A stretch of DNA of 64,000 nt. It comes from Paludibacteraceae bacterium. Its GTDB lineage: Bacteria > Bacteroidota > Bacteroidia > Bacteroidales > Paludibacteraceae. Below are positions 1 to 64,000 of the stretch, in pieces. The notes under the pieces are model-generated. The model had not been told where the DNA came from and searched no databases. It saw only the letters and a program-made list of their open reading frames with translations. Position 1 is the first letter of the stretch; each line of letters starts with the position of its first letter. The stretch is from NCBI GenBank assembly GCA_016283095.1, contig JAEEMG010000002.1, positions 1 to 64,000 of the forward strand. Direction: 5' to 3'. The translations under genes and the position numbers were made by a program.

Positions 1-166
1 GAAATCATATCATATGCATTATGATTTGCGAATTAAATCCTCACATCAATGCGAAATCACAAACGAAAATGCGAAACAAATCGGTCCTCGGCATATCATA
101 TAACCCCTAAACGGGGTAATGTGGGGAATCCCAGTATCTCTGTGAAAATTTCGACCGATGGATAAT

Positions 167-497
167 ATCCCAACAATTACGAATTATGCATTATGAATTT
201 CGCATTGTTCATGACACGCACGTCCGTGCGTCTCTACGAGAGGGTTGGATTCACCAGATGCATGGATTTTCCCAACAATTATGCATTACGCATTATGAAT
301 TATGAATTGACCAAGACACGCACGTCCGTGCGTCTCTACGAGGATTGGATTCACCAGATGCGTGGATTTTCCCAACAATTATGAATTATGAATTAATCAT
401 GACACGCACGTCCGTGCGTCTCTACGAGAGGGTTGGATTCACCAGATGCGTGGATTTTCCCAACAATTACGAATTATGCATTATGAATTATGAATTT
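167..497. repeat. three tandem palindromic repeat units, non-coding
   Basis: Three copies of a unit start at 213, 315 and 401 (spacings 102 and 86). Each opens with a near-perfect palindrome (ACGCACG-TC-CGTGCGT), continues with CTCTACGAG, then a block reading TTGGATTCACCAGATG and TTTTCCCAACAATTA, and ends in AT-rich words such as GAATTATGCATTATGAATT of variable number. A partial unit (CCCAACAATTACGAATTATGCA) precedes the first copy. The short open frames here are only repeat translated in passing. No gene is visible in 1-528. Confidence 0.85.
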
Positions 498-528
498 AAT
501 CCCCGTCGGCATTGGGAAAACAAAAAAA

Positions 529-546
529 GACGCGATTTCTCGCGTC
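529..546 (-). terminator. rho-independent terminator after ppnP
   Basis: Perfect 7-bp stem GACGCGA/TCGCGTC with loop TTTC. On the minus strand it is followed by a T run (plus-strand A run at 522-528). It lies 22 bp past the ppnP stop and ends the trx-rml-ppnP operon. Confidence 0.8.
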
Positions 547-568
547 TTCCCTCTTTAAGATACTAATT

Positions 569-850
569 TTACTTATACAAACACAAATACGGCGTGTCTT
601 CCGTCGCTCTACAACGGAATTTTACTCCTTTCTCAACGACAAAAGTCTCAAACTTCTTATATGTCTTCCACTCTGTCTCTCCTGGCATCAACACTTCCAA
701 CTTTCCTGATGTCACAGTCATGATCTCAATTGTTGATGTGCCAAACTCATACTCTCCTTTTGCCATAACACCGATAGTGGCACGGCCTTCTGCACTCTCC
801 AACGCAATGCTCTTTACATTGCCGTCGAAATACTCGTTCGTCTTAAACAT
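569..850 (-). CDS. ppnP: pyrimidine/purine nucleoside phosphorylase PpnP (DUF1255)
   Basis: A 93-residue single-domain cupin of the PpnP (YaiE) family, which phosphorolyses several nucleosides to free base and ribose-1-phosphate in the cytosol. The N-terminus FKTNEYFDGNVKSIAL, the central GVMAKGEYEFGTS, the EIMTVTSGKLEVLMPG strand and the end TPYLCLYK match the family along its whole length (E. coli protein is 94 residues). The frame is open ten codons further, but that would overlap rmlD by 28 nt and add an unmatched N-terminus, so the start at 850 is preferred. It is the last gene of the rml operon, 2 nt after rmlD. Nothing links it functionally to rhamnose synthesis. Confidence 0.9.
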   Translation of the reverse strand: MFKTNEYFDGNVKSIALESAEGRATIGVMAKGEYEFGTSTIEIMTVTSGKLEVLMPGETEWKTYKKFETFVVEKGVKFRCRATEDTPYLCLYK

Positions 851-852
851 GA

Positions 853-1707
853 TTATTTTGCTAATAAAATTTTCATACATTTCTCAAGAGAGTCTGTCCA
901 ATATGGAACTGACGCTCCAGCCTCAGCGATCTTTCTCTTGCTCAATACGCTGTAAGCAGGACGCTCCGCTGGAGTTGGGTACTCATAGCTCTCTATCGCA
1001 TGAAGGTTGGCCTTGCAACCAGCCAATTTGAAGATCGCCTTTGTGAAATCAAACCAACTTGCGACTCCATCATTAGTATAATGGTAAACCTCGCATCCCT
1101 TGATGCCTTTGTTTACCAAATGCATGATCGCCTCAGCCAAATCTGTGGCGTATGTCGGTGTTCCTACCTGATCGTAGACAACAGAAACGTCTTCACGCTC
1201 ATTGCCCAAACGGATCATCGTCTTCACAAAATTATTTCCGAACTCGCTGTAAAGCCATGCTGTGCGGACAATCGCAGCGTCGCAACCGACCTCTTTGACG
1301 ATTGTCTCTCCACTCAATTTTGTTCTTCCATAAGCTCCTAGTGGAAACGTAGGGTCACTCTCCTTCAACGGTGTGTTTCCCTTGCCATTGAAGACGTAAT
1401 CTGTTGAGACATGAACAAATTTAGCCCCCATCTCTTTGGCAACAACAGCCAAATTGCCTGGGCCAACTGCATTAATCTTATGAGCTATATCCTCATTCGA
1501 TTCTGCCTTGTTGACGTCTGTATATGCGGCGCAGTTGATGATGACATCAGCTTTTGCGTTTTTCAATATTGTACGTAAGGATTCCAAATCCGTGATATCC
1601 ACCTCCGGCATATCCGTGAAAGTGAAACTATGCTGTGGATAATTTACAGATATCTTTCTGAAAGAGTTGCCTAACTGGCCGTTTCCTCCTGTTACAAAAA
1701 TATTCAT
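853..1707 (-). CDS. rmlD: dTDP-4-dehydrorhamnose reductase
   Basis: Last enzyme of dTDP-L-rhamnose synthesis: NADPH-dependent reduction of dTDP-4-keto-L-rhamnose. The 284-residue protein is a short-chain dehydrogenase with the nucleotide-binding GGNGQLG at residues 7-13, the VINCAAYTDVNKAE block after the third strand, HVSTDYVF, and the catalytic Tyr/Lys pair in AYGRTKLSGE. Length is normal for RmlD. It follows rmlC by 18 nt and precedes ppnP by 2 nt, so it is co-transcribed with them. The product would feed cell-surface polysaccharide or protein glycosylation. Confidence 0.95.
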   Translation of the reverse strand: MNIFVTGGNGQLGNSFRKISVNYPQHSFTFTDMPEVDITDLESLRTILKNAKADVIINCAAYTDVNKAESNEDIAHKINAVGPGNLAVVAKEMGAKFVHVSTDYVFNGKGNTPLKESDPTFPLGAYGRTKLSGETIVKEVGCDAAIVRTAWLYSEFGNNFVKTMIRLGNEREDVSVVYDQVGTPTYATDLAEAIMHLVNKGIKGCEVYHYTNDGVASWFDFTKAIFKLAGCKANLHAIESYEYPTPAERPAYSVLSKRKIAEAGASVPYWTDSLEKCMKILLAK

Positions 1708-1725
1708 ATTCCCGATACAAATATA

Positions 1726-2274
1726 TTAGAACACCTCTGCGTCCTTCAACAAAGGATGCTTTGTGTCTTTTTCCGACAATAAAAATTCACAATCTAATTT
1801 AGGCCATTCGATTCCGACCTGTGGATCATTGTACATGATGCCCGCATCTGCCTGAGGAGCATACACATTGTCCACCTTATAAGTGAAAACAGCCTCATCG
1901 CTCAACACTAAGAAGCCATGGGCGAATCCACGTGGAATGAAAAGTTGACGGTTGTTTTCCTCGCTCAACTCGACAGCTACGTATTTTCCGAATGTCGGTG
2001 AAGACTTTCTTATATCAACCGCTACATCAAGCACCGCACCCTTTACAACACGCACGAGTTTGGCTTGCGATGCGTCTCCCTTCTGATAATGAAGACCTCT
2101 TAGCACTCCTTTTGACGATTTCGATTGATTTTCCTGTACAAACTCTACATGGTGACCGATATGTTCGTCAAATTCTGCTTGTTTGAACGACTCATAGAAA
2201 TAGCCTCTGCTGTCACCAAACACCTTAGGCTCTATTACAAACACTCCTTTAACCGACTGTTCAATATAGTTCAT
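1726..2274 (-). CDS. rmlC: dTDP-4-dehydrorhamnose 3,5-epimerase
   Basis: Cupin-fold epimerase acting at C3 and C5 of dTDP-4-keto-6-deoxyglucose. The 182 residues carry the family landmarks: EPKVFGDSRGYFYESF near the N-terminus, QENQSKSSKGVLRGLHYQ with the catalytic His, VRVVKGAVLDVAVDIR, and the FIPRGFAHGFLVLSD strand. Length is typical. It sits 9 nt after rmlA and 18 nt before rmlD on the minus strand, in the same operon. Confidence 0.96.
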   Translation of the reverse strand: MNYIEQSVKGVFVIEPKVFGDSRGYFYESFKQAEFDEHIGHHVEFVQENQSKSSKGVLRGLHYQKGDASQAKLVRVVKGAVLDVAVDIRKSSPTFGKYVAVELSEENNRQLFIPRGFAHGFLVLSDEAVFTYKVDNVYAPQADAGIMYNDPQVGIEWPKLDCEFLLSEKDTKHPLLKDAEVF

Positions 2275-2283
2275 AATTATTTA

Positions 2284-3159
2284 TCAATCAAAATTATTGT
2301 TAATCAACGATATGATATACTGTCCGTATTTTGTCTGCTTCAAGCTGTTTCCAAGATCCAACAGCTGCTGATCCGAAATCCAACCGTTACGCCATGCGAT
2401 CTCTTCGATACATGCCACATAAAAACCTTGACGGTTCTGGATGGTCTCGACAAAATTCGAAGCTTCCAGCAAAGAGTCGCAGTTACCTGTGTCAAGCCAT
2501 GCGAATCCACGTCCGAAGAGTTCCACTTTAAGAGTTCCTTCCTGCAAGTAAGTCTTGTTCAAATCTGTGATCTCATACTCACCTCTCGCACTTGGCTTAA
2601 GCTCTTTAGCTCTTTTGCAGACGGTGCTGTCATAGAAATACAATCCAGGCACAGCATAATTACTTTTAGGTTGAGCAGGTTTTTCTTCCAACGAAGTGAC
2701 TTTGCCGTTTTCATCAAAACCAACCACTCCGTATGCTCTTGGATCTCTTACATAGTATCCGAAAACCATCGCTCCAGACTTGATCTGTGCGGCTTTCTTA
2801 AGCATGGATGAAAAGTTTTGACCATAGAACATATTGTCACCAAGAATCAGGCAGGCGTCGTCGCCCGCAAGAAATTCCTCACCTAGGACAAATGCCTGAG
2901 CCAAACCATTAGGTTTTTCCTGCACCTTATATTCAAAACGCATTCCGAGCGACTTACCGTCTCCAAGCAACTGCTCAAACATCGGCAAATCTCTCGGTGT
3001 GGAGATAATCAAAACTTCCTTGATTCCTGCCAACATCAATGTTGACAGAGGATAATAAATCATCGGTTTGTCATAAACAGGCATAATTTGCTTGCTTATG
3101 GCTTTAGATAATGGGAAAAGGCGAGTAGCACTGCCACCCGCCAAAATTATACCTTTCAT
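2284..3159 (-). CDS. rmlA: glucose-1-phosphate thymidylyltransferase
   Basis: First step of dTDP-rhamnose synthesis: glucose-1-phosphate plus dTTP gives dTDP-glucose. The 291-residue protein starts with [18 protein letters not shown] and [16 protein letters not shown], the nucleotidyltransferase signature; the Mg-binding Asp lies in [11 protein letters not shown] and a second sugar-binding block is [19 protein letters not shown]. Its start overlaps the stop of the upstream thioredoxin gene by 4 nt (ATGA), indicating translational coupling. rmlB, needed for the second step, is not in this window. Confidence 0.97.
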
Positions 3160-3590
3160 TTCTTCAACAAAACCGTTTTAATTGCATTTTCCAATTCAGC
3201 TTCCGGCAACGCTCCTCTATTTGCCTGAGGCTCACCATTCACTGGGACAAAGATCAAAAGAGGAATACTTGTCGCTCCAAACGCCTGAGCCAAGTCTCTG
3301 TTCTTATCTACATCAATCTTGTAGACATCGATCTGATCCTTATACTTTACCGACAACTTGTCCAAAAACGGAGAGATTGTACGGCATGGTCCACACCAAG
3401 TAGCGTAAAAATCAATCACACATGGTTTCTTGCCCTTGTACTGCCATGTCGAGCTCTGGACAAAATCGCAAATCTGTGCACGGAACTCATCCTGATTAAT
3501 GTGTTTTACCAAGGAATTCTGTGCTGCCGCAAAAGAGCTTGTTGCGAACAACATAGTCAATGCAGCGAATATTTTAATTACTGTTTTCAT
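3156..3590 (-). CDS. exported thioredoxin-family protein
   Basis: 144 residues: a signal peptide (about residues 1-23, ending SSFAAAQ), then a thioredoxin fold with the redox motif WCGPC (Cys66, Cys69), preceded by VIDFYATW and followed by the cis-proline turn SIPLLIF. It would act as a thiol-disulfide oxidoreductase in the periplasm or at the envelope. It is the first gene of the operon and is translationally coupled to rmlA (4-nt overlap), although no functional link with rhamnose synthesis is obvious. Role and partner are unknown. Confidence 0.9.
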
Positions 3591-3636
3591 ATCGTTTTTA
3601 CTTTTTCAAAAATAACTCTATTTTTTTCTTCGGGCT

Positions 3637-3644
3637 CAAAGATA
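3637..3644 (-). promoter_or_regulatory. putative promoter -7 box for the trx-rml-ppnP operon
   Basis: On the minus strand the sequence reads TATCTTTG, matching the Bacteroidota -7 consensus TAnnTTTG, 47 bp upstream of the thioredoxin start. No TTTG at the ideal -33 distance is seen. Confidence 0.5.
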
Positions 3645-3812
3645 GTGTTTAATGTTCAAAATGGATTATAATATTTCATTTTTTTCTGCTTTCAAAAACA
3701 AATAAATGTTAAAGGTATGTCAAATATAGCTGTTTTTCAACAACTTAAGAAATATAGCCTTACAGAGTTTTTTTTGATGAACTTTGATATTTTCAGATTT
3801 TAACAAAAATAG

Positions 3813-3820
3813 TATATTTG
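3813..3820 (+). promoter_or_regulatory. putative promoter -7 box, first DjlA-like gene
   Basis: TATATTTG followed by TAACAAA, 18 bp before the ATG at 3838. The same 15-base word TATATTTGTAACAAA occurs at 6291 and 8376 in front of the third and fifth paralogues. The -33 element is weak (TTTTC). Confidence 0.55.
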
Positions 3821-3837
3821 TAACAAAATTGTAAACA

Positions 3838-4803
3838 ATGAATAAAAAGACATTTCTTGCTGGTTGTATAGGCTTTATCCTTGGTGGTCCGTTGGGTGCC
3901 GTCATCGGCTTCGTGATTGGAAAAATTATTTTTTCCGACGACAATGCCTCTCAAGACAACAATAATTCAGACTCAGATGCCGAATCCGATATGGGCGAGA
4001 ACAACTTCAAATACTGCATTCTTGTGTTGCTCGGTGAGGTGATGAAGGCAGACAGTAAACTGATGAGCTGTGAATTAGACAGAGTGAAGGCCACAATACG
4101 CAGATACTATAAGAATGAAGATGAGCAGAAAGCCGCACTCAAACAATTCCAGACAATTCTCGACCACAAACATAATATTGAAGCAATATGTAGCAGCATC
4201 AATAAACGTCTTAACTACATTGCGAAATCCGAGCTCATAATGGAGCTTTTGGCTGTTGTCTATGCCGACGACCATTTCGACAGCTCCGAAGAACCTGTCA
4301 TTCAGAAAATAATAAAGAATCTGAACATCACTTCTCAGGAGTACAAAAGTATCTACATGCTCTTCATGAAAAAGTACAAGCAGGGATACTATAACGGTGA
4401 GAGATCACAACAGTCGTCCTACTACAATAATAATAACGAAAGCAAATCCAACAACAGCGGCAACGGTTCAAGCAACAACAGTTATAATCGCAGCAACGAC
4501 TCAAGCAATAGCAACCGTAGTGGCAACTCAAATAGAAACAGCGGTTATTCCAACTCTAATTCAAACAGCAACAATTACCGCAAATCCAGAAGCATTTCTG
4601 TAAGTGAGGCATACGATATTCTCGGAGTGGCAGGCAATGCGTCTGATGCGGAAATCAAAAAGGCATACCGTGTCCTGGCCATGAAATACCATCCCGACAA
4701 TGCGGCGGCTTTGGGTGAGGAGGCAGTTCGCCAGTCGACAGAATCAATGAAGAAGATCAACGAGGCTTGGGATGTGGTGAAATCAGCAAGAGGAATGAAA
4801 TAA
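3838..4803 (+). CDS. membrane-anchored TerB/J-domain protein 1 (DjlA-like)
   Basis: 321 residues. Residues 5-31 form a Gly-rich hydrophobic anchor (LAGCIGFILGGPLGAVIGFV). A TerB-like helical domain covers about 56-182, with two acidic helix-start motifs: EVMKADSKLMSCELDRVK and LAVVYADDHFDSSEE. A Ser/Asn-rich low-complexity linker (about 187-250) leads to a C-terminal J domain (about 254-321) with intact HPD at 285-287. This is the anchor-TerB-DnaJ order of DjlA, a membrane co-chaperone that stimulates DnaK. The function here is inferred from architecture only. It is the first of five tandem paralogues; its J domain is the most divergent (HPDN where the others have HPDK). Confidence 0.85.
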   Translation: MNKKTFLAGCIGFILGGPLGAVIGFVIGKIIFSDDNASQDNNNSDSDAESDMGENNFKYCILVLLGEVMKADSKLMSCELDRVKATIRRYYKNEDEQKAALKQFQTILDHKHNIEAICSSINKRLNYIAKSELIMELLAVVYADDHFDSSEEPVIQKIIKNLNITSQEYKSIYMLFMKKYKQGYYNGERSQQSSYYNNNNESKSNNSGNGSSNNSYNRSNDSSNSNRSGNSNRNSGYSNSNSNSNNYRKSRSISVSEAYDILGVAGNASDAEIKKAYRVLAMKYHPDNAAALGEEAVRQSTESMKKINEAWDVVKSARGMK

Positions 4804-4865
4804 AATGCTGAATTCTAAATGCGGAATGCAAAATCATGCCATAGACTTTACATGTCGGTACGAAT

Positions 4866-6215
4866 ATGGATATTGATCACAAACCAGGTTGTAGCGCTAT
4901 TGCAATATTAATAATATTCGTAGGAATATTGTTCACTTTCCTAAATATCGAATTAGGATTTTTTATATTTGCAGGATTGGCCTTTTTGATTATATCTTTT
5001 GGGGATGACGATGAAAACAAAGATGAAGACAAAAAAGACCCTGACCACGAAAATCTATCCGACTACAGATTCTGCATTCTTGTCCTACTCGCAAGAGTGA
5101 TGAGTGCCGACGGGAGACAGATGAAATGTGAGCTGGATGTCGTTAAGTCGGCAATACGCGAATACTATGTCACGGGGAAAGAACAAGAAGCCGCACTCAA
5201 ACAATTCCAGTCTATCCTAAACGATATTGACAAATATAAAAAGTATAATCTAAGCGAAATTTGTCGTCCAATAAACGACCATTTCAAGGACAATTACTTC
5301 GGATACGACAACTTTGATAAATCCAGACTTATCGAAAAGTTGCTGGAAGTGGCCTATGCCGATAGTAATTTTGCAAAGGAGGGGTTATTCAGTGAAGAAA
5401 GTGAAATACAAATAATTGTCAACTGTCTGGGAATCTCATCTTACGGATATGAAAAAATTCTGAATTTCTTTAAGATAAAGTACGAACAGGAAGAAACAAA
5501 AATGAATTACAAAGATTCCATTCTCCATCTGCTCGCAGAGGTGATGAAGGCTGACGAGAAACAGATAAAATGTGAGTTGGACAGAGTGAAAGCCACTATC
5601 CGCAGATACTATTTAACAGAAGAAGAACAAAAAAACGCACTCAAACAGTTCCAATCCATCCTCAACGACAAGAAAAAATCCTACTTAAACAAAATATGCC
5701 GCATCGTCAATCTACAATTCGACTACGCCGCCAAATCTGAGCTTATCATGGAGCTGTTGGCAGTGGCTTACGCTGACGACCATTTTGACACCACAGAAGA
5801 GACAATAATTCAGAAAATAGTAAAGAATCTCAACATCACGTCGCAAGAATATAAAAGTATCTACATACTCTTCATGAATAAGTATAAGCAGGGAGAGTAT
5901 AAATACGAAAACTATAACGAATACAACAAGAATTGGGAAAATGAAAACAAGAATAAAGACAGTGGAAAATCAAAATCTAATTCTAATCGCAGCAGATCAG
6001 GAAGCATTTCAGTGAGTGAGGCTTACGACATTCTTGGAGTGGAAGGCAATGCGTCGGATGCGGAGATCAAGAAAGCATACCGTGTGTTGGCGATGATGTA
6101 TCATCCTGATAAATTCTCCTCGTTGGGCGACGAAGCGATCCGCCAAGCCACAGAGTCGATGAAACAGATAAATATGGCATGGGATGTGGTGAAAGAGGCA
6201 CGAGGAATGAGATGA
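4866..6215 (+). CDS. membrane-anchored double-TerB/J-domain protein 2 (DjlA-like)
   Basis: 449 residues. The N-terminal hydrophobic region (about 8-46) probably makes two membrane passes. Two TerB-like domains follow: about 65-200, which is divergent (RVMSADGRQMKCELDVVK), and about 217-345 (EVMKADEKQIKCELDRVK, then LAVAYADDHFDTTEE). A Lys/Asn-rich linker leads to a J domain at about 385-449 with HPD at 413-415. The second TerB domain is nearly identical to that of the first paralogue, so an internal domain duplication is likely. It lies 62 nt after the first gene without a clear promoter of its own, so read-through from gene 1 is possible. Confidence 0.85.
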   Translation: MDIDHKPGCSAIAILIIFVGILFTFLNIELGFFIFAGLAFLIISFGDDDENKDEDKKDPDHENLSDYRFCILVLLARVMSADGRQMKCELDVVKSAIREYYVTGKEQEAALKQFQSILNDIDKYKKYNLSEICRPINDHFKDNYFGYDNFDKSRLIEKLLEVAYADSNFAKEGLFSEESEIQIIVNCLGISSYGYEKILNFFKIKYEQEETKMNYKDSILHLLAEVMKADEKQIKCELDRVKATIRRYYLTEEEQKNALKQFQSILNDKKKSYLNKICRIVNLQFDYAAKSELIMELLAVAYADDHFDTTEETIIQKIVKNLNITSQEYKSIYILFMNKYKQGEYKYENYNEYNKNWENENKNKDSGKSKSNSNRSRSGSISVSEAYDILGVEGNASDAEIKKAYRVLAMMYHPDKFSSLGDEAIRQATESMKQINMAWDVVKEARGMR

Positions 6216-6265
6216 AATTAGAAATGCGAAATTAGAAATGATAAATTAGGAAAAATCTACGTAGG
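6216..6265 (+). repeat. intergenic direct repeat, copy 1
   Basis: AT-rich stretch directly after the stop codon of paralogue 2: words AATTAGAAATGCGAAATTAG and AAATGATAAATTAGG, then TCTACGT. Near-identical copies begin directly after the stop codons of paralogue 4 (8269) and paralogue 5 (9811). Confidence 0.8.
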
Positions 6266-6290
6266 TGGACGTTTATGTCGACAATCCACA

Positions 6291-6298
6291 TATATTTG
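6291..6298 (+). promoter_or_regulatory. putative promoter -7 box, third DjlA-like gene
   Basis: TATATTTG followed by TAACAAA. Transcription from it would start near 6305, which leaves the ATG at 6316 as the first usable start and rules out the in-frame ATG at 6265. Confidence 0.6.
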
Positions 6299-6315
6299 TA
6301 ACAAAATACAGAGTC

Positions 6316-7203
6316 ATGACAAAAAGATCGCTAATCGCATTTCTCATATTTGGAAGTGTTTTCGGAATTATATTAGGATTATTCTTTAATAGCATTTATG
6401 CCACAATCGTCGGATTTGGCATCGTCCTTTTTGCGGTTTACGAGAAAAAGGAATCAGATAATAATGAAAAGGACACATTCAATAACGATGCGAACAAAGA
6501 AGAAGAAGACGAAGAAGAGAAGCTCTTCAAATACAATCTTCTTGTGTTGCTTGCAGAGGTGATGAAAGCCGACGGAAAACTGAAATCCAGAGAATTGGAT
6601 AGTGTAAAATCTACAATCCGCAGATATTATAGAAGTGAAAGTGAACAGAAAGCGGCTCTTAAACAATTCCAACTTATTCTAAAAACAAGAAATAACATAC
6701 ATGATGTCTGCAACTTTATCAATGATCAACTCGACGATGTAGGTGTGACGGAGTTGTTCATGGAATTGTTAGCGGTGGCATACGCCGACGACGATTTCAA
6801 TGATAAGGAAAAACCTGTAATCAAACAAATCAGAAACCTGTTGGGGATCTCCACACAGGAATACCAAAGGATCTACGCTCTTTTCATGAAGAAGCGTCAA
6901 GACGGATACTACAGATATAAGAAGACAGAGCAGTCAAAAAAATCAAACGGAAAACAAAATGAAAGCTACGATCAAACAACAAGGGTAATAACCATTAAAG
7001 AACAAGAAGCCTACAATATTCTTGGAGTGAGCGAGAATACATCAGACGAAGAGATCAAAAAAGCATACAGAGCACTGGCGATAATGTATCATCCGGATAA
7101 AGTATCGTCATTGGGCGACGAAGCTGTCCGCCAAGCCACGGAGTCGATGAAGCAGATCAACCAAGCCTGGAACGTCGTGAAGGAGGCAAGAGGAATTAAG
7201 TAA
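6316..7203 (+). CDS. membrane-anchored TerB/J-domain protein 3 (DjlA-like)
   Basis: 295 residues from the ATG at 6316, chosen because the promoter-like box at 6291 lies inside any longer frame and because the hydrophobic anchor (SLIAFLIFGSVFGIILGLFF) then begins at residue 5. An acidic Asp/Glu/Asn stretch follows, then a TerB-like domain (EVMKADGKLKSRELDSVK; LAVAYADDDFNDKEK), a short linker, and a J domain with HPD at about 259-261. The linker is much shorter and less Ser/Asn-rich than in paralogue 1. Same inferred role as its neighbours: a membrane-tethered DnaK co-chaperone. Confidence 0.83.
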   Translation: MTKRSLIAFLIFGSVFGIILGLFFNSIYATIVGFGIVLFAVYEKKESDNNEKDTFNNDANKEEEDEEEKLFKYNLLVLLAEVMKADGKLKSRELDSVKSTIRRYYRSESEQKAALKQFQLILKTRNNIHDVCNFINDQLDDVGVTELFMELLAVAYADDDFNDKEKPVIKQIRNLLGISTQEYQRIYALFMKKRQDGYYRYKKTEQSKKSNGKQNESYDQTTRVITIKEQEAYNILGVSENTSDEEIKKAYRALAIMYHPDKVSSLGDEAVRQATESMKQINQAWNVVKEARGIK

Positions 7204-7236
7204 ACGCCAAACATAATAATCAGAATTAGAAAGAAG

Positions 7237-8268
7237 ATGAAACATTCAGAATTTGTTTTCAACCTACTTTGGGGTATATCCTGCATTTTGGTAGGAGTTC
7301 TCTTTATTTCCTACAGTGAAGATTTGGGTGTACTAGTAGGATTGATATTGTTTGGGTTCGGATTTTTTCTGATTTTTTCCAAGGAAGACAAAAAAAGCGA
7401 AAAAAAAGAAAGTTCTAATGACAGACGTTTCCACTACGATGATTATAATAGTAAGTCTGACAAAACCGAATGGGAGAGGACCAGCAGCAACAGGACCAAC
7501 AACAGGAATAACAACAAGAAGAAAAAAAACAGAAAAGCCAACTACGAGCAAGATTCTGACGAAAATGACAAAATAGATTACAGAATCTGCATTCTTGTTT
7601 TACTCGCTGTGATGATGAAAGCAGACGGGAAGAATATGGTATGCGAGCTAGACAGAGTCAAAGCCACAATCCGCAGATATTATAAGACGGAAGACGAACA
7701 GAAAGCCGCGCTCAAAGAGTTTCAATCTATACTCAACAATAAAAGCAACCATAAAATAAGCACCATCTACAACAACATAAACAAGCAGTTCAACTATGTC
7801 GCAAAATCAGAACTTATCATGGAGTTGCTGGCGGTGGCATACGCTGACAACAAATTCACAAAGATCGAAGATACCACCATTCAAAACATACTGACCAAAC
7901 TGAATATTTCCAGAAAAGAATACAAAAGCATCAAAAACATATTCAGCAAGAAATATAACCAAGGAGAATACGACCAAAACAAAAAGCAAGGCGATAATCA
8001 AAGTGGCGACAGCGGCCAATCTAAATCCCAAAACAACAAACGTCACAAATCCAACGGGATTACTGTGGATGACGCATACGATATCCTCAAGGTCGACAGC
8101 AACGCGTCAGACGCAGAGATCAAAAAAGCATACAGAGCATTGGCAATAATATATCATCCGGATAAAGTCTCTTCTTTGGGCGACGAAGCTATCCGCCAAG
8201 CCACGGAGTCGATGAAACAGATCAACCAAGCCTGGGAACTGGTGAAAGAGGCAAGAGGAATGAGATAA
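7237..8268 (+). CDS. membrane-anchored TerB/J-domain protein 4 (DjlA-like)
   Basis: 343 residues. Two hydrophobic segments (about 7-26 and 32-46), a charged Arg/Asn/Lys-rich spacer (about 50-105), one TerB-like domain (VMMKADGKNMVCELDRVK; LAVAYADNKFTKIED), a Lys/Gln-rich linker and a J domain with HPD at 307-309. It begins 33 nt after paralogue 3 with no visible promoter, so the two are probably co-transcribed. Unlike the others it carries the long low-complexity spacer before as well as after the TerB domain. Confidence 0.85.
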   Translation: MKHSEFVFNLLWGISCILVGVLFISYSEDLGVLVGLILFGFGFFLIFSKEDKKSEKKESSNDRRFHYDDYNSKSDKTEWERTSSNRTNNRNNNKKKKNRKANYEQDSDENDKIDYRICILVLLAVMMKADGKNMVCELDRVKATIRRYYKTEDEQKAALKEFQSILNNKSNHKISTIYNNINKQFNYVAKSELIMELLAVAYADNKFTKIEDTTIQNILTKLNISRKEYKSIKNIFSKKYNQGEYDQNKKQGDNQSGDSGQSKSQNNKRHKSNGITVDDAYDILKVDSNASDAEIKKAYRALAIIYHPDKVSSLGDEAIRQATESMKQINQAWELVKEARGMR

Positions 8269-8318
8269 AATTAGAAATGCGAAATTAGGAATGATAAATT
8301 AGGAGAATCTACGTCGTA
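8269..8318 (+). repeat. intergenic direct repeat, copy 2
   Basis: Same AT-rich unit as at 6216 (AAATGCGAAATTAG, AATGATAAATTAGG), starting right after the stop codon and followed by the palindromic word CTACGTCGTAG. Confidence 0.8.
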
Positions 8319-8375
8319 GACGTTTCATGACAGCAATATGTTCGTATTCCGCATTTAGCGTTAATATTTTTATTG

Positions 8376-8383
8376 TATATTTG
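8376..8383 (+). promoter_or_regulatory. putative promoter -7 box, fifth DjlA-like gene
   Basis: TATATTTG followed by TAACAAA, 20 bp before the ATG at 8404. A TTTA at 8354-8357 is near the -33 position. Confidence 0.55.
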
Positions 8384-8403
8384 TAACAAACAAATAATTA
8401 ATC

Positions 8404-9810
8404 ATGTTTGAAAAATTTCTGCTTGACAGCGTCTCCTTTATCATGGCGTGGATGCCGCTGATTATCATAATCATATTTGGAATCATTATAGTAAAGTCTA
8501 TTATAAAGACTCCAGACAACACAAAGTATAATTACGAATCCGACTTCAAATATTGTGTCCTTGTTTTGCTGGCAGAGGTGATGAAAGCCGACGGAAGGAA
8601 CATGAACTGTGAGTTGGAAAGTGTAAAGTCTACAATACGCAGATATTACAAGACTGAAGGTGAACAGATAGCGGCTCTAAAATTATTCCAGTCGATTCTT
8701 AGCAAAACAGACATTCAATTAGACGAAATTTCCTACCGTATCAACGAAGGATTCGACTATGCCGCAAAATCCGAAATAATCATGGAATTGTTGGAAGTGG
8801 CTTACGCAGACAACCATCTCCGCAGCGTCGAGAGTTCAATATTAGAGTTCATTGTAGGAAAACTGAATATAACACAAACACAATACAGAAGCATAAAAGC
8901 CATTTTCAAGGAGAAAAACGATTACGGATGTTACAAGGAAGAACCATACCAATCCTCAGATTTCAACGAGAACACTTCGAAACATTACTACAACAAAGAC
9001 GAAAAAAAAGACAATAAAGAGGATAACGACAACAAAAAATACAAAGACGAACATAAATTCAAAAACAAATCTGAGTTCAACCATTGCATTCTGGTTTTGC
9101 TGGCAGAAATGATGAAAGCTGACAGCAGAAACATGAATTGTGAATTGGATCGTGTCAAGGCTACAATACGTAAACTTTACAAGACGGAAGAGGAACAGAA
9201 AACTGCACTCAAACAGTTTCAAACGCTCCTTGAAAGTGGCTACGACATTAATGAGATCTACCGTCGCATCAACGAAAATTTCGATTTTTCAGACAAATCA
9301 GAGCTTATCATTGAGTTGCTGGAAGTGGGTTATGCAGACAATGATTTCTCCGACAAAGAGGATTACGTTATCAGACTTCTAAGAAACAAACTGAACCTCT
9401 CACGTGCGGAATACAAAAACATTTTTATGCGTTTCAAGGTACTGCACAGAGAAAAGAAAAAGCATTATAACAAACAGTCGAATTCGTCTAAATCAAAAAA
9501 GTCATCCTCCAAATCTAGCAATAATAAGGAGCAACATAAAAATTCAAAGGAGGAAAACGACAATCATAGCAACCAGAATGAGAGCCGTAGGCCCAACGAC
9601 GTTTCTGTGAATAATGCCTACAACATCCTTGGAGTGAGTGAGGCGACCCCAGATGCGGAGGTCAAAAAAGCCTACCGTGCTTTGGCGATAATGTATCATC
9701 CTGATAAAGTTTCCTCATTGGGCGACGAAGCTATCCGCCAGGCCACAGAATCAATGAAACAGATCAACCATGCTTGGGATGTTGTGAAAGAGGCAAGAGG
9801 AATGAAATAA
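8404..9810 (+). CDS. membrane-anchored double-TerB/J-domain protein 5 (DjlA-like)
   Basis: 468 residues. A membrane anchor (about 12-34, MAWMPLIIIIIFGIIIV) is followed by TerB-like domain one (EVMKADGRNMNCELESVK; LEVAYADNHLRSVES), a Lys/Asp/Asn-rich spacer, TerB-like domain two (EMMKADSRNMNCELDRVK; LEVGYADNDFSDKED), a Ser/Lys-rich linker and a J domain with HPD at 432-434. Like paralogue 2 it has two TerB units, but here the two resemble each other closely and are separated by a long charged spacer, so the duplication looks independent. It ends the array. Confidence 0.85.
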   Translation: MFEKFLLDSVSFIMAWMPLIIIIIFGIIIVKSIIKTPDNTKYNYESDFKYCVLVLLAEVMKADGRNMNCELESVKSTIRRYYKTEGEQIAALKLFQSILSKTDIQLDEISYRINEGFDYAAKSEIIMELLEVAYADNHLRSVESSILEFIVGKLNITQTQYRSIKAIFKEKNDYGCYKEEPYQSSDFNENTSKHYYNKDEKKDNKEDNDNKKYKDEHKFKNKSEFNHCILVLLAEMMKADSRNMNCELDRVKATIRKLYKTEEEQKTALKQFQTLLESGYDINEIYRRINENFDFSDKSELIIELLEVGYADNDFSDKEDYVIRLLRNKLNLSRAEYKNIFMRFKVLHREKKKHYNKQSNSSKSKKSSSKSSNNKEQHKNSKEENDNHSNQNESRRPNDVSVNNAYNILGVSEATPDAEVKKAYRALAIMYHPDKVSSLGDEAIRQATESMKQINHAWDVVKEARGMK

Positions 9811-9959
9811 AATTATAAATGCGAAATTAGAAATGATAAATTAGGGAAATCATACGTCGTAGAAATTGAAATGCGACACATTATGCCGTAGGCGTTACAT
9901 ATCGGTAGAAATAATTATTCGGATTGCGATTTTCTACGTCGTAGACGCTATATAATTTG
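9811..9959 (+). repeat. intergenic direct repeat, copy 3, and CTACGTCGTAG-type words
   Basis: 9811-9860 repeats the unit seen at 6216 and 8269. The remainder contains several variants of TACGTCGTAGA and CCGTAGGCGTTACAT, similar to words after paralogues 1 and 4 (ATAGACTTTACATGTCGGTA). No gene is visible before 9960. Confidence 0.7.
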
Positions 9960-10922
9960 TTATTTTCCTCCGAGCAAATAATATGTTGATTTGTCGGCAT
10001 GACAACGCTTGTCCTTAAACTTATATTCCAGGATCATTTCATGAGATGAGAATGGCGACGCGAAGTCTCCATGCACCACCAAATCAAAACTATATCCTAA
10101 ATACAGATGGTCACCAAGAGCCACTCCAGCATTGATAATCAGATCGGTGGAGCCATTACCTATCAGACTATGTCGGCAACTGACGCCGCAAGCCCATGCG
10201 TCGGCTTCCTTATTCTTCGCTTTAATCAGTGCGACGTGAATTTCTCCCTGCAGACGGTCGGAATCATACAACTGCACCATTCCACCTGTGTATAAATGAA
10301 GCATTCTCAGCGTCGGTCTACGGTATGATCCATAAAGATAAAAAGCATTGACGGTGATTCTCCTATCCTGACGTGTCAGCCAATCCTCCATATTTTTAGC
10401 TGAGATGCCGACGGTGGTCTCGACATCTTCTGTGCCTACAATCCGTCGTTTATGTACCCACTCCACCCCAAAACTGAAATTTGGATTCACCTCATTGCTG
10501 TCATACAGAGATGCGTCGTCCATATCGTCGGCTGAAATCTTATTCACATCCTTCTGCTGGACCACCGCACCTCCTTCCAAACCAAGATTTACCCTATCAT
10601 CATCTGAGCCGAGACTGAAAATATAATTGCCGTCAATCTTCACCGTAGATGTATAACCTGCCAGATCAAACTGCGTTTTGATTCCAAACAACGATCTCAA
10701 TTTCGGTTTATATTGACTGAAACATCCCCAAAACGACAATGGCTGACCTTCGTACCCCACCTGTTGCATACGTCCGAGCAATGAAGCATGTGTCATCGGC
10801 ACAAGGTAAGATGGAGAAAACGGAGATCTGTCCGTCCAGAAATGTAAGGCATTGGCATCTGTTTGTGCTGATATGATTAAAGTATAAAATAATGAAAAAA
10901 TCACACCAAATAATCTAAACAT
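9960..10922 (-). CDS. PorP/SprF-family type IX secretion membrane protein
   Basis: 320 residues with a signal peptide (about 1-19, ending LIISAQ). The barrel-type sequence includes YLVPMTHASLLGRMQQVGYEGQPLSFWG near the start, GLEGGAVVQQ and FSFGVEWVHKRR in the middle and GVALGDHLYLGYSFDLVV near the end; order and spacing fit the PorP/SprF family. In gliding Flavobacteria such outer-membrane proteins are partners for secretion and surface attachment of type B T9SS cargo such as SprB. The next coding sequence upstream after a small transposase is a giant protein with a type B sorting domain, which supports the pairing. No promoter was recognised directly upstream. Confidence 0.85.
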   Translation of the reverse strand: MFRLFGVIFSLFYTLIISAQTDANALHFWTDRSPFSPSYLVPMTHASLLGRMQQVGYEGQPLSFWGCFSQYKPKLRSLFGIKTQFDLAGYTSTVKIDGNYIFSLGSDDDRVNLGLEGGAVVQQKDVNKISADDMDDASLYDSNEVNPNFSFGVEWVHKRRIVGTEDVETTVGISAKNMEDWLTRQDRRITVNAFYLYGSYRRPTLRMLHLYTGGMVQLYDSDRLQGEIHVALIKAKNKEADAWACGVSCRHSLIGNGSTDLIINAGVALGDHLYLGYSFDLVVHGDFASPFSSHEMILEYKFKDKRCHADKSTYYLLGGK

Positions 10923-10980
10923 ATTTTTTTGTATCTGTTAAATGATCATATATAGTTAATTATAAAGGCTATACATCAAA

Positions 10981-11160
10981 AAGTATTACCAAGTAAAGCG
11001 AGCTCGTCTTGTGGTGAAGTCTCAGGTATACCAGGATCACCGCATGTCTGTAAGACAATACCGAGCGAAGCGAGAGTAACCTGTGACGAAGTCTCAGGTA
11101 TTGACGAAGTCTCAGGAAGAGCTATAGGTCGGGACTCATGTCTGTAAGACAATACCATAT
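10981..11160. repeat. REP-like elements, left side of transposase
   Basis: At least two full or partial copies of a palindrome-bearing element: ATGTCTGTAAGACAATACC (11044 and 11139), GAGCGAAGCGAGAGTAACC and GACGAAGTCTCAGGTA; a degenerate third begins at 10981. Read in reverse complement, the 72-bp array on the other side of the transposase gives the same order (ATGTCTGAAAGATAGTAATG, GAGCGAAGCGATAGTAACC, GACGCAGTCTCGGG), so the gene is flanked by inverted copies of one family. Confidence 0.8.
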
Positions 11161-11612
11161 CAATCATCAAGAAATCTATTAAAGTTTGGATCTAAATTAA
11201 ATTCTATCAATAGTTTACCAAATTCTTCTTGAAAAACTACCTTCCTATGATGTTCCTTCTGATTGCGAATATAGTTTATCAAATTTGTTCTAGCATCAGC
11301 AGAGTAAGTAAAAGCAGCATACCCATTACCCCATGCTTCAAACAATGGGAACCAATCTCTATGCTCTTTCATCCATTTCGATGTCTCTTGTTTGAGTGTT
11401 TTCATAAAATCACTCAATGCTATTGTTGGGTTTAATTCCAAACACATGTGTACATGATCAGGCATTGAGTTTATACGATAAAGAGTACATTTCTTTCTTT
11501 TACAAAATCCATATACATATGCATAGAAATCTCTTTCATGTTCCACATTGATAGTATGATGGCTAAACTTTGTACGCCATACAATATGATATGTTAAACT
11601 GATATGACTCAT
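11160..11612 (-). CDS. IS200/IS605-like (RAYT-type) Y1 transposase
   Basis: 150 residues of the HUH single-strand transposase superfamily. The N-terminus SLTYHIVWRTKF is the family opening, the metal-binding HUH motif is in MPDHVHMCLEL, and the catalytic Tyr is expected in LINYIRNQKEHH. The full TnpA length is present with no frameshift, so it may be active. No tnpB follows. Palindromic REP-like repeats lie on both sides in inverted orientation, as in REP-associated tyrosine transposases; a stand-alone IS200 element is the alternative. It separates the PorP/SprF-like gene from the giant adhesin. Confidence 0.88.
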   Translation of the reverse strand: MSHISLTYHIVWRTKFSHHTINVEHERDFYAYVYGFCKRKKCTLYRINSMPDHVHMCLELNPTIALSDFMKTLKQETSKWMKEHRDWFPLFEAWGNGYAAFTYSADARTNLINYIRNQKEHHRKVVFQEEFGKLLIEFNLDPNFNRFLDD

Positions 11613-11634
11613 ATATTTCTCCTTTCTTTTAGTA

Positions 11635-11876
11635 CTGTCTTTCAGACAGTTTATTATTTTTCTTTGATCCCCGAGACTGCGTCACGGGTTACTATCGCTT
11701 CACTCATTACTGTCTTTCAGACATTCTATTTTTCTTTGATCCCCGAGACTGCGTCACGGGTTACTATCGCTTCGCTCATTACTATCTTTCAGACATTCTA
11801 TTTTTCTTTGATCCCCGAGACTGCGTCACGGGTTACTATCGCTTCGCTCATTACTATCTTTCAGACATTCTTCTAA
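11635..11876. repeat. 72-bp tandem array of REP-like elements, right side of transposase
   Basis: Three units start at 11661, 11733 and 11805 (exact period 72), each with TCTTTGATCCCCGAGACTGC, GTCACGGGTTACTATCGCTT and CATTACTATCTTTCAGACAT. A partial unit (ACTGTCTTTCAGACAGT) precedes at 11633. The units differ by single bases (TTCACTC/TTCGCTC, ACTGTC/ACTATC). The open frame crossing the array is repeat, not a gene. Confidence 0.9.
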
Positions 11877-11904
11877 ATCAAAAATTGTTGTGATTCCAAT
11901 CCCT

Positions 11905-14900
11905 TTACATTGCAACCGTCACATATCCATAATGTTTCTGACCTATTGAATCCGTCACAATATAATAATATGTGTCAGGGGTAATTTTTCCGTTAGGCAA
12001 CACACCATTCCATCCGTCTGCTCCCTGATAAAGCATTATCCCATGCCTGTCCTTTATCTCCACATGATATCCCTTCATAAAGTGATCATTTATCATATCC
12101 CCGTTTGGAGTAAAGGTGTTTGGAATTTCGAACTCTGTTTCTATTGTTGTGTGAAGACGCAATTTGCATCCATCTTTTGTCTCTACCACTGCCACCGCAG
12201 AAAAAGACATAGCATCATCAACATTAAAAGTATAGTTGAAACTTTGTTGCGAAGATGTTCCTCCGTCGCTCATCAGCCAAATGAAAACACACTCATCCAA
12301 ATCATCCTCACTGTCCAACGACAAACTGATCTCTGAATCCCCACGTCTGATTTTAGCCGGTGTGGCTGAAATAGAAACAGTTGGCACTGGCAATTCTTCA
12401 ATTTTGAAATCAATCCGCTTTTGACAACCATACCCATCCTTACCTATAACATATCCATTACCTGCCTCCGTGAAGAGACATTCATCTTTGTCACTTCCGT
12501 CACTCCATACATATTCATCCGCTCCTGCAACCCCAATCACGACATTCTCGCCAGGACATATTTGGTATTTTCCTGTCGTTATCATATCCGGGATATCATT
12601 ATATATCAATTCAGTAGACGCGGATGATACGCATCCATACTCGTTTATTGCGACTACTTCATATTCCCCACTTTGTGTCACATCTATCTCCGCTCCTTCT
12701 TCTCCTGTGCTCCACCTGTATTTGCACTTCAAATCAGATATAGCAGTCAACCTTGCATATTGTTTATTGCAGACTGGAGTTTCCGCTCCCAAGATTTCCA
12801 CTTTAGGCAAACTTCTCTGATTGATTACAAACTGTTTATGGCCTCTGCAACCATTCTTATCAACAACAGAAACTGAATATTTTCCGTGTTTGGCGAACTC
12901 AAATTCTTTAGAATTAGATAATGTATCTCCGTTACTTTCATCAATCCACGTAGATTTAACTACATTGGATTTCAGCAAAGTCACCATTGCCACATCACCC
13001 GAATCTTCACAAATATCAAAATCTCCATCAATTATCACATCGTCCATATCATACTTATGCACAACTGTTTCAGCCATGTTACTTGCACATCCATTCTCAT
13101 CTTTCGCAACCACAAACAATGTGCAAGTGTCTGTCACATACACAGATGAGTCTTTCTTCCCATTACTCCAATTGTAATCAACAAGTTTAGATCCAGACTT
13201 CTGCAATACAGTCAGTGCCGCCGTTTCACCGTCGCAAATATGCATTTTTCCTATCACATCTATTTTTGGTCTCGGCAGCACTCGGACATCAAATGAAGCA
13301 TTTCGGCATTCCCCATTGTTGAGACAAACCGACACCTTATATATACGGCTCTCTTTCGCATATATCTCAGGTCTTCCTCTGCCATCATCCCAAATATAAT
13401 AATCTCCACCAGAAGCTATCAACAGTACGCTGTCTCCTTCACACACCGTAGCTCTGCCATCAAAACTTTCGTTAATAAGGGGAACGGGAACATCTATCTC
13501 CACCACATCCTTAGACGCCACATTTGAACATCCTACACTATCAGTACCAATCACTGTATAGCGTCCTCCGTGTGTGATTTCAATAGACGGTACTGTCCTT
13601 TTCTCCGTTCCCCAACCATACGTCTTACCTCCTGTTGCAGTCAGAACCGCAGTTTCCCCACGTCTTAACGTATCATCTCCAACAATGGTGATTTTCGGCA
13701 AACCATATTCTTCAACCTCGATTGTATCCCCATTTTCACAACCGAATTTATCCGTTGCCACGACGGAATATATTCCTCCACTATAAACCGAAATTTCATC
13801 ATCCGCCTTTCCATTACTCCATTGCAAACAAATAGTTTCGTCTCTAGCGGTATCGGAAGCAACACCTATAGTCAATGCTTTCAAAACCAACGAGTCTCCT
13901 TCACACATCCACCTATTTCCTGTAATCTTCAAATGTGGTTTAATGAGCACATTTATATTAAACCAAACCGTATCTGAGATTCCATCAGGCGACGTTGACA
14001 CAACATAATGAGTTCCCGACTCTCTAAAAACAGCCTTTCTTCCTATACTTCCGTCACTCCAAACAAACGAATTAGAAACAGGAGCAAACACAGTAATCTC
14101 AGTCGAATCGTCTTCACAAATATCAAATTTACCATCGACAAACAATTCTGACGCGGTCACTCTAATTGCAGCATGATCAAAGCATCCGTATTCGTCAAAC
14201 ACTGTAACAGAATAGTTTGCATACATATTTATATCATTTCCATCTATTGTGATTTGAGATGAAGTTTGACGATCCGGCATCCACAAATAACGATAATCAG
14301 AGCTATCCGAATTAATTACATTTGCTGTAAGAGTTGCAGTTTGAGAAGAAGCGATCTGTGTTATTCCCGAGATTTCCACCATCGGATTTCTACGTTGTTT
14401 CACATAATGATACACTGTATCAGAACGACAACCCATATTATCATAACCGACAGCCCAATATACACCAGTGCTATCCACAGACATTGTTTTTTTAGCACTA
14501 CCGTCGCTCCAAATTATATTTCGACATTCCGTGCCATTCGCCACCAGTTCTATTTCTCCGTTTTCACAGACAAAAGAATCTCCGGAAATGGACAAAAATG
14601 GAGACGGAGACTCCTTGGCATACACTGAATCAACAGTCGTACAACCTAACGAGTCCGTCGCCTCCACCACATAAAAATTTTCCGCATTATCAAGATGAAT
14701 GTTGTTTTTTATCAAACTTTTTGTCCATTTTAACTTCACACCTTCAGAATGTATCACATCAAATGATACAGAATCTCCTTTGCAAAACGACTTTGTCTTG
14801 CCATCCGCAAAATCCAATTTTGGCAAAGTTGCCCTTGTCACTTCAAAATCAGCAGTGTCAGACACACATAAGCCATTATATCCGACAACCGTATATTTTC

Positions 14901-17900
14901 CGGGACGATAAACCTCTATTTGTCTGGCAGTATCACCAGTGTTCCAATGCAGACGATCACATTCCGCAACGTCTACAACAAGCGTCGCACTGTCATTCAT
15001 ACCACACAAATATCCCTTTCCTTCTATTTCCAACTTAGGTAAAGAAACCTTTTGGACATTCACTATATATGTATCTGACGGACACCCAGCCGAATCATAA
15101 CCGACAACCAAATGATTTCCCTCTACATCTGTAGACGTAGTGTTCCCAGCCAAATTTTCACCATCCCATGCAAAAGAGACCGCATCTGTTGAGAAAAACT
15201 GTATATCGGCTATGTCACGTTCACAAAATGACACTGTGTCTGGAGCTGACAACAACGGTTTTCTTCTCTCACGCACCGTCATCTCCGCATACGCCTTGCA
15301 TCCGAAACTATCTAATCCCACCACCGTCACCAAGCCAGCATGAGCATAATAGAATGGAGTATCAACAGCCTTATTGTCCCAATAAAACTGTTGGAAATCA
15401 CCATTCACTGATAAATAGGATAAAGAGTCTACACAAACCTCGGACCTTCCGAAAATTTGTATATTAGGACTATTTAGTATTAAGCATTTCGTTTTTGACG
15501 AGACACATCCATTCGTGTCTGTTGCAGTACACATATATGTTCCGGCAGTGTCGACGACGATGGAATCTCCGGCATAGCCATTTTGCCAGACGTAGGAAAG
15601 CATTGATCCAGACTGTGCGACAAGTGTAGCCGTGCTATCCGCACAGATAACATCTGCTGATTGGATTTCAAACTGTGGCAGTTCATGAATCACCACGTCA
15701 GCAACCGCTGTGCCGACACAGCCAAACGAGTCTGTTGCCGTGACCTCCACTCTCCCACTCTGCTTCACAGTTATCATCGGTGAAGTGTCGGATGTGCAAT
15801 TCCACGCATATCTGACGCTTCCATCCTGAGCTACAAATGAGGCTTCGATTGTCAGACTATCACCTTCACACGCCTCTAAATTCGAAGAGGTGATCGAACC
15901 AACTGGGAGATCCCTCACCACGGATTCCACCTTATGGTTTGTACGGCATCCAGACAAACTATCAGTCACCACAACAGTATATGTTTCTGCTGAAGTAAAA
16001 GAAAAAGTAGAGTCGGAAGAGCCGTCTGGCCATTTGAACATACATTTTTTATCCGTCTCCAAAGCGATCATTCCCGCTGTCGGTCCGCACGCAGGCTTCA
16101 CCACATCCGTAATAGTCGGTTTGACTGCCAGTTCCACTTTCACTTTGGCAGTATCGCTGCATCCGTTTGCTGTCGTTCCGACAACCATGAAAGTACCCGA
16201 ACTTGAGGCTCTGTACTTATTACTGTCAGAGCCGACTTTCTTTCCCAACTTGCTCCACTGATAATGATCCGCACCATTCACAGTGAGCGTAACTGTGGAG
16301 TTTTCGCAAAGAAGCTTCAACGTGTCACCTTTCAACTTTGGTGCAGAATTCACCACTACAGAAAAATCCTTGCGTGTCTCACAATTGTGAGAGTTGGACA
16401 CCACCACCTGATAATCACCGCTCTTCTTCAACACTGCCAGAGAATCCGAGTCAATCACCTTTCCATTCGCGTCGACCCAAGAATATCTATATTTTGTGTT
16501 GGAACGATTATCCACTTCGACCTGCAACACGCTTCCTTCATTCTTGCAAAACGACAAATCTCCGATCAATGAAATCTCCGGATAAGGCAAAAACTCCACA
16601 TCAGTATATGCCTCACTTACACATCCAGTGACAGGATCCTTCACCTGTGCACGATAACGACCTGAATGGGAAATATTTATAGTAGTAGACGTGTTTCCAA
16701 AAATAGAATCTGGGGAGATCCAAAAAAATTCAGAGCCCCGAGTAACAGTACAACTAATGGCCTCCTTATCCCCTTCACAAGGGATTACAGATTCTAGAAA
16801 AATAGTAGGGCTCTGAATTTCTGTTATGTGGAATACAAACTCTTTACTTTTACAACCATTTGATGTATAGCCAACGACACTATAGTCACCTTCTTTAGAC
16901 AAAGCATATTGGCTTTCGCCTGTACCGAAACTCATACCGGATCCATTCCATTCAAAAAAGGTAAGGTCAGGTCCTTCAGCAGAAAATGTAGTTTGGTGGC
17001 CGCTGCAAATCTCAGACACAAGGTTTGGAATTGTCACGTCAGCCACAGAATCAATAGAAGTAATGACAACCTCGCTTGATGATTTGCACCCATCCACCGT
17101 CTTCACCGCCACACGATATCTATCCTCTTCCGTAACCGTTATTTTCTTATCATTAGAAAAAGGGACACCACCTCTGCTCCACTCATAAGAAACGATCTGA
17201 GATTCCTTCAAATCATGATCCGCTGAGATTTCCGTTTCGACGGTGCCAGGACAGAATGCTGTGACACCCCCAAATTCGATGTTCGCACTCATCTTCGGTT
17301 TGATGGTGAAATGCAATGTGTCACGACAAACATTCCTGCCGATCGTTTTTGTGCCGACCACATAATAGTCACCACTTGCAGAAAAGGTCGCTGAATTCGA
17401 AGTCTCACCGCCAACCCATTCGTATGAATCCATATCAGAAGCAGTCAAAGTAAGAGACTCACCAAGACAAAGGCCATCATTTCCAGAAATAGAAGGGGTA
17501 GGCGACGGAATGACAGACGCGTCAACCGTTTTAGTGCAACCATAGGCTGTGGCAGTCAACGAGTACAAGCCTGCGACCGTAGTTGAAAAAGACTCTTCAG
17601 TGGAAACTTCCGCACCGTCTTTCTGCCATGATAAATCAGCTGGAATTTTTCTTGTTCCCTGACGTACTACAGCTTTCAAAGTAGCAGGATCACCATTGCA
17701 AAGTTGGGATTTACCCTCGTCTACACGAAGCGTCCATCTCGGCTCATCCTTGATTTCGATTGTTTCTGTCACTATGTTACCATCCTTAAGAGTGATCACC
17801 GCATCGATGGACATTCCAGCATAGATAGCAGATATTGAATATGCAAAAGACGGGAGTTTATTCCCATTCTGTTGAAATTCAACACTTTTAACATCAGAAT

Positions 17901-18036
17901 GATCCTCCATCTGAAGCTTTTGCACACCATTGTTGCCACAGACATAAAAGACACCACCGTCGACATTCTGCCACTTATAAGCGAATGCGGACTGCGACAT
18001 AAATAATAAAACCAAAATTATGAACCTAATCGCCAT
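11905..18036 (-). CDS. giant SprB-like adhesin with Ig/PKD-like repeats and T9SS type B sorting domain
   Basis: About 2043 residues. The signal peptide begins at the chosen start (MAIRFIILVLLFMSQSAFA); the frame is open eight codons further (to 18060) but would add an acidic N-terminus. After a short unique region come about 25 repeats of 70-90 residues. Each typically opens with a Cys motif (CEGDSL, CADSTA, CENGEI), holds YxWxxG in the middle and ends in YxVxxTDxxGC, suggesting one disulfide per repeat. The last ~70 residues (IPNTFTPNGDMINDHF to YYYIVTDSIGQKHYGYVTV) are a gliding-type (type B) T9SS C-terminal domain. Predicted exported to the surface by the type IX system; ligand unknown. 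The PorP/SprF-like gene downstream is the likely partner. Confidence 0.9.
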   Translation of the reverse strand: MAIRFIILVLLFMSQSAFAYKWQNVDGGVFYVCGNNGVQKLQMEDHSDVKSVEFQQNGNKLPSFAYSISAIYAGMSIDAVITLKDGNIVTETIEIKDEPRWTLRVDEGKSQLCNGDPATLKAVVRQGTRKIPADLSWQKDGAEVSTEESFSTTVAGLYSLTATAYGCTKTVDASVIPSPTPSISGNDGLCLGESLTLTASDMDSYEWVGGETSNSATFSASGDYYVVGTKTIGRNVCRDTLHFTIKPKMSANIEFGGVTAFCPGTVETEISADHDLKESQIVSYEWSRGGVPFSNDKKITVTEEDRYRVAVKTVDGCKSSSEVVITSIDSVADVTIPNLVSEICSGHQTTFSAEGPDLTFFEWNGSGMSFGTGESQYALSKEGDYSVVGYTSNGCKSKEFVFHITEIQSPTIFLESVIPCEGDKEAISCTVTRGSEFFWISPDSIFGNTSTTINISHSGRYRAQVKDPVTGCVSEAYTDVEFLPYPEISLIGDLSFCKNEGSVLQVEVDNRSNTKYRYSWVDANGKVIDSDSLAVLKKSGDYQVVVSNSHNCETRKDFSVVVNSAPKLKGDTLKLLCENSTVTLTVNGADHYQWSKLGKKVGSDSNKYRASSSGTFMVVGTTANGCSDTAKVKVELAVKPTITDVVKPACGPTAGMIALETDKKCMFKWPDGSSDSTFSFTSAETYTVVVTDSLSGCRTNHKVESVVRDLPVGSITSSNLEACEGDSLTIEASFVAQDGSVRYAWNCTSDTSPMITVKQSGRVEVTATDSFGCVGTAVADVVIHELPQFEIQSADVICADSTATLVAQSGSMLSYVWQNGYAGDSIVVDTAGTYMCTATDTNGCVSSKTKCLILNSPNIQIFGRSEVCVDSLSYLSVNGDFQQFYWDNKAVDTPFYYAHAGLVTVVGLDSFGCKAYAEMTVRERRKPLLSAPDTVSFCERDIADIQFFSTDAVSFAWDGENLAGNTTSTDVEGNHLVVGYDSAGCPSDTYIVNVQKVSLPKLEIEGKGYLCGMNDSATLVVDVAECDRLHWNTGDTARQIEVYRPGKYTVVGYNGLCVSDTADFEVTRATLPKLDFADGKTKSFCKGDSVSFDVIHSEGVKLKWTKSLIKNNIHLDNAENFYVVEATDSLGCTTVDSVYAKESPSPFLSISGDSFVCENGEIELVANGTECRNIIWSDGSAKKTMSVDSTGVYWAVGYDNMGCRSDTVYHYVKQRRNPMVEISGITQIASSQTATLTANVINSDSSDYRYLWMPDRQTSSQITIDGNDINMYANYSVTVFDEYGCFDHAAIRVTASELFVDGKFDICEDDSTEITVFAPVSNSFVWSDGSIGRKAVFRESGTHYVVSTSPDGISDTVWFNINVLIKPHLKITGNRWMCEGDSLVLKALTIGVASDTARDETICLQWSNGKADDEISVYSGGIYSVVATDKFGCENGDTIEVEEYGLPKITIVGDDTLRRGETAVLTATGGKTYGWGTEKRTVPSIEITHGGRYTVIGTDSVGCSNVASKDVVEIDVPVPLINESFDGRATVCEGDSVLLIASGGDYYIWDDGRGRPEIYAKESRIYKVSVCLNNGECRNASFDVRVLPRPKIDVIGKMHICDGETAALTVLQKSGSKLVDYNWSNGKKDSSVYVTDTCTLFVVAKDENGCASNMAETVVHKYDMDDVIIDGDFDICEDSGDVAMVTLLKSNVVKSTWIDESNGDTLSNSKEFEFAKHGKYSVSVVDKNGCRGHKQFVINQRSLPKVEILGAETPVCNKQYARLTAISDLKCKYRWSTGEEGAEIDVTQSGEYEVVAINEYGCVSSASTELIYNDIPDMITTGKYQICPGENVVIGVAGADEYVWSDGSDKDECLFTEAGNGYVIGKDGYGCQKRIDFKIEELPVPTVSISATPAKIRRGDSEISLSLDSEDDLDECVFIWLMSDGGTSSQQSFNYTFNVDDAMSFSAVAVVETKDGCKLRLHTTIETEFEIPNTFTPNGDMINDHFMKGYHVEIKDRHGIMLYQGADGWNGVLPNGKITPDTYYYIVTDSIGQKHYGYVTVAM

Positions 18037-18122
18037 TTCCCCGACTAAAATTTCATTCAAAAAATACTGTTTAATCCGTTCCGATTATTTGCACTGTCAT
18101 GTAATCCGGAACAAAACGATTG

Positions 18123-18130
18123 CAAAAGTA
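18123..18130 (-). promoter_or_regulatory. putative promoter -7 box for the giant adhesin gene
   Basis: Minus strand reads TACTTTTG (TAnnTTTG), 62-86 bp before the two candidate starts. No matching -33 element was found. Confidence 0.4.
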
Positions 18131-18221
18131 AACACTAATTTTGAAATCGCAAGCATTTCCACAAAAAAATCGAAGAAAAAAGCAAAAAAACATATTTTTT
18201 CTCAAAAAAAGAGTCAAAAGA

Positions 18222-18252
18222 TTTGCAGATACAAAAATAAGTGCTACCTTTG
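18222..18252 (+). promoter_or_regulatory. promoter of tRNA-Pro
   Basis: TTTG (18222-18225), 19 nt, TACCTTTG (18245-18252): a full match to the Bacteroidota primary-sigma promoter, 36 bp before the tRNA. Confidence 0.85.
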
Positions 18253-18288
18253 CATCGCAATTGAGAAATAAAGCAATCAATTAGCAAT

Positions 18289-18363
18289 CGAGATGTAGCG
18301 CAGTCCGGTTAGCGCATCTGGTTTGGGACCAGAGGGTCGGGGGTTCGAATCCCTTCATCTCGA
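18289..18363 (+). tRNA. tRNA-Pro (TGG)
   Basis: Cloverleaf: acceptor CGAGATG/CATCTCG, D stem GCGC/GCGC, anticodon stem TCTGG/CCAGA around loop TTTGGGA (anticodon TGG), T arm with GTTCGAAT. CCA is not encoded. Own promoter and terminator. Confidence 0.96.
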
Positions 18364-18364
18364 C

Positions 18365-18394
18365 AAAAGGAGAGCAGAAATGTTCTCCTTTTTT
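18365..18394 (+). terminator. terminator after tRNA-Pro
   Basis: AAAAGGAGA / TCTCCTTTT stem with a 10-nt loop, continuing into T residues. Confidence 0.8.
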
Positions 18395-18425
18395 ATTTAT
18401 GTATAGCATTAAAATCGAAGAATTT

Positions 18426-19124
18426 ATGAAAAGAAATCTTATTTCAATCTGTTGCTTTTTAGTTTCTTTATATTGTTTTGCCTCGCCAGAACATCGTTTA
18501 TCAATAGGCAGAGGATTACTTAGTTATGAATATTTAGATGAGTTTAGCTATGAGCACTCAGACCGAGATTGGTGTCAACCTAGTCCATATCTTAACGACA
18601 CTTACGAAACCACAGAAGAACATCTAATGTCCTTTCCAATCAATCTAAATATCCACTACGAATGCACTTTAGGCAAACATTTTGGCATTGGAGTTTGTCT
18701 TGGATATGATCATTTAAGAATGTCTCAAGGCATAGAAAAATACAAATCAACAGATGGCATTGATTACAACGGGAACCCACGCAAAGAATGGGCTCTTTAC
18801 AGACACGACATCGGTGAACTTGATAGATATATTCTCTTTGTCATGCCGGAAGCAACATTCTACTGGTTCAAGAAAAATCATTTTGCTATGTATAGCAAAT
18901 TAGCTGGAGGTATAAGATTCAACTTCGAAAAAAGAGAATTCTATTCACATTATTTTGAAGATGCAGAAGGCAAATATCATCATGCATATTTCCAGGGATC
19001 ACCAGTATGTTTGGAAATCGGAAATCACTACTGGCGAGGCTTCGCAGAGTTTGGTTTTGGAGGACAAGGAATAGCACAATTTGGAGTAAAACACACCTTC
19101 AAAAAGAAAGAAAAAGAGGAATAA
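18426..19124 (+). CDS. exported protein, possible outer-membrane barrel
   Basis: 232 residues from the ATG at 18426. The frame opens nine codons earlier, but the signal peptide (MKRNLISICCFLVSLYCFAS) begins here. The mature part is rich in alternating aromatic/polar strands (INLNIHYECTLGKHFGIGVCLGYDHL, AMYSKLAGGIRFNFEKREFY) and ends in a strand (GQGIAQFGVKHTF) followed by a Lys/Glu tail. I do not recognise a family. Single gene between tRNA-Pro and a terminator shared with rtcB. Confidence 0.75.
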   Translation: MKRNLISICCFLVSLYCFASPEHRLSIGRGLLSYEYLDEFSYEHSDRDWCQPSPYLNDTYETTEEHLMSFPINLNIHYECTLGKHFGIGVCLGYDHLRMSQGIEKYKSTDGIDYNGNPRKEWALYRHDIGELDRYILFVMPEATFYWFKKNHFAMYSKLAGGIRFNFEKREFYSHYFEDAEGKYHHAYFQGSPVCLEIGNHYWRGFAEFGFGGQGIAQFGVKHTFKKKEKEE

Positions 19125-19243
19125 AACAGGTGTTTTTAGTTCAAAATCAACAGTTAACTCGCTGAGAATGCGAAATTTGAAGGAGTATCTATAACAACGA
19201 TCAATTTTAGCAGAATCATAAGCAGTTAATTATCAAAGAGAAA

Positions 19244-19275
19244 GAAGACGCGAGCATTCACGTCTTCTTTTTTAT
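19244..19275. terminator. bidirectional terminator between barrel-like gene and rtcB
   Basis: GAAGACG (19244-19250) pairs with CGTCTTC (19261-19267). T run on the plus strand and a shorter one (plus-strand AAAG at 19241) on the minus strand, so it can serve both convergent genes. Confidence 0.75.
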
Positions 19276-19288
19276 ATAAACGAATACC

Positions 19289-20455
19289 TTATCCTTTGAT
19301 AACGGCAATTGGCAATAGTTCGACAATAGGTTTTACCAAATCAGACTCAAATTGCATTACACGATCGATATCCTTATATGCACCAGGAGCCTCGTCTAGA
19401 CCATCTCGTCGCATACCATGTATAATTCCTCTTTCATCCATCTTACGACATTCCTCTTCCAATGAAAGAGTTTCACGTGCCATTGCTCGACTCAAACGAC
19501 GGCCTGCACCATGAGAACAGCTCTCGAAAGACTCAATATTTCCAAGGCCTTCCACGATATAAGACTTTGTACCCATAGAGCCTGGAATAATTCCTATTTC
19601 GCCCATTCTAGCACGCGTCGCACCCTTTCGATGAACAATCACATTTTCTCCAAAATGATGCTCGTATGCCGCATAATTATGTGCAATATTAATGAGATCA
19701 CCAAACTCCACATCAGGTTTGATTAGACGGAAGCCTTCCATAATAAAGTCCATCATCACCTTACGATTAGCCAAAGCAAATTGTTTGCAGTATTCCATTT
19801 CTCGTAAATACTTTTTTCCCTCTTCAAACTCAATCGGAAGAAATTCCAAACCAGGCTGAGTTTCGGAATACCACTTAGCACACCACTCTACGGCTATCTT
19901 TGCATATTGTTTTGCGACACTCAATCCTACATTCCTGCTGCCAGAATGTATCATAATCCACACGTCATCATTCGCAACATCTTTCTGAATTTCAATAAAA
20001 TGATTGCCCCCACCAAGTGTTCCTAACTGACAAAGCATCGCCGCTTTCATACTCTTCAAATAAGGCAACTTGTCAAAATCCGCCTCAGGCAGAAGGCTTT
20101 CATCCATAGGAGTCTTTCGATGGTCAAAACCAAGTGGGATATTTTTACGTATATAGCTCATTACAGACGTAATATCCTTTCGTTCCAACTCACTTGCCTT
20201 AAGAGTAGTGCGTACAGCACACATGCCACAACCGATATCCACACCTACCGCATTAGGCACAACAACACCTTTTGTCGCCAAAACTCCACCAATTGGCATA
20301 CCGACACCTGTATGAGCATCAGGCATTATTGCGATATGATGGAAAGCGTATGGAAGAGAAGCAAGACGGACAATCTGTTCCATACAAGAATCTTCAACCT
20401 CGTCGAGCCAAAGTTTTGCTGTCAACTTTGTACCCATAATTTCTCTCTGAATCAT
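19289..20455 (-). CDS. rtcB: RNA-splicing ligase RtcB family protein
   Basis: 388 residues. RtcB joins 2',3'-cyclic phosphate or 3'-phosphate RNA ends to 5'-OH ends with GTP and Mn2+, repairing cleaved tRNA or rRNA. Family motifs in order: IMPDAHTGVGMPIGGVL, VGVDIGCGM with the metal-binding Cys, LGGGNHFIEIQ, WIMIHSGSRNVG, and CSHGAGRRLSR with the guanylate-accepting His. Length is slightly below E. coli RtcB (408). A downstream in-frame ATG (residue 7) is a possible alternative start. It is divergent from a WYL-domain regulator with a 106-bp shared intergenic region. Confidence 0.93.
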   Translation of the reverse strand: MIQREIMGTKLTAKLWLDEVEDSCMEQIVRLASLPYAFHHIAIMPDAHTGVGMPIGGVLATKGVVVPNAVGVDIGCGMCAVRTTLKASELERKDITSVMSYIRKNIPLGFDHRKTPMDESLLPEADFDKLPYLKSMKAAMLCQLGTLGGGNHFIEIQKDVANDDVWIMIHSGSRNVGLSVAKQYAKIAVEWCAKWYSETQPGLEFLPIEFEEGKKYLREMEYCKQFALANRKVMMDFIMEGFRLIKPDVEFGDLINIAHNYAAYEHHFGENVIVHRKGATRARMGEIGIIPGSMGTKSYIVEGLGNIESFESCSHGAGRRLSRAMARETLSLEEECRKMDERGIIHGMRRDGLDEAPGAYKDIDRVMQFESDLVKPIVELLPIAVIKG

Positions 20456-20498
20456 ACTTTAACAATGTTTTAATTTTTACACTGCAAAGATTCGTGCC

Positions 20499-20523
20499 AA
20501 CTACGCCATCTAATGTCGTAGTT
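20499..20523. promoter_or_regulatory. inverted repeat between rtcB and the WYL regulator
   Basis: AACTACG (20499-20505) and CGTAGTT (20517-20523) form a perfect 7-bp inverted repeat with an 11-nt spacer, centred in the divergent intergenic region. It could be an operator for the adjacent regulator; this is inference from position. Confidence 0.4.
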
Positions 20524-20561
20524 TAAATAATTTTTCGCACTTTTGTAAAAAACTATGCACT

Positions 20562-21572
20562 ATGCCAATAAATAGAAACACACTGATGCGCATTCGCATA
20601 ATAGACAATTGCTTACAAAGAAGACAACGAACATGGACTTTGGAAGATCTACGTGAAGCATGTGAAAAAGAATTGCTTGAAAAAGAAGGCATCTGTGGAA
20701 TCAGTACAAGGACAATACAACGTGACATTGAATTAATGCGTAGTGACAAACTTGGTTATAATGCTCCAATCATTGTAAAAAACAAGAAATACTATACATA
20801 TGAAGACCTAGACTATAGTATAACAAAACTTCCATTAAGTCAAAAAGATCTAAATGAATTAAGTAGTGCTTTAGAAATCATAAAGCATTATAATGGATTC
20901 TCCAATATGAGTGGGCAGGAGGATATTCTCACACGTATGCAAGACAAAATTGCCTGTCAGACAGACAATCAAAAAGTTGTGTTTATAGAGACAAACGAAA
21001 AGCTTAAAGGTTTGAATTTTCTCGGGCCATTGTTTGAAGCGATCAAAAAGAAAGAAGCTTTAGCAATCGAATACAAATCTTTTAAAGCAAAAAGAGAATC
21101 GAGATTATACATTTCGCCCTATATACTTAAAGAATTCAACAATAGAGGGTTTTTAATTGGAATGTCTACAAAGAATATCATTATGACATTAGCGTTAGAC
21201 AGAATCATAGCTATCAAAAAAGACGACAAGCATCAATATACAAACAATACCATCTTTGATCCGGAAACATATTTGGGAGAAATGGTTGGGGTGACTCGAG
21301 ACCTTGATTCTAAAGTAGAGACTGTCATATTATGGGTGTCGGAAAAACAAGCTCCGTATGTAGAGACAAAGCCATTCCATCATACACAAGAGATAGAAAA
21401 GGAAAATGTAGACGGAAGCAAAATCTTTCGATTAAGAATTATAATCAACCACGAATTAGAACGTAAGATTCTTGGATATGGTCCACATATAAAAGTCATT
21501 GAGCCCAAACATCTAAAACAGAGGATAGCCAACGAATTGATTTTAGCAGCTGAAAGATACAGAGTTGACTAA
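20562..21572 (+). CDS. WYL-domain transcriptional regulator
   Basis: 336 residues. An N-terminal winged helix-turn-helix (about 5-65, with GISTRTIQRDIELMR as the recognition helix), a middle helical part (about 85-125), a WYL domain (about 150-235, with LAIEYKSFKAKRESRLYISPYILKEFNNRGFLIG and LALDRIIAI) and a C-terminal domain (about 240-336). WYL proteins sense ligands, often nucleic acid or nucleotide, and control repair or defence genes. Its divergent position makes rtcB a likely target, by analogy with RtcR control of rtcB in E. coli, although RtcR is a different family. Confidence 0.88.
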   Translation: MPINRNTLMRIRIIDNCLQRRQRTWTLEDLREACEKELLEKEGICGISTRTIQRDIELMRSDKLGYNAPIIVKNKKYYTYEDLDYSITKLPLSQKDLNELSSALEIIKHYNGFSNMSGQEDILTRMQDKIACQTDNQKVVFIETNEKLKGLNFLGPLFEAIKKKEALAIEYKSFKAKRESRLYISPYILKEFNNRGFLIGMSTKNIIMTLALDRIIAIKKDDKHQYTNNTIFDPETYLGEMVGVTRDLDSKVETVILWVSEKQAPYVETKPFHHTQEIEKENVDGSKIFRLRIIINHELERKILGYGPHIKVIEPKHLKQRIANELILAAERYRVD

Positions 21573-21601
21573 ACAGTACTAATATAATCCAAGGTAAAAC
21601 A

Positions 21602-21638
21602 TAAAAAAAAAGAGTTGCTTGCTTACGCAAACAACTCT
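21602..21638 (-). terminator. terminator of the ribosomal superoperon
   Basis: AGAGTTG (21611-21617) pairs with CAACTCT (21632-21638), with a smaller inner TGC/GCA stem; followed on the minus strand by a run of nine T. It lies 26 bp past the rplQ stop. Confidence 0.85.
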
Positions 21639-21663
21639 CTTATATTGAGAAAATCTTTTCAGA

Positions 21664-22149
21664 TTATTCTGCAGTTGCTGGAGCTTCAGAAGCAACCTCA
21701 ACAGCCTCAGTAGTCTCAGCAGCAGCTTTCTTGCTACGAGAACGACGAGTCTTAGCAGGCTTCTTAGCAGCGTCACCCTTAAGCATGTTTTCGTTGTAGT
21801 CAACAAGCTCGATGAAGCACATCTCAGCAGCGTCACCTAGACGGAAACCAGTCTTGATGATACGAGTGTATCCACCTGGACGGTTAGCGATCTTCTGAGC
21901 AACCTCCTGGAACATTTCCTTAACAACTTCCTTATCCTGTAGGTAGCTAAATACAACACGACGAGAAGAAGTAGAATCGTCCTTTGCCTTAGTCAAAAGA
22001 GGCTCAACATACTTTCTCAACTCTTTAGCCTTAGCTAGAGTAGTGTTGATTCTCTTTGCTTTAATCAAAGAGCAAGCCATATTAGATAGCAATGCATCTC
22101 TATGAGCTTTTTGTCTACCAAGGTGGTTGAATTTCTTATTATGTCTCAT
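21664..22149 (-). CDS. rplQ: 50S ribosomal protein L17
   Basis: 161 residues. The N-terminus [28 protein letters not shown] and the core [13 protein letters not shown] ... [26 protein letters not shown] are standard L17, a 23S rRNA-binding protein near the exit-tunnel rim. The last ~35 residues are an Ala/Glu/Lys tail, as in other Bacteroidota L17. Last gene of the superoperon, 3 nt after rpoA, followed by a terminator. Confidence 0.97.
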
Positions 22150-22152
22150 GAT

Positions 22153-23145
22153 TTATTCTTTATCTAATTTATACTTTGAAATATCCATTCCAAATGACAA
22201 GTTCAAGTTGTCGAGCAACTGATCAAGCTCAGTCAACGACTTCTTACCAAAGTTGCGGAACTTCAATAGATCTGTCTTGTTGAATACAACTAGTTCGCCA
22301 AGAGTCTCTACGTCTGCAGCCTTCAAACAGTTCAAAGCACGTACAGACAAGTCCATATCGACCAACTTTGTCTTTAGGAGTTGGCGCATGTGAAGAACCT
22401 CTTCATCGAATTCCTCATTATCATTGTCAGAAGAAGAATCAAGAGTGATCTTCTCATCTGAGAACAACATGAAGTGGTAGATCAAGATTCTTGCTGCCTC
22501 TCTCAAAGCATCTTTAGGATGGATAGAACCATCAGTTTGTATCTCAATAATTAACTTCTCATAGTCAGTTTTTTGCTCAACTCTATAATTCTCTACAGTG
22601 TACTTTACGTTTCTGATAGGAGTATAAATAGAATCGATAGCAATTACACCAATCTCAGAGCCGCTAACCTTGTTTTCATCAGCAGGAACATAACCACGAC
22701 CCTTACCGATCTTCAAATCGATTTGGAACGAAGCCTTAGGATCAATGTGACAGATCACAAAGTCTGGGTTCAAAACCTCAAAACCTGTAAGGTGCTTAGA
22801 AATGTCGCCGGCCTTGAATACCTCAGTTCCAGATACGTTAATTGAAATCTTCTCCTCTTCAAACTCATCCACTTTTTTCTTGAAGCGAACTTGCTTAAGA
22901 TTAAGAATGATGTTAGTAACATCTTCAATTACTCCAGGAATCACGTCAAACTCGTGGTCAACACCTGCGATCTTAATTGAAGTGATAGCAAATCCTTCAA
23001 GAGAAGACAACAAGATACGACGCAGAGCATTACCTACTGTAATACCGTAACCTGGCTCCAACGGACGGAACTCAAACTTTCCATGAAAGCTATCCGCCTC
23101 TAACATTATAACCTTATCCGGTCTCTGAAATGCGAGTATAGCCAT
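22153..23145 (-). CDS. rpoA: DNA-directed RNA polymerase subunit alpha
   Basis: 330 residues: N-terminal assembly domain (about 1-235; [38 protein letters not shown]) and C-terminal domain (about 255-320) with the helix-hairpin-helix region [29 protein letters not shown] that contacts upstream DNA and activators. It dimerises and nucleates polymerase assembly. 10 nt after rpsD and 3 nt before rplQ, the usual alpha-operon arrangement. Confidence 0.98.
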
Positions 23146-23155
23146 GCGTTAATTA

Positions 23156-23761
23156 TTATTTTGAATACAATTCGACGATCAACTGTTCCTTGATATTCTC
23201 AGGAATGTCTGCTCTCTCAGGAATGTGTAGATACTTTCCTGACATAGAAGCGTTATCCCACTCCAACCAAGCGTACTTAGCGTGATTGAAACCAGACAAT
23301 GAGTTCTCGATAACCTCAAGAGACTTAGCCTTCTCACGTACACCGATAATCTGACCTGGCTTAACTGAGTATGAAGGGATATTAACTACCTGACCGTCTA
23401 CAACAATGTGCTTGTGTGACACTAGCTGACGAGCAGCTGATCTTGTTGGGGCAATACCCAAACGGTACACAATGTTATCAAGTCTACACTCAAGAAGCTG
23501 AAGTAGGATCTCACCAGTAATACCTTTAGCTCTTGCAGCCTTGTCAAACAAGTTGCGGAACTGGCGCTCCAACACTCCGTAAGTGTATTTTGCTTTCTGC
23601 TTTTCGTTAAGCTGAACACCGTACTCAGAAGACTTCTTTCTTCTGTTTACACCGTGCTGTCCAGGAGGGTTTGTTCTCTTGCTCAATACCTTATCTGGAC
23701 CGAAAATAGCTTCACCAAATCTTCTAGAAATCCTAGTTTTAGGACCTATATATCTAGCCAT
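23156..23761 (-). CDS. rpsD: 30S ribosomal protein S4
   Basis: 201 residues, primary 16S rRNA binder that starts assembly of the 5' domain. Opening [20 protein letters not shown] and the S4 RNA-binding domain [32 protein letters not shown] are standard. No N-terminal zinc cysteines. It is preceded by an unusually long 106-nt gap holding nested inverted repeats (23782-23849), which may form an S4 autoregulatory structure. Confidence 0.98.
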
Positions 23762-23781
23762 TATTATTAAAAATTAGTACC

Positions 23782-23849
23782 CTAATCTCTTAATATCTAG
23801 CCGCGATTGCAGAGAGGTTTTTTGCAATCATTCAAAACCAAAAGATTAG
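23782..23849 (-). promoter_or_regulatory. nested inverted repeats upstream of rpsD, possible S4 leader
   Basis: Outer arms CTAATCT (23782-23788) and AGATTAG (23843-23849) enclose inner arms GATTGCA (23805-23811) and TGCAATC (23823-23829) with an 11-nt loop. In the minus-strand mRNA this gives a two-stem structure 20 nt before rpsD, in the longest gap of the alpha-operon part. S4 is a known autoregulator of such operons in several bacteria; that it acts here is inference. Confidence 0.5.
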
Positions 23850-23867
23850 AACAATTAGTAAAAAATA

Positions 23868-24257
23868 TTAAACTCTGCGCTTTTTAGGTGGTCGACAACC
23901 ATTATGTGGTAGTGGTGTTACGTCAACGATCTCAGTAACCTCGATACCAGCTCCGTGTACAGTTCTGATAGCAGACTCTCTACCATTACCTGGACCCTTA
24001 ACATATGCCTTAACCTTTCTTAGACCAAGGTCAAATGCTACTTTAGCACAATCCTGTGCTGCCATCTGTGCTGCGTAAGGAGTATTCTTCTTAGAACCTC
24101 TAAAACCCATCTTACCTGCTGAAGACCAAGAGATAACCTGACCCTCGTTGTTTGTCAAAGTAACGATGATGTTGTTAAAAGAGCTATGAACATGCAACTG
24201 ACCGTTAGCATCAACTTTTACTACCCTTTTTCTTGTTGCTACTGTTTTTTTTGCCAT
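23868..24257 (-). CDS. rpsK: 30S ribosomal protein S11
   Basis: 129 residues. Binds 16S rRNA at the platform near the E site. Core [37 protein letters not shown] and the C-terminal [24 protein letters not shown] are diagnostic. 22 nt after rpsM. Confidence 0.98.
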
Positions 24258-24279
24258 TGTATTTTTAACTTAGCTTAAA

Positions 24280-24660
24280 TTACTTAGTTGCTTTCTTCTT
24301 ATTTGCAACTGTCTTCTTCTTACCCTTTCTAGTACGAGCGTTGTTCTTAGTGCTCTGACCACGCAATGGCAAACCAAGACGATGGCGAATACCACGATAA
24401 CAGCCAATATCCATCAATCTCTTGATGTTTAGCTGAACCTCTGAACGTAAATCACCTTCTACTTTGTAGTTTGCACCAATAATCTCACGAATTTTTGCTG
24501 CCTGATCATCTGTCCAATCCTTAACCTTGATGTTTACATCAACACCTGCCTCGTTAAGAATTTTTGTCGCACTACTACGACCAATTCCGAAAATGTAAGT
24601 AAGACCAATCTCACCTCTTTTGTTCTGTGGAAGATCCACACCGACAATTCTAACTGCCAT
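24280..24660 (-). CDS. rpsM: 30S ribosomal protein S13
   Basis: 126 residues. Head protein of the 30S subunit that bridges to L5 and touches P-site tRNA. Opening [27 protein letters not shown], helix-two-turn-helix region, and [28 protein letters not shown] with a basic C-terminal tail. 33 nt after rpmJ. Confidence 0.98.
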
Positions 24661-24693
24661 AAAATCTTATTTTTTTTGCAAAAATAAAAAAAA

Positions 24694-24810
24694 TCAACCC
24701 TGTCGCAACTTAAACTTAGGATTTTTTTTGTTAATTACGTACAAACGACCCTTTCTACGCACAATTTTGCACTCTGGAGTACGTTTTTTTAGAGAAGCTT
24801 TAACTTTCAT
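24694..24810 (-). CDS. rpmJ: 50S ribosomal protein L36
   Basis: 38 residues ([17 protein letters not shown] to NPKFKLRQG), found by reading the gap between infA and rpsM. It keeps the basic L36 core but only one Cys and lacks the CxxC...CxxxxH zinc site: the zinc-free form usual in Bacteroidota. 8 nt after infA, 33 nt before rpsM. Confidence 0.95.
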
Positions 24811-24818
24811 TTGTTTTT

Positions 24819-25037
24819 TTATTTATATCTGAACGCTATTCTTCCTTTCGACAAATCGTAAGGAGAAATTTCTACTCTGACCTTATCTCCTGGCAAGATT
24901 TTGATGTAATGCATTCTCATCTTGCCTGAGATATGGGCTGTCAACTGGTGACCATTCTCAAGCTCTACTTTGAACATTGCGTTCGATAAAGCTTCAAGAA
25001 TCACACCGTCTTGTTCGATAGCTGCCTGCTTTGCCAT
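24819..25037 (-). CDS. infA: translation initiation factor IF-1
   Basis: 72 residues, an S1-like OB fold that occupies the 30S A site during initiation. Sequence [21 protein letters not shown], then [19 protein letters not shown] and [15 protein letters not shown], complete and typical. It follows secY by 13 nt; the map gene that often lies between them in relatives is absent. Confidence 0.98.
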
Positions 25038-25050
25038 AAATTACAAAAAT

Positions 25051-26418
25051 TTATTCAGCATTATTAGTAGACATGATACCACTTCTTCCTCTGATCGGAC
25101 CATTCTCCATTAGACCATCGTAGTGGTGCATCAACAAATGACCCTCTACCTGCTGTAGAGTATCAAGCACAACACCTACCATGATTAGCAACGATGTTCC
25201 ACCGAAGAACTGTGCAAACTGATGATTAACCTCAACCAAACTTGAAACGATAGCTGGCATAACAGCGATGATTGCCAAGAATATTGCACCTGGTAGAGTA
25301 ATCTTCGACATTACGTCATCAATATACTCTGCTGTTTCAGCTCCTGGTTTTACTTTTGGAATGAATCCATCATTTCTCTTCAAATCCTCTGCCATCTGAT
25401 TTGGCTGAATAGTGATCGCTGTGTAGAAATATGTGAACACGATGATCAAGAAAGCAAATACAACATTGTACTGCCAGCTATTCAAATTCATAAAGTTCTG
25501 GACTGTCTGAACTGTCTCATCACTTGCAACAAATGGAAGAACAGATAGAGGAATGAACATAATTGCCTGAGCAAAGATAATTGGCATTACGCCAGCCGCA
25601 TTAACCTTCAAAGGAATATACTGTCTTACACCACCGATTCTGCTTGCAGCCGAACCAGATTTTGCAGCCATAGCAGCTGTCTGCTTTGCATACTGAACAG
25701 GAATACGACGTACTGCCTGAACCAATGCAATAGAAGCCATAATGACAACAAACAAGAAGACAAACTCCAACAATAGAATGATAAAACCACCTGATGTACC
25801 AGAAATTGCAGAAACCAACTCCTTTGCGATAGCATCTGGGAATCTTGCCAAGATACCAATCAAGATAATGATTGAAATACCATTACCGATTCCTTTGTCA
25901 GTGATTCTCTCTCCTAGCCACATCACAAACATACTACCTGCACACATGATGATCACTGAAGAAATCTTGAAGAAGAAATCACCAGGGACAGCGTCAGGCG
26001 CCTGCATTGATAGGTTTATAAGATAAGATGGACCCTGTATCAACAATATGAAAACAGTCAAATATCTCGTCAACTGCGTAATCTTCTTACGTCCGCTCTC
26101 ACCATCCTTCTGGATTTTCTGGAAGTAAGGCAAAGCGATTGTAAGCAATTGGACTACGATAGACGCCGAGATATAAGGCATGATTCCAAGTGCAAAAATC
26201 GAAGCATTAGAGAAAGCTCCTCCAGAGAACATGTTAAGCAAAGACATCAAACCTTCACTTGTCTGGTTCTCCAAAGGTTTAAGTCCTTCCGGATTTACAC
26301 CCGGAAGAACTATAAATGATCCAAAACGATATACAAGAATCAAGAGAAATGTGAAAAGAATCTTATTTCTCAAATCCTCGATTTTCCAAATGTTTTTTAT
26401 CGTTTGAATTGCCTTCAT
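25051..26418 (-). CDS. secY: protein translocase subunit SecY
   Basis: 455 residues with ten predicted membrane segments. The central pore of the Sec translocon for export and membrane insertion. Landmarks: LVYRFGSFIVLPGVNPE at the first segment, GIMPYISASIVVQLL (TM2), GNGISIIILIGILARFP, and VRRIPVQYAKQ in the cytosolic loop used by SecA. Start overlaps the rplO stop by 1 nt. Confidence 0.98.
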   Translation of the reverse strand: MKAIQTIKNIWKIEDLRNKILFTFLLILVYRFGSFIVLPGVNPEGLKPLENQTSEGLMSLLNMFSGGAFSNASIFALGIMPYISASIVVQLLTIALPYFQKIQKDGESGRKKITQLTRYLTVFILLIQGPSYLINLSMQAPDAVPGDFFFKISSVIIMCAGSMFVMWLGERITDKGIGNGISIIILIGILARFPDAIAKELVSAISGTSGGFIILLLEFVFLFVVIMASIALVQAVRRIPVQYAKQTAAMAAKSGSAASRIGGVRQYIPLKVNAAGVMPIIFAQAIMFIPLSVLPFVASDETVQTVQNFMNLNSWQYNVVFAFLIIVFTYFYTAITIQPNQMAEDLKRNDGFIPKVKPGAETAEYIDDVMSKITLPGAIFLAIIAVMPAIVSSLVEVNHQFAQFFGGTSLLIMVGVVLDTLQQVEGHLLMHHYDGLMENGPIRGRSGIMSTNNAE

Positions 26419-26870
26419 TACTTCTTAATTTCAACACTACCACCTGCAGCCTCGATAGCAGCGACAGCACTCTTAGAGAATGCAGCAGCCTCTACCTTAA
26501 CCTTAGCAGAAAGTGTTCCATTACCCAAAATCTTAACGTTGTCAGACTTTCCTACCAAACCAGCGTTCAATAGAGCCTCCTTGTTAACAACGTCAATCTT
26601 AGCTGCATCACACAATGCCTGAATATCTGACAAATTGATTGCCTTGTAGATATTAGGGTTGCATACATGCATTTCTCCATACTTAGGAAGACGTCTCTGC
26701 AAAGGCATCTGACCACCCTCGAAACCAACTTTCTTTGAATAACCAGAGCGAGACTTAGCTCCCTTATGACCTCTTGTAGAAGTTCCACCAAGACCTGAAC
26801 CTGGACCACGTCCAATTCTCTTGCGTGTCTTAACAGAACCTGCAGCGGGTTTTAAATTACTTAAATCCAT
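26418..26870 (-). CDS. rplO: 50S ribosomal protein L15
   Basis: 150 residues from MDLSNLKPAAGSVKTRKRIGRG. The longer frame (to 26897) would overlap rpmD and add nine residues not found in L15. Glycine-rich GRGPGSGLGGTSTRGHKGAKSRSGYSKKVGFEGGQ region threads into 23S rRNA. 13 nt after rpmD. Confidence 0.97.
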   Translation of the reverse strand: MDLSNLKPAAGSVKTRKRIGRGPGSGLGGTSTRGHKGAKSRSGYSKKVGFEGGQMPLQRRLPKYGEMHVCNPNIYKAINLSDIQALCDAAKIDVVNKEALLNAGLVGKSDNVKILGNGTLSAKVKVEAAAFSKSAVAAIEAAGGSVEIKK

Positions 26871-26883
26871 TACACTCAATTTT

Positions 26884-27060
26884 TTATTCAACAACAACTA
26901 CTAATTGTTTAACGGCCTCGATCATTCCTCTAATGGAAGCATTATCCTCATGCTCAACAACTGCATTAAGTTTCTTGAGACCTAGAGCTGCCAAAGTAGC
27001 CTTCTGGTTCTTTGGACAACCAATCTTACTTCTAACTTGCTTAATTTTAATTGTAGCCAT
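26884..27060 (-). CDS. rpmD: 50S ribosomal protein L30
   Basis: 58 residues read directly from the gap between rpsE and rplO: MATIKIKQVRSKIGCPKNQK, then TLAALGLKKLNAVVEHEDN and a C-terminal KQLVVVVE. Matches L30 in length and in the GLKKLN motif. 5 nt after rpsE. Its end at 26884 argues for the shorter rplO start. Confidence 0.95.
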   Translation of the reverse strand: MATIKIKQVRSKIGCPKNQKATLAALGLKKLNAVVEHEDNASIRGMIEAVKQLVVVVE

Positions 27061-27065
27061 AAGAA

Positions 27066-27584
27066 TTAACCTTTAAATACCTTTTCCATTGAAACACCTC
27101 TGTTCTGAGCCACAGTGAATGGATCTCTCAACTCAGAAAGAGCCTTAATAGTAGCCTTTACTAGGTTGTGTGGATTTGATGAACCCTTTGACTTAGCCAA
27201 GACGTCAGTAATACCAACGCTCTCCAATACAGCACGCATGGCACCACCGGCCTTTACTCCTGTACCGTGAGATGCTGGTCTCAAAAGTACCTCTGCACCA
27301 CCGAACTTAGCTGACTGCTCGTGAGGAATAGAACCCTTCAATACAGGAACCTTTACAATATTCTTCTTTGCAGCCTCTACACCTTTAGCAATTGCAGCAG
27401 TAACCTCACTAGCCTTACCAAGACCATATCCTACTACACCAGACTCGTTACCAACAACTACGATTGCAGCAAAACTAAATGCACGACCTCCCTTGGTAAC
27501 CTTAGTTACACGGTTTATAGCTACGAGTCTATCCTTCAACTCTACATCAGAGCTTACAGGCTTAACATTTTTCGTTTCTACCAT
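27066..27584 (-). CDS. rpsE: 30S ribosomal protein S5
   Basis: 172 residues with the double-stranded-RNA-like N-terminal domain ([31 protein letters not shown]) and the C-terminal beta-alpha domain ([20 protein letters not shown]). Works in decoding fidelity and near the mRNA entry site. 5 nt after rplR. Confidence 0.98.
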
Positions 27585-27589
27585 GTTTA

Positions 27590-27934
27590 TTAAAATTTAA
27601 GACCACCATTACGAGCTGCATCAGCCAACTCCTTGATACGTCCGTGATACAAATAACCGTTTCTATCAAATACCACTTCCGAAATTCCGGCTTCGATAGC
27701 TTTCTTTGCAATAGCCTCGCCAACCTTAGCTGCCTGCTCTTTCTTAGCACACTTCTCAGTCATCTTCAATGAAGACGCTGAAGCCAAAGTTGTACCTGTC
27801 TCGTCGTTGATTACCTGAACATAAATCTGCTTATTGCTTCTAAAGACAGTCATACGCGGCTTTGAAGATGTACCAGACACCTTTGATCTGATGCTCTTCT
27901 TTATCTTAATTCTTCTTAGATTTTTTTCCGTCAT
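27590..27934 (-). CDS. rplR: 50S ribosomal protein L18
   Basis: 114 residues; binds 5S rRNA with L5. Basic N-terminus ([39 protein letters not shown]) and the end [28 protein letters not shown] are typical. 18 nt after rplF. Confidence 0.97.
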
Positions 27935-27952
27935 AACAACATGAATTTATAA

Positions 27953-28507
27953 TTACTTAGCACCAGCAGACTTACCAGCCTTTCTTCTGATTTGCTCACC
28001 AACAAACTTGATACCCTTACCCTTGTAAGGCTCTGGCTTACGGAATGAACGAATCTTAGCACAAACCTGACCTAGCAACTGCTTGTCGCAACTCTCCAAA
28101 ATAACAAGTGGATTCTGGTTCTTCTCACTCTTAGTCTCGATCTTGATCTCAGCAGGCAACTGCAAGAAAATTGCATGTGTAAAACCTAGAGAGAACTCGA
28201 TAACCTGACCCTGGTTAGAAACACGGTAACCTACACCGACCAACTCCAATTCCTTCTTGTAACCCTGAGAAACACCAACTACCATGTTGTTAACTAGAGC
28301 ACGGTACAAACCATGCTTTGAACGGAACTCAGCATCCTCCGAATTTCTTGCGAAAGTAATTGTACCATCCTCAACCTTCATCTCGATTGATGGATCTACA
28401 TACTGTGATAATTCACCCTTAGGACCCTTAACTGTGACTACGTTATCCTTAACTGAGACAGTAACGCCTGAAGGTATGCTGATAGGCAACTTTCCTATTC
28501 TTGACAT
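27953..28507 (-). CDS. rplF: 50S ribosomal protein L6
   Basis: 184 residues, two homologous L6 folds. MSRIGKLPISIPSGVTV at the start and the rRNA-binding end EPYKGKGIKFVGEQIRRKAGKSAGAK. Sits at the base of the L7/L12 stalk near the sarcin-ricin loop. 15 nt after rpsH. Confidence 0.98.
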   Translation of the reverse strand: MSRIGKLPISIPSGVTVSVKDNVVTVKGPKGELSQYVDPSIEMKVEDGTITFARNSEDAEFRSKHGLYRALVNNMVVGVSQGYKKELELVGVGYRVSNQGQVIEFSLGFTHAIFLQLPAEIKIETKSEKNQNPLVILESCDKQLLGQVCAKIRSFRKPEPYKGKGIKFVGEQIRRKAGKSAGAK

Positions 28508-28522
28508 CTTCTTTCCTCCTAA

Positions 28523-28918
28523 TTAATAAACGTAACACAATACCTCACCACCTACCTTAAGGTCGCGAGCCTCCTTATCTGTCATAACACCTTTTGATGT
28601 AGATACAATCGCAATACCTAGTCCGTTAAGAACTTTTGGCATGTCCTTGTAACCAACATACTTACGCAAACCTGGAGTAGAAACTCTCTTCAAGTTCTTG
28701 ATAGCGTTAACCTTGTTAACCGCATCGTACTTCAACGCGATCTTGATTGTTCTGTTAACACCTTCCTCTACAAACTTGTAGTTCAAAATGTAACCCTTGT
28801 CCATCAAGATCTTTGTGATCTCCTTCTTTAGATTAGAAGACGGAACCTCTAACACGCGATGCTTTGCATTGATAGCATTGCGCAGTCTCGTTAGATAATC
28901 TGCTATTGGATCAGTCAT
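28523..28918 (-). CDS. rpsH: 30S ribosomal protein S8
   Basis: 131 residues. MTDPIADYLTRLRNA at the start; C-terminal rRNA-binding part GLGIAIVSTSKGVMTDKEARDLKVGGEVLCYVY. A primary 16S rRNA binder and, in E. coli, the spc-operon autoregulator. The 58-nt gap upstream (after rpsN) is the largest in the spc part, with no clear structure. Confidence 0.98.
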   Translation of the reverse strand: MTDPIADYLTRLRNAINAKHRVLEVPSSNLKKEITKILMDKGYILNYKFVEEGVNRTIKIALKYDAVNKVNAIKNLKRVSTPGLRKYVGYKDMPKVLNGLGIAIVSTSKGVMTDKEARDLKVGGEVLCYVY

Positions 28919-28976
28919 AATAAAATTAAATTAATCAAGACAAATGCCTGACAATATTTAAATTAAAAATTAATAA

Positions 28977-29246
28977 TTACCAACTTGCTTTCTTTACACC
29001 TGGAATCAAACCAGCAGATGCCATCTCTCTGAACTGAATTCTCGAGATACCAAACTGACGCATGTAACCCTTAGGTCTACCTGTCAATTTGCATCTGTTG
29101 TGCAATCTTACTGGCGAAGCATTCTTTGGAAGGTTCTGCAACTCATCGTATTTTCCTTCCTTCAACAACTGAGCACGTTTCTCAGCATACTTCGCGCAAA
29201 GGCGAGCACGCTTTACCTCGCGTGCTTTCATTGATTCTTTTGCCAT
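28977..29246 (-). CDS. rpsN: 30S ribosomal protein S14 (zinc-free form)
   Basis: 89 residues, the long form: [23 protein letters not shown] and [40 protein letters not shown]. The CxxC zinc ribbon of the short form is absent. Head protein of the 30S subunit. 5 nt after rplE. Confidence 0.98.
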
Positions 29247-29251
29247 TCCAA

Positions 29252-29794
29252 TTACTTTTTAAATGGTAAACCAAATTCCTTTAACAAGGCAAGACCCTCT
29301 TCGTCAGTCTTAGCTGTTGTTACGAAAGTGATGTTCATACCCATAAGCTTCGAAATAGAATCGATGTTGATCTCTGGGAAAATGATCTGCTCTGTAACAC
29401 CTAGAGTGTAATTACCTCTACCATCCAACTTAGAGTTGATACCGTTGAAGTCACGGATACGAGGAAGAACAACCTTGATTAGGCGCTCCAAGAACTCGTA
29501 CATCTTCTCTCTTCTTAGAGTGACGCGAACTCCGATAGGCATCTTCTTTCTTACCTTAAAGTTTGCGATATCCTTCTTAGAAAGTGTCTGAACGGCCTTC
29601 TGACCTGCGATTGCAGTCAACTCGTTGATTGCGATCTCAATCACCTTCTTATCAGCAACTGCCTCTCCTAGACCCTGATTGATAACGATCTTCTCAAGAA
29701 CAGGAACCTGCATTACTGTAGAGTAACCAAACTTCTCCTTCAAAGCAGGGACAATACGCTGCTTGTAATCTTGCTTTAAACTAGCTGTATTCAT
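29252..29794 (-). CDS. rplE: 50S ribosomal protein L5
   Basis: 180 residues; 5S rRNA binder in the central protuberance that bridges to S13. [19 protein letters not shown], then the [29 protein letters not shown] block and IIFPEINID. Start overlaps the rplX stop by 4 nt (ATGA), implying coupled translation. Confidence 0.98.
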
Positions 29795-30117
29795 TTAATA
29801 ACCTCCCCTGACTTTTTAGCGACACGAACCTTCTTGCCGTCAACCACCTTGATACCAATACGAGTTGGCTTTGGTGCGTCACCCGACTTAGGGTCTACCA
29901 AATTCAAATTAGAAACATGGATTGGAGCCTCCATCTTAACGATACCACCCTGAGGATTCTTTGCACTTGGCTTAACGTTCTTTGAAACAACGTTAATACC
30001 CTCAACGATAGCACGGTTTGCAGCTACCAATACAGAAAGAACCTTTCCTGTCTTACCTTTGTCCTTACCTGCAAGAACGTAAACTAAGTCGCCCTTCTTA
30101 ATATGTAACTTACTCAT
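29791..30117 (-). CDS. rplX: 50S ribosomal protein L24
   Basis: 108 residues with the KOW motif ([22 protein letters not shown]) that starts 50S assembly at the 5' end of 23S rRNA, then [12 protein letters not shown] and [16 protein letters not shown]. 15 nt after rplN; overlaps rplE. Confidence 0.98.
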
Positions 30118-30132
30118 TACCTTACTTTTTAA

Positions 30133-30498
30133 TTATAGAACTTCAGGAGCCAATGACACAATCTTCATATTAGAAGCACGCAACTCTCTTGCAACTGGGC
30201 CGAAGATACGGCTCGCTCTCATTTCACCAGCTCCATTCAACAATACACATGCATTGTCATCAAATCTGATGTATGAGCCATCTGCTCTACGAACTTCCTT
30301 CTTTGTGCGAACAACGATAGCCTTTGAAACGGCACCCTTCTTCATATCACTTGAAGGAATTACGCTCTTCACTGTAACTACAATGATATCGCCTACAGTG
30401 GCATATCTTTTCTTTGTGCCACCTAGTACACGAATACACAATGCCTCTTTACCACCGCTATTATCAGCAATAGTTAATCTTGATTCTTGCTGTATCAT
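30133..30498 (-). CDS. rplN: 50S ribosomal protein L14
   Basis: 121 residues. [27 protein letters not shown] at the start and [23 protein letters not shown] at the end are invariant L14 features. Contacts the 30S subunit and silencing factor RsfS. 2 nt after rpsQ. Confidence 0.98.
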
Positions 30499-30500
30499 AA

Positions 30501-30752
30501 TTACTTAGCTCTTTCTACGATTGATACTAATCTCCATCTCTTTGTCTTACTCAAAGGACGAGTCTCCATGATTCTCACAACATCACCAATATTACACTCA
30601 TTCTTCTCATCGTGAGCGTGATATTTCTTCGTCTTGTTGACGAATTTCTGGTAAATAGGGTGTTTCTCTTTCCACTTGATAGCAACAGTAATGGTCTTGT
30701 CCATCTTATTGCTTGAAACAACTCCTTGTCTTTCTTTTCTTAAATTTCTCAT
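30501..30752 (-). CDS. rpsQ: 30S ribosomal protein S17
   Basis: 83 residues, OB-fold 16S binder: [42 protein letters not shown], then [21 protein letters not shown]. 20 nt after rpmC, 2 nt before rplN. Confidence 0.98.
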
Positions 30753-30772
30753 TTTCTCAAACTCTAAAATTA

Positions 30773-30964
30773 TTATTTAGACTCTGCCTGACCCAAGATA
30801 GTCTTCATGCGCGCGATGTCCTTACGAAGAGACTTAATTTGAGATGGATTCTGCAATGGAGTAATCGCATGGTCAAGACGCATGCGGTTCAATCTCTTTT
30901 CCTCAGAAGCGATTTTCTCCTGAAGCTCCTTGCTTGACATGTTCTTAATATCTGCTACTTTCAT
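30773..30964 (-). CDS. rpmC: 50S ribosomal protein L29
   Basis: 63 residues forming the L29 helical hairpin: [50 protein letters not shown]. Lies at the tunnel exit and is a docking site for trigger factor and SRP. 2 nt after rplP. Confidence 0.97.
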
Positions 30965-30966
30965 GA

Positions 30967-31401
30967 TTAAGCATTTTGATTTTGCGCATCGTAGTCGCGT
31001 CTAACAATAAACTTTGTAGTTACTGGAAGTTTCTGAGCGCCCAATCTCAATGCCTCCTTAGCAACTTCGAATGGAACACCCTCAACCTCGATAAGAATTC
31101 TTCCTGGAGTTACGCTAGCAACGAATCCTTCAGGGTTACCCTTACCTTTACCCATACGTACGTCAGCAGGCTTCTTAGTGATTGGTTTGTCAGGGAATAC
31201 TCTGATCCAAATCTGACCTTGACGTTGCATATATCTTGTAACAGCAATACGTGCAGCCTCAATCTGTCGTCCTGTAATCCACTTAGTACCAAGTACCTTG
31301 ATACCAAAAGATCCAAAAGCCAATTGGTCTCCACGATGTGCAATACCTTTTGCACGACCTTTCTGCTGTCTTCTGAACTTAGTTCTTTTAGGTTGTAACA
31401 T
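30967..31401 (-). CDS. rplP: 50S ribosomal protein L16
   Basis: 144 residues. [35 protein letters not shown] at the start, then [31 protein letters not shown] and [14 protein letters not shown]. Positions A-site tRNA at the peptidyl-transferase centre. 18 nt after rpsC. Confidence 0.98.
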
Positions 31402-31419
31402 CTTTCCTTAATTTAACTC

Positions 31420-32151
31420 TTAAACAGATTGTTTTCTTTTCTTAGAGAAACCGCCCTTCTTTCCAGCAGGATTGTTAGAACGTACAGACTCTTTGCTTGC
31501 CACATACTGCTGAGAAAGATCTTGCTTTCCATATTTCTCACCACGGCAAATCCATACCTTGATTCCGATAATACCTACCTTTGTAAGCGCCTCTGCCTGT
31601 GCGTAGTCGATATCTGCACGGAATGTGTGAAGTGGTGTACGTCCTTCCTTGTACATCTCAGAACGAGCCATTTCAGCGCCATTCAAACGGCCTGCAACTA
31701 GCACTTTAATACCCTCTGCACCGATGCGCATTGTAGAAGCGATAGCCTGCTTTACAGCACGACGGTAAGCGATCTTACCCTCTACCTGACGAGCAATGTT
31801 GCTTGCTACGATAACTGCATCCAACTCTGGTCTCTTAACCTCGTAGATGTTGATTTGGATCTCCTTGTCAGTGATCTTCTTCAACTCCTCCTTCAACTTA
31901 TCAACTTCCTGTCCACCCTTACCGATGATAATGCCAGGTTTAGCAGTGCAGACTGTAATAGTAACAAGTTTAAGAGTTCTCTCTATGATAATTCTAGCAA
32001 CACTAGCCTTAGCAAGACGAGCAGACAAGTATTTACGGATCTTTGAATCCTCTAGGATTGTATCACCATACTTCTTTCCACCATACCAATTGGAATCCCA
32101 ACCTCTTACAATTCCTAAACGGTTGCTTATTGGATTAACTTTCTGTCCCAT
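31420..32151 (-). CDS. rpsC: 30S ribosomal protein S3
   Basis: 243 residues. [24 protein letters not shown], a KH domain with [17 protein letters not shown], and the C-terminal [35 protein letters not shown]. Part of the mRNA entry pore. Ends with a Lys/Arg-rich tail. 3 nt after rplV. Confidence 0.98.
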
Positions 32152-32154
32152 CTT

Positions 32155-32565
32155 TTATTCGTTAGTATCGTTAGAAATAGCATCAACAAAAATTGTCACA
32201 TGGTTAGAGCGCTTGCGGATTCTGTATCCTCTTCCCTGAGGTGCAGGACGAAGTCTCTTCAACTGACGAGCTGAATCTACGTAAATGTTGCTTACGTAAA
32301 GCTGGCCCATTTCAGCCTTTGTTTCATTCTTCTGCTCCCAGTTTGCAATAGCAGAACGCAATAACTTTTCTAGCTTGATAGAAGCTTCCTTAGTTGAATA
32401 TCTTAGGACACCCAAAGCGCGGAAAGCCTCCATTCCACGTACCATATCAGCGACCAAACGCATCTTACGTGGAGAAGTAGGAACATCATTCAACTTCGCA
32501 AAATAAAGGGACTTCTTCGCCTCTTTTCTTGCATCAGCTGATACTTTTTTTCTTGAACAACTCAT
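32155..32565 (-). CDS. rplV: 50S ribosomal protein L22
   Basis: 136 residues. Core [30 protein letters not shown] and the tunnel-reaching hairpin [24 protein letters not shown]. Lines the peptide exit tunnel. 36 nt after rpsS. Confidence 0.97.
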
Positions 32566-32601
32566 TTTTCTCGAACTTTTAATTAAATTTAATCACGTTG
32601 A

Positions 32602-32871
32602 TTACTTCTTCTTGTTACCACCGTGACCTCTAAAGTTACGCGTCAAAGAGAATTCGCCAAGTTTGTGTCCTACCATATTCTCTGTGACAAATACCGGAAT
32701 AAACTTATTTCCGTTGTGAACTGCAATAGTATGTCCGACAAAATCCGGAGATATCATTGAAGCTCTAGCCCATGTCTTGACTACAGACTTCTTGCCACTC
32801 TCGTTCATGGCAAGAACCTTCTTCTCAAGCTTAAGGTTGATATATGGACCTTTTTTTAATGAACGACTCAT
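32602..32871 (-). CDS. rpsS: 30S ribosomal protein S19
   Basis: 89 residues. [19 protein letters not shown] and [48 protein letters not shown] are standard. 30S head protein bound to S13. 18 nt after rplB. Confidence 0.98.
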
Positions 32872-32889
32872 AAAAATACTTTATTTCAA

Positions 32890-33714
32890 TTATTTCTTTC
32901 TTCTTTCAATTATGTACTTATCAGAAGCCTTCTTTGGTGAACGTGTCTTGTAACCCTTAGCCAAAAGACCCTTTCTTGATCTAGGATGTCCACCCGACTG
33001 ACGACCTTCTCCACCACCCATTGGGTGATCTACTGGGTTCATACATACAGCACGAGTGCGAGGACGACGTCCTAACCAACGTGAACGACCTGCTTTACCT
33101 GATCTCTCTAGTGAGTGATCTGAGTTACCTACCGTACCAATTGTTGCCTTACAAGCACACAATATCTTACGAAGCTCTCCTGAAGGCAACTTTACGATTG
33201 CGTACTTACCCTCACGAGATGTTAACTGAGCAAAAGTACCTGCAGAACGTACAAGCGCAGCTCCCTGTCCTGGATGCAACTCCAAGTTGTGGATAACTGT
33301 ACCTAGTGGAATGTCCTGCAATGGAAGCGAGTTACCTACCTCTGGCGCAGCATCAGCACCTGACATAAGCTTCTGACCAACCTGCAATCCCGCAGGAGCC
33401 AAAATGTAACGCTTCTCACCATCAGCGTAGAACAATAGAGCGATACGAGCCGAACGGTTTGGATCGTACTCGATTGTCTTAACTACTGCTGGCACACCGT
33501 CTTTTTCTCTCTTAAAATCAATTACTCTGTACTTTCTCTTGTGACCACCACCGATGTAACGCATTGTCATCTTACCGACGTTGTTACGTCCACCAGTCTT
33601 TCTCATGCCTTTCACAAGAGATTTTTCTGGTGTGCTCGAGGTAATTGTCTCGAACGCACCAATAACTTTGTGTCTCTGCCCCGGTGTTGTGGGCTTAAAT
33701 TTGCGAACTGCCAT
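32890..33714 (-). CDS. rplB: 50S ribosomal protein L2
   Basis: 274 residues. [18 protein letters not shown] near the start, OB and SH3-like RNA-binding folds, and the C-terminal [22 protein letters not shown] with the His important for peptidyl transfer. 6 nt after rplW. Confidence 0.98.
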
Positions 33715-33720
33715 TTTTTA

Positions 33721-34011
33721 TTAAATATTGCTATAAAAGTCTATTGCTTCACCCTCTTTCAATGTTACTAGGGCTTTCTTGTATGAAGGCATCTTACCTG
33801 CGATCACACCAGCTTTTGTATAACGTGACTTATTCTTGCCATCAACACGCATAGTATTGACTGACAAGACCTTAACGCCATACAAATCCTCAACTGCAGC
33901 TTTAATCTGCGACTTAGTAGCACTCATCACTACGCGGAATCCGTAGCGATTGTACTTATCCTGCAAACCAGTAACCTTCTCTGTTACGATTGGCTTTAAT
34001 ATGATCTCCAT
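33721..34011 (-). CDS. rplW: 50S ribosomal protein L23
   Basis: 96 residues. MEIILKPIVTEKVTGLQDKYNRYGFRVVMSATKSQIKAAVEDLYGVKVLSVNTM is the L23 fold; docking site for SRP and trigger factor at the exit tunnel. 5 nt after rplD. Confidence 0.97.
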   Translation of the reverse strand: MEIILKPIVTEKVTGLQDKYNRYGFRVVMSATKSQIKAAVEDLYGVKVLSVNTMRVDGKNKSRYTKAGVIAGKMPSYKKALVTLKEGEAIDFYSNI

Positions 34012-34016
34012 TTCTT

Positions 34017-34646
34017 TTAATCCTTTAAAGTATTCTCTAGTTCTGCAAGAGCAGCCTCAGTTAAAAGCAAACACTTTGCATCCAAAATCTTATACGTATT
34101 AAGCTCATGTGTTAGCAACACCTGAGACTTCTGAAGATTCTTGGCTGACAAAGATACATTTTTATTTGGTTCTGACAAAACCAAAACGTTTTTCTTATCA
34201 GAAACCTTCAAATTTTCTGTAAAAGCAACGTAATCTTTTGTCTTTGGAGCCTCAAAATCGAAATTCTCTACAACAATGATAGCGTTCTCTTTAGCCTTGT
34301 ATGCCAATGCTGACTTACGTGCCAATTTCTTCACTTTCTTGTTCAACTTGAAAGAGTAATCTCTTGGCTGAGGTCCGAATACGCGCGCACCACCTACCAA
34401 TACTGGTGAGTTGATATCTCCGCGACGTGCTCCACCGCCACCTTTCTGACGACCCAACTTCTTTGTACTACCTGAGATCTCGCTTCTCTCCTTTGACTTG
34501 TGAGTACCCTGACGATTGTTTGCCATGTACTGCTTTACAGCCAAGTAGATAACATGGTCATTTGGCTCAATTCCGAAAATTGAATCATTCAATGTGACCT
34601 TTCTTCCTGTCTCCTGTCCTTTTACGTTATATACGCTTAGTTCCAT
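34017..34646 (-). CDS. rplD: 50S ribosomal protein L4
   Basis: 209 residues. Contains the tunnel-lining loop [57 protein letters not shown], then the globular C-terminal part with [11 protein letters not shown]. In E. coli L4 regulates its operon. Start overlaps the rplC stop by 1 nt. Confidence 0.98.
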
Positions 34647-35263
34647 TACTTATTTACAATTACAATTGAACCCTTAGCTCCTGGAAGTGAACCCTTCAAA
34701 ACAAGGATGTTATTCTCAGGAATTACCTTTAACACTTGCAAGTTCTGAACTGTAACTTGCTCACCACCCTTACGGCCAGCCATACGCATTCCTTTGAATA
34801 CCTTTGCTGGGTACGAACAAGCACCGATTGAACCTGGAGCACGAAGACGGTTGTGCTGACCATGTGTAGACTGCTGTACTCCACCAAATCCGTGGCGCTT
34901 TACTACACCCTGGAAGCCCTTACCCTTAGATGTACCGATTACATCTACAAACTGAGCGTCCTCAAACAAATCTACAGTGATAACGTCACCTAGATTGTAT
35001 TCCTTATCGAACTCTTTGAACTCGGCCAAGTGTCTCATTGGTGCTGTTGCAGCCTTCTTGAAATGACCCATCTCTGCTGCGTTTGTGTTCTTCTCCTTCT
35101 TCTCGTCGAAGCCCAACTGCAATGCAGCGTAACCATCATTTTCAATAGTCTTAATCTGTGTAACAACACAAGGACCTACTTCGATAACAGTGCATGGTAC
35201 GTTCTTACCCTCGGCACTGAATACGGATGTCATTCCGATTTTCTTTCCTAATAATCCTGGCAT
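34646..35263 (-). CDS. rplC: 50S ribosomal protein L3
   Basis: 205 residues. [32 protein letters not shown], then [38 protein letters not shown], the extension reaching the peptidyl-transferase centre. Early 50S assembly protein. 16 nt after rpsJ. Confidence 0.98.
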
Positions 35264-35279
35264 TTCTTTTCGATTACTA

Positions 35280-35588
35280 TTAGTTTACCTTAATTTCTAC
35301 ATCAACTCCACTTGGAAGCTCCAACTTCATAAGTGCATCTACAGTCTTCTCTGTTGTGCAATAGATGTCAATCAATCTCTTGAATGAAGAAAGCTGGAAC
35401 TGCTCTCTTGACTTCTTGTTGACAAATGTTGAACGGTTGACTGTAAAAATACGCTTGTGTGTAGGTAGCGGAATTGGACCACTTACAACAGCTCCCGTTG
35501 TCTTCACTGTCTTTACGATTTTCTCAGCTGACTTGTCTACCAAGTTGTGATCGTAAGACTTCAATTTAATTCTAATTCTTTGACTCAT
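35280..35588 (-). CDS. rpsJ: 30S ribosomal protein S10
   Basis: 102 residues. [47 protein letters not shown] and [14 protein letters not shown]. Also the NusE subunit of antitermination complexes. First gene of the S10 part, 75 nt after fusA with no terminator between. Confidence 0.98.
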
Positions 35589-35663
35589 CGCTTTGAATCT
35601 ATAATAAATAATTTAATCTCTTTGGAAAAGTGCGCCCTCATTTCTGAGGACACACTGTTTTTC

Positions 35664-37790
35664 TTATAGCAAGTCTACTCTACCCTTTGCCTCAGTTACT
35701 ACCTGCTTTGCGATAGCTGTAGATACCTCTGCATAGTGTGAGAACTCCATTGATGAAGTTGCACGACCTGATGTGATTGTACGCAACGATGTTACGTATC
35801 CGAACATTTCTGACAATGGAACTTTTGCCTTCACGATTCTAGCTCCTGAACGGCTTGTCTCCATTCCTTCTACCTGTCCACGACGCTTGTTAAGGTCGCC
35901 GATAACATCTCCCATGTTCTCTTCTGGTGTCACAACCTCTAGCTTCATGATTGGTTCCATCAATACTGGACGTGCCTTTGCACATGCTGCCTTGAATGCT
36001 AGGTTGGCTGCGATTTCGAATGACAACTGGTCTGAGTCTACTGGGTGGTATGATCCATCAACTACGACTACCTTCAACTGGTCTACTGGGAAGCCTGCCA
36101 ACACACCGTTCTTCATTGATGCAAGGAAGCCCTTCTGGATAGATGGGATAAACTCCTTAGGAATGTTACCTCCCTTAACGATATCCTCGAACTGAAGTGA
36201 ACCCTGGAAGTCTGGATCAACTGGTCCAACCTTAACCACGATATCAGCGAACTTACCACGTCCACCTGACTGCTTCTTGTAAACCTCTCTGTGGTCAACT
36301 GTCTGAGTGATTGCCTCCTTGTAGTTAACCTGTGGACGACCCTGGTTACACTCTACCTTGAACTCACGACGTAGACGGTCGATGATGATATCAAGGTGAA
36401 GCTCACCCATACCTGAGATAACTGTCTGGCCTGACTGCTCGTCTGTCTTTACAGTAAATGTTGGGTCCTCCTCTGCAAGTTTTGCAAGTCCGATACCTAG
36501 CTTGTCGATATCAGCCTGTGACTTAGGCTCTACTGCGATACCGATAACTGGATCTGGGAACTCGATTGACTCAAGTACCATGTGCGACTTTTCGTCCTCT
36601 CCACATAGTGTATCACCTGTACGGATATCCTTGAATCCTACACCTGCACCTATATCTCCAGCGGCTACAACCTCAACTGGGTTCTGGTGGTTAGAGTGCA
36701 TCTGGAACAAACGTGAGATACGCTCCTTCTTTCCTGAACGTGTGTTGAAGATATATGAACCAGCCTCTAGCTTACCAGAGTATACTCTGAAGAAGCAAAG
36801 ACGTCCTACATATGGGTCTGTAGCGATCTTAAATGCAAGAGCACAAAGTGGCTCGTCCTCGTCTGGGTGACGAACGATCTTAACCTCTTCGTTTCCTACC
36901 TCAGAACCGATGATCTCTGGAGTGTCAAGTGGGCTTGGAAGGTATGAACAAACTGCGTCTAGCATAGTCTGAACTCCCTTGTTCTTGAATGATGATCCAC
37001 ATACCATAGGGAAGATCTTCATTGCAAGTGTACCCTTACGGATAGCTGCCTTGATCTCATCCTCTGTGATTGAATCAAGATCACCCTCAAGGAACTTCTC
37101 CATGATTGTGTCATCACAATCAGAGACTGCCTCAAGCATCTTCTCTCTCCACTCGTTAGCCTCGTCTACTAGATCAGCTGGGATATCCTCTACATCGTAT
37201 GCAGCTCCCATTGTCTCATCATGCCAAACGATAGCCTTCATCTTTACTAGGTCGACAACACCCTTGAATGTCTCCTCAGCTCCGATTGGAATCTGGATAG
37301 GACATGGGTTAGCTCCTAGTACCTCTCTAACCTGAGCAACCACATCGAAGAAGTTTGCTCCAGAACGGTCCATCTTGTTAACGTAGCAGATACGAGGAAC
37401 ATTGTACTTGTCAGCCTGACGCCATACAGTCTCAGACTGTGGCTCTACACCACCTACAGCACAGAAAGCTGCCACTGCACCGTCAAGGATACGAAGTGAA
37501 CGCTCTACCTCTACTGTAAAGTCAACGTGTCCTGGAGTATCAATCAAGTTGATCTTGTACTTCTTGTCGTTGTACTTCCAGTATGTTGTTGTTGCAGCTG
37601 AAGTAATAGTGATACCACGCTCCTGCTCCTGAACCATCCAGTCCATTGTAGCTGCACCATCGTGAACCTCACAGATTTTGTGTGTAACAATAGTGTAGAA
37701 CAACATACGCTCTGCTGTTGTAGTCTTACCAGCATCGATGTGAGCCATGATACCGATATTTCTCGTATAATGCAAATCTGCTTTTGCCAT
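35664..37790 (-). CDS. fusA: translation elongation factor G
   Basis: 708 residues, complete EF-G. GTPase motifs: G1 [13 protein letters not shown], the switch-[15 protein letters not shown], and the G4 block [11 protein letters not shown]; domains II-V follow, ending with [19 protein letters not shown]. It catalyses tRNA-mRNA translocation. Lies between rpsG (36 nt) and rpsJ (75 nt). No tuf gene follows, in line with other Bacteroidota where tuf is elsewhere. Confidence 0.98.
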
Positions 37791-37826
37791 TTTTCCTAAA
37801 TTGTTGAAGTGTTAAAACTAGATTGA

Positions 37827-38303
37827 TTAGAATCTGAAGTGAGCGAATGCACGGTTAGCCTCAGCCATCTTGTGCATATCTGCCTTTCTCTTAAACGCTC
37901 CACCCTGGTTGTTGTATGCGTCTGCGATCTCTGCAGCCAACTTATCTGCCATTGAACGGCCTGCTCTCTTACGAGCAAAGATGATAAGGTTCTTCATAGA
38001 GATAGACTCTTTTCTCTCTGGACGAATCTCTGTAGGCACCTGGAATGTTGCACCACCAACACGGCGAGACTTAACCTCTACCTGTGGAGCTACGTTCTCT
38101 AGAGCCTTCTTCCAGATCTCTAGTGGCTCCTTCTCCTCGTTTGGAAGCTTGCTCTTAACATTCTCCAACGCTGAGTAGAAAATAGTATACGCTGTACTCT
38201 TCTTACCGTCGTACATCAAATGGTTAACAAAACGTGTTACCATTACTTCGTTAAAAATTGGATCTGGCAAAATGATCCTCTTTTTAGGTTTTGCTTTTCT
38301 CAT
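37827..38303 (-). CDS. rpsG: 30S ribosomal protein S7
   Basis: 158 residues from [15 protein letters not shown], the normal Bacteroidota S7 start. The frame is open 14 codons further (to 38345) but that extension is basic, low in information and not part of S7. Core [44 protein letters not shown] and the end [11 protein letters not shown]. Nucleates the 30S head. 148 nt after rpsL, the largest gap of the superoperon. Confidence 0.97.
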
Positions 38304-38451
38304 TTTCTTAAATCGTTTTTGTCTTGGTTGCTTCTGTCGCTTCAACGGCCCCTCTTGACCATTTACTCAACCCTCATCACGCTACCAGTAAAACTAAAAC
38401 TTAGTTCTGTTTTTTACTTAAAAAGAATTTTGCTAGTCGGCAAGTCCGAAA

Positions 38452-38856
38452 TTACTTCTTACCCTTTGCTGGTGCTGCCTGTCCTGGCTTTGGACGCTTA
38501 GCTCCATACTTTGAACGTCTCTGAGTACGTCCGTTTACTCCTGCAGTATCCAATGTACCGCGAACGATGTGGTAACGTACACCCGGTAGGTCCTTAACAC
38601 GACCACCACGTACCATCACGATTGAGTGCTCCTGTAGGTTGTGGCCTTCTCCTGGGATGTAGGCGTTAACCTCCTTCTGGTTTGTCAATCTCACACGCGC
38701 CACCTTACGCATTGCAGAGTTAGGCTTCTTTGGTGTTGTTGTATAAACACGCATGCAAACACCTCTTCTCTGTGGACATGAATCCAACGCAGGAGACTTA
38801 CTCTTGTCTTCAAGACTAGCTCTTCCTTTTCTAACTAACTGTTGAATAGTAGGCAT
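38452..38856 (-). CDS. rpsL: 30S ribosomal protein S12
   Basis: 134 residues, the first gene of the superoperon. [67 protein letters not shown] and [19 protein letters not shown] are invariant S12 features. It carries Lys at the positions where streptomycin-resistance changes arise (TPKKPNS, RVKDLPG), i.e. wild-type type residues. Decoding-centre protein. Confidence 0.98.
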
Positions 38857-38905
38857 TTTTGTTTTAACTTTTTAAATTTTTACTGATATTCTATCATTTA
38901 GAATG

Positions 38906-38936
38906 CAAAAATAGTCATATAATTTTACATGGCAAA
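38906..38936 (-). promoter_or_regulatory. promoter of the rpsL-rplQ superoperon
   Basis: On the minus strand: TTTG (38936-38933), 19 nt, TATTTTTG (38913-38906), about 50 bp before the rpsL start. A full match to the Bacteroidota primary promoter. No second strong promoter was seen inside the superoperon, but I did not scan it exhaustively. Confidence 0.85.
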
Positions 38937-39336
38937 CAAAAATCGAGAAAAAAAGTCGTTATTTATCAACATTTCAAAGATTTAGGTTTTTCACTCCTGT
39001 TTTAAAGTTTTTTCCCGTCTACAAAAACTTTCATTCAAAAATATATTGCATAACATAAAAATCATAACAAGCTAACTTACTTGAGCTCTCTTTAATTTAT
39101 ATGTATTCCCATATTATACTTACATAAATATTTCCATCATCTGCACAAACAAAGGATTTCTCAATGACACAACCATTCTAAATCCGACGAGACAAATACC
39201 ATAAAATGTGAAAAGAACTTAAAACCAGACTAAATCTTTCGTTTCATCCTTGCAAATCCAACTTTTTATCTTTTATTTTGTGATGATTTAATATTAACAA
39301 CGAGAGGACAACCTCTATCTTTATTCTTTATTTATT
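38937..39336. other. intergenic region without recognised gene
   Basis: About 400 bp between the rpsL promoter and the DUF805 gene. AT-rich, no open frame with coding character. It should hold the promoter of the DUF805 gene, but no clear TAnnTTTG box was found; a small hairpin GAGGacaaCCTC lies near 39302-39313. Confidence 0.5.
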
Positions 39337-39726
39337 ATGATCGATAATTTTAAAAAAGTCGTTTGCGACAACTACGCAAACTTCTCCGGAAGAGCTAGGA
39401 GAAGCGAGTATTGGATGTACCTTTTGGCATACTGGATAATCAGCGTTGTACTTGGTATTGTTTTAGGTGTAGTCGGTGGAATCCTTGGTCTAGATGAACA
39501 ATTAATTAGTGTGCCAATCTATGTCCTTGGTATTGCTCTACTACTTCCTTCTTTGGCAGTGGCAGTTCGCCGTTTGCACGATACTGATAAGAGCGGATGG
39601 TACATTCTTGTGACACTTATCCCTCTCATAGGTGGCATTTTATTTCTTGTTTGGGCAGTATCCGAAGGCACTGCAGGTCCTAACAAATATGGTGAGGATC
39701 CAAAGAGAAGCAAATTATTCGACTAA
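39337..39726 (+). CDS. DUF805 inner-membrane protein
   Basis: 129 residues with three or four membrane segments. The family pattern is clear: NFSGRARRSEYWMYLLAYWI near the start, VRRLHDTDKSGWYILVTLIPLIGGILFLVW, and the polar end GPNKYGEDP. DUF805 proteins are small inner-membrane proteins of unknown function. Single gene with its own terminator. Confidence 0.92.
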   Translation: MIDNFKKVVCDNYANFSGRARRSEYWMYLLAYWIISVVLGIVLGVVGGILGLDEQLISVPIYVLGIALLLPSLAVAVRRLHDTDKSGWYILVTLIPLIGGILFLVWAVSEGTAGPNKYGEDPKRSKLFD

Positions 39727-39760
39727 GAAACAATCCGATTTTTCAGATATACAGAACACG

Positions 39761-39792
39761 AGGGAATGGATTTGTCCATTCCCTTTTTTTTC
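39761..39792 (+). terminator. terminator after the DUF805 gene
   Basis: AGGGAATGGA (39761-39770) pairs with TCCATTCCCT (39775-39784), loop TTTG, then an uninterrupted T run. Confidence 0.9.
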
Positions 39793-39842
39793 ACAATCAT
39801 CCAGAATCATTATATTAAAGACGGGTGCTCTGAAGAAACACA

Positions 39843-39874
39843 AAAAAATCCGCAACCTTCGATTGCGGATTTTT
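39843..39874. terminator. bidirectional terminator
   Basis: ATCCGCAA (39848-39855) pairs with TTGCGGAT (39863-39870). A run on the left and T run on the right, so it can end transcription from both sides; it lies 34 bp past the stop of the minus-strand gene. Confidence 0.8.
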
Positions 39875-39907
39875 ATTATGCATTTCGCATTTATAACTCT
39901 TTATTCA

Positions 39908-40939
39908 TTAGAACGCCACATTGAACGACGTTGAGAACTGCCATCCTCGCAAATCATAATTATACTTGAACGGCAGATAGTAACTGCCTCGCAAATCCCA
40001 CAATACGTAGCGGTTCTTGAACAATTCCACTCCTACGGTAGGGCTTACATAAATAGTCTTTGCGGATGATTCTTCTCCCCTGAACGCCATGAATCCGACA
40101 TTGTATCCGGAATACATATTGAAACATTTTCTTGAGCCTCGTCCGAAATGACGGGAGTAGAAATCCTGGCCAAAACTGATGTTGAAGGCATCTGTAAGCG
40201 TGGTGGAATCTGCCGCAGCCACATCTCTTGCCTTAAACACACCAAGGGTTATAAATGTTTTTCCCCTAGTGAAAAGGTATTTCAGATTATATCCGTTATA
40301 ATACTTCGCTGAGAATCCCGGTTTCGGATTTCCGACCATCAAGAAACTGTACTCGAATCCTGGCATGTTCACGAAACGAACCTTCGTCTGTCTTGGTGTT
40401 GTCTCATCTCGCATCAGATAAAAATTCAGGTTGACGGTGCCGATAGAAGCATATCCTTCACTTAAATTCCTGTTTTTCTTTCTCAACGACTCACGTTTAT
40501 CGTAAAGTTCACTTTCCAACTCCTCAGCTATGGAGTCGTTCTTGACTTTGGCCATTCTTGTCTCCAGCTCTTTAATGTCAGACTTCAGTCGCTCTATAGA
40601 AACAGATTGGTTCTCTATTTCACGCGAGAGATTCTTCGTCGTCTCTGTAGAGTTCAAAACCGCACATTTCCACCCTTCCAATTGCTGTTTTATGGCGTTG
40701 TACTGGGCTTCTGTCATCACCACATTATAATAAACCTGCTCATAATTCTGTGTTTTCGAGTTGATCAACAATGAGTTTTCGTTGATATACTGTTCTACCA
40801 CAGGCACCACCTTGTCAAAATTAATAGAATACGTGTTTAGAGTTGCCTCCATATAAACGCTATCTCTTGACGTCTTCGCATTCAATGCTAATGGAAGTAA
40901 TGCGACTAAAATATTGAGTAAAATTCTCTTGTAGTCCAT
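39908..40939 (-). CDS. exported coiled-coil protein with barrel-like C-terminus
   Basis: 343 residues from the ATG at 40939, where the signal peptide starts (MDYKRILLNILVALLPLALNAKT); the frame is open 19 codons further but that would bury the signal peptide. Residues about 65-165 are a heptad-rich coiled coil (NLSREIENQSVSIERLKSDI, then RMAKVKNDSIAEELESELYDKRESL). The C-terminal half is strand-rich and ends in Phe (FSTSFNVAF), as in outer-membrane barrels. No family recognised; an envelope protein linking a helical periplasmic part to the outer membrane is an inference. Confidence 0.75.
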   Translation of the reverse strand: MDYKRILLNILVALLPLALNAKTSRDSVYMEATLNTYSINFDKVVPVVEQYINENSLLINSKTQNYEQVYYNVVMTEAQYNAIKQQLEGWKCAVLNSTETTKNLSREIENQSVSIERLKSDIKELETRMAKVKNDSIAEELESELYDKRESLRKKNRNLSEGYASIGTVNLNFYLMRDETTPRQTKVRFVNMPGFEYSFLMVGNPKPGFSAKYYNGYNLKYLFTRGKTFITLGVFKARDVAAADSTTLTDAFNISFGQDFYSRHFGRGSRKCFNMYSGYNVGFMAFRGEESSAKTIYVSPTVGVELFKNRYVLWDLRGSYYLPFKYNYDLRGWQFSTSFNVAF

Positions 40940-41066
40940 ATTTTGTATATAAAAAATTGCAACTTTTGTTGTTGATAACAAAAAAATCAAAAACAACTAA
41001 AATTTACTACAAACTTATGAATTTAAATCGACTATCACAAACAATCATAAAATATTAGTAACACTA

Positions 41067-41095
41067 AAAAAGGCATGCTAAAAAGCACACCTTTT
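41067..41095 (-). terminator. terminator after the lipoprotein pair
   Basis: AAAAGG...TGCT / AGCA...CCTTTT hairpin with loop AAAA, followed on the minus strand by T residues. Confidence 0.65.
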
Positions 41096-41130
41096 CTAGT
41101 TTCATTAGTCAATATCAAAAATGACATAGA

Positions 41131-41601
41131 TTATTTCTTTCTCCACACATTCTGACCATGGTTCTCCATCTCTTTTGCGATATCAGACAAAGATGACTCA
41201 GAAAGTGAACAATATGTGTATGCAAAATTACTTGAACTTTTTGCCTCATCTGTCTGTAATGAAAATACGCGTGGACACTCAACATCTTCAATTGCAATCG
41301 GAACAAATGTTATCATTTTTGAATTGCATAAAATTGAAATGGAATCAAAGCCTACACTAGGTTTTCGTACATAATTAGGATTGATTTCAACATCGCTTTT
41401 CATAGGAAAACTCATAGTATCAACTCTATCACCTCCTTTGGCATACCATATGATATCTATGGGATTTTCACCTGTATTTCTTATATTACACGACCCATGT
41501 TCAGGAGGATAATCATTTCCATCTTCAACATCTTTCTCGCACGAAGAGAAAAAACTACTCACTAACGTACCAATGAGCAAATAACTGATCAATTTTTCCA
41601 T
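41131..41601 (-). CDS. small lipoprotein downstream of metalloprotease
   Basis: 156 residues. Lipoprotein signal with Cys21 (LVSSFFSSC) and acidic DVEDGNDY after it, a pattern that fits surface-directed Bacteroidota lipoproteins. The rest contains a short beta-rich domain (GSCNIRNTGENPIDIIWYAKGGDRVDTMSF). No family recognised. It begins 47 nt inside the end of the metalloprotease gene in another frame, so the two are probably co-translated and may function together, for example as enzyme and partner. Confidence 0.75.
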   Translation of the reverse strand: MEKLISYLLIGTLVSSFFSSCEKDVEDGNDYPPEHGSCNIRNTGENPIDIIWYAKGGDRVDTMSFPMKSDVEINPNYVRKPSVGFDSISILCNSKMITFVPIAIEDVECPRVFSLQTDEAKSSSNFAYTYCSLSESSLSDIAKEMENHGQNVWRKK

Positions 41602-43045
41602 TTTCCGTTGAATTATTTTTAATTTTCTTTATGTTAGCCTTAAAGTTAGACCAAGTTTTAGCACCTTTCAATGCATTTTGAACTTGCAACAAAGTGTAAC
41701 CAGAGACATAACTACTACATGTCCAAAGACCTCTAGCATCATTATCGATAAGATCATCCACTAATCCAGAATAAATTCCATCATACCATATTCTTGAAAA
41801 CTGCTTGTATTTGTCGTAGGTAAAATAGTTGGCCACACCAACAGTCCAAGCCTCTTTCACAGATTTCGATACATCACGGTATGTACTTTTGCCCACCACA
41901 CGACAATGGATAGAGTGAGCCAACTCATGCACTGTAGTACCATATATTTGCATTGAATTACGCTCACGTCCATTAGAATCATACCTATAGATATGAATTT
42001 CTGTAGAGCCATAAGTAGAATAATCACCTACTGCAGTACCATCATCTCTGTTTGAAGCCCTCATTTCAAGGCTTTCTTCTGGTCTTGAAAGTCCAGCGAT
42101 ATCGTCATAATAACAAAATTTTGCACCTCTAAAGATACTTGCATAATACCATTGTGTGGCATTATCAGATTTTGAGAAAGTCTTATTCACACTACTATGA
42201 TTGTTTTGAATCACATAATCAGCCGTAGCCAATCCCGAAACAGGGCGAATTTTGAAATTGTCTCCTCTTTTCCACTCAATAGAATACTTACAGTCACTTC
42301 TCAACTTCACCGGACTCTTAAAGTATCCATTTTCATTCGTGACATTTGTATGAGTTGCTATATGGTATCTCATACGAACCTGTACTCCAACCAAAGGAAC
42401 AACACCAAGCTCAGTGTCTTCGTATTTCAAGTAGCCATCAGCATACCACTTGGAACCTCTTGTCTCCGATGGCTTGGCAGTATCTCCAGCAATCAAACAT
42501 GCTTTTTCCTCTAACGATTCCCAAGAAATTGCAGAAGCTGAGCGTAAAGAAGATGATACCCCATCCTCTTCAAGATAAATTTCATCCAACACCTCATGCT
42601 CAACATCTGGAAGTTTATAGTTGATAGGAGCACAGACATACTGATACGTAGGTACTGTATCAGGAAGTGATGGATCATGATAATCTCCTCCTTCTCCAAT
42701 CAACTCAACATCAAGTGGATAATTATAGAAGAAAAGAGAAGTATCCGCTTCCAATAATCTAAGTTCATTGACATTTTTAGGTGAAAATTTTAAATAAAGA
42801 TGTGTTGGTTGTAAATTTCCACCAGATCTTGTTCCTCCTAATTCATCGAACGCTTGTTGCATTATTTTCAAAGAATAAGGATTGGTTATTTTCTTTCCTA
42901 ATTTAAGTGTGCCATCTGATAGAGCTACCGCTCCCTCTTGATTTAAATCAGCATCTTCGACAAATTCATCCTGACAAGCAGAAAAAACAGGAAATAAGGA
43001 CACGCAAAGAAACATTCTTCGCATTGACGTTAAATTAAACTTCAT
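41555..43045 (-). CDS. putative zinc metalloprotease lipoprotein
   Basis: 496 residues. Lipoprotein signal with Cys24 (FPVFSAC). A carboxypeptidase-regulatory-like beta domain is likely around 215-265 (LVGVQVRMRYHI, TNENGYFKSPVKL). The catalytic part holds HELAH at 373-377 within a longer HExxHxxH (HELAHSIH), and a Glu at 398 (SVKEAWTVGVANYF) in the position of a gluzincin third ligand. I therefore infer a surface or periplasmic zinc peptidase; substrate unknown. Acidic, Cys-containing N-terminal part of unknown role. Followed by an overlapping small lipoprotein gene. Confidence 0.75.
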   Translation of the reverse strand: MKFNLTSMRRMFLCVSLFPVFSACQDEFVEDADLNQEGAVALSDGTLKLGKKITNPYSLKIMQQAFDELGGTRSGGNLQPTHLYLKFSPKNVNELRLLEADTSLFFYNYPLDVELIGEGGDYHDPSLPDTVPTYQYVCAPINYKLPDVEHEVLDEIYLEEDGVSSSLRSASAISWESLEEKACLIAGDTAKPSETRGSKWYADGYLKYEDTELGVVPLVGVQVRMRYHIATHTNVTNENGYFKSPVKLRSDCKYSIEWKRGDNFKIRPVSGLATADYVIQNNHSSVNKTFSKSDNATQWYYASIFRGAKFCYYDDIAGLSRPEESLEMRASNRDDGTAVGDYSTYGSTEIHIYRYDSNGRERNSMQIYGTTVHELAHSIHCRVVGKSTYRDVSKSVKEAWTVGVANYFTYDKYKQFSRIWYDGIYSGLVDDLIDNDARGLWTCSSYVSGYTLLQVQNALKGAKTWSNFKANIKKIKNNSTENGKIDQLFAHWYVSE

Positions 43046-43479
43046 TTAAATTCATTTTTAGTTTTTTACATCATCCCATAAAGGACATCTTTTTTACATT
43101 TTATTTTTATAGCTACAAAAACATCCGCAAATATACCCCAAATCATTTCAAAAAAAAAAAAAAATGCAACTTTTTTAAATATTGCTTAATTTTCTTCACA
43201 AAAATTACTGTATTGATTGTATTTCTTTATATAAATCAATCTGGTTTATTACTGATTTTCCGTCTCTTTTCCTCAAAAAAAGTCGTAAACTTTCTCGGAC
43301 AACACCTATCCTCTGTGTTTTTTTATGAGCTCGCCTGCGGTTCAAAGGATTAGGGCGTTCCGTCCTTAACAATCCTCATTTATGATACTCCAACTATCTT
43401 TTGACTTCGTCGAATTCACATTAATAACGATAGACAATAAACTAATTTTGAATTTAGCATTTAGAATTTTGAATTCCAA
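43046..43479. other. intergenic region with poly-A tract and interspersed repeat
   Basis: No gene seen. Contains a 14-A tract (near 43150-43163), AT-rich sequence, and a repeat at 43327-43377 that recurs in inverted orientation near 53905. Confidence 0.6.
43327..43377 (+). repeat. interspersed repeat, copy A
   Basis: GCTCGCCTGCGGTTC, then GATTAGGGCGTTCCGTCCTT and AACAATCCTC. The outer AGGATT/AATCCT can pair. Copy B is on the opposite strand at 53905-53964. Confidence 0.8.
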
Positions 43480-44394
43480 CTACATCACCATCGCCACTAC
43501 CGTCGCAATGGCAAACACCATCATATTGCGTGAACTCTCTCCTATCAACTGGTTGAGTGCTTTGCCCCTCTTGATTCTCATCAACTTGGTATACGACATC
43601 AAATGTAATATTATATATGGTATATAAAAGAATGTAAGAGCCAGATTGCCTCTGAAGACATAACACATCAGCACTACAGCTCCCAATCCGCACCACAAAT
43701 ATAACATCTCCCCAAATCGCTCGCCAAACTTCACTATCAGCGTGCGTTTGCCATCCGCAGCATCCGTCTCACGGTCACGGTAGTTGTTGACTACCAACAA
43801 TGCGTTGATCGCCATTCCCGTCGCCACTCCCGCCACTATACATCCTGGCTCTGAAAAGCATCCGGGTGTCTGGCAATAGCATGTGAAACAGGTGGCAACG
43901 ATCCCGAAGAATCCTACGACCGCAACGTCGCCAAGCCCATTATAAGAGAGCGGGAACGGGCCAGATGTGTAGAAATACGCAAAGAAAATGCAGAATATGC
44001 CGACTCCTATCATCGTCAGCACCTGCGATTCCTCAATAAGTGGAAGCATCATGATTCCGCACAACGCTGCCAGCCCCACCACAATCGCGATTCCTATATA
44101 CATCGCCTTCTTCGTGATCCACCCCTGAGCCATCGCTCTTTCCGGACCAAGGCGGTCTTTCCCGTCGCTACCCTTCAGAAAATCAAAAAGATCATTGATA
44201 AAATTAGCGGCAATCTGCATCAGCGACGCGAATAAGAAGCAGATGGTGAATTTTCGCCAATCGAAAGCCGCACCGTCTCCCAAATATACACTCAACGCTG
44301 AACCAACAAGCACTGGCACAACCGCCGCCGCCAACGTCTTCGGGCGGGCCGCCAAAACCCATGCCTTAGCAGAATTTACCTCTACCGTCTCCAT
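43480..44394 (-). CDS. menA: 1,4-dihydroxy-2-naphthoate polyprenyltransferase
   Basis: 304 residues, UbiA-superfamily membrane enzyme that joins dihydroxynaphthoate to a polyprenyl chain in menaquinone synthesis. Opening WVLAARPKTLAAAVVPVLVGSAL, first Asp-rich motif in NFINDLFDFLKGSDGKDRLGP, second in VNNYRDRETDAADGKRTLIVKFG. About eight membrane segments. 6 nt after the S41 protease gene. Menaquinone genes upstream are not in the window. Confidence 0.94.
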   Translation of the reverse strand: METVEVNSAKAWVLAARPKTLAAAVVPVLVGSALSVYLGDGAAFDWRKFTICFLFASLMQIAANFINDLFDFLKGSDGKDRLGPERAMAQGWITKKAMYIGIAIVVGLAALCGIMMLPLIEESQVLTMIGVGIFCIFFAYFYTSGPFPLSYNGLGDVAVVGFFGIVATCFTCYCQTPGCFSEPGCIVAGVATGMAINALLVVNNYRDRETDAADGKRTLIVKFGERFGEMLYLWCGLGAVVLMCYVFRGNLALTFFYIPYIILHLMSYTKLMRIKRGKALNQLIGESSRNMMVFAIATVVAMVM

Positions 44395-44400
44395 TTTTTA

Positions 44401-46104
44401 TTATCGCTCCAATATTTCTTTCATCTCCTTGCTTGTGAAAGCTTTCAAAGCTTCACGGAAAGCATTGTCATCCAAGTTGTATGCCCAATAGAACGGACGT
44501 TGCTTATGGTTATCCGAACCATGGATCGAACGAATCAGATAAGCCGCAAGCAGACGCATGATCTTCTGCTGTGTCGACGCTGGTTCCCTATCCGACGGAG
44601 AGAAATTCTTCTCATGCTTCGCGTAGGCAAGGAATTCACGGTAAACACTGTCATGCATCAAATTCTTGTATGTCATCTTGAAATCGCCAGTTTCCTTATA
44701 AGCCTCGATCTCCGAAGGATGGTTCTCCATATATTTATATGAGAAGTCATACACAACGTCGCTCAAAAGTACTTTCTTTGCGAACGCCGACATATTAGTG
44801 TCGAGAGGCACGAAGATATCAGGCATAATTCCACCACCTCCGTAGACGGTGCGGCCAAGTTTGCAAGTCTTGTAGACCATGCTGTCCTTCTCAGCAGCCT
44901 TCTTCATGCTGTCGACATTGGTCATCTCACCGTGCTCATAACGCATTGCCGTCTCCGCACGATAATCATAATCCTTGCCATAATATTTCTGGACGCATCT
45001 TCCTGAAGGAGTGTAGTATCTTGCTATAGTAAGACGCAATGCCGCTCCACCTGAGATTGGGATCTGCTGCTGCACAAGTCCCTTGCCGAACGAACGGCTT
45101 CCCACAATGACACCTCTGTCGTTGTCCTGGATAGCGCCTGCGAAAATCTCACTCGCAGAAGCCGAATTCTCATTGATAAGCACCACGATAGGATCCGAAA
45201 TGATCGGAGCACCACGAGACATCAGCACCTCACCAGCATTTGCGCGTGTCTGACCACGTCCGCAAGTGTAGACGATAGTGTCGCCCTCATCAAGAAGGAA
45301 ATTCAACATCTCGCCAGCCACAGGAAGGAATCCGCCTCCATTGTTACGCAAATCGACAATGAAACGTCTTGCTCCTTCAGACTGAAGTGTGAGCAATGCT
45401 TCGTAGAATTCCTCATGGGTTCTCTCTCCGAAACGGTCGATCTTGACGTATCCAGTCTGGTCGTCAGCCATATAGAAAGCGTCGACAGTCTCCTGAGCCA
45501 CCTCACCACGGATCACCTCATAATCGAGAGTCTCTGCGACACCCTTACGTTTGATTCCAAGTTTGACGTGAGTGTCTTTCGGACCACGCAACGTCTTCAC
45601 CACAACCTCATTATTCAATTTAGGGCCGACGAAAACACTGTCGTCGACAGCGATAATCTTATCACCAGCACGAAGTCCGGCCTTCTCCGACGGACCACCG
45701 GAAATCACCTGCACCACATTGACAGTATCGTTGCGGAGGTTGAACTGCACACCGATGCCGAAGAAACTGCTTGCGAGTTCGTCATTAGTTATCTGAAGAT
45801 CCTCAGCCTTGATATAAGCAGTGTGAGGATCGAGAGTTTCTGTAAGTTGAGGAATCACACGGTCGACAAGATCAGACATATTGACAGTGTCCACATACAT
45901 GCTCGACACGTAATGTAGGACATCAGACATCTTTCTTGCCGCTATCACATCAGCCTCACCTTCGAACAATTTGCGTGGAGACTGGAACAACCCCTCTTCT
46001 GTAATCACACGTTTTTCACCGAATTTTGCCCCAAGAATGAAGGCAACAGCAGTGAAGATACCAAGAAGAACAGGTACCAGAACCTGTTTTGTTTTATTGT
46101 TCAT
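44401..46104 (-). CDS. S41-family C-terminal processing peptidase
   Basis: 567 residues. N-terminal membrane anchor (about 8-27), PDZ domain (about 105-195, GIGVQFNLRNDTVNVVQVISGGPSEKAGLRAGD), and S41 protease core with VKIDRFGERT, DLRNNGGGFLP, catalytic Ser316 in NENSASASEIFAGA and Lys341 in SFGKGLVQ, the 25-residue Ser-Lys spacing seen in E. coli Prc. The C-terminal ~150 residues are unassigned. A periplasmic tail-specific protease. Lies between the deaminase (51 nt) and menA (6 nt). Confidence 0.94.
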   Translation of the reverse strand: MNNKTKQVLVPVLLGIFTAVAFILGAKFGEKRVITEEGLFQSPRKLFEGEADVIAARKMSDVLHYVSSMYVDTVNMSDLVDRVIPQLTETLDPHTAYIKAEDLQITNDELASSFFGIGVQFNLRNDTVNVVQVISGGPSEKAGLRAGDKIIAVDDSVFVGPKLNNEVVVKTLRGPKDTHVKLGIKRKGVAETLDYEVIRGEVAQETVDAFYMADDQTGYVKIDRFGERTHEEFYEALLTLQSEGARRFIVDLRNNGGGFLPVAGEMLNFLLDEGDTIVYTCGRGQTRANAGEVLMSRGAPIISDPIVVLINENSASASEIFAGAIQDNDRGVIVGSRSFGKGLVQQQIPISGGAALRLTIARYYTPSGRCVQKYYGKDYDYRAETAMRYEHGEMTNVDSMKKAAEKDSMVYKTCKLGRTVYGGGGIMPDIFVPLDTNMSAFAKKVLLSDVVYDFSYKYMENHPSEIEAYKETGDFKMTYKNLMHDSVYREFLAYAKHEKNFSPSDREPASTQQKIMRLLAAYLIRSIHGSDNHKQRPFYWAYNLDDNAFREALKAFTSKEMKEILER

Positions 46105-46155
46105 ATTTTGTTAGGTTATATTTATGTCATTAGGTCATTAATGTCAGTCGTAAGG

Positions 46156-46626
46156 TTACTCATCCTTATAATCCTGCTCATTCAAGAATTCCACTTTCAC
46201 GCCAGCGCGTTCCAGTAGATCGATACCATCAGTAAGACGGTATTTCTCAGAATAGACGACACGTTTGATACCAGCCTGGATAATCAGTTTGGCGCACTCG
46301 ATGCAAGGCGACGCAGTGACATAAAGAGTAGCGCCGTCGCTGCTGTTGTTGCTTTGGGCAACCTTAGCGATAGCGTTAGCCTCAGCGTGAAGCACGTAAG
46401 GGAAAGTGGTGTCGTTTTCATCCTCACAAACATTAGGGAATCCTGAAGGAGTGCCATTATATCCATCAGAGATAATAGTCTTGTCCTTCACAAGAAGAGC
46501 CCCCACCTGACGACGTTTGCAATATGAGTTTTCAGCCCATATTCTTGCCATTCGTATATAACGATAGTCAATTTTTTTCTGTTTGTCTGGATTCATAGGT
46601 TTATCTTTTTCTGTATCCATGTCCAT
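46156..46626 (-). CDS. dCMP deaminase family protein
   Basis: 156 residues. Zinc-dependent cytidylate deaminase fold: GALLVKDKTIISDGYNGTPSGFPNVCED, then LHAEANAIAKVAQ with the catalytic Glu and zinc His, and ASPCIECAKLIIQAGIKRVVYSE with the two zinc Cys. Makes dUMP from dCMP for thymidylate synthesis. Start codons at residues 1, 3 and 11 are all possible; with the promoter box at 46647 the one at residue 11 (46596) would leave a more normal leader. First gene of the operon with the protease and menA. Confidence 0.92.
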   Translation of the reverse strand: MDMDTEKDKPMNPDKQKKIDYRYIRMARIWAENSYCKRRQVGALLVKDKTIISDGYNGTPSGFPNVCEDENDTTFPYVLHAEANAIAKVAQSNNSSDGATLYVTASPCIECAKLIIQAGIKRVVYSEKYRLTDGIDLLERAGVKVEFLNEQDYKDE

Positions 46627-46646
46627 TACCAGTCAATTATATTAGG

Positions 46647-46680
46647 CAAATATAAAACAAGGATTATAATTATCTGCAAA
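46647..46680 (-). promoter_or_regulatory. putative promoter of dcd-like/ctp/menA operon
   Basis: Minus strand: TATATTTG (46654-46647), with TTTG (46680-46677) 22 nt upstream, slightly more than the ideal spacing. A second possible -7 box (TATTTTTG) covers 46684-46677. Confidence 0.5.
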
Positions 46681-46755
46681 AATAAAATAAAAGTGTGGAA
46701 AAATCAGCATTTTGCAAAAAAAGGAAAAAACGGAGGTAAAAAAACATCATTAAAG

Positions 46756-46786
46756 TTTGTGAGAAACAAAAAATAGACTACCTTTG
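46756..46786 (+). promoter_or_regulatory. promoter of tRNA-Gly-Leu-Phe operon
   Basis: TTTG (46756-46759), 19 nt, TACCTTTG (46779-46786); same element as in front of tRNA-Pro. Confidence 0.88.
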
Positions 46787-46821
46787 CACTCGCAAAAGAA
46801 AAACAGCGTTCTTTTACATAA

Positions 46822-46894
<73 letters not shown>

Positions 46895-46909
46895 CATCTA
46901 CAAGATGAT

Positions 46910-46994
46910 GCCCTGATGGTGGAATTGGTAGACACGCAGGACTTAAAATCCTGTAATCATTGCGATTGTACGGGTTCAAGTCCCGTTCGGGGCA
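46910..46994 (+). tRNA. tRNA-Leu (TAA)
   Basis: Class II tRNA with long variable arm. Acceptor GCCCTGA/TCGGGGC (one G-T pair), anticodon stem CAGGA/TCCTG with loop CTTAAAA (anticodon TAA). 15 nt after tRNA-Gly. Confidence 0.95.
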
Positions 46995-47022
46995 CATATT
47001 TGTTTAGAGAAAGAAAAAAATT

Positions 47023-47095
47023 GGTGCCATAGCTCAGTTGGTAGAGCAAAGGACTGAAAATCCTTGTGTCCCCGGTTCGATTCCTGGTGGTACCA
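47023..47095 (+). tRNA. tRNA-Phe (GAA)
   Basis: Acceptor GGTGCCA/TGGTACC, anticodon stem AAGGA/TCCTT with loop CTGAAAA (anticodon GAA), T loop GTTCGAT. Last tRNA before the terminator. Confidence 0.96.
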
Positions 47096-47104
47096 CACAA
47101 AATA

Positions 47105-47133
47105 AAAGCAGAACATAAGTTCTGCTTTTTTTA
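47105..47133 (+). terminator. terminator of the tRNA operon
   Basis: AAAGCAGAAC (47105-47114) pairs with GTTCTGCTTT (47119-47128), loop ATAA, then T run. Confidence 0.9.
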
Positions 47134-47193
47134 TTTCCCCAAAAACAAAAAAATGGATTTCCATCAAAAGATGAGAATCCATAAAAATCACCA

Positions 47194-47664
47194 CTATTTC
47201 AATTTCTCAAAATCCGTCAGATCATTCTGGTTGATGATTCTCAACAGCGCAGGCATGCCATAGTCTTCATAATAAGCATACACCTCATCGAACGGATCCG
47301 TGTCGATAATATATTCGGAGATCGTTTTCATCAATGTGTCGTTCCAATCGTCATGACTGATGGATGTACACACCATATTTCTATATTCATAGACATATCT
47401 GCTTGACAATCTGTAATAATCTCCTGTGATTTTCTCTATATCTTCTTTGTTGGATGGCCAAATATAACTGGTGTCTATCCTTTTAACTTCTGTATCGGAG
47501 CTGTCGTAATTTTGCATGCACAACCTGACAAGCATGACACTGTCTGAGTAGTCTTTCTTCATCTTCACCACATAACCATCCGGCACACCATCCTCTGGAC
47601 AACCACACATAAAGATCGGCATCGAAGCAATCGCCGAATACATAATTTTTTTCGCTAGTCTCAT
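47194..47664 (-). CDS. hypothetical lipoprotein
   Basis: 156 residues. N-terminal hydrophobic stretch ending in a lipobox (MPIFMCGC) followed by PEDGVPDG. The mature part is mostly polar with many Asp and Tyr (VKRIDTSYIW, SEYIIDTDPFDEVYAYYED). No family recognised. Single gene downstream of tamB and convergent with the tRNA operon. Confidence 0.7.
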   Translation of the reverse strand: MRLAKKIMYSAIASMPIFMCGCPEDGVPDGYVVKMKKDYSDSVMLVRLCMQNYDSSDTEVKRIDTSYIWPSNKEDIEKITGDYYRLSSRYVYEYRNMVCTSISHDDWNDTLMKTISEYIIDTDPFDEVYAYYEDYGMPALLRIINQNDLTDFEKLK

Positions 47665-47745
47665 TTTTTATGATATTAAAGTTGTAGCACAAAATTAAAT
47701 ATTTTCCTCCAAATCAAGAAGCTTGAGATTTAATATGGAGTTTTT

Positions 47746-50700
47746 CTACTTCTTCCTCCTCAACAGTTCCCTGAATGTGTCAGCCTCTTTCGTTACGATG
47801 AAGCCAAGGCCTTCGGTGCTTGTGCCCGAACGGTAGAATTCGGTGTTGGTGTGGCGATAACCTTTCAGACGCAATGTTCCGCTCTTATTCAGTTTATACT
47901 CCAAGTCGAAATTCTTGGTAAGTTCATCGTCAGCATTTGTATTGGAATTGTTCTGATATCCGAAATCGGTGCTGAAGATCAAACGGTCGTTGAAGAAGGA
48001 GCGTGAAAGGGAAAGGCTCATCTCCATGTCACTTCCGTCTGCCTGGGCCGACGACATATCCGCGCCGATTGTCCAGCTGCTTCCAAGCACATCGCCAAAG
48101 AGTGTGTTCATTCCGTTGGAAATGCTCGACGATACGATAGATGTGAGCATGCTTGAGCCGACGTTGGTGCTCTGCGACGACGATACTGGATAGAATGTAC
48201 CGAATCCAAGTATGTAGGCGAACTCTCTGATTTTCAAGTCATCGGTATTTATGATTCCTTGCAGACGGTTGTTGAGATCGTCTCCTGCATTCGGTAACGT
48301 GACATCATAGGAAAGATTAAACTTATCCATTGTGCCGTTGATGCCCAGACGTGCACCCACAGTCTGTCGTGTGTTTGTCAGAGTCGGGTCATTAGCGAAT
48401 GATTCGTCGAGTGTGGCAAGATCGGCACGAGTGGTATAGAGAGCCGACAGATCAAATCTGAGTGACTCTATCCTTCCTCCCACATTGATCGTACCACCCT
48501 TCTCTATGGCAAAAGTCTTCTGCGGAAGACTGGAAATCTTCATCTTCAGCTGTCCCTCATCTATTATATAGTCGCCATAAAGTTTTATCTCATCTGATGT
48601 TGTAGTGTATTCGACGCGGATGTTTCCACCACCCTTCAACGAACATTTATCTCCGGATGTTCGAGAGAGAACCACCGTCATCTCTGTGTTGTCGGTCACT
48701 TTTAGATCCACACTCGCATCTATGTTGAACTTCGTCTCATCGTACTTATTTCTCAGCTCGACAGTGTCCTCATGCGACACGAACACTATAGTCGAGTATT
48801 CCGAGGCAGACGACGCGCTCTCCGGCAGCACCACCGTCATCACAGCGCTCTCCCCCGTCGACACATTTCCACGGATTGACGCTCCGTCCGCGTCTCCAGC
48901 CACACGAATACGTCCATCAGCGGTCAGTTTGCCATACACCATCTCATCCTTGTTCTTAGGATTATTGAGCAGTATGAAATCATTGAGAGTCAGAGTAGCC
49001 AGATACTTCGGATTCTTGAAATTATGGTGCTGGACATTACAGTCCAAATTCGCCACACGTCCATAATCGTCCACGATCTTCGCATTCTTGATGGTCATGC
49101 TCGTAGGCGTAAACAGGATACTGTCGTTCACACGGTAAGAGGCTTTGTTGACCTTCACCTTCGCCAGCACATTGTCGAGATAAATATAACCCTTCACCTC
49201 AGGCTCCGACACCTTGCCTGAGACATCAATCTTGGCTGAGACTTTTCCCGTCAACTTGTCAAGATAATCATCTATCATCATCTGGGCTGTCTCCAACGGG
49301 AATTCCTTGACCGTGAATTTCAACATCAGAGAATCATTTCCGGGCGACACAATTCCTCCTGCAGTAGCCACAACTGCAGAGTCTCTGGATATTGAGATCC
49401 TTGTGCCCACCGCCTTCCTTTCCGGATTCCAGCCGCATCGCAGGCTCACGTCGCCGACCCATATTGAATCTATGGCAAGCGAATCCACACGGAGATTCTT
49501 GGTGCCGAAACGTGGCATGTCTCCCATCAATCCCTTCGCCATCACATCTCCTGTGATGAAGCCAGAGAACGGGAATCCCATTCGTAATTTGGAAATCACA
49601 CTCGATATGGACATGCTGTCGAACGAGATTTTCAGAGAGTCGTTCACACTCTTGCCAACCGCTCCGTCCACAAGAAGGATCTGTCGTGAGTCCTCCGTCA
49701 AACCAAAATGTTCGATTTTCGTATAGCCATCCTGCTTTGTCGTAATCACCGACGGCTCAAAACCGATGAGCAGGTCACGAAGCAGAAGGTCGCTCGGCAT
49801 AAAGAACGTCTTCAGCAGGATTTCTTTCGTGACAGAGTCTTTAGGGAATGTGAGCAACGCTTTGATATCTCCCTCAATCTTCTGCTCCTCATCGAAATTA
49901 TCATACACAAATGTGGTAAGAGCCACATCGTTCTCCAACTCTGTCGAGAGATCAAACTTTATCGGTTTCATTTCGTTGGCATACACTATCGTCTGAATAT
50001 CACCAACATACATCTTATCCTTCTGTTTGAACGAGAAATCTATATCTTTTGCCACGATCCCATTGTAGACAATACTGTCGGCTTTTACAAACGCTCCCAT
50101 CCTGCTCAACGAATCGGAGATGTTGAATGCCATCTTCATCCCGGTCACCGTCATCGGGATACCGAAGAATCCACAGACCGGAGCCACATCCTTCACATCA
50201 ATATTCAAATCAAAATCATTATTGTATATAGTAGTGTCGACTTCCTCCAGGATCTTATGGTCGAAAAACGTAGGAAGATACGGATGAAGGATATTCACCA
50301 CACTCGCCTCTACAGAATTGACATCATACCGTCCGCCAAAAGTGACATCCAGCAGACGTGATCTCAACTGTACCTGACGATGCGAATCTCTGTCGTCGGA
50401 CGATAACGTGATCTTTCCGACATCAAGAGTCTTCTTCCCATTAGTCACTACCAAAGAGTCGATGTCCACCTGGCCGACAGCATCGTTGAGCGACGACATG
50501 ATTGTACGTCCGTCAACATTGAGGGATATAGCAAGATCACTCCATGTGGAATCCATGACGCCAAGCTTGTAAGGAGAAAAATCCTTCACCCCTCCATTCA
50601 ACAAATAGATATTCTTTTCCGACGGGATAAACGAAGCAGACAGAGCTGCCGTTCCGAACGGCTCTTCAAATGAGATGTCGGCAGTGGCAGACTCCGATGA

Positions 50701-52161
50701 ATATGATGCTTTATCTATCTTCAGCGACGTCGCCACTATCTTATCATAAGCAAAATATGGCACGGCACCCGTGGCTCGCACAATCAGACCGGTGTCTGAG
50801 ACACTGAGATTAGCATCGACATCAAGTTTAGCTTTCAGACGTGTGGTGTCTCCGATCAGTTTGGCTATATCAGCAGTGTCAGTGGCAAGTGTAGCCAAGA
50901 CATTCAGCACGTCGGCATTCTTATTATATATAAGTTTTCCCTCACTCTTCAATTTGGTGACGGGAGTGTTAGCCCCCAAATTAAAATTCAGGCCGCATGG
51001 TTTTCCGTTTGCCTTCAGGTTAGTCGCAAATGGGAAAAGCCTCTTGACAATATCATTTTTGGTCAACGAAGTATCCACCATAGTGAGGACATCTCCATTG
51101 TCGGCGGATATTAAAAGATCTGCCTTATAATAAGAGTTTGCATAATCGTAGCAATCGCTCATCGAAGCCACCGCATGCAGTGAGGCATCCTCACAATCCA
51201 CCTGAAGCACACTCACATCCACCGTCGGCAGATTTCCTTTTGCCGACATATACAGGTTGATTGGCGAGTGGTATTGAGCCAAAGCTGGGACGAAAGGAGC
51301 AATCTCGGAAAGCACCACCGTCGACGGCGCGATATCCACATTATATTCTCCACGATGGACTGCGTCGTCAATATTGTCGAGAATCGCAGGATATGTCCAG
51401 GCGACATCGTTGATTGTCAACGACGATTTAGGAGTCTGGAGATAGATCTGTTTTGATGAGAATCCATCCGTCAGCATAGCGAAATCAAGGACTTTCAAAT
51501 CATTGATTCTGACGTGGGTAAGATCATCAAACGCAGAGAGTTGGGAGATCTCAGCCCGAAGATTGTCGGTGCGTATTGATTTCAGATATCCTGCGATCAG
51601 GACATCAGATAGATGTATATGGTTGTAGTCGAACACCCCAGGTTGGGTATACGAGCTGTCAATGATGTCATATTTCAGGGTTCCCCGTTTGAGGGAAATA
51701 TCAGACAACTCCATGTCGAATTTCGACGGAGTAGTGTCGACCTCAGTTGTATCAGTCGACGAGAATGCGTCTATGAGATACTCAAAATTATATACGTCAG
51801 CATTGCTCGAGACGTAGATTTTGAAACTGTCGAGAGCCACCTTCGACAGAGTAAGTTTGGAATCACACCAAACAGTCACCGGGTTGAAACCGGCCTCCAA
51901 TCTTTGTATGTAGGCAAGAGTATCCTTATTGCAATCGGGAAGATAGAGATCCTCCATCACAATATTACCCTTGAAATTGATGCCGACGTAGCCTACGGAG
52001 ATGTCGACACCAAACTGAGATTTTAGTTCATCGGTCACTTTCTGAGTAAGAGAGGTCTGGAAAGACGGAATTGTGAGCAAACCACATAACAACAAAAGCA
52101 ACAGCAGGATTATTCCCACCGTTGCCAATGTTATCTTTAATATTTTTCCAGCCACTCCCAT
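47746..52161 (-). CDS. tamB: translocation/assembly module protein TamB (DUF490)
   Basis: 1471 residues, TamB-like envelope-spanning protein of the AsmA/lipid-transfer (bridge-like) group. N-terminal membrane anchor (LATVGIILLLLLLLCGLLTI), then SFQTSLTQKVTDELKSQFGVDISVGYVGI and a long beta-helical body of repetitive strands, ending in the conserved DUF490 domain (GNIRVEYTTTSDEIKLYGDYIIDEGQLKM to FSTDFGYQ and the end FIVTKEADTFRELLRRKK). Implicated in outer-membrane biogenesis: lipid transport or autotransporter insertion with TamA. It follows the rhodanese-like gene by 13 nt. Confidence 0.92.
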   Translation of the reverse strand: MGVAGKILKITLATVGIILLLLLLLCGLLTIPSFQTSLTQKVTDELKSQFGVDISVGYVGINFKGNIVMEDLYLPDCNKDTLAYIQRLEAGFNPVTVWCDSKLTLSKVALDSFKIYVSSNADVYNFEYLIDAFSSTDTTEVDTTPSKFDMELSDISLKRGTLKYDIIDSSYTQPGVFDYNHIHLSDVLIAGYLKSIRTDNLRAEISQLSAFDDLTHVRINDLKVLDFAMLTDGFSSKQIYLQTPKSSLTINDVAWTYPAILDNIDDAVHRGEYNVDIAPSTVVLSEIAPFVPALAQYHSPINLYMSAKGNLPTVDVSVLQVDCEDASLHAVASMSDCYDYANSYYKADLLISADNGDVLTMVDTSLTKNDIVKRLFPFATNLKANGKPCGLNFNLGANTPVTKLKSEGKLIYNKNADVLNVLATLATDTADIAKLIGDTTRLKAKLDVDANLSVSDTGLIVRATGAVPYFAYDKIVATSLKIDKASYSSESATADISFEEPFGTAALSASFIPSEKNIYLLNGGVKDFSPYKLGVMDSTWSDLAISLNVDGRTIMSSLNDAVGQVDIDSLVVTNGKKTLDVGKITLSSDDRDSHRQVQLRSRLLDVTFGGRYDVNSVEASVVNILHPYLPTFFDHKILEEVDTTIYNNDFDLNIDVKDVAPVCGFFGIPMTVTGMKMAFNISDSLSRMGAFVKADSIVYNGIVAKDIDFSFKQKDKMYVGDIQTIVYANEMKPIKFDLSTELENDVALTTFVYDNFDEEQKIEGDIKALLTFPKDSVTKEILLKTFFMPSDLLLRDLLIGFEPSVITTKQDGYTKIEHFGLTEDSRQILLVDGAVGKSVNDSLKISFDSMSISSVISKLRMGFPFSGFITGDVMAKGLMGDMPRFGTKNLRVDSLAIDSIWVGDVSLRCGWNPERKAVGTRISISRDSAVVATAGGIVSPGNDSLMLKFTVKEFPLETAQMMIDDYLDKLTGKVSAKIDVSGKVSEPEVKGYIYLDNVLAKVKVNKASYRVNDSILFTPTSMTIKNAKIVDDYGRVANLDCNVQHHNFKNPKYLATLTLNDFILLNNPKNKDEMVYGKLTADGRIRVAGDADGASIRGNVSTGESAVMTVVLPESASSASEYSTIVFVSHEDTVELRNKYDETKFNIDASVDLKVTDNTEMTVVLSRTSGDKCSLKGGGNIRVEYTTTSDEIKLYGDYIIDEGQLKMKISSLPQKTFAIEKGGTINVGGRIESLRFDLSALYTTRADLATLDESFANDPTLTNTRQTVGARLGINGTMDKFNLSYDVTLPNAGDDLNNRLQGIINTDDLKIREFAYILGFGTFYPVSSSQSTNVGSSMLTSIVSSSISNGMNTLFGDVLGSSWTIGADMSSAQADGSDMEMSLSLSRSFFNDRLIFSTDFGYQNNSNTNADDELTKNFDLEYKLNKSGTLRLKGYRHTNTEFYRSGTSTEGLGFIVTKEADTFRELLRRKK

Positions 52162-52174
52162 CAGAATCAGCTTT

Positions 52175-52696
52175 TTATTCCTTTACGTCAGGATAGCTAT
52201 TCAAGAAATCTGAAGTTTTTCCCATCAATAGATAAACTTTTTGTTTACCCCAACCCATTGCCGAAATTCTTCCAGCAACATGAAGCATAAGAGTTGAAGC
52301 TCCGTTATCTGTAAGAAGAATGAATTTTGAATGATCAGGATCAAGTCTCTCCACCTCCTTGTAGATAAACTCATCATCATAGTAGAAAGCATCATCATTT
52401 TCAAGAGGAATTGAAATCGCTCTCACTACATGACCGGCTTTATATTCCTTAGCCGAACGAGTGTCGATTACAATTGTCGTTTCGGGAGCGTTATTAGTCA
52501 AACCTTTGTAAAAAGCATCCGATGATGCACCTGACATTTGGTCGACTGGACCTCCAGATTCACGATTTGGGTCTAAGATAAAAACATCTTTTTTGCTTTT
52601 TGAATCTTCCTCCTCATCATGTTTACAAGACGAAATCGAAACGGTAGCAACAGCTGCAACAGCTGCAAAAATTAAAGTCCTAAAAAATCTTTTCAT
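52175..52696 (-). CDS. rhodanese-like lipoprotein lacking the catalytic cysteine
   Basis: 173 residues. Signal peptide with a lipobox ending SISSC at Cys24 and an acidic segment DEEEDS. A rhodanese fold follows (TTIVIDTRSAKEYKAGHVVRAISIPLEN, then FILLTDNGASTLMLHVAGRISAMGW, KVYLLMGKTSDFLNS). The active-site loop reads LLTDNGAST where active rhodaneses have a Cys, so sulfurtransfer is unlikely; a binding or sensing role is more plausible. Immediately upstream of tamB, probably co-transcribed. Confidence 0.85.
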   Translation of the reverse strand: MKRFFRTLIFAAVAAVATVSISSCKHDEEEDSKSKKDVFILDPNRESGGPVDQMSGASSDAFYKGLTNNAPETTIVIDTRSAKEYKAGHVVRAISIPLENDDAFYYDDEFIYKEVERLDPDHSKFILLTDNGASTLMLHVAGRISAMGWGKQKVYLLMGKTSDFLNSYPDVKE

Positions 52697-52721
52697 GATA
52701 TATATGATTTAAAATTCCTTA

Positions 52722-52729
52722 CAAATATA
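52722..52729 (-). promoter_or_regulatory. putative promoter -7 box for rhodanese-like gene and tamB
   Basis: Minus strand reads TATATTTG, 26 bp before the rhodanese-like gene; no -33 match seen. Confidence 0.4.
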
Positions 52730-52764
52730 ATATTTTAAACGACTTTTATACTCTGATGGCTATT

Positions 52765-53763
52765 TTATTCATAGAATGTCTTAGTAAAAGGCACATAACG
52801 AGTCTGCCCCAACACCTTTTTCTTCCAGAACGCAGTAAGGAATCCAGCACCATAGCCAAACAGCTGTATGAAACTGGTGCCGATGCTTAGCAACGCGACG
52901 TGGATGGATTTCGTCGTCGCCAATGAATGAAGGAAAATCAACGCAAGATAACAAGGCACCACAAGAGCGAATCCCCACCATACGAATATGCCTAGAAGAA
53001 TGCTGACAGGCACAGCCAACGTGAATGCGGCAGGAAGCATGTGAACCAGTTTCATGGCTCCTTTGTGACGTTCAGATAGGGCGATACGTGCAGTGCCCGA
53101 GCAGAACACCTGTTTGAAGAACGACTTGAATGTGTTGCGACGCTTGTGAAACACAAATGCATCAGGCACGAGCCCCACAGTGCAACCGCTCTCCACCACT
53201 CTCATGCTGAAATCCACGTCTTCACCATAACGCATATCCGCATAGCCATTGATATTATCAAAGACGCTGCGACGCACACCGAGGTTGAAACTGCGTGGAT
53301 AGAACTTATCCATCTTCTTCTTTCCTCCACGGATACCTCCCGTCGTCAGGATTGAAGTCATCGAATACGAAATCGCCTTTTGGATAGGAGTAAAATCCTC
53401 ATGCTCACGGTCGGGACCTCCGAAACAGTCTAGAGGCTCTTTCTCCAAGTGAGCCATCAGACTCTCAAAATAAGTGTCGGGAAGAATCGCGTCTGAATCA
53501 AAGAAAATAAGATACTCGCCAGTAGCCAGTTTGGCACCAGTGTTACGAGCTCCACCCGGACCCGTATTATCCTGATAATGGTAAACGATATTTAGACGAT
53601 CGGCAAAAGCGGCCACCTCGTTTTCGCATCTCTTTTTTGATCCATCCTCCACAATAATCACCTCAACATCACACTGAACAGTCTGCCTTGTGAGCGACTC
53701 CAACAGTTCAACCACCTCATCGGGACGATTGTAGACAGGTATTATGACTGAAAATTTACTCAT
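52765..53763 (-). CDS. family 2 glycosyltransferase with membrane segments
   Basis: 332 residues. GT-A nucleotide-sugar fold: FSVIIPVYNRPDEVVELLESL, VEVIIVEDGSK, GGARNTGAKLATGEYLIFFDSD (DxD) and YGEDVDFSMRVVESG. C-terminal membrane segments at about 240-310 (AFTLAVPVSILLGIFVWWGFALVVPCYLALIF). Acts on the inner face of the inner membrane; acceptor unknown. 68 nt upstream of the rhodanese-like gene. Confidence 0.9.
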   Translation of the reverse strand: MSKFSVIIPVYNRPDEVVELLESLTRQTVQCDVEVIIVEDGSKKRCENEVAAFADRLNIVYHYQDNTGPGGARNTGAKLATGEYLIFFDSDAILPDTYFESLMAHLEKEPLDCFGGPDREHEDFTPIQKAISYSMTSILTTGGIRGGKKKMDKFYPRSFNLGVRRSVFDNINGYADMRYGEDVDFSMRVVESGCTVGLVPDAFVFHKRRNTFKSFFKQVFCSGTARIALSERHKGAMKLVHMLPAAFTLAVPVSILLGIFVWWGFALVVPCYLALIFLHSLATTKSIHVALLSIGTSFIQLFGYGAGFLTAFWKKKVLGQTRYVPFTKTFYE

Positions 53764-54056
53764 ATTCTATATTGTATTCCGTAGACGCAAAAATACTATA
53801 TTTTATTGGAATAATTCGTAACAATGTCAAATTGTAGGGATATTAACAAGCTATTTAAGCTTAATTAAAATATTTAGCCATAAAGTTTACTCTGCTATAA
53901 AAACCAGGATTATTAAGGTCGGAACGCCCTAATCTCACCTCAAGTGCGAGCCGTAGGCGAACACATTGAAACAAAGGGGAACGATCTACCTCTACATTTT
54001 ATCCAATACTATCGTGCAAAAAACATGAATCTGTTAAAATATTCGGATTGATTTTA
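53764..54056. other. intergenic region with interspersed repeat
   Basis: No gene seen. 53905-53964 carries repeat copy B; the rest is AT-rich. Confidence 0.6.
53905..53964 (-). repeat. interspersed repeat, copy B
   Basis: On the minus strand it reads TTCGCCTACGGCTCGC, ACTTGAGGTGA, then GATTAGGGCGTTCCGACCTT and AATAATCCTG, matching copy A at 43327-43377 at nearly every position apart from an extra ~11 nt. Confidence 0.8.
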
Positions 54057-54064
54057 TATCTTTG
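54057..54064 (+). promoter_or_regulatory. putative promoter -7 box
   Basis: TATCTTTG, 28 bp before the ATG at 54093. It lies downstream of the in-frame ATG at 54048, so that ATG cannot be the start if this promoter is used. Confidence 0.55.
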
Positions 54065-54092
54065 GGCTAAATCTATTAAAGATAAGATATTC

Positions 54093-54692
54093 ATGAGACT
54101 ACGTCTATTTCATTTCATCATATTTTTCGGCTGTACTTGCGGCCAGATAAGTTACGCTGCTGAGACAGAAACTGCTGTTTCTCAATCAACAGAGCAAAAA
54201 TATTCCGCCACATTCGGAGAAAGCACCGTCTACTTCACCACACAAAACGCCCAAGAGCAGTTTGTCAAAATGACGAAAAAATACAGAGCATACCAGCAGT
54301 ATGCAGAAAACATTTCTGTCAACTTGATGAATACTCTTAAGGAGACGCGTACTGAATTAGAGCAGGCCAAAGAGGCTGCAACAAACGACAAAGGCTGCAA
54401 CACACAAAGAGCCACTTCGTATCTGACAAAGTTGAAGAACCAGCTGAAGGATATGTTTGAAGCATCCGAAAACATGCGTAAAGCTTACGATTATGTGTCG
54501 CAAGTAGAAGTCGCAATAAGTGGCATGAACATCTCAAATGATGATACAGGAGAAAGAAACCGTTACTGGGAAGAGTGCAAAGATGCCTTCAACAATTGTA
54601 TAGATGCTATCAAAGATGCCCGCAACGAGGTCAATCTAAAAAGAGATGAATATTTTGTTCAGATAAACAACATCATAGAGAGCAAGAAATAA
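54093..54692 (+). CDS. exported coiled-coil protein of unknown function
   Basis: 199 residues from the ATG at 54093, chosen because of the promoter box at 54057 and because a signal peptide (MRLRLFHFIIFFGCTCGQISYAA) starts there. The mature protein is almost all helix with long charged heptads (KKYRAYQQYAENISVNLMNTLKETRTELEQAKEAA, KLKNQLKDMFEASENMRKAYDYVSQVE). No family recognised. Single gene with its own terminator. Confidence 0.75.
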   Translation: MRLRLFHFIIFFGCTCGQISYAAETETAVSQSTEQKYSATFGESTVYFTTQNAQEQFVKMTKKYRAYQQYAENISVNLMNTLKETRTELEQAKEAATNDKGCNTQRATSYLTKLKNQLKDMFEASENMRKAYDYVSQVEVAISGMNISNDDTGERNRYWEECKDAFNNCIDAIKDARNEVNLKRDEYFVQINNIIESKK

Positions 54693-54710
54693 TCAATACG
54701 TCATATCACA

Positions 54711-54750
54711 ATGTAGAGACACCGCAACGCGATGTCTCTACATTTTTTTT
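54711..54750 (+). terminator. terminator after the coiled-coil gene
   Basis: ATGTAGAGACA (54711-54721) pairs with TGTCTCTACAT (54733-54743), followed by eight T. The hairpin shares the GTAGAGAC/GTCTCTAC core with the repeats at 213-430. Confidence 0.9.
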
Positions 54751-54797
54751 AATGCCAATCACGTCGATAGGCATTTATTTTTTTCTGAAATTCAAAA

Positions 54798-55766
54798 TCA
54801 GTTCTCTAACAAGGTGTTCACAACATCCTTTGGAATCTCCATAAATTCAGCAATTTCCGAAATACTTCGTCCTTTTTTCTGAAGTTTACGAGCCATAGAA
54901 GCAAGCTGTTTCTTCTGTTCCGCCAATTGTTCTTTCTGTTCCGCCAATTGTTCTTTCTGTTCCGCCAATTGTTCAGCCTGCATTCTTATTGTCAGATCCT
55001 TATTCTTCAATTCACCCAAGATTTCATCCTCCAGTTGCATTGTCCGTCGAATATCTGAATCACAGGCAGCACCTTTTAAAGTACGTATCACCTCCTGCAT
55101 CTCTTCGTCACCAGAATACCGATCTTCATCAATAGAAAGAAAATGTCTGTCACTTGTTTGCTTCGACTGGTTTATTACCTGTAGCAATTCTTCAGCACGG
55201 TTTCTGATATGGTCATTTGGCAAAAGCGGCACCTGTACTATTATACTGTCATGAGTCAATGATTCAGCAAATGGATCCAAGACATCGAGTTTTTTACCAT
55301 TATAATCACGATATTCTCGGCTAATATAGCAGACACACTCATTTATCACATCCAACTTGTGACCAAGGATATATACAGAAATCATCGGATCTGCAGCCTC
55401 CCTGACTGTATCGTATTTCACTGGATGCACCATGTTAGGATTACAATAGTGAGTGCCTGTGTATTGGCGGAAACGCAATATCTCACTCGGCAGATATACC
55501 TTCTGCAATTCTATCGTGATCACACTCTCCTTCACTTCCACTTTTCCATCTGGAAGCGTAATTTCCTCACTGACAGTGGCTCCAAAATCTATACGACAAA
55601 TTGAAAGATCATCCGAGACAGGAAGATTATATTCATTGTTCAACTGTACAACCTTGACCACATTCTTCTTCAACAAGGCTGACAATAAAATCTTAGCCAC
55701 TTTTTCATTGGCTATCATGTACTTGAATACCGAATCGTATATCGGATTTGCTATTAATGTTGACAT
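54798..55766 (-). CDS. Rpn-family PD-(D/E)XK nuclease (transposase-like)
   Basis: 322 residues from MSTLIANPIYDSVFKYMIAN; the frame is open eight codons more but would start upstream of the predicted transcription start. N-terminal nuclease fold with FKYMIANEKVAKILLSALLKKNV, ICRIDFGATV and ITIELQK (PD-(D/E)XK with E-x-Q-K). The middle region is helical. A near-perfect heptad repeat (LAEQKEQ three times) forms a coiled coil, and the end MEIPKDVVNTLLEN is the usual Rpn C-terminal helix. Rpn proteins promote RecA-independent recombination and are often variable between strains. Confidence 0.9.
   Translation of the reverse strand: MSTLIANPIYDSVFKYMIANEKVAKILLSALLKKNVVKVVQLNNEYNLPVSDDLSICRIDFGATVSEEITLPDGKVEVKESVITIELQKVYLPSEILRFRQYTGTHYCNPNMVHPVKYDTVREAADPMISVYILGHKLDVINECVCYISREYRDYNGKKLDVLDPFAESLTHDSIIVQVPLLPNDHIRNRAEELLQVINQSKQTSDRHFLSIDEDRYSGDEEMQEVIRTLKGAACDSDIRRTMQLEDEILGELKNKDLTIRMQAEQLAEQKEQLAEQKEQLAEQKKQLASMARKLQKKGRSISEIAEFMEIPKDVVNTLLEN
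54909..54971 (-). repeat. 21-bp tandem repeat inside the Rpn gene
   Basis: Three 21-bp units start at 54909, 54930 and 54951 (TTCTTTCTGTTCCGCCAATTG, first unit two changes), encoding the heptads of the coiled coil. Slippage here would change coiled-coil length by whole heptads. Confidence 0.9.
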
Positions 55767-55787
55767 AATCCTATTTTTTTGTTTTTG

Positions 55788-55818
55788 CAAAGATAATGTT
55801 TTTTCAATTATCTACAAA
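55788..55818 (-). promoter_or_regulatory. promoter of the Rpn-family gene
   Basis: Minus strand: TTTG (55818-55815), 19 nt, TATCTTTG (55795-55788), 22 bp before the ATG at 55766. It fixes the start. Confidence 0.8.
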
Positions 55819-55883
55819 TTCACGACGCATATCAAAAATTGTTTAAGTGGCAAAAAAATAAGGGTAGACTCAAGGCAAAAATA

Positions 55884-55908
55884 AGGGGTAGACGCGAGGT
55901 CTACCCCT
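55884..55908 (-). terminator. terminator of the right-hand operon
   Basis: AGGGGTAGAC (55884-55893) pairs with GTCTACCCCT (55899-55908), loop of 5; minus strand continues TTATTTTTG. 8 bp past the LD-carboxypeptidase stop. Confidence 0.75.
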
Positions 55909-55915
55909 ACGGATA

Positions 55916-56854
55916 TTATTTCTTTGTTTTGAATGTCAATGCATTGGCTGCGATTGTCGCCACAGAACCATTTATTATAGGAAGGTTTCTGTCGACATGA
56001 CCGAACGGGATATCAAACAGGATTGGGAAATCATAACCCTTGGTCACATTGAAGATCAGGTCTTCGATACTTCCAAACGAGCTGTCGATATCGGTGTCTG
56101 TGAACTTTCCTACCACCAAACCTTTGATGCGTCCGAACACTCCACTCATACGCAGGTTCTGCATCATTCGGTCGATCGAATACATTCTTTCGCCGATGTC
56201 TTCTATATATAGGATACCGCTTTGCTTTGTGATATCTAGTTCCGTACCACGAAGAGCGTAAATCAGACTCAAATTTCCACCAAACAATCGTCCTTTCACC
56301 TTATCCCTTGCCACACGGCTACGCTGATTATAAGAGAAATATGTCTGGCGACGGCGGACTCCCGTCAGAATATTCAATAATTCTTCCACTGATTCCGCAA
56401 CCTCAGGGTTTTCCGCATCTTTCTTATCTAATGTGGCATCATAACCTACAAATGCTTTCGCCATCTGTCCGTGAACAGAGCAGCATTTAGCCTTAGTCAG
56501 CAACGCTGCATGTAGAGCTGTGATGTCACTGAATCCCACAACAAACTTAGGGTTCTCTACAAACTTAGAGAAATCAAGGCGGTCAACAATACGAGTAAGA
56601 CCATATCCACCACGACCGCAGAGAATCACTCGCGTCTGAGGATCATCAAGTGCCGACTGCAAATCCGCTAGTCTTTCCTCATCTGTCGCCGAAAAACGAT
56701 GATGTTTACCTTTGGCATGCTCCGCGATCTTTACAGAGTAGCCCAACCGACGAATGGCAGCTGCCGCCTGCTCAATCACTTCGCCGTCTATAGCTCCACT
56801 TGGAGAAACAATAGTGACCAAATCACCTTGTTGCAGAAATTCTGGAAATATCAT
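55916..56854 (-). CDS. LD-carboxypeptidase (S66 family)
   Basis: 312 residues from MIFPEFLQQGD; the frame is open 62 codons further, but that part lies inside the DUF2062 gene and is not S66-like. Motifs: LVTIVSPSGAID, ILCGRGGYGLTRIVDRLDF, VVGFSDITALHAALL with the nucleophile Ser, LFGGNLSLIYALRGT, and the catalytic Glu/His regions IEDIGERMYSIDRM and IPFGHVDRN. Trims the terminal D-Ala of peptidoglycan tetrapeptides in recycling. Start overlaps the DUF2062 stop by 4 nt. Confidence 0.93.
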   Translation of the reverse strand: MIFPEFLQQGDLVTIVSPSGAIDGEVIEQAAAAIRRLGYSVKIAEHAKGKHHRFSATDEERLADLQSALDDPQTRVILCGRGGYGLTRIVDRLDFSKFVENPKFVVGFSDITALHAALLTKAKCCSVHGQMAKAFVGYDATLDKKDAENPEVAESVEELLNILTGVRRRQTYFSYNQRSRVARDKVKGRLFGGNLSLIYALRGTELDITKQSGILYIEDIGERMYSIDRMMQNLRMSGVFGRIKGLVVGKFTDTDIDSSFGSIEDLIFNVTKGYDFPILFDIPFGHVDRNLPIINGSVATIAANALTFKTKK

Positions 56855-57336
56855 TGTTGTTGTGTTTTTCTTCGGAGCAAATGTAATAATAAAAAACTGA
56901 TTATGTATGCAATAACAGCAGAAATTATTGCTAATATTATCGCTCCCACAAAATAACACTTTCCACTTGCAAGCATAATTTCCAATGAGATACCGTCCAT
57001 TGAAATCGACGGAACATCGTCGAATATCAGACTTCCACACAGATATGAACCATACAAAATCCCGACTATCATCGGAGGCAAGGATATGTTAGACGTTGCT
57101 AAAACCACCAGTCTGTTTAAACCAAAAAATTGAGCTATCGCGACACCAACCATCATCTGGAATCCCCATATCGGAAGTATTCCGACAAGCACACCGACAG
57201 CTATCGCAGCCGCCACTTTTTCATTGCTCTCATGCTTGATATCAAAATCCGACGTGAGGAATTTCTTCAGTCGCTGCTTCCACGTCAACTTCTGAGTCGT
57301 CTCCTGATTGCTATTCTGATCATTTTCCGCACACAT
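56851..57336 (-). CDS. DUF2062 membrane protein
   Basis: 161 residues. WKQRLKKFLTSDFDIKHESNEKVAAAIAVGVLVGILPIWGFQM is the DUF2062 opening; membrane segments at about 42-62, 75-95 and 128-158. DUF2062 is often fused to a family 2 glycosyltransferase in Bacteroidota; here the transferase is the separate upstream gene, overlapping by 17 nt. Function unknown, probably membrane partner of the transferase. Confidence 0.9.
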   Translation of the reverse strand: MCAENDQNSNQETTQKLTWKQRLKKFLTSDFDIKHESNEKVAAAIAVGVLVGILPIWGFQMMVGVAIAQFFGLNRLVVLATSNISLPPMIVGILYGSYLCGSLIFDDVPSISMDGISLEIMLASGKCYFVGAIILAIISAVIAYIISFLLLHLLRRKTQQQ

Positions 57337-58060
57337 ATCTAAACAGTTTTTTAGGCCAATAGTAGAACAATGCTCCCGTACATAGTACAGTGTTCATGAC
57401 AGATATTCTTGAGAAATCTGCGAATGGACGGAAATGTGTGACTCGCTCGCCGACAGGTGCATAATAGACTTTGATCGGGGCAGTCTGGATATCCACGTCA
57501 GCCCAACATAATCTCACAAGCATCTCCAACTCTGCTTCATAACGGCTCGAGAAAATATGTCTTTTCACAATCTCCTTCAACGGATAGACGCGGAATCCAC
57601 ATTGAGTGTCAGGAAGTTCCCTTCCCGTCTCCACCTTAAACCAGAAATTCGAGAATTTGTTTGCGAAGGTATTTTTCGACGGCATGTTCTCCTGCGTAGT
57701 GATATTTCTCACTCCACACACCAATGTCGGTTTCTCGTCCGACACTTTTGCTATCAAAACAGGGATATCATCAGCGAAGTGTTGTCCATCAGCGTCTAAA
57801 GCCACAGCATAATCATAGCCATCAGCATAAGCTTCCGCAAAACCTGTGGTCAGAGCCTTACCTTTGCCGCTATTCACAGACAAAGTGAGGATTTTTATTC
57901 CGTCTTCCTGACTGCTTAATTCCGACAAAACAGATTTTGTCTCTTCATCACTGCCATCATCCACAACATAGACTCTATCAACAAACTGTGTCACAGATTT
58001 TGCAACTTCACTGATTGTCTTGGAGTTGTTGTATATTGGGATTACAGCACAATATCGCAT
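57320..58060 (-). CDS. family 2 (DPM1-like) glycosyltransferase
   Basis: 246 residues. MRYCAVIPIYNNSKTISEVAKSV, VYVVDDGSDEET, NSGKGKALTTGFAEAYADGYDYAVALDADGQH (DxD), then QCGFRVYPLKEIVKR and RYEAELEMLVRLCWADVDIQTAPI. Dolichyl-phosphate-mannose-synthase-like: likely moves a sugar to a lipid carrier, or to the lipid product of the neighbouring genes. Aryl-polyene clusters usually include such a gene. 10 nt after the lipoprotein gene. Confidence 0.92.
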   Translation of the reverse strand: MRYCAVIPIYNNSKTISEVAKSVTQFVDRVYVVDDGSDEETKSVLSELSSQEDGIKILTLSVNSGKGKALTTGFAEAYADGYDYAVALDADGQHFADDIPVLIAKVSDEKPTLVCGVRNITTQENMPSKNTFANKFSNFWFKVETGRELPDTQCGFRVYPLKEIVKRHIFSSRYEAELEMLVRLCWADVDIQTAPIKVYYAPVGERVTHFRPFADFSRISVMNTVLCTGALFYYWPKKLFRYVCGK

Positions 58061-58070
58061 AGACTATATA

Positions 58071-58697
58071 TTACTGATATAGAGTGATTTCCAAACCTAA
58101 TCGAGGATGTGATATGAGGATTGCCTCATCTGAGTAAGAAAATTCAGCTCGTAATGGACCTCCAGAAAGACTGACATGATTAAGTCTTCTGGTATCATTG
58201 TCGATCACGTAGCGTGCCTTACCAGTGGCCGTACGAATTTTGTAGCCAAGCTTTGTTTTTGCCGGCTCTTTATATTTTTTCGCTTTGAATGTGGAATTTA
58301 CGTTGCGGGTAAACAACGTAACAAGATCTTTTTTCAGAATATGTTTGATTATAGGGCGGTCGAGCTGCTCCATACACGAATTGACATCAAAACCACGATC
58401 TTTGATAGTGAAGTCGAACAGTGTCATTCCCATGAACGCAGTGCATACGACGTGAATACTCTCGTTGTCCTCCATCGTCGCAACCATGAAGCCGTTCATA
58501 CTCAACTCCTTATAAGTCAGTGTCATATTATACATGACACTCTCTCCGCTTTGAGACAGAAGCGGATAAAGGTCATTACGGTTGTATACGCCTGATCCTG
58601 CTGTCTGCATAGCAGAAAAGTGTTTGTCCGAGCATCCGCTTAGAGAGAGGATGCACGCACAAACACATAAAAAATACTTTTGAACTCTTTTAATCAC
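58071..58697 (-). CDS. lipoprotein resembling DUF3261-type proteins of aryl-polyene clusters
   Basis: 208 residues. Lipobox at ILSLSGCSDKHF (Cys22). The mature part is a beta-rich domain: MYNMTLTYKELSMNGFMVATMEDNESIHVVCTAFMGMTLFDFTIKDRGFDVNSC, ending LRAEFSYSDEAILISHPRLGLEITLY. Length, lipobox and position after a LolA-like gene match the small lipoprotein of aryl-polyene clusters. The assignment is inference; the sequence itself is too diverged for me to be sure. 6 nt after the LolA-like gene. Confidence 0.65.
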   Translation of the reverse strand: MIKRVQKYFLCVCACILSLSGCSDKHFSAMQTAGSGVYNRNDLYPLLSQSGESVMYNMTLTYKELSMNGFMVATMEDNESIHVVCTAFMGMTLFDFTIKDRGFDVNSCMEQLDRPIIKHILKKDLVTLFTRNVNSTFKAKKYKEPAKTKLGYKIRTATGKARYVIDNDTRRLNHVSLSGGPLRAEFSYSDEAILISHPRLGLEITLYQ

Positions 58698-58703
58698 CGT
58701 ACT

Positions 58704-59366
58704 TTACTGTACTTTAAAAACCGAATCATCAATTGCGGTATTACGCTTCATGTTGGTGAATGTAAACTGCATGTAGTCACTTTCTTTGTTAGCTTTTGGT
58801 TTGTCCACCATCTTGAAGCTCACAATTGTGTAATCTGCCTTTGTCACTACAACCTCCATATGGTCTGCACGAGAACCTGCCTTTGGAGTGACATACACAA
58901 GATACTGAGAATCATTCTCATACAAATCAAGTTTGATGTCCTTAGAATTTGTAGGAAGCTGACCTGACAAACAATCTGACATCATCTTTTTCAAGTTTGC
59001 AATAACCGGATTTGAATTCGCATCCATCACTGTTGGACGTCCACCGCTCACCATCTTGATTTTTGAACCGTTAACAATGATCTGTGACGGCATAGGCTTC
59101 TTGTAATCCAAAGATAGCTTGTCATCCTTCTTGAAACAGAACTCTCCTGACGATACGATATCCTTTGTCATACCAGAAATATGCTTTGTCTGAACGAAAT
59201 CACTTCTCAATGTTGTCATCGACTTAGCAGTTGAAAGCATCTCGTTTCTGAATTTTTCCATAGAAGAAGAAGCCTTGAAACCAGCAGGAACCTCTGCAAA
59301 CACAGAGCCTACAGACATCATCATGGCAATAACGCCAACTGTGATATTTCTAAATAAATTCTTCAT
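58704..59366 (-). CDS. LolA-like outer-membrane lipoprotein carrier family protein
   Basis: 220 residues. Signal peptide (about 1-24, ending SVFAEV), then the LolA fold: MTTLRSDFVQTKHISGMTKDIVSSGEFCFKKDDKLSLDYKKPMPSQIIVNGSKIKMVSGG, typical of periplasmic LolA-like proteins. It would carry a hydrophobic molecule across the periplasm. Being next to a ketoacyl synthase pair, its cargo may be the polyketide/fatty lipid of this operon. 15 nt after the deacetylase gene. Confidence 0.9.
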   Translation of the reverse strand: MKNLFRNITVGVIAMMMSVGSVFAEVPAGFKASSSMEKFRNEMLSTAKSMTTLRSDFVQTKHISGMTKDIVSSGEFCFKKDDKLSLDYKKPMPSQIIVNGSKIKMVSGGRPTVMDANSNPVIANLKKMMSDCLSGQLPTNSKDIKLDLYENDSQYLVYVTPKAGSRADHMEVVVTKADYTIVSFKMVDKPKANKESDYMQFTFTNMKRNTAIDDSVFKVQ

Positions 59367-59381
59367 GTTTTTCTATTTAAT

Positions 59382-60098
59382 TTAAAATTGCCCTTTCTTT
59401 TTATTCCTCAGACGGTCCATCATCTCTTCCAACGGTACAACTCTATATCCGTTGGCGTAGAGCCAGTCTAAAATCGTCTCCAAAGCTTCCGGTGTGTGTG
59501 GCATCCTATCATGCAACAGCACCAAAGAACCTGGTTTGATTTTGGAAATCACTCGTCTGCTGACCTCTTCCGCGTTTTTTGCCGATGTATCAAATGGCCT
59601 TACATTCCATCCGATGACATCAAACTTGAATTTCTTCAATGCGATAGCCAGCATCGGGTTGGTGACTCCCAACGGAGGTCGGAAAAAACGGGGCTCATAT
59701 CCTGCATATTTTTTTATCTCTGCCTGACATTGCTCTATCTCTTTCCTCATCCTCGAGGGCAAAAGTAGGGAAAAATTATCGTTGTGATGAAAAGAATGAT
59801 TGCCTAATGTGTGGCCAAATGTTATAATTTGTTTAAAAACCGTACAATTTGGCTCAATTTTTCTTCCAATACAGAAAAATGTAGCCTTGACATCATACCT
59901 TTTCAATATTTCCAACACTTTTTCAGTAGTGCCCGATTCAGGACCATCATCAAACGTCAAAGATACTACTTTTTCATCACAATTCTTGATTCCACAAAAT
60001 GTTTTTACATAAATCCCCGACGATATGTCGGCAGCGGACCAAACCAAAAATGCAAGAATCAATATTATTATGACAACATAAATCATCACCGTCAGCAT
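59382..60098 (-). CDS. polysaccharide deacetylase family protein (NodB-type)
   Basis: 238 residues. Membrane anchor at about 5-24, then the NodB domain: VVSLTFDDGPESGTTEKVL (first Asp pair), TLGNHSFHHN (metal His), FFRPPLGVTN, IGWNVRPFDTS and VLLHDRM. Metal-dependent deacetylase, probably periplasmic-facing. Start overlaps the stop of the chain-length-factor-like gene by 7 nt. In this operon it may deacetylate a sugar headgroup or a wall polymer. Confidence 0.9.
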   Translation of the reverse strand: MLTVMIYVVIIILILAFLVWSAADISSGIYVKTFCGIKNCDEKVVSLTFDDGPESGTTEKVLEILKRYDVKATFFCIGRKIEPNCTVFKQIITFGHTLGNHSFHHNDNFSLLLPSRMRKEIEQCQAEIKKYAGYEPRFFRPPLGVTNPMLAIALKKFKFDVIGWNVRPFDTSAKNAEEVSRRVISKIKPGSLVLLHDRMPHTPEALETILDWLYANGYRVVPLEEMMDRLRNKKKGQF

Positions 60099-60940
60099 TT
60101 TTTCAATACAATCACGCTTATCTCATGTCCGTATCTGTGCTCTATGGCGACGTGAGTCTTCCCATCAAACATGCAGAATTCCAACATCCGTGCCGCCATT
60201 GCCACACCAAAAGCTGATGCTGTGGCATACTCACCACACCATCTCTTATAATCAAGTATCTCAACATCCGCTGTCGAGATATGCAACTCAGCCAACGCTG
60301 TCTGCACATCTACACCACATTTTGAATAGACTATCTCTGCCAACGCTCCCGTCTTTTCAGAAGAAAGAATCATGGCAGTCGAGCCTTCACCATATTCTCC
60401 AGAAGCCGACAGATTGAATTTTCTCAAAACTGATTCCGACAATTCCGTCTTCTCATCCGATGATACATATAATATATTATCAGCATCTCCTGAGAGTTTC
60501 ACCTGTGCGTATCTGAGAGCGTTTGCGACAGTGTCACCACGATTCACAAACGTGATATTTGGTATATGCGTAGATTTCAATTGTGCGATATTGCCAGCCA
60601 AAGTGTTGAACGTGCTCTGGATAAAGGCGGTCGGGTTACCAAGCGTCTCACCACTCGTATAAATAGTGTCGAGCATCTTTTCTGTGTCCGATATTGATCC
60701 GAGCGACGTTGCGGTGAGCATCATATCCACATCTGTGTCTACAAGACATTTCATCGCGACATACGTGCCCATCTTCAGCATTCTGTTCATTCGTCTGCGT
60801 AAATTGGCATTAACAATCACCTCCTTATAGTCTGGTTCTACAGCATTGAAGGAATTGGCGGCGAATGAATTCAGATTCAAATTTTCTCCTAAATCACCAA
60901 TTGGAGAGACAGTGGACACTTTTTTTATATAGCAACTCAT
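60092..60940 (-). CDS. ketoacyl-synthase-like protein without catalytic Cys (chain-length-factor-like)
   Basis: 282 residues, shorter than an active synthase. The sequence follows the N-terminal ketoacyl-synthase family of the PF13723 type: NANLRRRMNRMLKMGTYVAMKC and PTAFIQSTFNTLAGNIAQLKS, where the normal STACSSS Cys position holds QSTFNT. No Cys at the nucleophile position, so it should act as the non-catalytic partner of the upstream synthase (a KS-beta). The start overlaps its stop by 4 nt (ATGA). Confidence 0.85.
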   Translation of the reverse strand: MSCYIKKVSTVSPIGDLGENLNLNSFAANSFNAVEPDYKEVIVNANLRRRMNRMLKMGTYVAMKCLVDTDVDMMLTATSLGSISDTEKMLDTIYTSGETLGNPTAFIQSTFNTLAGNIAQLKSTHIPNITFVNRGDTVANALRYAQVKLSGDADNILYVSSDEKTELSESVLRKFNLSASGEYGEGSTAMILSSEKTGALAEIVYSKCGVDVQTALAELHISTADVEILDYKRWCGEYATASAFGVAMAARMLEFCMFDGKTHVAIEHRYGHEISVIVLKKC

Positions 60941-62121
60941 ACTCTCTTTATTATTATGGATGTCGCGCCTCCGCCAAATCCGAATGAATTAGTCATTATA
61001 TATTCAAGTTCAGCCTTCTCCATCTTGCAGACGGGAGTCAGCCTCTCCACTTTTTCAAAATTGCGAGTCGGAAGTATTGTCTGTTTTTTCAGCATTTCTG
61101 CCGACAATGCCAATTCCAACACTCCACACGCGCCAAGAGTGTGGCCCGTCCAGAATTTTGTGGAACTGAATGGAGGCACGTTTTCTCCGAAGACATTGAT
61201 CATCGCGATCGATTCCGACTCATCATTATTCGGAGTAGCAGTGCCATGAGCGTTGACGTAGCTGATTTTATCCGCGTCGACACATGCCTTCTTCAGGGCA
61301 GCTTTCATGGCAAGTGTAGGTCCGACCGCATCCGGGCTTGTGGCAGTCTGATGATAAGCGTCGGAAGCTGTCTCACAACTCAACATCTCACACAACGCAG
61401 GAATATTTCCATCCGCTGTCAGCATCACACTTGCCGCACCCTCACCAAGGTTCAATCCGTCTCTGTCGGCATCAAATGGTCGGCAGACATCCTTGCTCAA
61501 TATACCTAGTGAGTTGAATCCGTTTATTGTGAACTTGCACAATGGATCCACACCCATACAGATGGCGAAATCCACGTCGCCACATTTCAGCATATCCATT
61601 CCCACACCTACCGCCACAGCAGATGATGAGCAAGCCGTGCTGATAGTTGAGCTCCACACAACATCAGCCCCCTTGTTTTTAAGAATATCACATACATGTT
61701 TGGTGGAATCAGCCGGTTCATGACCTGCCACAAGAGCGATGTCAGCATCTCCATTAGCTGTATAGTCACGATAAAAGATCTCACTTTTATCCATACCGCC
61801 TGCAGTGGTGGCATTGACAACCACAACTTTCTTGCCAGAGACAGATGGAGCCGACTGCAACAAGTCAGCCACTGTAAGCATTGAAAGCAAAGCGGTTCGT
61901 GTATAAATACGTGAAGGCAGCACAACATTATAGTTGTCTGCCAACATACGTTCTATTTCTTCGTTACTGAATGGGATCTCACGCAAAGGTATCTCGTGTG
62001 CGGTATCTGTGTATTGCAGTTTCTTTGCCGAATAGTCAGCGTTTGCAATATCATCAAAACATTTGCCGACTCCTATCCCCGACACACTTACGATGCTACT
62101 CGCACAACAAAAGATCTTCAT
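60937..62121 (-). CDS. beta-ketoacyl-ACP synthase (FabF-like)
   Basis: 394 residues with an intact catalytic triad: Cys164 in TISTACSSSAVAV, His292 in VNAHGTATPNNDESE, His327 in WTGHTLGACG. Also PFDADRDGLNLGEGAA and MTNSFGFGGGATS. A type II decarboxylating condensing enzyme that, with the chain-length-factor-like neighbour and the ACP, would extend an acyl or polyene chain. 12 nt after the ACP gene. Confidence 0.93.
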   Translation of the reverse strand: MKIFCCASSIVSVSGIGVGKCFDDIANADYSAKKLQYTDTAHEIPLREIPFSNEEIERMLADNYNVVLPSRIYTRTALLSMLTVADLLQSAPSVSGKKVVVVNATTAGGMDKSEIFYRDYTANGDADIALVAGHEPADSTKHVCDILKNKGADVVWSSTISTACSSSAVAVGVGMDMLKCGDVDFAICMGVDPLCKFTINGFNSLGILSKDVCRPFDADRDGLNLGEGAASVMLTADGNIPALCEMLSCETASDAYHQTATSPDAVGPTLAMKAALKKACVDADKISYVNAHGTATPNNDESESIAMINVFGENVPPFSSTKFWTGHTLGACGVLELALSAEMLKKQTILPTRNFEKVERLTPVCKMEKAELEYIMTNSFGFGGGATSIIIKRV

Positions 62122-62133
62122 TTCCTGTTTCTA

Positions 62134-62388
62134 CTACTTATTGTCGGAAATGAACTGTGCGATAGTGCGAACACTTGTGAATGCCTCCTTTGCTTTCTTA
62201 GGATCAGTAATCTTGATTCCATACTTTTTCTCAATCAAAAGAATGATTTCAAGTGCATCAATAGAGTCAAGACCGATACCCTCGTCTCCGAAAAGAGGTT
62301 CATCAGTTCCTATCTCTTCAGGTTTAATATCCTCAAGCGACAATGCTTCACACAATTGCTCCTTCAAATTTGATATCAATGTTTCCAT
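62134..62388 (-). CDS. acyl carrier protein
   Basis: 84 residues, acidic helical bundle with the phosphopantetheine Ser42 in IGLDSIDALEII. The rest (MIRTIAQF-type C-terminus, here SVRTIAQFISDNK) fits the ACP fold. This is a dedicated ACP next to its synthase. 21 nt after the beta-helix protein gene with no terminator between, so it may be expressed with it. Confidence 0.93.
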   Translation of the reverse strand: METLISNLKEQLCEALSLEDIKPEEIGTDEPLFGDEGIGLDSIDALEIILLIEKKYGIKITDPKKAKEAFTSVRTIAQFISDNK

Positions 62389-62409
62389 CGTAGTCCTAAG
62401 TGGTTTTTA

Positions 62410-64000
62410 TTACTGTTCTACTGCACCAGGTGTGACAGAGTCCGATTTTCTCTGGGCTCCTGTCTGGTCTGTTTCTACCGAGCACTCTGGGCAAGACGCT
62501 TTAGTAACATTAACTTTCGGCAACTCCTTAACAAGTGTCAACACAGGAGTATTGCTGTTACCAAGCTTAATATTTGAGAATAATGTTTTGAACTCTTCAT
62601 GATCAGCCGGACTTACAGGTTGAGAAACACCTGTAAGATCTGCCTTGGCCTGTCTGTAGCCACCATTCACATCGGCGTTTCCTACAGCCTCAACAATACA
62701 GTTTGAGAATTTTACATTTCCCTGCTCAAAGAAGTATGGTCCACACATCGTGCTATGGATGACGTTGAGCGAAGGATGACCGCCCGTCATTCTTATTGTC
62801 TCGACTCCAACAAATCCATTGTTGATACAAGAGTTGTTGAACATCGTACTGTTCACAATATTGATTGACGGTGCAGAATTTGCAGTGTAGATCACCGCAC
62901 CTCCATTCTTCACCGAAGTATTGTCGGAGAATGTAGATCCGCAGATTGTAATGTGAGACTTATTGCCTTTATTCACCACATTCAAGAATGCTCCGTTGGC
63001 AGCCTTGTTTGAATAGACATAACAAGAGTTGACAATAAATTTAGATGTCTCCGCGATATTCATGAATGGAGCGTTGTTTTCAGACCAGCATCCGCTCACC
63101 AAACAAGAATCAAGTCGGACTGAACCTCCGTTCATTGTGATGAATGGGTTGATTCCATTCTCTGGTCCTACAAAATGAACAGTAACAAATCTCCAATCTT
63201 TATTTGAAGACGAGAATGTCGCAAACTTACCCTTTTCGCTATGAGCAAGGATTCTTGTTTCAAATCCAGGATCTGATGGTGTACGTTTGTGGGCACGTTT
63301 AGCGCCCTTGATAGGAGACGATCCATAACCACCAAGGATTGTGACGTTGCGAAGATCACCAAGCGTCAAACCTGCATCTTTCTGCAAAGCATACTCACCT
63401 CCTGCAACATGGATTGTCGCCGCAGCGTCTGCACCATTCTCTTTTTTATATTTAGTCACAGCAGCGACCGCCTTCTCCAAAGACTGGAATGCCTGATCCC
63501 AAGTAGTGCCAGCGAAATCATCGCTACCACCCTTGTCCTGCGTCTTCACATAGAAAACACCAGGCTCCTCACAGACATCAGACACACGGATCTCATTACT
63601 TGAGATAGTGACATAGTTGCCAGAGGCATCCATACCCTTGACATCCAACCAATATGTTCCGATTGGAGCGTTCTTCATCGTGCTGCTCTTCTCATTTGGA
63701 AGATCATTATAATTGTCCACCCACTGGTACATAGCGTTTGTCAGACCAGAGATTGTAGACTTGAAAGATGCTCTTGTATTCTTATGGTCAGGGCATCCAT
63801 GTTCCGTGATCTCAATCACAGCTGAATAGTCAGCGTCACATGCACCGAATGTACTAGAGATAGAAGAACGCTGAATTCCACGCTGATCTGTTGGCGTCAA
63901 CTTATGAGGAGCACCTGCCTGACCCACAATCTCAAGTTTGTTGCTTGGCATCAACACCTGTGTGATACCTCCACGAGACGACAACTTAGATGCGATCGTA
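62410..64000 (-). CDS. beta-helix surface protein, 5' part cut by window edge
   Basis: At least 530 residues. The frame stays open to the window edge; the apparent start at 63984 is a TTG in the middle of it, so the true start is outside. The N-terminal visible part has an Ig/PKD-like module (IEITEHGCPDHKNTRASFKSTISGLTN, YWLDVKGMDASGNYVTIS). From about residue 150 a right-handed beta-helix domain follows (VTILGGYGSS, INIVNSTMFNNSCINNGF, CIVEAVG) and the C-terminal pattern DQTGAQRKSDSVTPGAVEQ is typical of choice-of-anchor Q beta-helix proteins. Probably a surface or secreted adhesin. Confidence 0.8.
   Translation of the reverse strand, partial: TIASKLSSRGGITQVLMPSNKLEIVGQAGAPHKLTPTDQRGIQRSSISSTFGACDADYSAVIEITEHGCPDHKNTRASFKSTISGLTNAMYQWVDNYNDLPNEKSSTMKNAPIGTYWLDVKGMDASGNYVTISSNEIRVSDVCEEPGVFYVKTQDKGGSDDFAGTTWDQAFQSLEKAVAAVTKYKKENGADAAATIHVAGGEYALQKDAGLTLGDLRNVTILGGYGSSPIKGAKRAHKRTPSDPGFETRILAHSEKGKFATFSSSNKDWRFVTVHFVGPENGINPFITMNGGSVRLDSCLVSGCWSENNAPFMNIAETSKFIVNSCYVYSNKAANGAFLNVVNKGNKSHITICGSTFSDNTSVKNGGAVIYTANSAPSINIVNSTMFNNSCINNGFVGVETIRMTGGHPSLNVIHSTMCGPYFFEQGNVKFSNCIVEAVGNADVNGGYRQAKADLTGVSQPVSPADHEEFKTLFSNIKLGNSNTPVLTLVKELPKVNVTKASCPECSVETDQTGAQRKSDSVTPGAVEQ

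Follow-up and report, generated by a model that had tools for sequence, protein, structure and literature searches.

A REPtron between the genes of a type IX cargo–shuttle pair in a Paludibacteraceae genome, apparently exchanged between species

Between the genes for a large surface adhesin and a PorP/SprF-family protein on this contig lies an element that is a REPtron and not an insertion sequence: its gene is present once, inverted REPs flank that gene on either side, and the genome contains 30 or more copies of the REP. Our preferred reading, to which we give a probability of about 0.78, is that the locus is a type IX secretion (T9SS) cargo–shuttle pair with this REPtron parked between the partners, and that the cassette has been swapped between species by recombination. 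The REPtron is of a type absent from the classification as outlined in PMC6006769, and it is caught here in an interspecies exchange. A broader proposal, which we regard as an even bet, is that it represents an undescribed REPtron type, in which REPIN-like repeats with GTAG/GTAA feet belong to the subclass 1.2 HUH endonucleases of gut Bacteroidales, and that the adhesin–shuttle spacer is an exchange slot that has repeatedly swapped RAYT lineages and small ORFs across species via the conserved sorting-domain codons.

Layout of the locus

The window analyzed (64,000 nucleotides) comprises bases 1–64000 of an 86.9-kb contig from a 3.69-Mb genome in 103 contigs. We refer to this genome as G000 and to its relatives in the genus as G001–G008 (nine genus genomes in all); the genomes compared are draft assemblies, and the five with a named record are MAGs. 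Orthologues are present in Bacteroidales MAGs, including Candidatus Scybalocola fimicaballi and a Paludibacteraceae MAG from horse faeces.

Three minus-strand genes follow one another in the order of transcription adhesin, Y1 transposase-family gene (RAYT-A), PorP/SprF-family gene (porP), and their ORFs agree in order and coordinates with the preliminary description of this DNA. The adhesin gene (11905..18036, minus strand, ATG start at 18036) encodes 2,043 amino acids with a signal peptide, CxGDS-type Ig/PKD repeats and a C-terminal type B (CHU_C) sorting domain (CTD); RAYT-A (11160..11612, minus strand) encodes a 150-aa HUH Y1 endonuclease recognized by its motifs and family profiles; and porP (9960..10922, minus strand) encodes a 320-aa outer-membrane shuttle protein, also identified by family profiles. 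The adhesin stop and the porP start are separated by 982 bp, and porP is the next T9SS gene after the adhesin on the same strand but not directly downstream.

The secretion partners

In profile searches the adhesin scored above cut-off for Ig_7 and Ig_2. Its CTD matched CHU_C marginally (27.7 bits against a cut-off of 27) and TIGR04131 below cut-off (30.9 bits against 35), so the type B call is right but weak; among the 26 CHU_C matches of the genome it ranks 24th. The adhesin had been called giant and the system SprB/SprF-like: the type B CTD stands, on these weak scores, whereas "SprB-like" is generous for a protein of 2,043 aa. For the PorP protein, PF11751 gave 47.3 bits (cut-off 22.3), which bears out the claimed PorP/SprF-family gene downstream on the same strand, and TIGR03519 gave 60.5 bits, below its cut-off of 90.55; the score is the lowest among the genome's 10 PorP_SprF matches. 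A structure prediction from 8 genus sequences reached a pLDDT of 29, and a PDB sequence search with the PorP profile returned no match.

The rest of the genome supplies the machinery that such a pair uses. SprA lies elsewhere (2,089 bits), and GldK, GldL, GldM and GldN form one cluster adjoining a PorP gene on contig C1, all above cut-off; the search for core components covered these five proteins. As this core is present, its absence, the first finding that the preliminary description had named as fatal to its proposal, is not what the genome shows. The same description's statement that the window holds no further T9SS genes is correct for the four families searched genome-wide. Match coordinates reveal seven CHU_C–PorP pairs in the genome: three are adjacent (C87, C4, C101), three have an OmpA-domain gene between the partners (C18 twice, C3), and the seventh is the window's. 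A gene for a PorE homologue, with an OmpA domain, is reported in such operons of Flavobacterium johnsoniae (PMC12618676), and by their OmpA domain the intervening genes here may be PorE-like.

The pair is also conserved: adhesin orthologues occur in 7 relatives, and in all six relatives with both genes on one contig (G001, G003, G004, G006, G007 and G008) adhesin and porP are syntenic neighbors. In G002 a contig break falls within the repeat array, so that the adhesin closes C16 and porP opens C17; in G005 we found no orthologous porP, the best match having 27–30% identity. The last 85 aa of the CTD are 91–98% identical to the window's in the 5 relatives compared, whereas the adhesin body is far less well kept (150-aa blocks range over 27–84% in G004, the lowest being 27%). 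The porP orthologues are 86–98% identical, and the dN/dS of mature porP, about 0.05–0.19 in ten comparisons, indicates purifying selection in carriers and non-carriers of RAYT-A alike. A kept CTD and a constrained porP beside a diverging adhesin body are the pattern expected of a matched CTD and shuttle. In other species the cargo depends on, and binds, its cognate shuttle (PMC12618676, PMC9143113), and adjacency of the two genes is described as common but not universal, with orphans reported (PMC12618676). The adhesin–PorP pair is an ordinary T9SS type B cargo–shuttle arrangement of a known kind. By analogy with the pairs of other species, the adhesin would pass out through SprA, and this PorP-like protein would capture it; RAYT-A probably has no role in secretion.

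RAYT-A and its class

RAYT-A matches PF01797 at 91.1 bits and the IS200/IS605 model NF033573 at 77.4 bits (cut-off 55), whereas its score against NF047646, the REP_Tyr_transpos model for class-2 TnpAREP, is 25.2 bits, below the cut-off of 80. The HUH and tyrosine motifs are intact (DHVH and YIRNQKEHH, the latter equivalent to Y---Q--HH). A sequence relation is detectable to PDB entries 2xm3, 2vhg and 2a6m; the first two are ISDra2/IS608-type TnpA chains, with ISHp608 among the source elements. Comparison with the G007 orthologue yields a dN/dS of about 0.11 (NG86) at a dS near saturation, and by this measure RAYT-A is under purifying selection.

The nine genus genomes contain 37 PF01797 matches, with one copy of RAYT-A per carrier genome. 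Y---Q--HH was found in 26 of the 30 Y1 loci examined across the genus. The paralogues nearest to RAYT-A (L112, L113 and L115) cluster with it at 55% identity, yet their REP-like hairpins are weak (10–15 bits), a point against our preferred reading.

TnpA subclass 1.2, as tabulated by Quentin et al. (2018, PMC6006769), has the Y---Q--HH signature, a length of about 148 aa, low copy number, a distribution in Bacteroidetes and Cyanobacteria, and the entry "no" for REP-type structures; the class-2 TnpAREP signature in Table 1 of that paper is of the Y..NP type. RAYT-A has WG where the subclass 1.2 entry in that table has WQ, and the Y1 protein in the G004 spacer (RAYT-C, discussed below) has WQ. 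We place RAYT-A provisionally in subclass 1.2, an assignment made by motif only. The new point is that RAYT-A is flanked by REPs and in this departs from subclass 1.2, which is described as lacking them in that table.

REP modules at the spacer and across genomes

The REP is a 55-bp module of two hairpins. On the adhesin side of RAYT-A, the left array (11655..11871, minus strand) consists of three tandem units of 72 bp, and every unit contains one full-length REP (11670–11724, 11742–11796 and 11814–11868; 73–74 bits each); on the porP side, the right block (10971..11157, plus strand) is inverted relative to the left array and has one full REP (11044–11098) and decayed copies at 10971–11026 and 11138–11157. 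The presence of a RAYT gene and repeats between the partners is as first described. A model search found four full-length REPs in the window, all at this spacer. A strict DNA pattern proved too restrictive, with 3 sites, all beside RAYT-A; the dispersed copies emerged with blastn and with a covariance model.

Pairing in the stems is 93.6% over 32 copies, 28 of them distinct, and the hairpins covary: there are 13 double-change cells, against a mean of 3.0 in shuffled alignments (0 of 500 shuffles as high) and 0–2 in slid controls. Read on the opposite strand, the foot of hairpin 1 is GTAG in 11 of the 18 dispersed copies from G000 and in 12 of 32 overall; that of hairpin 2 is GTAA in 26 of 32. 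The slot REPs differ from the dispersed ones at the foot of hairpin 1, with TTAC or GTAT rather than GTAG, and single slot units fold only modestly better than shuffles (z −1.2); both points count against our preferred reading. By its sequence the module resembles an inverted pair of footed hairpins and is, in this sense, REPIN-like; a GTAG-tagged REP class has been defined (PMC3733652), and recognition of REPs by TnpAREP has been described (PMC8266576).

The covariance model, built with copies from G000, G001, G002, G004 and G007, gave counts that are lower bounds because 139 candidates were scored per genome. Within the genus there were at least 30 matches in G000, 39 in G001, 67 in G002, 16 in G003, 2 in G004, 32 in G006, 13 in G007 and 6 in G008; outside it there were at least 5 weak matches in G012, 19 in G013 and 1 in G022. 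REPs were thus present in 11 of 41 genomes, and among the candidates scored by this model none was found in the other 30. Of 18 dispersed G000 copies examined, 11 are intergenic and 7 overlap ORFs of 80–148 aa, most of which we think are spurious. Dispersed REPs sit in larger mosaics with other shared sequence. In G000 and G002, one such mosaic of several hundred bases, with its REP, lies downstream of a type B cargo gene; G003 and G006 lack it at that position.

What ties the repeats to RAYT-A is their placement. Full-length REPs in inverted orientation flank both sides of all six RAYT-A loci, whereas 23 of the 24 other Y1 loci have none (the scan covered 30 sources, namely the window and 29 Y1 loci, with six further Y1 matches that have no locus left out). 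The exception, L120, is the neighboring RAYT-B gene in G002, for which the scanned stretch overlaps RAYT-A's own REPs; the RAYT-C locus (L060) has no REPs. An alternative that we consider unlikely is that the dispersed repeats are not the substrate of RAYT-A, and are instead either those of another RAYT or hairpins related to transcription that flank RAYT-A by chance. That view draws support from G001, where we counted at least 39 REP matches and did not find RAYT-A in a 97% complete assembly, so that RAYT-A is not needed to keep REPs and another RAYT could be their partner; the embedding of dispersed copies in mosaics also speaks for it. It is hard to square, however, with inverted repeats on both sides at six of six loci in two unrelated chromosomal places and with their lack at nearly all other Y1 loci. 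On the reading that we prefer, RAYT-A would nick and rejoin REP hairpins in single-stranded DNA, an activity that would spread REPs and would not routinely move its own gene.

Contents of the slot in relatives

The preliminary description had proposed that the transposase may have split an adhesin–porP operon and had looked to direct adjacency of the pair in relatives for support. Strict adjacency was found in 0 of 8 genomes with an orthologous porP: the slot is about 0.7–1 kb long and never empty, and genomes that do not carry RAYT-A have small ORFs or another RAYT, so the idea of a split operon is not supported. RAYT-A occupies the slot in four of the eight (G000, G002, G003 and G006), which also disposes of the possibility, raised as a refutation, that the transposase is in all relatives. 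In G004 the slot holds a different Y1 protein, RAYT-C (24% identical), and in the remaining three it holds small ORFs: one of 182 aa in G001 and G008, and one of 157–198 aa, depending on the start chosen, in G007. A third lineage, RAYT-B (about 30% identical), is directly downstream of porP in G001, G002 and G008. A rough sketch that hinges on assumed numbers puts the chance of two more RAYT lineages within 1.5–3 kb of the first at 7e-6 to 3e-3.

The small slot ORFs had no Pfam or PADLOC match and no convincing PHROG match; the 182-aa ORF was found in 2 of 61 genomes searched. The BLASTP match between the two kinds is weak (E 0.10). G008 retains an 85%-identical DNA remnant of the start of the G007 ORF, so the slot probably once held both. 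Slots with small ORFs have in common a hairpin-like stretch just past the adhesin stop codon.

Could the contents of the slot be selected for their effect on the pair, with hairpins or small ORFs setting the level of the shuttle relative to the 6-kb adhesin and different species using different modules? The limited length range of a slot that is never empty, the shared hairpin-like stretch of the small-ORF versions, and the two RAYT lineages in the slot with a third directly downstream of porP would all fit. However, porP is constrained in carriers and non-carriers alike, and a neutral hot spot accounts for the same facts. The motif TANNTTTG, a Bacteroidetes promoter consensus, is absent from the slots of RAYT-A carriers. 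We think that selection of this kind is improbable.

Exchange between species and a second locus

The exchanged segment (10862..11904, minus strand) has approximate borders, one just past the adhesin stop codon and the other where the codons for the porP signal peptide end, and it thus includes the porP start codon and signal peptide. Its outline is visible in G001 and G002, which are 97.4% identical over 9.9 kb up to the adhesin stop codon, have nothing obvious in common from there to the porP signal-peptide codons, and resume their identity within those codons. The converse is seen between G000 and G002, in which the segment is 96–100% identical and the flanks 83–89%. By part, the RAYT is 99.8% identical in nucleotides, the left spacer 96–98%, the right spacer 99% and the porP signal-peptide codons 97%, against 77–82% for the adhesin (85% in its last 300 bases), 87–92% for mature porP and 80% for rtcB; the dS between these two genomes is 0.012 for RAYT-A and 0.507 for mature porP. 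The G002 slot is split over two contigs, each of which joins a G002-type flank to the cassette. In adhesin and porP, G008 resembles the window about as closely as G003 and G006 do, yet it lacks the cassette. G006 shows divergence in the 3′ half of RAYT-A (dS 0.24) but not in the flanks, and a single transfer therefore does not account for the whole history.

From these comparisons it looks as if the REPtron cassette has been exchanged between species at exactly this slot, in either direction. The cassette appears to have replaced an earlier insert together with the porP start and signal-peptide codons, rather than to have been pasted into an operon. The whole spacer may have moved by homologous recombination, which would have been anchored in the conserved end of the adhesin's CTD codons and in the start of porP. 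A RAYT-A homologue (68–69% amino acid identity) is also found in G004 and G007 at an unrelated locus, with one REP module on each side and a hydrolase-like gene beside it; the other neighbor in G007 is prolyl-tRNA synthetase-like (both neighbors were named by eye from translations). The presence of the homologue with REPs at an unrelated locus implies that the unit has relocated.

An IS200-type insertion, recent and still mobile, that had split the operon would explain the NF033573 score above cut-off, the intact HUH and tyrosine motifs and the variable presence of RAYT-A among close relatives, but it is very improbable and largely refuted because there is no clean empty site in relatives (non-carriers hold other DNA, and their porP signal peptide differs too) and no multiple copies (RAYT-A is single in each genome and the repeats are dispersed without the gene), and purifying selection on RAYT-A also counts against it.

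Comparison with known systems

Domesticated REP transposases appear not to move as units, and their mode of spread is presented as an open question in the literature that we cite. Here one REPtron is visible at two unrelated chromosomal places and is exchanged between species at one of them, with exchange borders resolved to within tens of bases. Should the assignment to subclass 1.2 be right, REP-making enzymes would extend beyond class 2, and REP biology would extend to gut Bacteroidales. By title and the start of the abstract, we found no prior report of REPs with class-1 proteins in Bacteroidetes in the open-licence literature, and a listing of literature linking T9SS with IS200 gave nothing relevant.

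As in the SprB–SprF pair of Flavobacterium johnsoniae and the PG1035–PorP pair of Porphyromonas gingivalis, a type B CTD cargo here has a porP/sprF-like gene next on the same strand (PMC9143113, PMC12618676). SprA and GldKLMN are likewise in the genome, and CTD and partner are kept while the cargo body diverges. Unlike in pairs of that type, the cargo is 2,043 aa long, the partners are not directly adjacent but have RAYT-A, another RAYT or small ORFs between them, and two of the four family scores are below cut-off.

Like REPtrons (RAYT/TnpAREP with REP or REPIN sequences), the element has a single-copy HUH Y1 gene, inverted REP flanks, dispersed copies and a patchy distribution with transfer; a GTAG-like foot is present in part of the copies. 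It differs in that RAYT-A has the class-1 Y---Q--HH signature and not the class-2 Y..NP of Table 1 in PMC6006769, and scores below the NCBIfam REP_Tyr_transpos cut-off. An E. coli REPtron locus has been replaced by a toxin–antitoxin operon, according to the same paper, which parallels the small ORFs in the slot here. With TnpA subclass 1.2, as that paper tabulates it, RAYT-A shares a length of about 150 aa, DHVH, YIRNQKEHH, low copy number and occurrence in Bacteroidetes; it differs in WG versus WQ, and in having REP flanks and dispersed REPs where the entry is "no". With IS200/IS605 elements (IS608 and ISDra2 TnpA), it shares the HUH Y1 fold family, but RAYT-A is present in one copy per genome and gives no sign of insertion as a unit with a clean empty site.

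Genomic context of the adhesin–porP locus and its repeats

The adhesin–porP locus adjoins the ribosomal protein/SecY/RpoA cluster (window 21.6–37.8 kb), and a tRNA-Pro(tgg) gene (18289–18364) precedes the adhesin's start codon by ~250 bp. Beside porP lies a gene encoding a two-domain TerB–DnaJ protein (window 8404–9810; also in the extracted loci L058, L059 and L061), which has expanded to several copies in some relatives. Directly downstream of porP, three genomes of the genus carry RAYT-B (L057:3151–3573 in G008, L058:2160–2582 in G002 and L059:2691–3113 in G001), a third Y1 lineage, so that RAYT-A, RAYT-B and RAYT-C all occur around this one gene within one genus. The RAYT-A of another relative, G006 (L056:14207–14659), matches the window's copy exactly over the 5′ half of the gene but has diverged from it over the 3′ half, a pattern that resembles the outcome of gene conversion.

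The repeats are also found apart from this locus. G001 has 39 REP matches, RAYT-A was not found in that genome, and its REPs are possibly an orphan population. Downstream of a type B cargo gene, a REP-bearing mosaic of several hundred bases is present in the window's own genome and in G002, and the equivalent position lacks it in G003 and G006 (L154:1951–2005; L198; L199; L217). REP-like modules also cluster, at a spacing of ~75 bp, in a genome from another genus of the same family (L192, G013:C101:8000–13360).

Follow-up and report, generated by a model that had tools for sequence, protein, structure and literature searches.

The nine genes that lie on the minus strand at positions 55916–62388 of the window (the whole 64,000-nucleotide stretch analysed, which is bases 1–64000 of contig C95 in a MAG of 3.69 Mb, 103 contigs and 99.9% completeness) raise the question of whether they form an odd operon of their own or a piece of a known pathway. 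The initial annotation had read them as an aryl-polyene or flexirubin-like operon of unusual composition. We find it very probable that the run is one module of a flexirubin-type (flx) aryl-polyene pathway, namely the one that elongates the chain and delivers the product to the outer membrane; pathways of this known type make yellow bacterial pigment lipids. Its remaining genes are located at five or more further sites of the genome. The unusual feature of this pathway is its scattered gene layout and not its composition; what is added here is thus a scattered, conserved version of a known pathway, not a new system.

All nine open reading frames were confirmed, and their assignment to families was upheld by Pfam and NCBIfam. 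The run starts with an acyl carrier protein (ACP) of 84 aa (62134–62388; attachment motif GLDSIDALE; PF00550 37.3 bits, cut-off 20.8; NF006617 73.9, cut-off 70), which adjoins the ketosynthase in most relatives. The ApeO-like ketosynthase (KS) of 394 aa (60937–62121; PF00109/PF02801) carries the Cys and His motifs TACSSS, HGT and TGHTLGACG, and is followed by an ApeC-like, Cys-less chain-length factor (CLF) of 282 aa (60092–60940; PF13723 41.4 bits, cut-off 25). Next come a FlxP-type polysaccharide deacetylase (59382–60098; PF01522 110.9) with an N-terminal hydrophobic segment, the catalytic motifs TFDD, HSFHH, RPP and LLHD in its sequence and a position in the run that is conserved among relatives; the periplasmic lipid carrier LolA2 (58704–59366; PF03548 49.1; NF053544 LolA2_flexi 141.6 bits, cut-off 125) with a signal peptide; and the lipoprotein LolB2 (58071–58697; lipobox LSGC), which has no Pfam match and scores 74.6 bits with NF053540 LolB2_flexi (cut-off 60). 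A GT2 glycosyltransferase resembling polyprenyl-phosphate sugar transferases (57320–58060; PF00535 89.9) is 40–49% identical to the GT2 proteins of flexirubin-type clusters outside the genus. It overlaps by 17 nt a separate ORF for a DUF2062 membrane protein (56851–57336; PF09835 79.8), and the run ends with an S66 LD-carboxypeptidase (55916–56854; PF02016/PF17676 125/107) in which the Ser/Glu/His motifs are present.

The tight packing with overlaps of 4–17 nt described earlier holds for four of the junctions (4, 7, 17 and 4 nt), while the other four are gaps of 12, 15, 6 and 10 nt. Other genomes of the genus repeat this gene order, and the run is therefore not due to chance. A single mRNA is not guaranteed, since the CLF and deacetylase genes are separated by two genes in reverse orientation in the related locus L023, and apparently also in L025 and L027. 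When the promoter pattern of Bacteroidales, TTTG-N17-22-TAnnTTTG, was looked for, the sole match lay over the start of the upstream gene of 1534 aa, with none before the ACP gene or before the pathway block on contig C18 described below.

The KS and CLF resemble the paired enzymes of aryl-polyene synthesis. The best PDB sequence matches of the KS are two ApeO proteins, 7f28_B from A. baumannii (E 1.6e-52) and 6qsp_A from X. doucetiae (9.9e-49), and its score lies below the PRK09185 subfamily cut-off (270 vs 407). The description of its partner as Cys-less was borne out by the alignment, in which the KS nucleophile Cys is absent from the CLF in 27 of 27 homologues. This CLF is short (282 aa vs about 340 in other genera). 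A plain phmmer search of the PDB with it gave nothing significant, but profile and fold searches did match, and its model (pLDDT 86) resembles the CLF subunits of known KS-CLF structures, ApeC (6qsp_B) among them. In several related genera, and in the divergent genus member G251, KS and CLF form a single fused protein, which supports a physical pair. A pair of the ApeO-ApeC type is reported to suffice by itself for making polyene of full length, with throughput raised by the FabB-like ApeR (PMC8358021). For LolB2, the top structural match of the model (pLDDT 87) is E. coli LolB (1iwm), suggesting a role like that of ApeN/DUF3261.

The first reading was correct in that the module by itself is not a whole pathway, and the genome search then proposed for the missing genes recovered the ketoreductase, the aromatic starter enzymes, the MMPL exporter and two candidate dehydratases on other contigs; the idea of an incomplete pathway was accordingly rejected. 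The genes absent from the window were found on five other contigs of the same MAG (C18, C99, C66, C96 and C1). Contig C18 holds, in a single run, a TetR regulator, a FabB/ApeR-like KS, an ACP, a FabZ-like dehydratase, a YbgC/FadM-type thioesterase, a FabA/ApeI-like protein, an MMPL exporter of 1025 aa (45.7 bits, cut-off 20.5) and a CrtI-type FAD oxidoreductase. The two candidate dehydratases sit at the expected places in this block, and their scores are weak matches (FabZ 50.5, cut-off 113; ApeI-like 23.2, cut-off 28.5; FabA 24.1, just over the cut-off of 23). Contig C99 carries the ketoreductase FlxB (NF053542 398.3 bits, cut-off 340) along with a Lip_A-type acyltransferase; C66 the tyrosine ammonia-lyase FlxA (NF053541 848.3 bits, cut-off 700), with the MIO motif ASG at 140; C96 the 4-coumarate-CoA ligase FlxY (NF053551 648.1 bits, cut-off 520); and C1 a KS of 559 aa that resembles the accessory KS of complete clusters in relatives. 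Five flexirubin equivalogs (LolA2, LolB2, FlxA, FlxB and FlxY) thus exceed their curated cut-offs. Taken together, the LolA2/LolB2 equivalogs, the ApeO/ApeC-type pair and this genome-wide gene set lend good support, at the level of sequence, to the original proposal that an aryl-polyene or flexirubin-type lipid would be delivered to the outer membrane.

The relatives used for comparison comprise 80 named loci, 74 of them from outside the genus; the close ones are Bacteroidales MAGs, including Candidatus Scybalocola fimicaballi, filed under Paludibacteraceae. In the non-genus loci, the order ACP-KS-CLF-deacetylase-LolA-(LolB) recurs many times, and in many other Bacteroidota one cluster often adds FlxA, FlxB, the acyltransferase, dehydratase, GT2, MMPL and FAD oxidoreductase genes. 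This one-cluster layout, usual but not strictly defining, is absent from the genome of the window, where the pathway is distributed over six contigs and each piece sits among unrelated genes, a scatter that is read from the contigs of a 103-contig MAG whose assembly does not fix the exact spacing of the pieces. An assembly artefact was considered and rejected: all pieces but the C18 block are internal to their contigs and have unrelated neighbours; the C18 block stops 0.2 kb short of its contig end, and the equivalent block of the close relative G252 is internal to its contig. G252 (30 contigs) shows the same scatter: its KS run, C18-type block, FlxA gene and accessory KS gene each occupy a different contig, four in all, and are bordered by unrelated genes. 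In G251, a single contig carries both FlxA and the fused KS-CLF, separated by about 13 kb that contains unrelated genes. In the literature, of which part was covered, we found no scattered flx pathway in Bacteroidales.

Scattering of this kind could also mean that the pathway has been broken up and is now a decaying relic without a product. The shortened CLF, the separate ORFs for GT2 and DUF2062, and the interrupted run of L023 would fit such decay, but the genes are all open with intact catalytic motifs and the set has been kept across the genus, with the KS in eight further genomes (53–98% identity) and FlxA over the cut-off in nine of nine, so that we consider a relic unlikely. KS and FlxA also occur together more widely: among 61 related genomes, FlxA exceeds its cut-off in 21 of 24 that are KS-positive and in 2 of 37 that are KS-negative, a comparison made with hand-set thresholds on genomes that are related and not independent.

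Does this module then make a flexirubin? The pair that marks a flexirubin proper, DarA and DarB, was not found in the genome of the window: DarA had no match, in a search run without a positive-control genome, and the DarB profile gave FabH-level matches only, the best at 5.7e-5 vs ⩽1e-142 for full-length true DarB. The product is therefore probably an aryl-polyene lipid without a dialkylresorcinol rather than a true flexirubin. Bacteroidales such as L030, in which the same module is directly followed by DarA and DarB, allow for another reading, namely a complete flexirubin pathway (a polyene ester of a dialkylresorcinol) whose DarA/DarB genes were missed in an assembly gap, and a strong DarB match (E 1e-90 or better) is indeed present in 23 of 36 LolB2-positive Bacteroidales genomes. 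We nevertheless consider it very unlikely: in addition to the search results just given, a MAG of this completeness leaves little room for such a gap, the operon in the window goes on to GT2, DUF2062 and S66 where L030 has DarA/DarB, and the strong DarB match is also missing from the other 13 of the 36 genomes. Flx gene sets without the resorcinol genes thus look common in Bacteroidales.

The composition of the run, called unusual at first, proved largely ordinary. The peptidase and deacetylase had both been listed as members not usually found, and this holds for the first but not for the second, since most of the 74 loci from outside the genus contain a polysaccharide deacetylase; it is also named among flxP–flxU and counted with the likely export genes (PMC3992019). 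DUF2062 is fused to GT2 as its C-terminal part in 26 of 29 relatives, so that neither of these two proteins is an odd addition: the deacetylase belongs to the standard set, and DUF2062 usually forms a domain of GT2. The only outsider in the run is the S66 peptidase, found in this genus alone: it adjoins the run in all loci of the genus that are long enough to include this position (L023, L025, L026, L028 and L188) and in none of the 74 non-genus loci. It has no evident signal peptide, a second S66 gene is present on contig C61 of the same genome, and it is probably a passenger active in murein recycling. That the nine genes instead form a separate envelope-lipid pathway, with another acyl product or an ordinary glycolipid and no link to FlxA/FlxY, is highly improbable, since, although the run is physically apart from the starter genes and its GT2, deacetylase and S66 proteins could serve cell-wall or glycolipid chemistry, it contains flexirubin equivalogs of LolA2/LolB2 and an ApeO/ApeC-type pair, and co-occurs with FlxA, and other Bacteroidota have these genes in one stretch with those for FlxA, FlxB and MMPL.

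The analysis shows directly what the genes are, that their active-site motifs are intact, that they co-occur and that they are scattered; the reactions, the order of steps and the product are inferred from homologues, and would be as follows. FlxA would convert tyrosine to 4-coumarate, which FlxY would activate as the starter. The KS-CLF pair of the window would extend this starter on its ACP, assisted by the FabB/ApeR-like KS and the second ACP, both from C18. FlxB would carry out the reductions and the two candidate C18 dehydratases would remove water, and with no enoyl reduction a conjugated polyene would result, to be released as the acid by the C18 thioesterase. The acyltransferase, GT2/DUF2062 and the membrane-anchored deacetylase may then attach the polyene to a glycolipid-type anchor, or tailor that anchor, and the MMPL exporter, LolA2 and LolB2 would carry the product to the outer membrane. 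The parts given here to the deacetylase and GT2, and the nature of the polyene anchor, are tentative. One may go further and suppose that in this gut Bacteroidales genus the pathway operates from six or more dispersed transcription units without a resorcinol partner, that an amino-sugar lipid is made by GT2 and the membrane-anchored deacetylase, and that the acyltransferase links the polyene to it, so that flexirubin would be replaced by a new aryl polyene of the glycolipid type; as a whole, this extension is speculative and unlikely. Cluster-based genome mining, which seeks adjacent aryl-polyene genes, could miss or misname such a scattered pathway. The genus is also a natural setting in which to study whether such a pathway stays functional once its cluster has broken up, and its DAR-less gene set could help to define the outer-membrane anchor of aryl polyenes.

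Among known systems, the closest are the flx cluster of Chitinophaga pinensis (Cpin_1853–1877, PMC3992019) and the flexirubin cluster of Flavobacterium johnsoniae. FlxA and FlxY have been characterised biochemically (PMC3992019). Counterparts of FlxA, FlxB, FlxY, the KSs, thioesterase, deacetylase, acyltransferase, LolA, GT2 and exporter are all present here, as are candidate counterparts of the dehydratases; the differences are the split over at least six contigs, the lack of any DarA/DarB found, the separate GT2 and DUF2062 genes and the added S66. Some splitting was already known, since dar and flx form two loci in C. pinensis. The ape clusters of E. coli CFT073, Xenorhabdus doucetiae and Acinetobacter baumannii (PMC8253772, PMC8358021) share the ApeO-ApeC KS-CLF pair, a second FabB-like KS, two ACPs, an acyltransferase and a glycosyltransferase, and their two dehydratases correspond to the two candidates here. 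Their dedicated delivery system of ApeL (LolA-like), ApeN (LolB-like, DUF3261) and ApeM (RND) (PMC8253772) corresponds to LolA2, LolB2 and MMPL here. In contrast, these clusters are contiguous (15.5 kb) and take a 4-hydroxybenzoate starter through ApeH, and their gene list (Table 1 of PMC8253772) includes neither a tyrosine ammonia-lyase (TAL) nor a deacetylase, whereas the genome of the window has TAL and FlxY instead. A flexirubin-like arylpolyene cluster has already been reported in gut Bacteroides, pBGC-12 of B. xylanisolvens (PMC12940132), which is likened to the present genes by its description: it is flx-like and from gut Bacteroidales, but was reported as a cluster. Our control genome of Bacteroides ihuae, likely the single control over the FlxA cut-off, has LolB2 and no DarB over the cut-off.

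Upstream of the ACP gene, and on the same strand, lies a gene for a 1534-aa secreted protein, which extends from window position 62410 to 64000 and on to position 67014 of contig C95 (L006:2411-7015). The end of this gene is separated from the ACP start by 21 nt, and its position relative to the run is kept in three loci of the same genus (L023, L026 and L188). The 1534-aa gene and the run may belong to one common transcript. A profile search against Pfam and NCBIfam assigned the protein to no family above cut-off. At the other end of the run, downstream of the S66 peptidase gene, is a 330-aa gene (window 54798-55790) without a Pfam match, which adjoins the run in L023 as well.

In L023, a locus from a close relative, the run is split at the CLF/deacetylase junction by two short reverse-strand genes (L023:12082-13260), and the same insertion is apparently present in L025 and L027. 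One of the two inserted genes resembles a family of small secreted proteins found in several copies on contig C92 of the window's MAG (L010:980-5004 and 12521-15264), which have an N-terminal motif in common, roughly TDMVVKQKNGEIxRFxVxxV. On contig C1, a VanW-like gene (L007:7943-8767; 202.6 bits, below the cut-off of 365) adjoins the accessory KS gene.

Related genera, and one member of the window's genus, encode the KS and the Cys-less chain-length factor as a single fused protein (L175:83-2074, L178:11258-13465, L179:11174-12898 and L189:6679-8304). In a Paludibacteraceae rumen MAG, the module represented by the run is followed directly by DarA and DarB (L030:7523-21172); this is a complete gene order of the flexirubin type, carried by a member of the gut Bacteroidales.
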